From positions 1 through 27,316 of the IMG/VR virus record IMGVR_UViG_3300001533_000660: DNA of 27,316 nucleotides. One strand, 5' to 3'. Of this stretch, positions 1 to 27,316 are shown piece after piece. Position numbers and translations under genes: made by a program. The notes beneath the pieces were generated by a model, which saw only the letters and a list, made by a program, of their open reading frames with translations, made no database searches and was not told the DNA's origin. The stretch comes from a virus. Each line of letters starts with the position of its first letter. Position 1 is the first letter of the stretch.

Positions 1-10
1 GGTTCTTCCA

Positions 11-1087
11 ATGAAAGGTAAATCGAAACGAAGTCGAGGACGCTCTCCCAAAGGTGACGGCAAACCCACTGCCGTCGATTTGTTCTGCGGCTGCGGCGGG
101 CTGACCGTCGGGCTGAGAAAAGCCGGATTCCGGGTCTTGGGCGCGGTGGACGTCGATCCGCTGTCCGTGAAAACCTACAAGGCGAACCATCGTGACGTTG
201 AAGTGTGGGAGATGGACATCCGTTCTCTGAAGCCGACCGAACTGCTTGAGAAGATCGACATCAACGCAGGAGAACTCGATCTTCTGGCCGGATGTCCGCC
301 GTGTCAGGGTTTTTCGACGATGCGGACCCTGAATGGAGCCGTCAACGTCGAGGACCCCCGCAACGACCTCTTGCTGGAGTTCCAGCGCTTTGTGGAGGCG
401 CTCCGCCCCCGCGCCGTGATGATGGAAAATGTGCCCGGGTTGGCTGACGACGAGAGGTTTGCAGCATTCTGCAGAAAGATGAAAAAACTCGGCTATCTCG
501 GCGACTATCGCGTCCTGAATGCGGCGGAGTACGGCGTGCCGCAGCGGAGACGCAGGTTGATTTACCTGGCGGGCATGGGCATGGAAATTCCCTTCGCCGA
601 CAAAGCCAGCAGGATGAAGACGGTGGAGGACGCCATCGGCGGATTGCCGAAGGCGGGGGAAAGCGGCGATCCTGTTCATGATATGCCGGAAAATAGGACC
701 CCAAAGGTCATGGAGATCATCCGACGCATTCCCCGGAACGGAGGAAGCCGCAGGGATCTGCCGGAAGAGTTTCAGCTTGAGTGCCACAAGCGATGCTCCG
801 GCTTCAAGGACGTCTACGGACGTATGGCCTGGAACGATGTGGCTCCGACGATCACAAGCGGGTGCTCCAACCCCTCAAAGGGGCGCTTCCTTCATCCGGT
901 GGAAGACCGGGCGATCACTATGCGCGAGGCGGCTCTTCTGCAAGGTTTTCCGCGTCGATACAAGTTCCCGACCACCGACAACAAGTCCGCCGTGGCTTTG
1001 ATGATCGGCAATGCTTTACCGCCTCCGTTCATCGCCGCCCACGGGAGGAGTATCAAACGGGTCCTGCAAAACCACGCCGGGACGTGA
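11..1087 (+). CDS. DNA (cytosine-5-)-methyltransferase
   Basis: Transfers a methyl group from S-adenosylmethionine to C5 of cytosine in a specific DNA sequence; in phages this usually protects the genome from host restriction. The 358-residue protein carries the family motifs in order: motif I DLFCGCGG (about 23-30), motif IV GCPPCQGFS with the catalytic Cys of PCQ near 98, motif VI MENVPGL (about 138), motif VIII QRRRRLIYL (about 178), and C-terminal motifs IX and X (REAALLQGFP, IGNALPPP). Seen between VIII and IX is a short variable region, about 100 residues, that should hold the target-recognition domain. A basic N-terminus precedes motif I. The start lies only 10 bases into the window, so its ribosome binding site cannot be fully judged and a further upstream start is possible. 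No restriction endonuclease is adjacent, which suggests an orphan methylase. Confidence 0.95.
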   Translation: MKGKSKRSRGRSPKGDGKPTAVDLFCGCGGLTVGLRKAGFRVLGAVDVDPLSVKTYKANHRDVEVWEMDIRSLKPTELLEKIDINAGELDLLAGCPPCQGFSTMRTLNGAVNVEDPRNDLLLEFQRFVEALRPRAVMMENVPGLADDERFAAFCRKMKKLGYLGDYRVLNAAEYGVPQRRRRLIYLAGMGMEIPFADKASRMKTVEDAIGGLPKAGESGDPVHDMPENRTPKVMEIIRRIPRNGGSRRDLPEEFQLECHKRCSGFKDVYGRMAWNDVAPTITSGCSNPSKGRFLHPVEDRAITMREAALLQGFPRRYKFPTTDNKSAVALMIGNALPPPFIAAHGRSIKRVLQNHAGT

Positions 1088-1138
1088 CCACCCACAAGAG
1101 GGATTGAGCAAACAGAGAGCAGAGGAGGTATATGCAGA

Positions 1139-1813
1139 ATGAAAATTGATACCGTATTTCTAGACCTTGACGGCGTAATAGCCGATTTCCCCGGAGGCGT
1201 CGCCAAGATCTTTGGGCGTGACCCTTCAGAAATCAAGTGGCCGAAGCGTGAGCCGTGGGAGTGGGTAGACGATGACCTGCCGGATGCGTTGGGGATAACG
1301 CCTTACACGATGTGGCAGGAGATCAAGAAAGCAGGGGCGGCGTTTTGGGCGGACCTTGACCCGTACCCGTGGGCCAAGGAAGTCGTTGAATACCTGCACG
1401 CCGAATACCGCCTGTATTTTTTAACCACGCCACACGGCGCCCTCGATTCGGCAAAGGGGAAGATGGTTTGGGTGGAGATATTCTCTTACGGCATGTCTGA
1501 CCGGATCATCCTCACAAGCCAAAAGCACCTTCTCGCCGGTTGGGGGCGATTGCTGATAGACGACAAGCCGGAGATGGTTAAAAGGTTCGCGGACTGCGGC
1601 GGTGTCGGTATCCTGTGGCCTCAACCCTGGAATGGATACGCTGGAGGGTTTGCGCCCTCCGACAACCTCCCCATAACACACCGCCTTGCCGAGATCGTGA
1701 GGAAGTACACAGAGCCGTTAAAGATCACGGGTTTCCCGACCAGGTACGTCAAAGGGAGCAACGTTTCTGGAGGCGATTGGAGAATCGGGAAGCCCGGGGA
1801 ATCCAATGCCTGA
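1139..1813 (+). CDS. HAD-superfamily phosphatase, 5'(3')-deoxyribonucleotidase-like
   Basis: Predicted Mg-dependent phosphohydrolase of the HAD superfamily, probably acting on a nucleotide or other small phosphate ester. Visible motifs: motif I FLDLDGV with nucleophile and acid Asp9 and Asp11; motif II FLTTP with Thr96/97; a Lys near 129; motif III LLIDDKP with Asp141/142. The spacing (cap after motif I, short core) resembles phage and bacterial 5'(3')-deoxyribonucleotidases, but the substrate is inference. Residues 190-224 form a hydrophilic extension beyond the core. The start is supported by an AGGAGG-type ribosome binding site at 1121-1129. The end overlaps the next small gene by 8 bases. 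Together with the methylase upstream it suggests a nucleotide/DNA-modification module ahead of the packaging genes. Confidence 0.85.
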   Translation: MKIDTVFLDLDGVIADFPGGVAKIFGRDPSEIKWPKREPWEWVDDDLPDALGITPYTMWQEIKKAGAAFWADLDPYPWAKEVVEYLHAEYRLYFLTTPHGALDSAKGKMVWVEIFSYGMSDRIILTSQKHLLAGWGRLLIDDKPEMVKRFADCGGVGILWPQPWNGYAGGFAPSDNLPITHRLAEIVRKYTEPLKITGFPTRYVKGSNVSGGDWRIGKPGESNA

Positions 1814-1985
1814 CAAATACGAAGATGTATTCGACCATGAGGATGCCCTCGTCTCTTTCGACGACCTGTCGGACGAGGAATTGATGATAGTGCTACTGCA
1901 AGCGATACATGGTCATGACAGCCCGGAGGCGGTATACGTCCGGCAACTACTGGCAGAGAGGAAAGACGAGGAGAAACCACAATGA
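1806..1985 (+). CDS. Small acidic hypothetical protein
   Basis: A 59-residue protein beginning MPDKYEDVFD and ending EEKPQ. It overlaps the HAD gene by 8 bases and the next gene by 4 (ATGA), a typical translational-coupling arrangement that supports it being real. It is acidic in its N-terminal half (DLSDEELMIVLLQAI) and looks all-helical. No cysteines, membrane segment or signal peptide is visible. I do not recognise a family. Confidence 0.6.
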   Translation: MPDKYEDVFDHEDALVSFDDLSDEELMIVLLQAIHGHDSPEAVYVRQLLAERKDEEKPQ

Positions 1986-2407
1986 CAAAGGACACCACAA
2001 TGCCTGCAAAATCTGATACGAGCGACACGTCACGCGACAAAATGAACTCTGAGCCTGAAGGGTACCCCAACCTACCCTCAGAAGTTCATGCCGCTGGAAG
2101 TGTGTTATTGCAGGGTTCAGGACGAAAGAGGGTATCGAGAGCCGAACGGAAGGGCGTAGACTCCCCTTTCAAGGCAATCCGCAAGAAATGCCGGGAGTGT
2201 ATGGGCTGTGACCCTGACGGTGTGGCCGGCGCATCCCTGATTCGGGATTGTACTGCTACCGATTGCCCGTTGCATGCCCTGAGGTTCGGCAAGTACCCCA
2301 AGAATAAAGCGGCCGTCCTTCGGGACCGTGAACGGTGCAACCGGTTAAAGCATGTCGAGGTCGGATCGGAAGAGGAATCGGCGATCAACAGCGAATACGA
2401 GGTTTAA
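1982..2407 (+). CDS. Cys-rich small phage protein, probable zinc-binding
   Basis: A 141-residue protein with a long hydrophilic N-terminus (about 1-60) and a compact Cys-rich core: AIRKKCRECMGC, then LIRDCTATDCPLHALRFGKYP. The pattern of a C-x2-C-x2-C cluster followed by C-x4-C-P-L and a Tyr/Arg-Phe-Gly stretch recurs in small uncharacterised phage proteins found upstream of terminase genes; a structural zinc site is inferred from the cysteines. It starts in the ATGA overlap with the preceding small gene. Met7 or Met21 could also be the start, because the first 20 residues are low in complexity. Function unknown. Confidence 0.7.
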   Translation: MTKDTTMPAKSDTSDTSRDKMNSEPEGYPNLPSEVHAAGSVLLQGSGRKRVSRAERKGVDSPFKAIRKKCRECMGCDPDGVAGASLIRDCTATDCPLHALRFGKYPKNKAAVLRDRERCNRLKHVEVGSEEESAINSEYEV

Positions 2408-2684
2408 GTGCCACACAAAGCACCTGTTATCTGCATATATCCCGGATGTCACCGCAGGACGACAGAGGGTTACCTCTGCGATTTGCACCGCAAACCGAAG
2501 AAAGACAACAGGCCAAGCGCGGCACAACGTGGCTATGATGCACGCTGGCAACGTACCCGCAAAGTATTTTTGAGATATCACCCGAATTGCGCCCAATGTC
2601 TGAAGCGCGGCCTTATCAGAGAGGCTACCGAGGTCCATATGTAAGTGGTGTCATGCGAGGGTTAAAAGTGATAAGTCTAGATAA
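2408..2684 (+). pseudogene. HNH homing-type endonuclease with core deletion
   Basis: The first reading frame (GTG at 2408, stop at 2642-2644, 78 residues) has the N-terminus of the small phage HNH nucleases that sit beside terminase genes: CIYPGCHRRTTEGYLCDLH, then RGYDARWQRTRKVFLRYHPNC, AQCLKRGLIREATEVH. In intact relatives ATEVH is followed by the HNH core (H-H-I-x-P, about 20-25 residues, N-L-x-x-L-C-K-x-C-H). Here the ORF stops two codons after VH, while another frame at 2637-2684 reads ICKWCHARVKSDKSR and stop, which is exactly the expected C-terminus. The segment holding the catalytic His and Asn residues is therefore missing and the frame is shifted. The 78-residue product, if made, would bind metal or DNA poorly and could not cleave. 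Family assignment is from recognised motifs, not a search. Confidence 0.8.
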
Positions 2685-2874
2685 ATCAAGGGGTGGGGGT
2701 GGGTCAAATCCCTGGTAGGCACTAACTTAGACCACCCGGTCAGTCACGAGCACCCAACCGCGAAATTGAGGATTTTGCACAGAACGGTTACTAAGCGGGG
2801 CGCGCCTACGCCCAAGGTCGGGAAAAACATATATAACCAAGCGAATGTAAGCATAACAGCGAAAGGCGGTTATT
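2685..2874 (+). other. Non-coding interval before terS, candidate cos/packaging region
   Basis: A stretch of 190 bases without a convincing gene between the HNH remnant and the small terminase. It opens with a G-rich block (GGGGTGGGGGTGGGTCAAAT at 2690-2709) directly after the HNH stop. In many HK97-type phages the cohesive-end site lies between an HNH gene and terS, so this is the best place to look for the packaging start; that is inference from gene order. No clear operator or terminator was found. A weak promoter-like pair (TTGAGG, 17 bases, TACTAA) is present near 2767-2795 but is not strong enough to call. Confidence 0.4.
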
Positions 2875-3309
2875 ATGGCACGCGGGAGACGACCAAAGCA
2901 CAGTTCACAGAAAGTCGGGCAATCGAAGCGGAAAGGCAAATTGAACCCGGATGCAGACGGAACGAGGCCGGTAATGCCTATTGACATGCCTCCCATTGGC
3001 GCGGCGTTCTGGGATAAACACGCCGAAACCCTCATTGCCGACGGGCGATTGACGCAACGGGAGGACGATGCCTTCTCTTTGCTCTGTTACATCATGTCCG
3101 ATATCTCCATGCTACGCAAAGAGATCGAGCGCGACGGCTTCACGGTGGAAGGCGCGCGGGGAAATCCGGTCCGTAATCCCTGCATACAGATTCAAAAGGA
3201 CAAAGAGCAACAGGCGGTAAAGCTCATGCTTGAGTTCGGCCTGACCCCTGCAAGCCGTGGGCGCGTGCCTATTGGCGACCCCGAAGAAGGGTATGAAGAC
3301 CTTGATTGA
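2875..3309 (+). CDS. terS: Terminase small subunit (P27-like)
   Basis: Recognises the packaging site on concatemeric DNA and loads the large subunit onto it. The 144-residue protein starts MARGRRPKHSS, followed by a basic N-terminus and KLNPDADGTRP, then MPPIGAAFWDKHAETLIADGRL and an all-helical region ending in QAVKLMLEFGLTPASRGRV. The sequence W-x3-A-x2-L-x3-G-x-L-T near the middle and GLTPASRxRV at the C-terminus are characteristic of the P27-type small terminase family. The ribosome binding site is modest (AAAGGCGG at 2861-2868). The stop overlaps or abuts the large terminase start, which is the normal order. Confidence 0.85.
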   Translation: MARGRRPKHSSQKVGQSKRKGKLNPDADGTRPVMPIDMPPIGAAFWDKHAETLIADGRLTQREDDAFSLLCYIMSDISMLRKEIERDGFTVEGARGNPVRNPCIQIQKDKEQQAVKLMLEFGLTPASRGRVPIGDPEEGYEDLD

Positions 3310-3311
3310 CA

Positions 3312-4925
3312 ATGAAGAATCCTGATTGGTCCACCCCTAAAAACAAGTGGCCACAGTGGGCGAAGGACACCGAACCGCGCGGCGATGAGGAGTTCTTTGT
3401 GGACGAGGAGGCCGCCGAACGTGCGGTCAACTGGTTCCCGCGCTACCTCTCCCACGTGGAGGGGTTTGACGGCCCCTTTGAATTGCAACCCTGGCAGGCA
3501 GACCGGATCATAAAGCCCTTGTTCGGCTGGAAATCCCGCGACGGGTTGCGGCGGTATCGAAAGGTTTTCGTTTTCCTCCCCCGGAAAAATGGAAAGTCCA
3601 CCCTTGTGTCTGGTCTGCTTATGTATTTGACCATTGCAGACGGGGAAAAGGGAGCGCGTACCTATTGCGCCGCCCCGGATGGTGATACCGCCGCGGTGGT
3701 ATTTGACACTGCCAGAGGGATGGTTGAGCAGAATAGTGTCCTTGCCAAAAGGATGAATACCTTCCGGCGCGTCATGCATTACCCGAAGACCAGGTCCCGG
3801 ATGGAGGTACTCACAAGCGCGCCTAAAACGAAATTCGGGCGCAATATTCACGGCGTCTGTGTCGACGAGTATTTTGCGCATCCCAATTCAGACCTTTTTG
3901 ACGCTCTGCACACCGGTACCGCCGGACGTAAACAGCCGGTGACGTTTGTTGTATCTACTGCAGGCAATGACACACAATCGGCCTGTTACAAAGAGTATGA
4001 ATACGCGGTAAAGTTGCGCGACGGCATAGCGATTGATGACCGATACCTCCCCGTGATCTTTGAGGCCGAAAGGGATGACGATTGGAAAGACCCGGAGACC
4101 TGGCGAAAGGCAAACCCGAATCTTGACGTAATCATCCCGCTTGCATACCTCAAGTCGGAATGCTTACGCGCGCAACAGTCACCGGCGTATGAAAATACCT
4201 TCCGTATGTTGCATCTTAACCAATGGGTACAACAGTCGGACCGGTTTATACCAATGGACGCCTGGAACGCATGTGATACCGAGGTGGACCCGGAGGCACT
4301 GGAGGGGCGTCTGTGCTATGGGGGTCTTGACCTTTCGAGTACAACAGATATTACCGCCCTTGTGCTGGTATTCCCGCCCGAAGAGGAAGACGAGCCGTAT
4401 AAAGTTCTCCCGTTCTTTTGGGTTCCCGAAGATGCGGTGAAGTCGAGGCCCAATAGTAACTACGATTTCACGACATGGGTAAAGCGCGGGCTAATATACA
4501 CAACGCCCGGAAACGTGATCGATTATCGGTACATTCTCAACACGATCCACGAACTTTCGCAGAAGTACAACCTGGCAGAGATAGCATACGACCGTTGGGG
4601 TACTCAGCCAATAGTCAATGAACTGACCGATGAAGGCTATGAGGTTGCGCAGTTCGGGCAGGGGTACGCAAGTATGAACCCTCCCACCAAAGAACTGTTG
4701 AACATAATTTACGAGAAGCGAATTGCACACGGGAACAATGATGCTTTGACATGGCAGGCTGACAACCTTGCCGTGAAGACTGATCCCGCCGGGAACGTCA
4801 AGCCAGACAAGGCAAAATCCTCCGAAAAGATTGACGGTATCGTCGCTCTGATTATGGCACTCGACAGGGCTATTGCAAATGAAGGTTCAACCATCTATGA
4901 CAAGGAAGGGTTCAGGTTCTTATGA
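3312..4925 (+). CDS. terL: Terminase large subunit (HK97-like Terminase_1)
   Basis: ATP-driven motor and nuclease that packages and cuts phage DNA at the portal. I chose ATG 3312 (537 residues); TTG 3306, overlapping the terS stop, is the alternative and adds two residues. Counting from TTG, the ATPase domain shows a Walker A-like LPRKNGKST at 91-99 and Walker B GVCVDE at 183-188. The RNase H-like nuclease domain shows GGLDLSSTTDITAL at 339 onward, AYDRWGTQ near 439, and the third acidic residue in KIDGIVALIMALDRA near the C-terminus. The end, IYDKEGFRFL, matches the usual C-terminus of this family, so the gene appears complete. The sequence is typical of cos-type (3' overhang) HK97-like phages, though end type cannot be decided here. 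Confidence 0.95.
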   Translation: MKNPDWSTPKNKWPQWAKDTEPRGDEEFFVDEEAAERAVNWFPRYLSHVEGFDGPFELQPWQADRIIKPLFGWKSRDGLRRYRKVFVFLPRKNGKSTLVSGLLMYLTIADGEKGARTYCAAPDGDTAAVVFDTARGMVEQNSVLAKRMNTFRRVMHYPKTRSRMEVLTSAPKTKFGRNIHGVCVDEYFAHPNSDLFDALHTGTAGRKQPVTFVVSTAGNDTQSACYKEYEYAVKLRDGIAIDDRYLPVIFEAERDDDWKDPETWRKANPNLDVIIPLAYLKSECLRAQQSPAYENTFRMLHLNQWVQQSDRFIPMDAWNACDTEVDPEALEGRLCYGGLDLSSTTDITALVLVFPPEEEDEPYKVLPFFWVPEDAVKSRPNSNYDFTTWVKRGLIYTTPGNVIDYRYILNTIHELSQKYNLAEIAYDRWGTQPIVNELTDEGYEVAQFGQGYASMNPPTKELLNIIYEKRIAHGNNDALTWQADNLAVKTDPAGNVKPDKAKSSEKIDGIVALIMALDRAIANEGSTIYDKEGFRFL

Positions 4926-5304
4926 GCGGATACCGGAACTAGCCGCGGCCGTACTGTTGCAGGCTTTGAAGGATGCTGAAAGGCCCACGGGGGCGCGTGA
5001 CGCCTACCCGCGAGCGGTGGCAATGCAAAGGCTTGAGCGGTATCGGAAGATCAAGCAGGCGCGAAAGGACGGGCTTTCCTGGGATGCAGTATGTATTGAG
5101 ACAGGCATGAGCCGGACGGGTGCTATGCGATTCTACAAAGAAAACAATGAGGAATGTTTGGAACTTGCCATTGATCTATTGAACCTTGGAGACGCGGAAC
5201 TCTTCCTACTGGACGGAGACGCCGAAGGGTGGTGTGAGATTGCAGGTATTGGATACGGTGATTTTTTGTTACATGCCGAAGGCGTTGTCAATAGTCAGTA
5301 TTGA
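4897..5304 (+). CDS. Hypothetical protein with HTH-like segment between terL and portal
   Basis: A 135-residue protein from ATG 4897, with TTG 4873 and ATG 4879 as in-frame alternatives inside terL. The GAAGG at 4881-4885 would serve 4897. The protein-like part begins ERIPELAAAVLLQALKDAER. Residues in the middle, IKQARKDGLSWDAVCIETG followed by MSRTGAMRFYK, look like a helix-turn-helix. The C-terminus (DAELFLLDGDAEGWCEIAGI) resembles the small uncharacterised proteins often found between terL and portal. A second, stronger ribosome binding site (AAGGAAGGG, 4902-4910) points at ATG 4922, which opens only six codons in another frame. The true start, or a lost base near 4925, is therefore uncertain. 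Function unknown; a DNA-binding role is inference. Confidence 0.65.
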   Translation: MTRKGSGSYERIPELAAAVLLQALKDAERPTGARDAYPRAVAMQRLERYRKIKQARKDGLSWDAVCIETGMSRTGAMRFYKENNEECLELAIDLLNLGDAELFLLDGDAEGWCEIAGIGYGDFLLHAEGVVNSQY

Positions 5305-5361
5305 CCTTTATTGATAGTTTTGTCTTGTTTACAGTGCCCCTGAACACATTGTGCTTTGTCC

Positions 5362-7368
5362 ATGATATTAGACGCCTACGGTAAGACTGTCGAAACGCGC
5401 TCTAACTCTACCGTAAGCGATGCGGAAGATTGGCTTGTTGCATCGCTGGGGGGAGGGCCTGAGTCCACTTCCGGGGTATCCGTTAACCACGATACCGCCC
5501 GGAATTACTCTGTTTATTGGGCTTGCGTCACAAAAATAGCGCAGATTGTCGGTATGTTGCCATGTTTGGTATATAAACGCAACACAGACGGGAGTAGGGA
5601 GCGCGCTACGGGGCATCAGGTACACAAGCTGATACATGGACGGCCTAACCGTTACATGGGTCCAATGGCGTTCAAAGAAACGCTCACAGCGCACCTCCTG
5701 ACGCATGGCAATGCCTTCGCGGAGATCGAGCGAGACAAGGCAAAGACCAGAATCATCGGATTGTGGCCGATCCCCCCGCACCTGGTAAAGATTCATGTCT
5801 CCGAAGACGGCGGGAATATCTATTACGAAGTCAAACAGCCCGACGGGTCCGAGAAAATCATCAAGTGGGAAGACATGTTGCATGTGCATGGCCTCGGCTA
5901 CAACGGTTATAAGGGCTATGACCCCATTACCTACATGCGCGACAGCCTCGGCCTCGGTATCGCCCTTGAGGAGATGGGGAGCCGGTTTGCACAGAACGAC
6001 GCGACCCCCGGAGGCGTCATCACTGTTGAAAAGAGACTGAATGACGCCGCCCTCAACCGGATGCGGCAATCGTGGCAGGAAACGCACGGCGGAGTAGAGA
6101 ACAAATACCGCGCCGCGATTCTGGAAGAGGGCGCGAAATGGCAAAGCATACAGACCAGCCCCGGAGCGGCGCAATATATACAGAGCCGAACCTTTCAGGC
6201 TGAGGAGTGTTGCCGATGGTTCCATATGCAACCGCACAAGGTCGGACTACTTGCCCGGTCCACAAACAACAACATCGAGCATCAGGGGCTTGAGTTCAAG
6301 ACCGATACCATTGCCCCGTGGACTACCCGATGGGCCGAAGCGATCAACCTGCAACTGATAGGACAGCAAGACACCTATTACGCGGAATTTGAGTTCGGGC
6401 AACTGCTACAGGCAGACAAAAAGACGGAGATGGAGGCGTTAAGTATCGGCGTTTCCGGCGGTCTCATGAGGCCGAACGAAGGCCGCGCGCGTCTCAATCT
6501 CCCCCTTGATCCTGACGGTGACAAATTGCTCATTCCTTCCGGCATGGTTCCCGCCGGAACATCTTTCGGTGGTTCAAAGCCAACAGACGAAACAAAACCG
6601 GATGAAACAAAGCCGGATGAGGCAAGGCGAAGTATCGAACAGCGCGCGAACGGCCGGAAGGCAATCGTCTATCAGCAAAGAGCGCGGGAACGCTTCCGGC
6701 CGGTGCTTACAGAGGCGGTCAGCCGGGTAGACAGGCGCGAAAACGTAGACGTTCGGCGGGCGGTCGGCAAATACTCAAACGCCGCCGCCATGCGTCGGTG
6801 GGTAGATCAGTATTACGCACAGCACGAGCGCGCGATGACCGAAATTCTGACGCCCGCAATGGAATCATACGCGGGTTCGATGTTCGACGCGGCGTCTTAT
6901 GAACTCTCGAAAGACATGCAACCCCCTGAGCACGTGACGATGTTCGCGCGCGATTATACGCAGTGGCTTTCAAAGCGAACAGTTGACGCGCACCGGGGAC
7001 AGTTGCAAGCACTACTGACAGAGCGCGAGGAAGACTTCTCGGAGGCCATTGAAGAGCGCGTCGGCGAGTGGGAAGAGAAAAACGACGGGAAACTCATTGA
7101 TTCTGAACTCGTAAACGCCGGGTCCGCTTTTGTCATGTCGGCTTATGCCTTAATGGGAGTTACAAAGACCCGCTGGCAGACAGGCGGTGACAGTTGCCCG
7201 TGGTGCAATCAGATGAATGGGCGCGTCGTGGAGATTCAAGGCTCATATGTGGAAGCAAATAGCACTTTAGAAAATGGCGAAGGCGAAACAATGACCATTT
7301 ACGAATCCATAACACGCCCGCAACTGCACCAGGGTTGTGACTGCTACGTCCTCGCCGCAATGGAGTAA
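5362..7368 (+). CDS. Portal protein fused to MuF-like head morphogenesis domain
   Basis: Forms the dodecameric DNA gate at one capsid vertex. I chose ATG 5362 (668 residues); TTG 5356 adds two residues, and no strong ribosome binding site is seen for either. Residues about 30-400 are HK97-family portal: NYSVYWACVTKIAQIVGMLP, LVYKRNTDGS, HGNAFAEIERD, and DATPGGVITVEK. About 405-425 is an acidic/basic linker of repeated TKPDE units. The rest is a second domain: a long helical stretch, then SCPWCNQMNGRVV and a C-terminal PQLHQGCDCYVLA, matching the C-P-x-C ... L-H-x-x-C-x-C signature of Mu gpF/SPP1 gp7-like minor head proteins. The two are usually separate neighbouring genes of about 400 and 250-300 residues. 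The fusion leaves no separate MuF gene in the window. It is followed by the protease after three bases. Confidence 0.9.
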   Translation: MILDAYGKTVETRSNSTVSDAEDWLVASLGGGPESTSGVSVNHDTARNYSVYWACVTKIAQIVGMLPCLVYKRNTDGSRERATGHQVHKLIHGRPNRYMGPMAFKETLTAHLLTHGNAFAEIERDKAKTRIIGLWPIPPHLVKIHVSEDGGNIYYEVKQPDGSEKIIKWEDMLHVHGLGYNGYKGYDPITYMRDSLGLGIALEEMGSRFAQNDATPGGVITVEKRLNDAALNRMRQSWQETHGGVENKYRAAILEEGAKWQSIQTSPGAAQYIQSRTFQAEECCRWFHMQPHKVGLLARSTNNNIEHQGLEFKTDTIAPWTTRWAEAINLQLIGQQDTYYAEFEFGQLLQADKKTEMEALSIGVSGGLMRPNEGRARLNLPLDPDGDKLLIPSGMVPAGTSFGGSKPTDETKPDETKPDEARRSIEQRANGRKAIVYQQRARERFRPVLTEAVSRVDRRENVDVRRAVGKYSNAAAMRRWVDQYYAQHERAMTEILTPAMESYAGSMFDAASYELSKDMQPPEHVTMFARDYTQWLSKRTVDAHRGQLQALLTEREEDFSEAIEERVGEWEEKNDGKLIDSELVNAGSAFVMSAYALMGVTKTRWQTGGDSCPWCNQMNGRVVEIQGSYVEANSTLENGEGETMTIYESITRPQLHQGCDCYVLAAME

Positions 7369-7371
7369 AAC

Positions 7372-8070
7372 ATGAAAACAGAAACCAGGGTAAGCAACGC
7401 CGAAATCAGAGCGGAAAACGGAAAGAAGATTGAAGGTTACGCCGCCGTTTTCAACTCCGAATCTGAGGATATGGGCTTCCGGGAGGTCATCAAACCGGGT
7501 GCCTTTGTCAATGTTGCCGATGCCGATATCCGGTTACTGTTTAATCATGATGCCGACTACGTTTTCGGACGCACAAAGAGCGGAACCCTGCGCATCGATC
7601 AGGATGAAAGAGGGCTGAAAATCGACAACGACCCGCCCGACGCGCAATGGGCGAAAGATATCATGGCAAGCATGAAACGCGGGGATATCAATCAGATGTC
7701 TTTCGCGTTTCGGTGTCTTGATGATGAATGGAATGATGAGGGAACTCTCCGCACGATCAAACAGGCCGAACTTGTGCAGGACGTTTCTATTGTGACATTC
7801 CCTGCATACACCGCAACGGAAGTGCATGTAAGAAATATGCTTTCGGACATGGGGGTTGACGCGAACGCGCTATCTAAAGCAATTGGCGCGGCGCGCACAA
7901 ATAAGCCTTTGTCTGATTCTGATATTGCAACACTCATTGATGCGAGCGAACACCTTAAATCTCTCACGTCTGATACGCAGGGGCGGTCGGGCGTCCGGCA
8001 CGAGGATAGAGCGCAGGCGCGCCTATCCTTACTCGGTCGAGAACTGCAACTGTTGCTTGCATTGATGTAA
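7372..8070 (+). CDS. HK97-type prohead protease (U35)
   Basis: Serine protease that trims the capsid protein's delta domain and itself during prohead maturation. The 232-residue protein shows the family core: IEGYAAVFNSES (about 20-31), FREVIKPGAF, catalytic His in LLFNHD (His59), and catalytic Ser in NQMSFAFR (Ser110), then VQDVSIVTFPAYTATEV. The C-terminal 70 residues are helical and hydrophilic, as expected for the scaffold-like tail. GGAG at 7362-7365 serves as ribosome binding site, and the gene directly precedes the major capsid gene, the standard order. Confidence 0.93.
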   Translation: MKTETRVSNAEIRAENGKKIEGYAAVFNSESEDMGFREVIKPGAFVNVADADIRLLFNHDADYVFGRTKSGTLRIDQDERGLKIDNDPPDAQWAKDIMASMKRGDINQMSFAFRCLDDEWNDEGTLRTIKQAELVQDVSIVTFPAYTATEVHVRNMLSDMGVDANALSKAIGAARTNKPLSDSDIATLIDASEHLKSLTSDTQGRSGVRHEDRAQARLSLLGRELQLLLALM

Positions 8071-8093
8071 TTCTACAAACGATGGAGGGCATT

Positions 8094-9377
8094 ATGCCTA
8101 CAGAAAAAGTAACTCCTGACGTGCAGGCTCTCGCCGGCGAGGCTCAGGCCTTGCTTGACACTGCACGCAATGAGCAGCGCGACCTGACAGCGGAAGAGTC
8201 CGAACGATTCGCCAAGATAACGGGCGATCTTGCTTCGCTTCGCGCGGCCAACGAGCGACAGAAGACACTCGACAGCCAGCGGGCTTATTGGGAAGGCTCG
8301 ACAGGTCACACCCCGATTACCCTTCCAGACGGGCCCGGCGAAAAACAGGAACCCAAACCTGAAAAGCAGTACCGCAACTTTGGCGAATGGTTTGCCGGTC
8401 TTCAGAGACGCGAAGGCGCGGCCATGTCGATGACAGAGTACCGCGGCGGCAATACCGAACAGCGCGCGGACAATCTCGTCATGGGCACAGGCTCTCTCGG
8501 CGGCTACCTGGTCCCGGAACAGTTCCGAAACGAGATCATGATGGTCTCCGGTGAGGCCGCGATTGTCAGACCTCGCGCACAGGTGATTCCAGCCGGGTCT
8601 CCTCCCGATGCTCCTATTACCATGCCCGCTTTTGTGCAGGGCAGTGACGGCGTGTATGGCGGTGTTGCCGGACAGTGGATCGGTGAGGCCGGAAGCAAAC
8701 CTCAGACGGACGTTGCCTTCTCGCAGATCAGCCTTGAGCCGAAAGAGTACGCGGCTTATATGCGGCTCTCTGACAAACTCCTGCGCAACTCTTCGGCGAT
8801 GGGGGCCTTTGTAACCAACGCCATGCGCAACAAGATTGCGGCTGAGCAGGATTACCAGTTCCTGCGCGGTGATGGTATCGGCAAGCCTTTGGGCGTTCTG
8901 AACGCCGCTGGCAAAAAGAACGTCGCGCGCAACACGTCCAGTGATGTCAAATACGAGGATATCCTCGGCATGATGTCAGTGCTTCTGCCTGGAAGCCTGG
9001 CGGGTGCGGTGTGGGTTGCCAACATTACCACGATGCCCAAAATCGCCGAACTCGAAGACGGCGCGGGCAACAACATTTTCATCAATGGCGACGCCACGAA
9101 GAGCCTGCCCGCGACCCTCGCCGGTGTCCCGCTCCTGTGGAATGGCAAGATGCCGACGCTCGGGAACGAGGGCGACCTGTGCTTGGTGGACTTCTCCTAC
9201 TACCTCATCAAAGACGGGTCCGGGCCTTTCGTCGCTTCCTCTGAGCATGTCCACTTCACCACAAACGAAACCGTCATCAAAGCCTTTGTGAATGTTGACG
9301 GTCAGCCTTGGGTCACGTCCGCGCTCACACTCGAAGACGGATCAACTACGGTCAGCCCGTATGTCATTCTGAAATAA
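8094..9377 (+). CDS. Major capsid protein (HK97 fold)
   Basis: Builds the icosahedral head. I chose ATG 8094 (427 residues) rather than ATG 8082, because GGAGGG at 8084-8089 lies between them and can only serve 8094. Residues 1 to about 105 form a charged helical delta/scaffold domain (QALLDTARNEQRDLTAEESE). Cleavage is expected somewhere before NLVMGTGSLGGYLVPEQFR, which starts the mature protein's N-arm region. Then follow the family features MMVSGEAAIVRPRAQVIP, WIGEAGSKPQTDVAF, QDYQFLRGDGIGKPLGVLN and a C-terminal ALTLEDGSTTVSPYVIL. Length and order fit the Phage_capsid family. Confidence 0.95.
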   Translation: MPTEKVTPDVQALAGEAQALLDTARNEQRDLTAEESERFAKITGDLASLRAANERQKTLDSQRAYWEGSTGHTPITLPDGPGEKQEPKPEKQYRNFGEWFAGLQRREGAAMSMTEYRGGNTEQRADNLVMGTGSLGGYLVPEQFRNEIMMVSGEAAIVRPRAQVIPAGSPPDAPITMPAFVQGSDGVYGGVAGQWIGEAGSKPQTDVAFSQISLEPKEYAAYMRLSDKLLRNSSAMGAFVTNAMRNKIAAEQDYQFLRGDGIGKPLGVLNAAGKKNVARNTSSDVKYEDILGMMSVLLPGSLAGAVWVANITTMPKIAELEDGAGNNIFINGDATKSLPATLAGVPLLWNGKMPTLGNEGDLCLVDFSYYLIKDGSGPFVASSEHVHFTTNETVIKAFVNVDGQPWVTSALTLEDGSTTVSPYVILK

Positions 9378-9395
9378 CTATAAGGAGACAATAAC

Positions 9396-10100
9396 ATGAA
9401 CAGATTAAGCGAAGTATGCGCCATTGACATTGGGCTTGAACCTCAAGCGTTGAGTAACACCAATGCAACCGGCGACTATCGGAAGATGGACATGCACCAG
9501 CGTTCGCTCTGGATTCTTCAGGGCGGTGCAATGGCCACAGGCACGACCACAAAGATTGAGTTGTACGAAGCCACCTCAGCCGCCGCAGGTAGTGCTCAGG
9601 CCATCACAGGCGCGACGGCGACAATCACAGCCAACACAGATGTCACAGAGGCGACCGTTGATCTTGCGGGTGTAGGCACTGACGATGTTGTGACCATCAA
9701 CAGCATTGATTTCACAAAGGCTGACGTGACCGCCGCGGCCTCGCGTACATTCGCCAACGCGGCCGGACTCGTGACATGCGTCAATGACGCTACCTACGGC
9801 GTCGCAGGTGTCACCGCTTCGGCTGATGGAACCACCGTGACCCTGAAGGCGTCCGACGAACCCGCCGGAAGCGCGATTACGGTAAGCAAAACTGATGCTG
9901 GCGGAACCATCACCCTGGCGACCGTCTCCGCTCAGGCTTACGTGGAACTCGACACGTCCGACATGGACATTGTTGACAGTTTCGACCACGTTGCCGCGAA
10001 AGTCACCACGACCGCCGACACCGTTGTCGGCGTAACCGCCCTTCGCTATGACGGCAGGTTCACCCCGACACAGCGCGTCGGCGATTCGGCGATTGTCTAA
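9396..10100 (+). CDS. Putative head decoration/virion structural protein
   Basis: A 234-residue, Thr/Ala/Val-rich beta protein directly after the major capsid gene with an AAGGAG ribosome binding site. The first 50 residues contain GDYRKMDMHQRSLWILQGGA and KIELYEAT. The middle (ATITANTDVTEATVDLAGVG through VTLKASDEPAGSAITV) looks like an inserted Ig- or hook-type beta domain, with the pattern V-T-I-N-x-x-D-F-T and V-T-L-K-A. The end, TALRYDGRFTPTQ, resumes the core. Position and composition suggest capsid decoration or an auxiliary head protein; no specific family is recognised. It is separated from the next gene by a strong hairpin. Confidence 0.65.
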   Translation: MNRLSEVCAIDIGLEPQALSNTNATGDYRKMDMHQRSLWILQGGAMATGTTTKIELYEATSAAAGSAQAITGATATITANTDVTEATVDLAGVGTDDVVTINSIDFTKADVTAAASRTFANAAGLVTCVNDATYGVAGVTASADGTTVTLKASDEPAGSAITVSKTDAGGTITLATVSAQAYVELDTSDMDIVDSFDHVAAKVTTTADTVVGVTALRYDGRFTPTQRVGDSAIV

Positions 10101-10117
10101 CCATCCCCAACAATTTA

Positions 10118-10150
10118 CGGCCCGGCCTGTATATATCGCAGGCCGGGCCG
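10118..10150 (+). terminator. Perfect 12-bp GC-rich hairpin, possible terminator or attenuator
   Basis: Arms CGGCCCGGCCTG (10118-10129) and CAGGCCGGGCCG (10139-10150) are fully complementary around a 9-base loop TATATATCG. It lies between the stop at 10100 and the next ribosome binding site (GGAAGG, 10151-10156). No T tract follows, so classical rho-independent termination is unlikely; partial attenuation, RNA stabilisation or processing is more plausible. Confidence 0.6.
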
Positions 10151-10164
10151 GGAAGGTGTGAAAA

Positions 10165-11427
10165 ATGAAAATATTTTATGTGTTTACAATCCTCCTCTTG
10201 ATAGTAGCACCTTCCGCGATTGCTTCGGATGGTGAGACATGCGGCGAGGCTGTAGACGCTACCAGCACGACCAAGGCGGATGTGTTCCCGCTCACAACCG
10301 ATGTTCATTGGTTCAAATACTTCTTCCCAATCGAGGGCGCGGATATACAAATCACCAACGCCACGGCCGCAACGATTTACAGTTCAGACCTTGGCGGATG
10401 CACGACCGAAGGCGCACTGAACTTCACCTATGGCGGGCTTGATACTTTCGACTATGACACCGGACCTGTTGACGCAGGGGAGAAGTCTTTCCTGATTCAG
10501 TCGAGCACTCTTGATGTCGGCGCGTTCGGTATTGATGTCACTGACAACCCCACTTACACGCAGACCCCGACGGTTACAGAGACGCCCACTCCTACAGAGA
10601 CGCGCACCCCGACGGAGACTCCGACCGTAACGGAGACGCCACTGCCCACAAGTACTCCAACGCCCACGAATACGCCGACGCCCGCCGTAGCCTCTCAATG
10701 GGACGTCAATGAGGATTGGGAGACGCTCGTAAAGGCTGATGCCCCGCTCACCGAATCCGCTCCCTCGGGGTGCTTCCTGTTCTGGAACAAATCAGGATCG
10801 GCCCTCGATAGTGGCGCGATTGTGAAGTTGGGAACATCTGCTATCACTATTGTAGCAAGCGCGACCGGTAGCGCGTCAATGACCATTGCAGACAATCTCG
10901 CCACAGAACGCGGGCCTCATGTGCTTGTTGCCGGCCTTGGGTCCGCGTCTACCGGGGCAATAGCAATAAGCGGATACCTGCACAACGGAACCTACAAGAC
11001 GGACGCCACATCATACACGGAGCAGACGCTTGTCAAACTCGATTACGCCTGGTCAAGGATCACGAACGCAGTAGTGACAGGCTCTACCGATGTGACTGTT
11101 GAAATCAAAGCCTATCCCATCGGAGCAATTGCTGGAGTGTCGGACGATGATGCGAACGGCTTTGAAACTCTGGGCGTGTTGTATCGAGCCGTTGACTCTA
11201 CGAGTACGACGGTCGCGGATAATGCCCTTTGTTGGGTGCGCGTGGTCGGGCAGATCACACAGGCGCGGGTCTCTGATGTTGCGGTGTTGACGGGCGACAA
11301 ACTCGCCACCGATGCAACGGGAACTTGGGATGAAACGGCGGAGACCGATGAAGACACGATACTCGCCCTTGCCCTTGAGCCTTGCACCTCTTGGGGACAG
11401 CGCGTGTGGATATACATGCGGCAATAG
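10165..11427 (+). CDS. Signal-peptide protein with PPC-like domain, Thr/Pro linker and decoration-like C-terminus
   Basis: A 420-residue protein in three parts. Residues 1-20 (MKIFYVFTILLLIVAPSAIA) are a textbook Sec signal peptide with an A-I-A cleavage site. Residues about 21-130 (DGETCGEAVDATSTT, DVHWFKYFFP, FLIQSSTLDVGAFGIDV) resemble secreted PPC-type beta domains that start D-x-C and contain a DW-F-K-Y core. Residues about 133-174 are Thr/Pro repeats. The remainder is a beta-rich domain containing VSDVAVLTGDKLATDA and ILALALEPCTSWGQRVWI, which resembles capsid-decoration (DUF2190-like) proteins. It lies inside the head gene cluster, so a structural role is expected, but a Sec signal on a virion protein is unusual. 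The N-terminal part may be an acquired secreted segment. Function is inference. Confidence 0.7.
   Translation: MKIFYVFTILLLIVAPSAIASDGETCGEAVDATSTTKADVFPLTTDVHWFKYFFPIEGADIQITNATAATIYSSDLGGCTTEGALNFTYGGLDTFDYDTGPVDAGEKSFLIQSSTLDVGAFGIDVTDNPTYTQTPTVTETPTPTETRTPTETPTVTETPLPTSTPTPTNTPTPAVASQWDVNEDWETLVKADAPLTESAPSGCFLFWNKSGSALDSGAIVKLGTSAITIVASATGSASMTIADNLATERGPHVLVAGLGSASTGAIAISGYLHNGTYKTDATSYTEQTLVKLDYAWSRITNAVVTGSTDVTVEIKAYPIGAIAGVSDDDANGFETLGVLYRAVDSTSTTVADNALCWVRVVGQITQARVSDVAVLTGDKLATDATGTWDETAETDEDTILALALEPCTSWGQRVWIYMRQ
10561..10688 (+). repeat. Thr/Pro-rich coding repeat tract
   Basis: Degenerate tandem units coding for T-P-T-E-T-P-type peptides (for example TPTVTETPTPTETRTP) in the secreted-looking protein. 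Codons vary between units, so this is a protein-level linker rather than an exact DNA repeat. A shorter tract of the same kind follows the signal peptide of the protein at 20800. Confidence 0.85.
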
Positions 11428-11439
11428 AAAGGTGAACTG

Positions 11440-11643
11440 ATGAAAGTAACGATCATTACAGACGGTGTGAGGCTTGAAGGCAAAACCCTTGAGAAGGGCG
11501 CGACAGTCGAAATTCCAGACAAACTCGCGTGCACCTGGATTTCTCACGGGCTTGCGGAAGCCGAAAAGCCGAAACCCGTAGAGACTGCAACCGCAAAACC
11601 AATCACAGAAAAAGCGACTACCAGAAAACGGAGGAGTATATAA
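11440..11643 (+). CDS. Small phage protein, head/neck region
   Basis: A 67-residue protein starting MKVTIITDGVRLEGKTLEKG, then VEIPDKLACTWISHGLAE and a Lys/Pro/Thr-rich tail ending RKRRSI. The pattern of a short beta hairpin, EKG..VEIPD and a helix with x-S-H-G-L-A-E is shared by many tiny phage proteins encoded in head-neck operons, of unknown function. AAAGGTG at 11428-11434 is its ribosome binding site, and it lies 12 bases after the preceding gene. Confidence 0.7.
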   Translation: MKVTIITDGVRLEGKTLEKGATVEIPDKLACTWISHGLAEAEKPKPVETATAKPITEKATTRKRRSI

Positions 11644-11646
11644 ACA

Positions 11647-12168
11647 ATGGCAACCACGACAGGAACGCAGACCCTTACAATGGGTATTGCCGGGAACGCT
11701 ACCGGGTCAAGCGACCTCGCGAGTCCGGCAAGCCCGATCAGTCAAGCCATCACCACGTCATTGGCGAACGGGACTTCGGCGAACCAAATCAATCGCAGAT
11801 GGAGCGACACCCGCTCTCTTGCTTCGGCGGCCTCGGAAGAGATCGACCTTGCGGGGAGCCTCACCGACGAGTTTGGGAACGCCGTCACGTTCGCAAAAGT
11901 CAAGGCAATTATCATTTACAACAAGGCAACAGACCCAGGTGACGACCTTGTGCTCGGGACCACCGCCACTGGCGGCGACACCTGCGATTTGTTTCTCGAC
12001 CCGTCTGACGGAATCAACATTGACGCGAAAGGCGTCTTTGTTTGGCTTTCGCCTGTTGACGGGTTCGCCGTCGGTGCCGGGACTACCGACAAACTAAAGA
12101 TCAAAAACAGTTCCAGCGACGAAAACTCCATTAGCTATGACATTTATCTCTTTGGGACATCTTCATAA
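11647..12168 (+). CDS. Putative virion structural protein
   Basis: A 173-residue beta-rich protein with a GGAGG ribosome binding site. Recognisable stretches are NQINRRWSDTRSLASAASEE, IDLAGSLTDEFGNAVTFAKV and KAIIIYNKATDPGDDLVLG, a pattern that recurs in uncharacterised siphophage structural proteins located among neck genes. No catalytic motif, signal peptide or membrane segment is visible. It overlaps the connector gene by TAATG. A decoration or neck role is inferred from context only. Confidence 0.7.
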   Translation: MATTTGTQTLTMGIAGNATGSSDLASPASPISQAITTSLANGTSANQINRRWSDTRSLASAASEEIDLAGSLTDEFGNAVTFAKVKAIIIYNKATDPGDDLVLGTTATGGDTCDLFLDPSDGINIDAKGVFVWLSPVDGFAVGAGTTDKLKIKNSSSDENSISYDIYLFGTSS

Positions 12169-12974
12169 TGGCTACAGCGATCACGACCGTAACAGCATTT
12201 CGTGAGTTCATGCCTGGCGGCGCGTCGGATTTTACAGACGCGCAGGTGCAGTCATCTATTGACACCATTTGCGACATGTTGGAACGGGTTTGCAACCGGA
12301 CATTTGCGCAGACCACATACCGGGGTTGGGTAAACGGGAGTGGTAGACGTGCGCTTGTATTGCCAGAACGACCGGCAACGCAGGTGTACCGGGCCTGCAT
12401 CGGCAAAGACACCGGGGCTGAGATCAAATGCGAAGACGCCAACGCCACATCGGCAAACGTCACGGTGCATGAGGGCGTTCTGAGCCTCACCATCACCGGA
12501 GGCGCGAACGATGGAACGCAAACAGTAACGCTCGCTACTTATGCGACAATGGCGGCCCTCAAGACTGCGATAGAGGCTTTGTCGGGTGACTGGTCGGTCA
12601 CAGTTGACGAGGAGGGCGCGCCGCAAGATGTACGGCCCGTATACGGCGCGCCTAGCGAATATGCCTACCTGTATATACCCGACAACCCGGTAAGCACATG
12701 GCTTGATGAAGGATCGGTACTCAATTCAAACTCTAAATTTCCATTGGGCACAAGCAACATCTTTGTGTGGTATCAGGCTGGTTACGCAACATTGCCGGAT
12801 GAACTCATTGGCCTTGTGCATCAAATGACGCGGGACTTCCTCCTGACGGCCACAGAAGACGGCACCATTCGCTCCGAGCGGATAGGCGACTACTCATATA
12901 CCCGTGGGGCTTCGGCAGGTCTGGCGCGTGTCTATAGCAGTCAGATTGACTACTGGAGGGACATGCCTACATGA
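12168..12974 (+). CDS. Head-tail connector (gp6/adaptor-like) with an inserted beta domain
   Basis: Adaptor ring protein that sits under the portal and accepts the head-closure protein. The 268-residue protein opens with the connector-type helices DFTDAQVQSSIDTICDMLER and VCNRTFAQTTYRGW, then LVLPERPATQV. It resumes with NIFVWYQAGYATLPDELIGL and VHQMTRDFLLTATED. Between about 85 and 160 lies an extra beta-alpha-beta region (VLSLTITGGANDGTQTVTLA, MAALKTAIEALSGDWSVTV), making it longer than the usual 100-200-residue adaptors. It overlaps its neighbours by TAATG and ATGA. Confidence 0.8.
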   Translation: MATAITTVTAFREFMPGGASDFTDAQVQSSIDTICDMLERVCNRTFAQTTYRGWVNGSGRRALVLPERPATQVYRACIGKDTGAEIKCEDANATSANVTVHEGVLSLTITGGANDGTQTVTLATYATMAALKTAIEALSGDWSVTVDEEGAPQDVRPVYGAPSEYAYLYIPDNPVSTWLDEGSVLNSNSKFPLGTSNIFVWYQAGYATLPDELIGLVHQMTRDFLLTATEDGTIRSERIGDYSYTRGASAGLARVYSSQIDYWRDMPT

Positions 12975-13330
12975 GTTTGCGCGGACTCCTGACACGTCGG
13001 GCGACGGTATACAGCAAAGTCACTGTTGAGGGCGACGCGGGCGACCATAAGCAGGAACTTGTTGCAAAGTATGTATCACGTCCGGCGCGCTTACAAATGC
13101 TTTCAGTGTCGGATAGGATGGAACTTCACCGTGATGGCTATGATGCAGGTTTCAAGCTGTGGATGATGCCACGATGCAAGTGCCAGAGCGGGCAATTGGA
13201 TATCACTTCTGAATATGTCGTGTCTGTGGACGGTGAGTATTATGACGTTGTTTTTGTCGATAAGGGATCGAAACCAGGACACCACTTGACTCTGTACCTG
13301 AAGGAAAACAGACGCTATGACGGTCAATAA
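12971..13330 (+). CDS. Head closure / head-tail joining protein
   Basis: A 119-residue protein in the position of SPP1 gp16-like or HK97 gp7-like stoppers. It shows MSLRGLLTRRATVYSKVTVE, PARLQMLSVSDRMELHRDG and, near the end, DGEYYDVVFVDKGSKPGHHL followed by LTLYLKE, which is the closing beta structure typical of the Phage_H_T_join family. It overlaps the connector by 4 bases and the next gene by 14, supporting one translationally coupled neck operon. Confidence 0.8.
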   Translation: MSLRGLLTRRATVYSKVTVEGDAGDHKQELVAKYVSRPARLQMLSVSDRMELHRDGYDAGFKLWMMPRCKCQSGQLDITSEYVVSVDGEYYDVVFVDKGSKPGHHLTLYLKENRRYDGQ

Positions 13331-13727
13331 CAGAGCGCGGGTGCATTGGGATGATACATCGGCTCTCGACAGTTCCCGAAAGTATACAGTCGCGACCGTC
13401 AACAAAATGGCGCGATATGCAGAGGCGAAAATCATCTCTTTGATGCTTGGCCCGAAATGGGGCGAATACGCATCGCTCCGCTCTGGAGGTAACAGGAGAT
13501 CGGCACCAGGCGAGGCCCCGGCGGTGGATGCCGGGAACCTCATAAGAAGCGTAGGCAGTCGGAAGGGAAGATACACAGGCATGTTCACGGGCACCTTTGC
13601 CCCTCATTCGCACCTGTTGGAGCAGGGCGCACGGGATGGAGAACTTGAAGCACGTCCGGCGGTTGAGCCTGCGATCAGAGACGCGGCGCGGATATTCGGA
13701 GCACGGGTAACAGTAAAAAGCAAATGA
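13317..13727 (+). CDS. HK97 gp10-like tail completion/neck protein
   Basis: A 136-residue protein with the gp10-family hallmarks: an N-terminal amphipathic helix, then SAPGEAPAVDAGNLIRSVGS, HSHLLEQGARDGELEARPAV and EPAIRDAARIF. In relatives this reads S-x-P-G-E-P-P-x-x-x-T-G-x-L-x-x-S-I and Y-x-x-x-x-E-x-G-T-x-x-x-x-A-R-P-F. The family acts at the head-tail junction or tail completion. It overlaps the preceding gene by 14 bases and the next by 4. Confidence 0.85.
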   Translation: MTVNNRARVHWDDTSALDSSRKYTVATVNKMARYAEAKIISLMLGPKWGEYASLRSGGNRRSAPGEAPAVDAGNLIRSVGSRKGRYTGMFTGTFAPHSHLLEQGARDGELEARPAVEPAIRDAARIFGARVTVKSK

Positions 13728-13948
13728 TCGAACCATTACGAGCAATCAAACGAGCATTCAACAGTAAGGGCCTCGGGGCGTTCTACCTCGGGAAGATCCC
13801 GGAAGAGGTAAAGCCTCCGTACACCGTAGCAGTCGCAAGGCCGGACACGCCGGACGACAGCATGAGCGATACCGGGTATTTCGGCGGTATCAAGTTGTTT
13901 GTATTCGGTGGGCAGACATACCTTTTGCGGATGGATACACCCTCATAG
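13724..13948 (+). CDS. Tail terminator-like protein, N-terminal part of a frameshifted gene
   Basis: The ORF gives 74 residues (MIEPLRAIKRAFNSKGLGAF, GKIPEEVKPPYTVA, DDSMSDTGYFGGIKLFVFGG) and then ends RMDTPS. This is shorter than tail-terminator or completion proteins, which are about 105-130 residues and end with a Y/F-x-V-D-I-D-F-R-F strand. Adding one T to the run TTTT at 13923-13926 joins it to the continuation at 13924-14046 and gives a 107-residue protein that reads GGQTYLFADGYTLIETNVAQ across the junction. I see a one-base loss, by mutation or sequencing error. Position between gp10-like and tail tube genes fits a tail terminator. It starts in an ATGA overlap. Confidence 0.7.
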   Translation: MIEPLRAIKRAFNSKGLGAFYLGKIPEEVKPPYTVAVARPDTPDDSMSDTGYFGGIKLFVFGGQTYLLRMDTPS

Positions 13949-14046
13949 AAACCAACGTGGCGCAGATCGTCGGGCCACAGATAAACGAATATAGCAATAA
14001 CTGGTTTTACGAAGTTGACATAGATTACAGATTCGATAAGGAGTAA
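13924..14046 (+). pseudogene. C-terminal remainder of the frameshifted tail terminator-like gene
   Basis: Open in the -1 frame relative to the gene at 13724, with no start codon or ribosome binding site of its own. It reads FADGYTLIETNVAQIVGPQI, then NEYSNNWFYEVDIDYRFDKE and stop. The ending is typical of the final beta strand of tail terminators. The stop lies in the ribosome binding site region (AAGGAG) of the tail tube gene, which fits a normal gene end. Confidence 0.7.
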
Positions 14047-14051
14047 ATACA

Positions 14052-14426
14052 ATGGCAAGAATTAGCGGAACGAGTGGAAGCGTGGCCATAAGCGGTACTA
14101 CCGTCTTGGGCGTCACAAGGTGGAGCGGTACCGAATCGCAGGCGGTCAACGATGTCACCGGGCTCGATTCCGGTGGATATGCAGAGCACCTCCCCGACGG
14201 TGTTGTGTACAACGAGTATAGCGTTGCGGCTTTTCGTGACACCTCTTCGGGCGGTACTCCTCCGGTGTGTAACGGGAGCCTTGTAACGTTCTCGTTTGTC
14301 GAAAGCGGCGGATCAACGTATGCCGGAAGCGGCTACATCTCCAACGTCGAAAAGACGAACGAACTCAAACAAGCGGTGACGTACACCTTCACCCTCAATG
14401 CAACCGGCGCGGTCACAGTGAGCTAA
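14052..14426 (+). CDS. Major tail tube protein
   Basis: Predicted tube subunit that stacks in hexameric rings around the tape measure. The 124-residue beta protein begins MARISGTSGSVAISGTTVLG and VTRWSGTESQ, a usual opening of small siphophage tube proteins. It continues with VYNEYSVAAFRD, a Gly/Ser-rich loop region, STYAGSGYISNVEKTNELKQ and a final strand VTYTFTLNATGAVTV. It is small for the family but complete. AAGGAG before it and its place directly upstream of the tail chaperone pair support the call. Confidence 0.8.
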   Translation: MARISGTSGSVAISGTTVLGVTRWSGTESQAVNDVTGLDSGGYAEHLPDGVVYNEYSVAAFRDTSSGGTPPVCNGSLVTFSFVESGGSTYAGSGYISNVEKTNELKQAVTYTFTLNATGAVTVS

Positions 14427-14442
14427 ACTGAAAGGATTATGA

Positions 14443-14889
14443 ATGAGCAAAGTAACGGATGCCGTATCGGCAGGGGCACGGGAGGGGATCCTTGGCGGGA
14501 AGTCATACAAGATTTCCCCGCCCACTTATGGAGACCTTGACGAGTTTCGATACATGCTGGCAACGGACAGAACGCGGGCGGCTATGGCGGCGGCCCGAAC
14601 ATCTGCGGAGCGTGTAGAGATTGCCTGCACAATGGCAAGACAACCCGTAACCGATGCGGAGATTCGGAACGAACTTGACAGCGTTTCCGGCGTCCTGCGC
14701 ATCGGTTTTTTGTGTGCGGCGCGAAACGAGAAAACCCTGAAGTGGGAAGATTGGAAAGACGCCATTGACCTGAGCGCACAGGAAGAAATAACCATGCTTT
14801 CAGAGACGATTGAGTCTTTCCTCGTGACAGGGGGTGACGGCTCCGACGCCTCCCCTTTCACCGATACAGCGAAGGCGAAATCAGATTAA
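14443..14889 (+). CDS. Tail assembly chaperone, gpG-like
   Basis: Chaperone that coats the tape measure before tube polymerisation. The 148-residue protein opens with a short N-terminal segment, then KISPPTYGDLDEFRYMLATD and helices (AAMAAARTSAERVEIACTMA, WKDAIDLSAQEEITMLSETI). It lies between the tube and the tape measure, exactly where G genes sit. AAAGGA at 14431-14436 is its ribosome binding site. Near its end a canonical slippery heptamer allows a fraction of ribosomes to read into the -1 frame and make a longer GT protein. The unshifted product ends TAKAKSD. Confidence 0.85.
   Translation: MSKVTDAVSAGAREGILGGKSYKISPPTYGDLDEFRYMLATDRTRAAMAAARTSAERVEIACTMARQPVTDAEIRNELDSVSGVLRIGFLCAARNEKTLKWEDWKDAIDLSAQEEITMLSETIESFLVTGGDGSDASPFTDTAKAKSD
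14853..14859 (+). other. Programmed -1 frameshift site, CCCTTTC
   Basis: In the G frame the codons are tcc-cct-ttc, so C-CCT-TTC fits X-XXY-YYZ and both tRNAs can re-pair after slipping back one base. The -1 frame is open from 14838 to the stop at 15078-15080, so the slip must happen between 14838 and 14889, and this heptamer is the only canonical one there. The shifted protein would be about 212 residues (139 from G plus 73). Confidence 0.75.
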
Positions 14890-15080
14890 AACTTATCAAG
14901 CAGGGCTTCACTCCCGATCAGGTCCGGGGCTTCACCCCACAACAGGCATATTACACAGTTGCAGACGATGATCTGGTGCGCGGTGACGTAATTTTCGAAA
15001 TGACTCGGGGACTCACAAGAGACGAACAAGCTGCAGAGACCTTGTTAAGACTTGGTGAAATCACATGGCTGGAAGATTAG
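14859..15080 (+). CDS. T part of the tail assembly chaperone, reached by -1 frameshift
   Basis: This frame has no convincing start of its own. It reads HRYSEGEIRLKLIKQGFTPD, QVRGFTPQQAYYTVADDDLV, then helices to LLRLGEITWLED and stop. The core (IRLxLIKQGFTPxQV...Q-A-Y) is characteristic of the T domains of siphophage GT proteins. In lambda and relatives, gpGT bridges the tape measure and the tube protein; the G:GT ratio set by frameshifting matters for tail length and assembly. It overlaps the tape measure start by 16 bases. Confidence 0.8.
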   Translation, partial: HRYSEGEIRLKLIKQGFTPDQVRGFTPQQAYYTVADDDLVRGDVIFEMTRGLTRDEQAAETLLRLGEITWLED

Positions 15081-17317
15081 GAAGCGCGGTTTTCCTCATT
15101 GACGGAAACAATAAAGTGTTGCTCGACAGCCTGAAGGCTTCCGAGCAGGGCGTGAATCGCTTTGCGTCAAATGTAGAAGAAAAACTTCGCAAGGTAAGCC
15201 AGGGCTTTGTCAGTGTCGGGAAGAAATTGTCAATAGGACTGAGCCTTCCTCTTGCAGCTATTGGAATATCATCAATCAAAGCGGCCTCCGATCTTGAAGA
15301 GACGCGCAACAAAGCGCGGGCGGTGTTCCGTGATCTTGCTACAGAGGTAGAGGCGTGGGCGAATGTTCATGCTTTCGCGGCGAAGCGCGCCGCCGCCGAT
15401 ATCCTGCGGTACATGAATACTCTGCAAGACACCTTTGTGCCTCTCGGGTATTCGAGAAAAGAGGGCATGGAGCTATCGAAGACTCTCACGAAACTTGCTA
15501 TTGACCTCGGGTCATTTAACAACATTAACGCCGGGGAAGCGTTGCAGAGTCTTCAGTCTGCGCTTGTCGGCAATCATGAAACCGTGCGGCGGTATGGAAT
15601 CATCCTCACCGAAGCGAATATACAGAACGAAATATTCAGGCTTGGACTTGCCGAAACCAAAGACGAAATCACGGACATGATGAAGGTGCAGGCCCGTATG
15701 AGTTTGATCCTCAAGGGGTCAAAGGATGCGATGGGGGACGCCGAAAGAACGGCCGGGAGTTTCGCCAACAAGATGCGGGAAATGAAAGCCGTGTTTGGCG
15801 ATGTCCGGGAAGAGATCGGGGACAGGCTGATATCTCAGTTTGACGGGCTTATCCGCAAGGTGATTGACCTCGGTTACTGGTTCAAGGGCCTCGACGATTC
15901 GACGAAAGATTGGATCGTTACCCTCGGGGGGGCAACCGTCGCCGTCGGGCCGACGCTCACGGTGTTAGGTCGACTTGGCTTTGCGATCATCGGATTGAAG
16001 GCGACATTGCCAGTATTCGCCGCGATCACGGCGGCAACAAGCAAGTGGGCCTTTGCCCTTGCCGGCACTATCGCGAGTGGAGGGACCATCGGGATAGCCT
16101 TGGCAATCGCCGGGGCAGTAACAGCGGGCCTTGCGCTCGCGAGTGCGATGGGGTATCTTGACCAAAAAATCAACACAAGCATGAGGACGGTCCAAGACCT
16201 GAATGGTGCCCTCAAGGAACTTGAGGCTGGACTTGTAGATATCGACAAGGCTTCGGCGGGCGACGAAAGGCTCGCCGCACTTGAGCGGCAAAAAGTCACA
16301 GCCGAAGAGTTATTGAAGCAGGCATCGAAATATATGTGGGAAGCCAGAGTTCCCATAAATATGTTCATGGAATCCCCATATATTGCCGGTCTTCAAAACA
16401 ACATCAAGCAGATCGAGAAGGCCATAGAGATCGAAAAGAAGTTGATGGAGGAGAGTGTCAAGAATCAGGACGACATGAAGAAATCGCGCATGGAATTGGC
16501 GCGCGAAATGGATACCTTCAAAACGCCGGAAGAAAAGCAGATCGAGGAAACCGAACGCCTGTTGAAACTGACGGACGCGGCGTATCCGCTTGAGGATTCC
16601 ACCCTCCTCGATAGGCGGCACAGGTATCGAGCAGAGCAGGCAATCACAGAAGCGCATGAAAAGAAAATGCAGGAGATGGAAGACGAGCGCATTGAGAACG
16701 AGAAGGCCATGCGCGAGGAACAAATGAGCATCATTAGAGAAGCGCGCATTGCTATGGCCAACGCCACACAAGGCGAAACCGCGGCGCGCCTGCTTGCCCT
16801 TGATTACGAGAAGGAAGAACGCCTCGCCCGCATACGCGAAACCCTGACGGAAGAAGCGGAGATCAGGGAAGCAATGATAGCGGTGAACACAGATATCGAA
16901 AAGCGTAAGACGGAACTGATAGCACAGGAACAGGAACGCGCGAAACAGTTACAGCAATCACAACTCCGGCAGGCGATGTCAGAGACGGACAAGCGACTGC
17001 AACAACTGGACCGGGAAGCCGCCGCGATTGATGCAGTAACGGAAGCAGAGAAAAACCGTACCCGGTCTCTGTTCGGAATGACAAACGCGCTTTCGTTTTT
17101 TCGGCAGTTGCAGGGCGATGTGTTACGCAACGACTCAGAGCGCATGACGTTTGCACCTTCCCTCGCGCGCGTGAATCAGCAAACCCCTATTGCAGACGAT
17201 TTCGCAAGTGCCTCCCCCGGTGGTCGATCCGGCATTGTGTCGAAACTCAACAGCATGATTGATGAGTTGCGGACGAGTAACAGAATCCTTGAAGACAGGT
17301 TGAACCAATTCGCATGA
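15065..17317 (+). CDS. Tail tape measure protein
   Basis: Determines tail length and is ejected with the DNA. The 750-residue protein begins MAGRLGSAVFLIDGNNK, with a hydrophobic segment near 56-71 (LSIGLSLPLAAIGISS). The conserved tape-measure core follows: FNNINAGEALQSLQSALVGN near 151-170, TVRRYGIILTEANIQ, MSLILKGSKDAMGDAERTAG and SFANKMREMKAVFGD. A strongly hydrophobic block at about 300-365 (FAIIGLKATLPVFAAITAAT, IGIALAIAGAVTAGLALASA) could form membrane-spanning helices. Residues about 390-690 are charged coiled coil. At roughly 1.5 angstrom per residue the tail would be near 110 nm. No peptidase or lysozyme motif was seen. The stop overlaps the next gene by ATGA. Confidence 0.93.
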   Translation: MAGRLGSAVFLIDGNNKVLLDSLKASEQGVNRFASNVEEKLRKVSQGFVSVGKKLSIGLSLPLAAIGISSIKAASDLEETRNKARAVFRDLATEVEAWANVHAFAAKRAAADILRYMNTLQDTFVPLGYSRKEGMELSKTLTKLAIDLGSFNNINAGEALQSLQSALVGNHETVRRYGIILTEANIQNEIFRLGLAETKDEITDMMKVQARMSLILKGSKDAMGDAERTAGSFANKMREMKAVFGDVREEIGDRLISQFDGLIRKVIDLGYWFKGLDDSTKDWIVTLGGATVAVGPTLTVLGRLGFAIIGLKATLPVFAAITAATSKWAFALAGTIASGGTIGIALAIAGAVTAGLALASAMGYLDQKINTSMRTVQDLNGALKELEAGLVDIDKASAGDERLAALERQKVTAEELLKQASKYMWEARVPINMFMESPYIAGLQNNIKQIEKAIEIEKKLMEESVKNQDDMKKSRMELAREMDTFKTPEEKQIEETERLLKLTDAAYPLEDSTLLDRRHRYRAEQAITEAHEKKMQEMEDERIENEKAMREEQMSIIREARIAMANATQGETAARLLALDYEKEERLARIRETLTEEAEIREAMIAVNTDIEKRKTELIAQEQERAKQLQQSQLRQAMSETDKRLQQLDREAAAIDAVTEAEKNRTRSLFGMTNALSFFRQLQGDVLRNDSERMTFAPSLARVNQQTPIADDFASASPGGRSGIVSKLNSMIDELRTSNRILEDRLNQFA

Positions 17318-18009
17318 GCGCAACCGAGAAGGTATTCTCTCGCCGTGTTACTGAAACCCGTGATGGTCGCAAGGGGCAACGCATATATACACAAGTGCCC
17401 TGGGATACCCGAGATGATGACGTGCCTCAGATGGACGAGGCTTTCCCCGATGATTCAGATTTGCGCGTTGTCAGTCGGGAGTTTCGCCCGATCAAGGTTG
17501 ACGGGGACGATTATGACTACTGCGAAGCACTGATTCAGTATTCGACAAAGGAACGTCTCCGAATCAAAGAATGGTGGGAACTCGCAAGCGAAGGCACGAC
17601 ACAACCCGAAACCCTTACATGGCAGAGCGACAGCACCGAAGAAGAGGTCAGGGTTCCCCGTCTTGTCGTGGAAGGCGTCTACTGTCGGCAGGTTTACAGG
17701 ACGTACAACCCCATCTCCATGCTTGCGGAGGCGGTCGGGAAAGTCAATGACGCGACCTTCGGCAAGTTCCCGGCCGGAACCCTGCTCTACCTGGGTCCTG
17801 ATATCCGCGTGATATATCAATCATTCATCGGTGCCAGTATCGGCGGCAGGGGTGGAATTACGTTTACAGGCCTTCAACCGGAAAATACGAGAGATTCACG
17901 ACTGACCTTTACGAGTCTACCGGATTCGGGAGGCTCCTGTAATGCGTATTCGCAACCTCGAACCCGGCGACTCCATAAACGACCGCGAAAGGATGCAGTC
18001 ACTTATTGA
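17314..18009 (+). CDS. Tail protein after tape measure, C-terminus probably frameshifted
   Basis: As it stands the ORF gives 231 residues and overlaps the next gene by 68 bases, out of keeping with the 1-14-base overlaps elsewhere. The body (EKVFSRRVTETRDGRKGQRI, RVVSREFRPIKVDGDDYDYC, TWQSDSTEEEVRVPRLVVEG, GTLLYLGPDIRVIYQSFIG) is convincing, but the end (RTRRLHKRPRKDAVTY) is basic and unlike it. Adding one G to GGGG at 17849-17852 switches to the frame that reads RGWNYVYRPSTGKYERFTTD, LYESTGFGRLL and stops at 17940-17942. There the stop forms a TAATG overlap with the next gene and the product is 209 residues. A distal tail or baseplate role is inferred from position; no family is recognised. 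Confidence 0.7.
   Translation: MSATEKVFSRRVTETRDGRKGQRIYTQVPWDTRDDDVPQMDEAFPDDSDLRVVSREFRPIKVDGDDYDYCEALIQYSTKERLRIKEWWELASEGTTQPETLTWQSDSTEEEVRVPRLVVEGVYCRQVYRTYNPISMLAEAVGKVNDATFGKFPAGTLLYLGPDIRVIYQSFIGASIGGRGGITFTGLQPENTRDSRLTFTSLPDSGGSCNAYSQPRTRRLHKRPRKDAVTY
17850..17942 (+). pseudogene. Likely true C-terminal frame of the gene at 17314
   Basis: Thirty codons plus stop in the -1 frame reading GWNYVYRPSTGKYERFTTDL, then YESTGFGRLL. It has no own start. It fits the preceding gene if the G run at 17849-17852 is five instead of four bases long. Confidence 0.6.
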
Positions 18010-18454
18010 CGGTGTCCGGCAACTTGAAAAGATCACGGTCGGCTACGGTCTCAAGATTCGCAAGGGTCCGTCTGGCATCAATATCGACTTTGACGAAAGC
18101 CTGTTGACTACAGCCGATACATCCTTTTGGGCGAAGATCACGGGCCGAACGTCTCTTGGTAGTAACCGGTGGTCATACACGTTTGCCAACGTCACGAAGG
18201 GCGGGTCGGTCGGATACGGCGGCACCTGGACAAACGGGAGCACCGCCGGGACCGCGTACAACTCAATCGAGCAGATCAACAACGGGGCGGGCATCGAGGG
18301 GAACGGGGTTGACGTGGACGGCACGGACTTCCCGTCCGGGTTTTCGATCCAGCCGGTGCCGACAAACTCAATCGTCAGGATATTCGAGACCGCGAACGGG
18401 GGGACCACAGAATATTGGTTCTCCTACGAAAACGGAATAGACGGGACTTGCTAA
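17942..18454 (+). CDS. Hypothetical tail-tip protein
   Basis: A 170-residue protein starting MRIRNLEPGDSINDRERMQS with a GGGAGG ribosome binding site at 17928-17933. An N-terminal helix (LIDGVRQLEKITVGYGLKIR) is followed by KGPSGINIDFDESLL, then a Gly/Thr/Asn-rich beta domain containing TDTSFWAKITGRTSLGS-like sequence and IEGNGVDVDGTDFPSGFSIQ and ending YENGIDGTC. The beta domain resembles the small phage structural domains found in tail-tip proteins that wrap K-I-T-G, but I cannot name a family. One base separates it from the next gene. Confidence 0.7.
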   Translation: MRIRNLEPGDSINDRERMQSLIDGVRQLEKITVGYGLKIRKGPSGINIDFDESLLTTADTSFWAKITGRTSLGSNRWSYTFANVTKGGSVGYGGTWTNGSTAGTAYNSIEQINNGAGIEGNGVDVDGTDFPSGFSIQPVPTNSIVRIFETANGGTTEYWFSYENGIDGTC

Positions 18455-18455
18455 C

Positions 18456-19460
18456 ATGGCTCCAGGGATAGCACATATGGCGTGTTGTTGTAGCGAAGAA
18501 ATCTCCGACCCGGATGTCGGGTTCCTGGTTTGCTATATCGAGTTCATCGAACATACAGGACAGTATTCAAACAGAACAAAGGAGCGGCGATGGGAAGAGG
18601 ACTATTACGGGGAGCCGACAAGCGACCCCTACAACACGCTCCTCACCGGCAATTTGTTTGACCCAAGCGAAGACACGGACAGATACCTGAGTAGCGCAAG
18701 TTTCAGCACGATAATCACGAGGGGCAACAACGTCCGGCACTTCCGAAGGACTCATTGGCGCAATGACGAAGGGGTCGGGCAAGGCTATAACCCAGGACCC
18801 GGCACGATACTTAAGGGTTTGTGGAAGTCGGCGGGTGTTGGACTCAGTTACTATGATGGCGTATCCAAGTACGGGAAAGAGATCGCCGAGAAATCCGGCT
18901 CATATATGCTTATCAGCGCGAGGGCTTACACCGGAGACCGCCCACCGGCATCGTGGCTATATTATGTGACACTGCAAATAGCACCTTGGGTGAAGACGGC
19001 AACGGTCAGTGACACCACTGTATACACTTACGGGGAACAGCGGACATATACGAAATCATACACGCCCGCGACTGTCAGTATCCACAGTCATTCCGGCATC
19101 ACCTTGCCGGGCTCGGCCCCATTCGCGGCCGCTGAGGCAGGCACCCTTATCGACTCGTTTACTGACACCGACGGATGGACCGGGCGCATACTGCTAAATG
19201 ACATTCCGGGCTTCGAGACCAACGGGCGGGCCATGATATCCCTGACCGGCGAGATCAGCACCCCTTTGGCGTTTGTTGAGCCTCTATCGTACGAAGACGC
19301 CACGGATACGACGTTACGAAATATAGATGAGTGGGCGACCTCGCCGCAGTCCCAGAATCCCTACAACTGGTACACGGGGCGCGACGACACGGGGAGTTCT
19401 ACCGACGCGACGGGCGACAAAATGCTAGAGGCCACTTTGCTGGAACTGTACCGAAAATAG
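18456..19460 (+). CDS. Hypothetical tail protein with Cys-rich N-terminus
   Basis: A 334-residue protein with an unusual MACCCSEEISDPDVG start and no signal peptide. The body is rich in Tyr, Thr, Ser and Asp (YSNRTKERRWEEDYYGEPTS, GQGYNPGPGTILKGLW, SARAYTGDRPPASWLYYVTL), and the end is helical (KMLEATLLELYRK). Composition and location between tail-tip and fibre genes suggest a baseplate or receptor-side structural protein. No catalytic motif was recognised. Met1 has only a weak ribosome binding site; translational coupling from the preceding stop is likely. Met8 is an alternative start. Confidence 0.65.
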   Translation: MAPGIAHMACCCSEEISDPDVGFLVCYIEFIEHTGQYSNRTKERRWEEDYYGEPTSDPYNTLLTGNLFDPSEDTDRYLSSASFSTIITRGNNVRHFRRTHWRNDEGVGQGYNPGPGTILKGLWKSAGVGLSYYDGVSKYGKEIAEKSGSYMLISARAYTGDRPPASWLYYVTLQIAPWVKTATVSDTTVYTYGEQRTYTKSYTPATVSIHSHSGITLPGSAPFAAAEAGTLIDSFTDTDGWTGRILLNDIPGFETNGRAMISLTGEISTPLAFVEPLSYEDATDTTLRNIDEWATSPQSQNPYNWYTGRDDTGSSTDATGDKMLEATLLELYRK

Positions 19461-19475
19461 GAAGGCTAAAACCTT

Positions 19476-20798
19476 ATGGGTCTATTCAGATGGCGCGGCA
19501 ACGGAGCGGGGACAAAAACGGCATGGGCCGACGGTCGGAATTGGATCGACGAAAACGGGGACGCATACCTTCAGGCGCGCTATCCCGGCTCGGACGCCGC
19601 GACCTATGACGATGTGCTTTTTGACGCGGCAATAACCAACTCCCCCGCAGGGTATAACGCAGTGACGGCGGGTGATGAAGTCTTGCTATCGCTCAAGGTC
19701 GGGGAACTCTACAACGGCACCATCGCAAGCACTGGAACGCATCTCAAAGTTGACGTATCGGCTACCGGCAATGAGGTCATGCTCGCGGCAAAAGCGGCGG
19801 GTGATATATATATTGACGGCGCGGGGACCGGGCTGGAAGTGGTACGGGTCAGCAACACAAAATCGAGTTCCATGATTTACCTCGGGGGCACCATTGGGAG
19901 CCTTGCGATCACGCGCGGGAATGTAACACTGCAGGCAGACGCCGAAGTATCAACACACCTGATTTGCTCATATCACGACAGCCGGATAAGCGATACAAAA
20001 TTGACAATACCCGCAGCGGCTACAGTAACACCTACAGACGGCTTTGTGGTCAATGGTGGCAGTATCACATGCGCGGCTGATATAAACACTGTGGTGATGT
20101 CTGACGGGCGTTTCACGATGACCGGCGGCACCACTACCCTGCACCTGTTCGGCGGGGAGTTTGTTTGGAACGAAGGGACCATCACAACCGCATGGTTACA
20201 CAGCGGGTCTCTTGATGCTTCACAAAGCGCGACGGCAAGGACGGCCACGAAACTCTTTGCCTTTGCCGAATCGACTTTCGATCTTGAAAACGGTCTCCGA
20301 AATATCTCAATCGGTGAGTTCTGGGAGTACCAGGGCGGCGACTTCCGGTGGGATCGGGGTCAGAGATTTACAGACCTCACGCCGGTTGCACAGGAGGCAA
20401 GCGCAACGATCACAAGTACCACTCCGGGCTTCTATGCACAGACGCACGGGCCGGAACTGGAAGCGGGAACCCTTGTGCATATCATTGGGGAAGTGGACGG
20501 TACGCCGATCATTACCGTCTCGCGAGCCGACGTTCCGAGCACGACCCCGGCGGTTGCTTACGTTGCCTCCGATATCGCCGTCAATGGTGGCGGGAACGTG
20601 TATTTCAACTATCGCCACACGGGGCGAAGCGGTTTGGATGTCGGCAAGGGTCTCTTTGTCGGTACTGACGGCAAGCCCGCTCAAGAAGGCGACGCGAACT
20701 TCCCGGCGACCGGCGATATATTACAGCGGATCGGGTTTGCGAGTGCTTCGACGATTGCCAATATCAATATAGATTCAAACACGATAGTCAGGAGTTGA
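19476..20798 (+). CDS. Putative tail fibre/spike, beta-helix-like
   Basis: A 440-residue, Gly/Thr/Ala-rich protein with a GGAAGG ribosome binding site (19460-19465). It begins RWRGNGAGTKTAWADGRNWI, and from about 60 to 260 has regularly spaced short hydrophobic strands with turns (GNEVMLAAKAAGDIYIDGAG, LGGTIGSLAITRGNVTLQAD, VVNGGSITCAADINTVVMSD, MTGGTTTLHLFGGEFVWNEG), the pattern expected for a right-handed beta-helix or stacked fibre. The C-terminal 120 residues (AGTLVHIIGEVDGTPIITVS) are a different beta region. No glycosidase or lyase motif could be verified. Receptor binding is inferred from location at the end of the tail operon. Confidence 0.65.
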   Translation: MGLFRWRGNGAGTKTAWADGRNWIDENGDAYLQARYPGSDAATYDDVLFDAAITNSPAGYNAVTAGDEVLLSLKVGELYNGTIASTGTHLKVDVSATGNEVMLAAKAAGDIYIDGAGTGLEVVRVSNTKSSSMIYLGGTIGSLAITRGNVTLQADAEVSTHLICSYHDSRISDTKLTIPAAATVTPTDGFVVNGGSITCAADINTVVMSDGRFTMTGGTTTLHLFGGEFVWNEGTITTAWLHSGSLDASQSATARTATKLFAFAESTFDLENGLRNISIGEFWEYQGGDFRWDRGQRFTDLTPVAQEASATITSTTPGFYAQTHGPELEAGTLVHIIGEVDGTPIITVSRADVPSTTPAVAYVASDIAVNGGGNVYFNYRHTGRSGLDVGKGLFVGTDGKPAQEGDANFPATGDILQRIGFASASTIANINIDSNTIVRS

Positions 20799-20799
20799 C

Positions 20800-22272
20800 A
20801 TGAGATTATCCCTTGTTATTGCTTTGATCCTTTTGCCTGTTGTCGCTTTTGCGCAGACCTCAACGCCGGTGCCGACTGCTACATTTTTTCCGACCCCGAC
20901 ACCTGACACGCCTGCCACCCCGACAGCGCGAAACATCGCCGTGTTTTATGGCGAGATCGGGGAGAGTGTCCTCGGTCCTGCGAATGCCAACAACAGGCCG
21001 ATACTCGACGGCGGGTGGATTACATACCCGACGCCAGTGACTGTACCCAACGGGGGGACAGGTGCGCAATCCCTGACGGATCACGGGGTGCTCACAGGCT
21101 CCGGGGCCGATCCCATTACCGCGCTTACGGTGGGCGACACCGGGGAGGTGCTGGTGGGTGTCACCGGGGATGATCCGACGTGGCGGGAACTTACCGCCGA
21201 CGATATCGGGGGATCATTTGAAAGCATCACCCTCGACAACGGCACGGACGCATATTCAGTCACAGCACAACAGGAGTACAGTGCGGCCACCGGGGCGAGG
21301 TTTTTGCTCTCGAACGGTATCACGGTATCGGCCACCAATTACCCATCCCTTAAAGCAGGCCCGGACTCGTGCGTCATGTGGCATGACGGGATTGACGCAG
21401 AAAGCGCGAAGGCGTCTATATATTACTCGACTGCTGTGCTCCCTGGATATTTTGTGATCCACGATTGGGCGACCGAAAACGGAATCAAGGTCGTATCGTC
21501 AACCGGCGTTGACATGGCCTGCCCTCTCACTGTCGATTCGGTGACAAACGAGGGCGACCTGACACAGGGCTCACATATATATATGCCGGAGTCGTCCTCA
21601 ATAGTATGGAAGGACGGAGGTTCCCATCTCGCCTCGATGGGGTATGGTGCTGGGGGCGGCGATGAAGACATGCTAAATCTGATGTCTCTTATTGGTAATG
21701 TGTACATCAGGGCCTATGATGGCGATATCGATATCGAAGCATCGGGGACGATCAACCTGGCAACCGCTGTTGCAATTTCGGGAGACCTAGCACTCGGCGC
21801 GGGGGTGGCCTTAACATCCGCGGATCACACGACAGAACCCTTCCAATGGCGGTTTAACGGAGGTCCGCATAACGGCACCGGCTGGTCTCAAAACGTTGGG
21901 AATCAGTACGCATATAGTGCAAGTGCGAGTGACGCATATTTGCTTACTCTCACCGGGTTCCCGGCGCACTTGAACGGCGGCAAGGTAATCATAACAGATA
22001 TTGAGTTGGAAATGGAGACCACAACAAACGACGCATACCTATATGTTGTGAGGCTACGGTTTCCCGACGGATCGGGCGGCATAGCATCCCCATATTCTTC
22101 AGGCGTAATCACCGAGGCGTCCGGAGAGACCGGGGATTTCACCTGGTCCGTGTCTGATCTTTCGATTGAGGTGGACGATTACCACGGGGCGCCAATCCTC
22201 AATTTGGAATCGGCAGGCGATACCGAGGTCCGTCTATTCTGCGGGGAAATAAGGGGATATACAACAAAATAA
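20800..22272 (+). CDS. Signal-peptide, Thr/Pro-rich tail-fibre-like protein
   Basis: A 490-residue protein. Residues 1-18 (MRLSLVIALILLPVVAFA) are a Sec-type signal peptide, followed by a Thr/Pro linker to about 44 (TPVPTATFFPTPTPDTPATP). A tail-fibre-type motif comes next, VPNGGTGAQSLTDHGVLTGS and VLVGVTGDDPTWRELTADDI, which is common in phage fibres and collar proteins. Then come strands (ASGTINLATAVAISGDLALG) and a C-terminal beta domain (LSIEVDDYHGAPILNLES, EVRLFCGEIRGY). AGGAG at 20790-20794 sets the start. The signal peptide is unexpected for a fibre protein and matches the layout of the protein at 10165. Confidence 0.7.
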   Translation: MRLSLVIALILLPVVAFAQTSTPVPTATFFPTPTPDTPATPTARNIAVFYGEIGESVLGPANANNRPILDGGWITYPTPVTVPNGGTGAQSLTDHGVLTGSGADPITALTVGDTGEVLVGVTGDDPTWRELTADDIGGSFESITLDNGTDAYSVTAQQEYSAATGARFLLSNGITVSATNYPSLKAGPDSCVMWHDGIDAESAKASIYYSTAVLPGYFVIHDWATENGIKVVSSTGVDMACPLTVDSVTNEGDLTQGSHIYMPESSSIVWKDGGSHLASMGYGAGGGDEDMLNLMSLIGNVYIRAYDGDIDIEASGTINLATAVAISGDLALGAGVALTSADHTTEPFQWRFNGGPHNGTGWSQNVGNQYAYSASASDAYLLTLTGFPAHLNGGKVIITDIELEMETTTNDAYLYVVRLRFPDGSGGIASPYSSGVITEASGETGDFTWSVSDLSIEVDDYHGAPILNLESAGDTEVRLFCGEIRGYTTK

Positions 22273-22289
22273 TCACGGGGCGGCAGACA

Positions 22290-22565
22290 ATGACAAAACA
22301 GGACGTGCTGAGCAGGTCAAAGACAGTTATCACCCTTGCGCTCGAATCGCTTTTGATCGTCTCTATCATCTTCGGCCTTGTGGTCGGCGGCGTGGCGATG
22401 AATCTGGAGAAGCGCATCAGTGAACAGGTAGAAGCCTGCGTGATCGAAAAGCAAAAGCCGATAGAAGTTGAGTTGCGGCATATATCGGAAACCCTGATGG
22501 AAGTGCGGTCGGACGTGAAGCAACTCCGCGATGACGTGGCGACACTGAGGGCGAAGGTTAAATGA
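22290..22565 (+). CDS. Small membrane protein with coiled coil, holin- or spanin-like
   Basis: A 91-residue protein with one strong transmembrane helix at about 15-37 (VITLALESLLIVSIIFGLVV, then GGVAM) and a charged coiled coil after it (VELRHISETLMEVRSDVKQL, RDDVATLRAKVK). The layout of a single membrane helix followed by a helical cytoplasmic or periplasmic tail fits holin-like or i-spanin-like proteins, and the position after the fibre genes fits a lysis region. It could also be an unrelated membrane protein. The ribosome binding site is weak (GGGGCGG). Confidence 0.6.
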   Translation: MTKQDVLSRSKTVITLALESLLIVSIIFGLVVGGVAMNLEKRISEQVEACVIEKQKPIEVELRHISETLMEVRSDVKQLRDDVATLRAKVK

Positions 22566-22566
22566 C

Positions 22567-23019
22567 ATGGACAACTATAAACGAGTGAAGGTTGTTGGCC
22601 TTGTAGATGATGGTATCCCTCAGTCGATATCAAACGACGGGAAGCGAGCGACAGTGCTTTCGCCGATGCTTATACGGCATCCGTTCGGAGATATCGAGAT
22701 TGACGCCGGGTACCAGCATGACGGGTTCTCGACACCGTTCGATAATCTGATAACGTCACGATGGGATGAATGGGGGCTTGCCGCACTTGCTCATGACCGG
22801 ATGTATTTTTGCGGATACGTTACGATGAACGGCAAGCAATTGCGGATATCGAAGCACTTCGCCGACGCGGTAATGATGGATATCATGAAATGGGCTATCT
22901 GGCAGGCCGGGTACCCCTGGTATACACGTTGGCGCAAACAGATCAAAGCGCGGTTGATATACGTGGCGGTGATTCTGTTCGGCGGCTTTGCCTGGAACAA
23001 GCACAGAAAAAAAGATTGA
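22567..23019 (+). CDS. DUF1353-family protein
   Basis: A 150-residue protein with the DUF1353 pattern: IRHPFGDIEIDAGYQHDGFS, TPFDNLITSRWDEWGLAALA, HDRMYF, and a later DIMKWAIWQAGYPW. The conserved H-D/Y core (ALAHDRMY) and the F-S-T-P loop (here GFSTPF for the usual GFxTDxxSxP) are clear. A hydrophobic C-terminal segment (LIYVAVILFGGFAW) may be a membrane anchor. DUF1353 genes are common next to phage lysis and tail-end genes but have no established function. It begins one base after the preceding stop. Confidence 0.8.
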   Translation: MDNYKRVKVVGLVDDGIPQSISNDGKRATVLSPMLIRHPFGDIEIDAGYQHDGFSTPFDNLITSRWDEWGLAALAHDRMYFCGYVTMNGKQLRISKHFADAVMMDIMKWAIWQAGYPWYTRWRKQIKARLIYVAVILFGGFAWNKHRKKD

Positions 23020-23044
23020 TTTTGTTTTGTTGGACTGCTTTTGT

Positions 23045-23070
23045 GGCCTTACTCTGAATGGGGTAAGGCC
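23045..23070 (+). terminator. 8-bp hairpin between DUF1353 and lipoprotein genes
   Basis: Arms GGCCTTAC (23045-23052) and GTAAGGCC (23063-23070) are fully complementary around a 10-base loop. The flank before it is T-rich but only GTTATTATG follows, so a plus-strand rho-independent terminator is doubtful. It may be an attenuator or RNA-processing hairpin. Confidence 0.45.
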
Positions 23071-23087
23071 GTTATTATGTAGGCATC

Positions 23088-23471
23088 ATGAGACAAACAT
23101 TACCCCTATTAGTTTTATTCGTCGGATGTGCAATGACCCCGCAGCAGTACGCCAACAACCTGCGCACGCTGGAAGAGATAGGGCACTCTTCCGGCGTTGT
23201 GTATGCCTACCATGTCCTCGAATCTCGCGACCTCGACACGCTCAAGGGTCTCAATAGTACCAGCAAAATGGCGTGGAGATCCTTCCGGCTCGGGCGGGTA
23301 CCGACAAAGGAACTCAATATCATATCCGGTTACAGCGTCGGCGTGTTCATCTCGGAAGAGTTTGCCATGTTTACGGCGGTATCTGGTCCGGTTGAGGAGG
23401 CCCCGGCACAGGCGTTCTTTTATGGGTTCACTGAGGGAATATATACAGTGATACAGGAAGCACAGCGATGA
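23088..23471 (+). CDS. Predicted lipoprotein, unknown function
   Basis: A 127-residue protein with a short N-terminal hydrophobic segment and lipobox LFVGC, with Cys at residue 14, predicting lipid attachment after signal peptidase II cleavage. The mature part (MTPQQYANNLRTLEEIGHSS, RVPTKELNIISGYSVGVFIS) is not recognised. In lysis regions a small lipoprotein can act as an outer-membrane spanin, but this one is longer than typical Rz1 proteins and lacks a proline-rich body, so superinfection exclusion or another envelope role is equally possible. The ribosome binding site is weak (TAGG). Confidence 0.65.
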   Translation: MRQTLPLLVLFVGCAMTPQQYANNLRTLEEIGHSSGVVYAYHVLESRDLDTLKGLNSTSKMAWRSFRLGRVPTKELNIISGYSVGVFISEEFAMFTAVSGPVEEAPAQAFFYGFTEGIYTVIQEAQR

Positions 23472-23545
23472 CCGAATTGGACATGACATGAACGTGTGAA
23501 ATACAGATTCCGCTATGGGTTACGGCGGCTGAAAGGAAAACAAAA

Positions 23546-23713
23546 ATGGATGAATACCAGTTGGGCATATTCGTGGCGGGGTTGCTATATCAAATAGCAC
23601 AATCGCGCAACGAGGATTACCAGGAGTTGCTGAGGATCGCCATGCAATACAAAGCAAGCGGGCCGGAACCTCGGGATTGGAACGAGATCGACGCGAGTAA
23701 TGAGCCTGCGTAG
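23546..23713 (+). CDS. Small hypothetical protein
   Basis: A 55-residue protein starting MDEYQLGIFVAGLLYQIAQS and ending DASNEPA, with a good AAAGGA ribosome binding site at 23532-23537. The first half is helical and modestly hydrophobic; the second half is hydrophilic. It is too short for a family call. A 7-codon ORF (ATG at 23468) lies just upstream and is probably meaningless. Confidence 0.6.
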   Translation: MDEYQLGIFVAGLLYQIAQSRNEDYQELLRIAMQYKASGPEPRDWNEIDASNEPA

Positions 23714-23780
23714 TGTTCCAATGGCGGTCCGTTACTGCACATCGTGGCGGGCCGCATACTTCCACAAGACGGGAGAAGAG

Positions 23781-25067
23781 ATGAAACACATGAATAAACT
23801 GGAGCGCGTTCTGGAAATGCGCAGTGCCGGCAAGACCGTTCCCGAAATTGCAGATGCTATGGGAATTGGAAAAAGCACAGTCTACAGGTGGATAGCAAAT
23901 TCAGGGACAACACAAAACGGGAAGGCAACATCGAGCAATGAAGGCACGGCAAAAGTAAGCACTGAGCGCGACGAATCCGGCAATCGGTGTGAAGTCACAG
24001 TCAAGAGCCTCGACGTTCGCACCGAAGATGATGCACTGAGGGTGGCGAACATTGACACATCCATTTGGTACGTTGACAGGTGCGTTGTGAACTCGTGGGA
24101 GGTGACGCTTGGCGATACTGCAACGGGAGGGATGGGGCCTCAGACCTTCACAAATTGGCAGGTGAAACTGCACCTTGAGCGCAAGGCACCGAAGGCGATC
24201 CAGGACGGCATTGCAGAATTGCTTACCAGGCTTCCAGTTGCGAAACCGCAGCGCAAAAAGGTTGACGCGAGCGGGCATCTCATGTCCGAAATTTCAATTT
24301 ATGACCCGCACTTCGGAAAACTGTCATGGGGCGAAGAGGTTGGCGAAGACTATAACTTGAGCATTGCCGCAAGGCGAATGACGGACGCCTTCTCGGATTT
24401 GCTGTATAGGTCTGGCAACGAGGTTTCAGAAATCCTTATTCCAGTTGGCGGCGACTATCTGCACATAAATGACCGGACAAACTCAACCCCACGGAGCGGC
24501 AACCGTCTCGACGTTGATTCCAGGCTCCCCAAGATCTTTAGAGCGGGTGCCAGTGCATTGATAAATTGCATCGGGATGGCGCGGAAACCTGGGGTGATGG
24601 TGCGCGTCAAAATTCTTCCAGGAAACCACGACCCGGACACGGTGTTTTATATCGGCGAGGTCCTTTCCGCATATTACCGGAACTGCGAAGATGTTGAGAT
24701 CGACAACTCCCCGAAGGCAAGAAAATACTATCAATGGGGCGTGGGCATGATTGGGTTCTCGCATGGTTGCGACGAAAAGCCAACCGACCTCCCATTGCTC
24801 ATGGCGGGCGAGGCTCCTGAGATGTGGGCGGCCACAAAACACCGTGAATTTCATGTCGGGCATCTACACAAAAAGAAAACCATGCATCACGTAGCGGGGG
24901 ACAGCGTTGGTCCCGTCTATGTGCGCGTCCTGCCGTCCATATGCGGCCCTGACTACTGGCATTACGCAAAGGGCTACACTATGAGCAGGAAGGCGGCTGA
25001 GGCGTTTGTCTGGCATGACAGGCACGGGTGCATGGATCAGCTTACATCGTTTGTGGAGGAAGCATAA
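23781..25067 (+). CDS. HTH-metallophosphoesterase fusion
   Basis: A 428-residue protein from ATG 23781, chosen because GGGAGAAGAG precedes it; an in-frame ATG at 23700 lacks a ribosome binding site. Residues about 6-40 are a resolvase-like helix-turn-helix (KTVPEIADAMGIGKSTVYRW). From about 165 the calcineurin-like metallophosphoesterase motifs appear in order: YDPHFG (Asp175/His177), GGDYLH (Asp225), LPGNHD (281-284), FSHG (His328) and VGHLHKK (360-363). These coordinate two metal ions and cleave phosphodiesters or phosphomonoesters. The pairing suggests an enzyme aimed at nucleic acid, but the substrate is unknown. Similar proteins occur in phages near genome-end or nucleotide genes. Confidence 0.85.
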   Translation: MKHMNKLERVLEMRSAGKTVPEIADAMGIGKSTVYRWIANSGTTQNGKATSSNEGTAKVSTERDESGNRCEVTVKSLDVRTEDDALRVANIDTSIWYVDRCVVNSWEVTLGDTATGGMGPQTFTNWQVKLHLERKAPKAIQDGIAELLTRLPVAKPQRKKVDASGHLMSEISIYDPHFGKLSWGEEVGEDYNLSIAARRMTDAFSDLLYRSGNEVSEILIPVGGDYLHINDRTNSTPRSGNRLDVDSRLPKIFRAGASALINCIGMARKPGVMVRVKILPGNHDPDTVFYIGEVLSAYYRNCEDVEIDNSPKARKYYQWGVGMIGFSHGCDEKPTDLPLLMAGEAPEMWAATKHREFHVGHLHKKKTMHHVAGDSVGPVYVRVLPSICGPDYWHYAKGYTMSRKAAEAFVWHDRHGCMDQLTSFVEEA

Positions 25068-25450
25068 TGACCTATATCACAAAGGATTCAGGCAAGCGCA
25101 CAGAATACCCGGACGGCATGATTCGTGACGCCGGGAGGGACGAGAAGGTCAACTTCCTGTTGGTACTCAATGACGGCGTGCCGCTGGAAGAGCAAATGCT
25201 CACAAGGTTTGCCGCACTACTCACCCGGGGCGCGATGAAGTACAGCAAGCGAAACTTTGAACGTGCTTGCTCACAAGAAGCTCTTGAGGGTTTCAAGGAA
25301 TCGGCGTTTCGCCACATGATGCAATGGTTAGCAGGTCATGACCCGTCAGAGGATCACGCGGCGGCGGTGTGGTTTAATGTCATGGGAGCAGAACTCTGCA
25401 AGTTCAACATACAAAGGAGCGAGCATGAAAACCACAAAGGCGCAGTTTAA
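25067..25450 (+). CDS. DUF5664 / dATP-dGTP diphosphohydrolase-like protein
   Basis: A 127-residue all-helical protein. GGAGGA at 25055-25060 and the TAATG overlap set ATG 25067 as start rather than an upstream ATG at 25028. Family hallmarks: GMIRDAGRDEKVNF, LTRFAALLTRGAMKYSKRNF, ALEGFKESAFRHMMQWLAGH and DPSEDHAAAVWFNVMGAELC. The pattern K/G-A-x-K-Y-x-x-R-N-F/W, S-A-x-R-H and E-D-H-x-A-A matches DUF5664, which I recall as assigned to a phage dATP/dGTP diphosphohydrolase group (MazG-like fold). Metal-binding acidic residues are present (ESAFRH, SEDH). It may adjust nucleotide pools. No PurZ or other 2-aminoadenine pathway gene is in the window, so modified-base synthesis is not supported here. 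Confidence 0.75.
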   Translation: MTYITKDSGKRTEYPDGMIRDAGRDEKVNFLLVLNDGVPLEEQMLTRFAALLTRGAMKYSKRNFERACSQEALEGFKESAFRHMMQWLAGHDPSEDHAAAVWFNVMGAELCKFNIQRSEHENHKGAV

Positions 25451-25775
25451 CCGCTTCTGCGATCGCTGCGAGTATTGGCAGGATCGCCTCGGGCTGTCGT
25501 GTTGGGATCTTCTGTTCGTGCATGAAAACCTCGACGGCGGTCAGACCTTTGCGCAGGTCGATTGTAACCTGGTCCCGATGCGGGCTGTTATTTCATTCGC
25601 CACGGTTTGGCCGAAGGGTTATGAGTGCTCCCCTGCGGCGATAGATCAGACCGCTTTCGAGGAGGTTGCACACATCCTCCTGTGGCCGATCACGTCACCC
25701 CTGACCAAGAGCGACGAGCAAACGAACGCCGATGAACACGCGGTTATCAATAGGATCTGGAGGTTGGTACAGTGA
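25425..25775 (+). CDS. Small metalloprotease-like protein with degenerate HExxH
   Basis: A 116-residue protein; AAAGGAG at 25413-25419 sets ATG 25425. It reads FNRFCDRCEYWQDRLGLSCW, DLLFVHENLDGGQTFAQVDC, and then AFEEVAHILLWP followed by DEHAVINRIWRL. In similar small phage proteins the last part is H-E-x-x-H-L-L-L ... E-E-H-x-V-I-x-R-L, a zinc-protease-like motif. Here the first His is replaced by Glu (EEVAH), so catalysis is doubtful even though the second His and the downstream E-H remain. Overlaps the preceding gene by 26 bases and the next by 4 (GTGA). Function unknown. Confidence 0.65.
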   Translation: MKTTKAQFNRFCDRCEYWQDRLGLSCWDLLFVHENLDGGQTFAQVDCNLVPMRAVISFATVWPKGYECSPAAIDQTAFEEVAHILLWPITSPLTKSDEQTNADEHAVINRIWRLVQ

Positions 25776-26056
25776 CGGCTGACGTGCCCTACACCGATGT
25801 GTGGGTGTTCCCGACGGTGGCCCATTACAAGGGCAAGCACCCTTGTGAAAAGCCGCTGGCGATGATGGAGCACATCGTCACGGCATCCAGCAGGGAGGGG
25901 GCTACCGTATTGGACCCCTTCGCCGGATTGGGCACCACGGGCGTTGCGTGCGTCCGTCGCGGCCGGGAGTTTATCGGCATCGAACTGGACCCCGGATATT
26001 GTGAGCGGGCACGCGCGCGCATCGAAGCGGAGCAAAGGCAGGGCGTCATATTTTGA
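25772..26056 (+). CDS. Stand-alone C-terminal half of an N6/N4 DNA amino-methyltransferase
   Basis: A 94-residue protein from GTG 25772 with a strong GGAGG at 25759-25763, 8 bases upstream. It reads YTDVWVFPTVAHYKGKHPCE, KPLAMMEHIVTASS, then motif I VLDPFAGLGTTGVACVRRGR and FIGIELDPGYCERARARIEA. In intact beta-type enzymes this part follows the catalytic motif IV (D/N-P-P-Y). Here an in-frame stop at 25751 closes the frame upstream and no DPPY is present, so the protein can bind S-adenosylmethionine but should not methylate alone. It could pair with a separately encoded half, or be a remnant. It is the last gene before the regulatory gap. Confidence 0.8.
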   Translation: MTADVPYTDVWVFPTVAHYKGKHPCEKPLAMMEHIVTASSREGATVLDPFAGLGTTGVACVRRGREFIGIELDPGYCERARARIEAEQRQGVIF

Positions 26057-26059
26057 GCA

Positions 26060-26093
26060 AATCCTCGGCACATGTCCGCAAGTGCAGAGGATT
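26060..26093 (+). other. Hairpin just after the last late gene
   Basis: Arms AATCCTCGGCAC (26060-26071) and GTGCAGAGGATT (26082-26093) pair over 11 of 12 positions around a 10-base loop. It starts three bases after the stop of the methyltransferase fragment. No T tract follows. It shares the GAGGATT string with the dyad that follows at 26097. Confidence 0.6.
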
Positions 26094-26096
26094 CGC

Positions 26097-26147
26097 AACC
26101 GCCGAGGATTCCTCGGTAGTTGAACCGTCAAGGGATCCTTGACAGTT
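26097..26147 (+). promoter_or_regulatory. Two tandem 25-bp dyads, candidate operator pair
   Basis: Site 1 (26097-26121) and site 2 (26123-26147) are each inverted repeats starting AACCG and ending AGTT. The centres are CCGAGGA-T-TCCTCGG (26102-26116) and GTCAAGG-GAT-CCTTGAC (26127-26143). The two sites are identical at 18 of 25 aligned positions, with a centre-to-centre spacing of 26 bases. This fits two binding sites for a dimeric regulator, a recombination site, or a packaging/replication signal; the protein that would bind is not in the window. Confidence 0.5.
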
Positions 26148-26253
26148 GGCCTTACATATAAGGTACACCCCGGATATCATGGCGCCGGATAAGGAATAAC
26201 GATCCCTTCCCGCCCTCGTGGCGGCCTCTCTCCTCTCCTGTTTTGTGGTTTTG

Positions 26254-26285
26254 GCCCCGTCCCCTCTCCGGCGGGGCATTTTTTT
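26254..26285 (+). terminator. Rho-independent terminator
   Basis: Stem GCCCCG (26254-26259) with CGGGGC (26272-26277), a 12-base loop, and seven T residues at 26279-26285. It ends rightward transcription of the structural operon before the new promoter starts. Confidence 0.8.
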
Positions 26286-26330
26286 GTTTGCGTAAGTCTT
26301 GGGAAAACAAGGGGTTACGTCTCCCCACAG

Positions 26331-26389
26331 AAAAAAGATGAAAAAAAGTAAAAAAAAAGTGTTGGCATGTGTCTTGAAAGGTGTATACT
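26331..26389 (+). promoter_or_regulatory. Sigma70-type promoter with A-tract UP element
   Basis: -35 TTGGCA (26362-26367), 16-base spacer, -10 TATACT (26384-26389). Two to three A-tracts (A6, A7, A9) fill 26331-26358 immediately upstream, as in strong UP-element promoters. The transcript would begin near 26396 and reach a good ribosome binding site (AAGGAG, 26410-26415). Together with the terminator upstream this marks a transcription boundary, and the downstream genes are probably early or middle genes. Confidence 0.75.
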
Positions 26390-26422
26390 TGTATCGAGAT
26401 CAAGATCACAAGGAGAGCGAAA

Positions 26423-26527
26423 ATGAGAACTGACGAAATCGAAACGCCCTCCGGGGCGTCTGCCGGGGATCGCCTCCCGGCACTGATGAGACAGGCGAAA
26501 AGGAGAAGAGAAGATGAAGTTGTTTGA
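26423..26527 (+). CDS. 34-residue leader-like small protein
   Basis: First ORF after the promoter, with AAGGAG 7 bases upstream of its ATG. It reads MRTDEIETPSGASAGDRLPA, then LMRQAKRRREDEVV. Acidic at the N-terminus and basic at the C-terminus. Its stop overlaps the next gene's start region by 14 bases, suggesting translational coupling. It shares a 20-bp exact DNA repeat, in the same frame, with the ORF at 26834. Function unknown; a regulatory leader peptide or a small host-takeover protein are options. Confidence 0.55.
   Translation: MRTDEIETPSGASAGDRLPALMRQAKRRREDEVV
26455..26474 (+). repeat. 20-bp direct repeat, copy 1
   Basis: GGCGTCTGCCGGGGATCGCC, encoding A-S-A-G-D-R within the 34-residue ORF. 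The same 20 bases recur exactly at 26851-26870, 396 bases downstream. Confidence 0.85.
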
Positions 26528-26837
26528 CAGGCGTACAGAGATTGAGAAAAAGATATACCCGATCATGGTCATAGCCACGGATCGGGAGACGTTTGAGTCC
26601 GAGGGATGGCCGGAGGGGGGGAAGAGTTTCGCCGGATGGGCATGTCGCCCCGAGGATGTGGACGAAGTAATGCGGTGGGCGAAAGCCCAACCGGGGATGC
26701 TCCGAGTCCGGCGAGTCGGGAGCAACTACCGGCCATCGGGCGAAGGGCTCTGCAGTGTTTGCATCGTCGGCGGGGGGCACCCGGCGGTGAGGGGCACGGG
26801 AAAAACGGCGGTGGCCTCCCCGGCGATCAGGGATTGA
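26514..26837 (+). CDS. Hypothetical early protein
   Basis: A 107-residue protein with AAGGAG about 9 bases upstream of ATG 26514. It begins MKLFDRRTEIEKKIYPIMVI and continues with ETFESEGWPEGGKSFAGWAC, RPEDVDEVMRWAKAQPGMLR and GEGLCSVCIVGGGHPA. The mixed alpha/beta N-terminal 75 residues look like a genuine small domain. The Gly/Ala-rich C-terminus is less convincing. I recognise no family. It overlaps the next ORF by 4 bases (TTGA). Confidence 0.65.
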   Translation: MKLFDRRTEIEKKIYPIMVIATDRETFESEGWPEGGKSFAGWACRPEDVDEVMRWAKAQPGMLRVRRVGSNYRPSGEGLCSVCIVGGGHPAVRGTGKTAVASPAIRD

Positions 26838-27238
26838 GACAGGACCAGGCGGCGTCTGCCGGGGATCGCCCGGCTGATTATTGCGGACAAGCGACTGGCA
26901 GGTGGGTGGGGATTGACGGCGAGCAACACATTGAATTCCCACATGGGTTTTTCACCCGCGCGGAACTTGACCGGCTCAAGGAATTTGGGGTGGATGTCGG
27001 CCAATCGATTCGATCCAGGGCAATCGACCAGGATTCCGACCCCAAAATATGGGAGATCCTGCGGCGTGTCGTCGCCCGCAATCAGACGACGTGTGCCGCC
27101 ATCGTTTGCGAGATCGCGTATGTCGAAAACGATGGCAGTGATCGACACGCGATCGACGGAGGGAGCGTGGTTGTGACCCGGGAGGCATATCAGTACCTGG
27201 AGCCCGGCAAACTCGAGGAGACTTTCGGGCAGGCTTAG
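26834..27238 (+). CDS. Hypothetical early protein, start uncertain
   Basis: The frame gives convincing protein sequence from about 26880 on: TGRWVGIDGEQHIEFPHGFF, TRAELDRLKEFGVDVGQSIR, DPKIWEILRRVVARNQTTCA, AIVCEIAYVENDGSDRHAID and VTREAYQYLEPGKLEETFG. Possible starts are TTG 26834 (134 residues, in a TTGA overlap with the preceding stop) and GTG 26906 (110 residues). TTG is favoured because its N-terminus, RQDQAASAGDRPA, parallels that of the 34-residue ORF. The frame is open further upstream to 26606, but that part is the shadow of the preceding gene. Function unknown. Confidence 0.6.
   Translation: MRQDQAASAGDRPADYCGQATGRWVGIDGEQHIEFPHGFFTRAELDRLKEFGVDVGQSIRSRAIDQDSDPKIWEILRRVVARNQTTCAAIVCEIAYVENDGSDRHAIDGGSVVVTREAYQYLEPGKLEETFGQA
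26851..26870 (+). repeat. 20-bp direct repeat, copy 2
   Basis: Exact copy of the 20 bases at 26455-26474, again read as A-S-A-G-D-R, near the N-terminus of the ORF at 26834. Confidence 0.85.
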
Positions 27239-27297
27239 ACCCCTATCGAGATTTGCACCGACCGCAAAGGAACGTCACAATACCGGAGGAAGAGAAA

Positions 27298-27316
27298 ATG
27301 AAAAGTATCATCACAG
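27298..27316 (+). CDS. Start of a further gene, cut by the window end
   Basis: ATG at 27298 follows GGAGGA at 27286-27291 with 6 bases between. Only MKSIIT is visible, so no function can be proposed. It continues the small-gene operon after a 59-base gap. Confidence 0.55.

Follow-up and report, generated by a model that had tools for sequence, protein, structure and literature searches.

Why would a fibre-type gene of a tailed phage begin with what looks like a secretion signal? Textbook tailed-phage assembly is cytoplasmic, and we know of no tailed phage that assembles its fibres from the periplasm. The gene in question (20800–22272) lies in a 27-kb IMG/VR virus record (27,316 nucleotides; hereafter the window) from a tailed phage whose capsid protein is of the HK97 type (gene at 8082–9377; Pfam Phage_capsid, 9e-47). 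This gene, the capsid gene, the gene directly 5ʹ of the fibre-type gene (19476–20798) and a second leader-bearing gene (10165–11427) are all on the + strand. We favour the reading, at a probability of about 0.62, that the product is a Sec preprotein with a stalk, a fibre repeat and a tip, that it is one of a widespread set of leader-bearing phage proteins, and that it would be exported and then become virion-bound or remain free.

Organization of the fibre-type gene

ORF 20800–22272 encodes a 490-aa product and is the final large gene of the tail block. Upstream lie a tape-measure-like gene at 15065 and unassigned large ORFs; downstream are genes for a TM coiled-coil protein and a lipoprotein-like protein. 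According to the ORF list and the sequence, a large leaderless protein is encoded immediately 5ʹ (19476–20798), and the ATG at 20800 falls one base after its stop. A ribosome-binding site, AGGAG, is present at 20790–20794, and none of the in-frame alternative starts (codons 9, 12, 24 and 48, all TTG or GTG) has such a site. Hence, a misplaced start is ruled out, and translation from the annotated ATG, on which the earlier note had relied, is upheld. Between the TM coiled-coil ORF (22290) and the lipoprotein-like ORF (23088), window positions 22567–23019 match PHROG 1158 (tail assembly chaperone, 8.7e-11) despite their downstream location.

The product begins with MRLSLVIALILLPVVAFA, a Sec-type leader called by rule (aa 1–18; 20800–20853), with a positive n-region, a hydrophobic core of 8–15 residues and small residues at −3 and −1, as in Sec (SPase I) signals. 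The predicted cleavage site is AFA/Q, with the cut before Q. After the cut come QTSTPVPTATFFPTPTPDTPATPTAR, then VTVPNGGTGAQSLTDHGVLTGSGADPITALTVGDTGEVLVGVTGDDPTW, and then 350 residues without homologues in any search, which form a unique C-terminal part (aa 141–490; 21220–22269). A Thr/Pro linker with a density of 14/20 residues occupies aa 19–44 (20854–20931). The fibre domain (aa 71–140; 21010–21219), which has homologues in more than 100 viral loci, is the NGGTGA...HGVLxGxG domain of GGTGA-type tail fibres, and its phage fibre motif reads NGGTGAQSLTDHGVLTGSG. Residues 74–135 are 64.5% identical over 62 aa to a fibre protein in another locus, L390 (E 3e-15), and the GGTGA-type motif that had been reported for this gene thus reflects real homology. 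The product contains only three cysteines and has no match worth mention in Pfam, PHROG or PDB. AlphaFold2, run without an alignment on this protein and on the second leader-bearing protein of the window (ORF 10165), gave mean pLDDT values of 31 and 36.

Leaders were called throughout by a home-made signal rule, not by SignalP; this rule passes 1.2% of composition-shuffled N-termini, and 4.3% for shuffles of the 20800 and 10165 products. None of 5219 internal 45-mers taken from window proteins contains a signal whose core is as hydrophobic as seen here, and 5000 shuffles of either protein never produced its Thr/Pro density. The combination of leader and linker, found in the whole window only in these two proteins, is therefore beyond chance, as the earlier note had argued. 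A search with the signal peptide plus Thr/Pro pattern returned mostly short lipoproteins. We propose that the leader directs the protein across the inner membrane and is removed by a cut after AFA18, and that the Thr/Pro stretch may act as a flexible stalk, with the phage fibre repeat and then a variable tip beyond it.

A second leader gene, beside the capsid gene

The second leader-bearing protein (420 aa; 10165–11427) is encoded between the capsid gene, which marks the head slot, and the gp6-type connector. Its leader, also rule-based, covers aa 1–20 (10165–10224; predicted cleavage AIA/S) and its Thr/Pro linker aa ~129–176 (10549–10692). The two genes had been described as having the same layout; leader and linker are indeed present in each, but in this protein ~105 residues of other sequence lie between them. 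Comparison of the two N-termini, which had been proposed as a check, detected no homology (p = 0.28), and the Thr/Pro linker is not conserved. Neither product has a lipobox, sortase motif or C-terminal membrane segment visible by eye. Hence, of the shared export or anchoring strategy that had been suggested, what stands is that leaders are found repeatedly on fibre-type genes and tend to occur together in the same phage, as described below; the anchoring signals were not seen, and the linker is not the shared element. Full-length relatives were found for neither protein among viral contigs and isolate phages, nor for the 20800 product among bacterial contigs.

Leader genes are also present in the head slot of other phages. 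In L053, L067 and L069, whose capsids are related to that of the window, this slot is occupied by one, which in L069 lies in the same place as ORF 10165, between capsid and connector. L119, in which the capsid was assigned by eye, also has a leader gene in the head slot. In G006 a leader gene immediately follows the capsid gene, and in G001 one adjoins ORF 19964, taken as the capsid gene by inspection. Thus, the two-slot layout of the window recurs. Leaders are nonetheless not a property of a capsid clade: among 352 ORFs downstream of 60 related capsids there were 10 candidates, and only those of L053, L067 and L069, and perhaps that of Caulobacter phage Kronos, are convincing. Since most capsid relatives of the window are without leaders, and leaders occur in 12 separate fibre sequence clusters, the “phage group” to which the arrangement had been ascribed does not hold as a clade.

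Two observations concern the position after the capsid gene. In Kronos, a cultured phage, the hypothetical protein encoded right after the capsid gene (L003:6575–7309) begins with the leader-like MKTTRFAHASLLALCAAAALAPP. In the window itself, the post-capsid protein encoded at 9396–10100 has 30–42% identical post-capsid relatives in L011, L072, L052, L018/L019 and L012, and judging from these matches it is a probable decoration-type family.

Leader frequency among fibre genes and their neighbours

GGTGA-type tail fibres of environmental phages share with the window protein the NGGTGA repeat domain and a late tail-gene position; unlike it, nearly all are leaderless. In a sample of 58 unique NGGTGA ORFs chosen regardless of leaders, three passed the rule and two (L241 and L275) are convincing. 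Both share the HGV subtype of the window protein, which prompted a scan for this subtype; it returned at least 120 viral stretches, and a slightly stricter pattern gave only six matches in 84,980 bacterial and archaeal genomes. An HMM was then built from aa 71–140 of the window protein, and viral ORFs with a complete 5ʹ end were counted. After two doubtful calls were dropped by eye, 19 of 142 fibre-domain ORFs (13%), in 12 sequence clusters, had a leader, or 17 of 140 if L241 and L275 are left out. Control ORFs of the same loci had one in 15 of 315 cases, several of these being fibre-like neighbours. Counts vary between scans because the start-choice and leader rules differed slightly. The count of leader-keeping homologues that had been called for is therefore available for the fibre domain and not for full-length relatives. 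A tblastn search of isolates with the consensus motif gave no match, probably because BLAST masks the motif as low complexity.

Leaders are clustered. Among neighbours within 5 kb of leader-bearing fibre ORFs, 25 of 156 (16%) have a leader, compared with 20 of 787 (2.5%) for leaderless fibre ORFs (odds ratio 7.3; p = 9e-10, an optimistic value, since ORFs of one phage are non-independent). The loci are phage, with terminase, head, portal and tail PHROGs. G002 has six leader-bearing ORFs, mostly fibre- or spike-like, within 15948–24985, plus a Tat-like leader at 24982; G006 has a run of four, separate from its head-slot gene; and G001 has several, one a GH54-like arabinofuranosidase (PF09206). 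As far as can be read from sequence, runs of leader-bearing fibre-, spike- and glycosidase-like tail genes are a feature of many soil and water phages, cultured ones included.

Further observations concern individual genes. L448:9342–11066 (− strand) encodes a leader-bearing GH54 arabinofuranosidase-like protein amid phage tail genes (PF09206, 5.6e-11), with no match among isolate phages. L451:4982–7777 (932 aa) ends a run of leader-bearing phage genes; it starts with MKLTRRNLGRLFLG, a Tat-like twin-arginine leader, and matches a bacterial Ig domain (PF17957) under the curated cut-off. In L241, L275 and L362, a gene for a small protein with a hydrophobic N-terminus lies immediately 5ʹ, on the reading strand, of the leader-bearing GGTGA gene; the small proteins have a common C...C.L..QRN.A-like pattern, and the two genes are a possible conserved pair. 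L045:3629–4138, in a tail-completion-like position, has C-terminal TTTILP repeats and is cut at the contig end.

The composition of the runs bears on whether the proteins would ever be part of the virion. They could instead be secreted products, expressed late together with the lysis genes, that borrow fibre domains and serve as adhesins, depolymerases or receptor decoys. The GH54-like enzyme, a weak beta-helix match and the Tat-like leader are consistent with this, as is the leaderless fibre-like gene that adjoins the run in G002, since a phage whose exported proteins stay apart from the virion would be expected to keep such a gene. The motif is also found in secreted proteins of bacteria (L445–L447). 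Against this reading, the leader genes in the head slot (the window, G001, G006, L119 and L053/L067/L069) lie beside the capsid gene, and in Tunturi 1, discussed below, it would leave the phage with no obvious receptor-binding protein. We regard it as a serious possibility, though one that probably does not hold.

Evidence for export and the fate of the proteins

Do the leaders function in export? Tail proteins can have hydrophobic segments, and a hydrophobic N-terminus might serve in virion attachment or membrane penetration, with no secretion signal and nothing exported. Several features of the leaders argue against this. They have an n-h-c layout with AxA sites, and AxA/Q is found in 26 of 51 leader ORFs as against 31 of 219 leaderless ones, an enrichment that is partly circular, because the rule wants small residues near the cut, yet does not require Q. 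In L241, L275, L326 and L331 the leaders are divergent and the residues after the predicted cut alike (AYxGxxPLLV), although for L326 and L331 the comparison assumes an internal start. This is the pattern expected of signals selected on property and not on sequence. The Tat-like twin-arginine leader and the cysteine richness described next also count against an attachment segment, which we consider improbable.

The cysteine data come from cultured Acidobacteriota (Tunturiibacter) phages. Tunturi 1, 2 and 4 (PP887698, PP885685 and PP885687; PMC11924767) resemble the window in having Sec-type leaders on tail genes, consecutive ones in Tunturi 1 and 2. They showed no sequence homology to the window protein, and the leader ORFs of Tunturi 1, unlike the window gene, lack the GGTGA motif. 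The five leader ORFs of Tunturi 1 contain 2.06% cysteine, four times the 0.50% of its other structural ORFs (p ~1e-12; 8e-13), and the leaderless tail genes of Tunturi 3, which has the same host strain, contain 0.44%. In metagenomic sets the excess is weaker (p = 0.014 and p = 0.067), and the window protein has so few cysteines that this line of evidence is not strong for the window itself. Taken together, these patterns, all of them indirect, suggest that the leader most likely works as an export signal, and we rate export as probable.

Between Tunturi 4 ORF114 and its Tunturi 1 homologue, ORF17, 19 of 21 cysteines are conserved. The region of homology begins at about residue 390 in one protein and straight after the leader in the other, and a leader starts both. 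Such retention through domain shuffling argues against the leader being a functionless passenger, recombined from a host secreted gene, as do the presence of leaders in 12 clusters and the two unrelated leaders of the window phage. Thr/Pro linkers are common among bacterial secreted proteins, and the N-terminus of the window protein is without a homologue; both points fit a passenger, a reading that we nevertheless find distinctly improbable.

We return to the favoured reading, in which the 20800 protein would be one of a widespread Sec-leader set of phage fibre, spike and decoration-type proteins, encoded in runs, that occupies tail genes and sometimes the slot after the capsid gene. The leaderless state of most domain homologues (87%) counts against it, as does the lack of a known precedent for fibre assembly from the periplasm. 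Folding of the exported proteins would take place outside the cytoplasm, after which they would either be added to virions, at or after lysis, which we slightly favour, or act free at the cell surface; given export, we put virion membership at about even odds. It is a more tentative proposal, and on balance an unlikely one, that some tailed phages finish their virions outside the cytoplasm, with Sec-exported fibre, spike or head-decoration proteins that are disulfide-folded in the periplasm and dock at or after lysis.

Known systems offer partial parallels. PblB of a pneumococcal prophage (PMC4508584) resembles the window protein as a tail-like phage protein for which a signal peptide is predicted, and it acts as an adhesin; it differs in its Gram-positive host and unrelated domains, and S. 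mitis PblB is freed as the lytic cycle permeabilises cells. Lambda Lom, an exported outer-membrane protein encoded between the tail spike and fibre genes (PMC12309495), is a precedent that fits the free-protein reading, although it is a beta barrel without fibre domains. In the open-access literature searched, the leader-bearing fibre pattern is undescribed; subscription journals were mostly outside this scope, and the claim of novelty is thus provisional.

What is the significance of these leaders? Some phage surface proteins may exit the cell interior before reaching the virus or their target. Should leader-bearing fibres belong to the virion, some of it would be made in another compartment, which would permit disulfide-rich receptor-binding domains. 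If the proteins are free, phages would secrete runs of fibre-like adhesins or glycosidases. The question is approachable in the cultured Tunturi phages. Tunturi 1 is a plaque-forming podovirus (PMC11924767) with a leader on every spike- or fibre-sized late gene, and hence its receptor-binding protein probably bears a leader. The Tunturi paper does not mention signal peptides and contains no mass spectrometry (PMC11924767), so its “virion structural protein” annotations appear to be by homology. One of the Tunturi 1 proteins, ORF78 (L469:4745–5947, − strand), annotated as a tail protein, has a lipoprotein leader followed by a long Pro/Thr-rich linker, reminiscent of the linker in the window.
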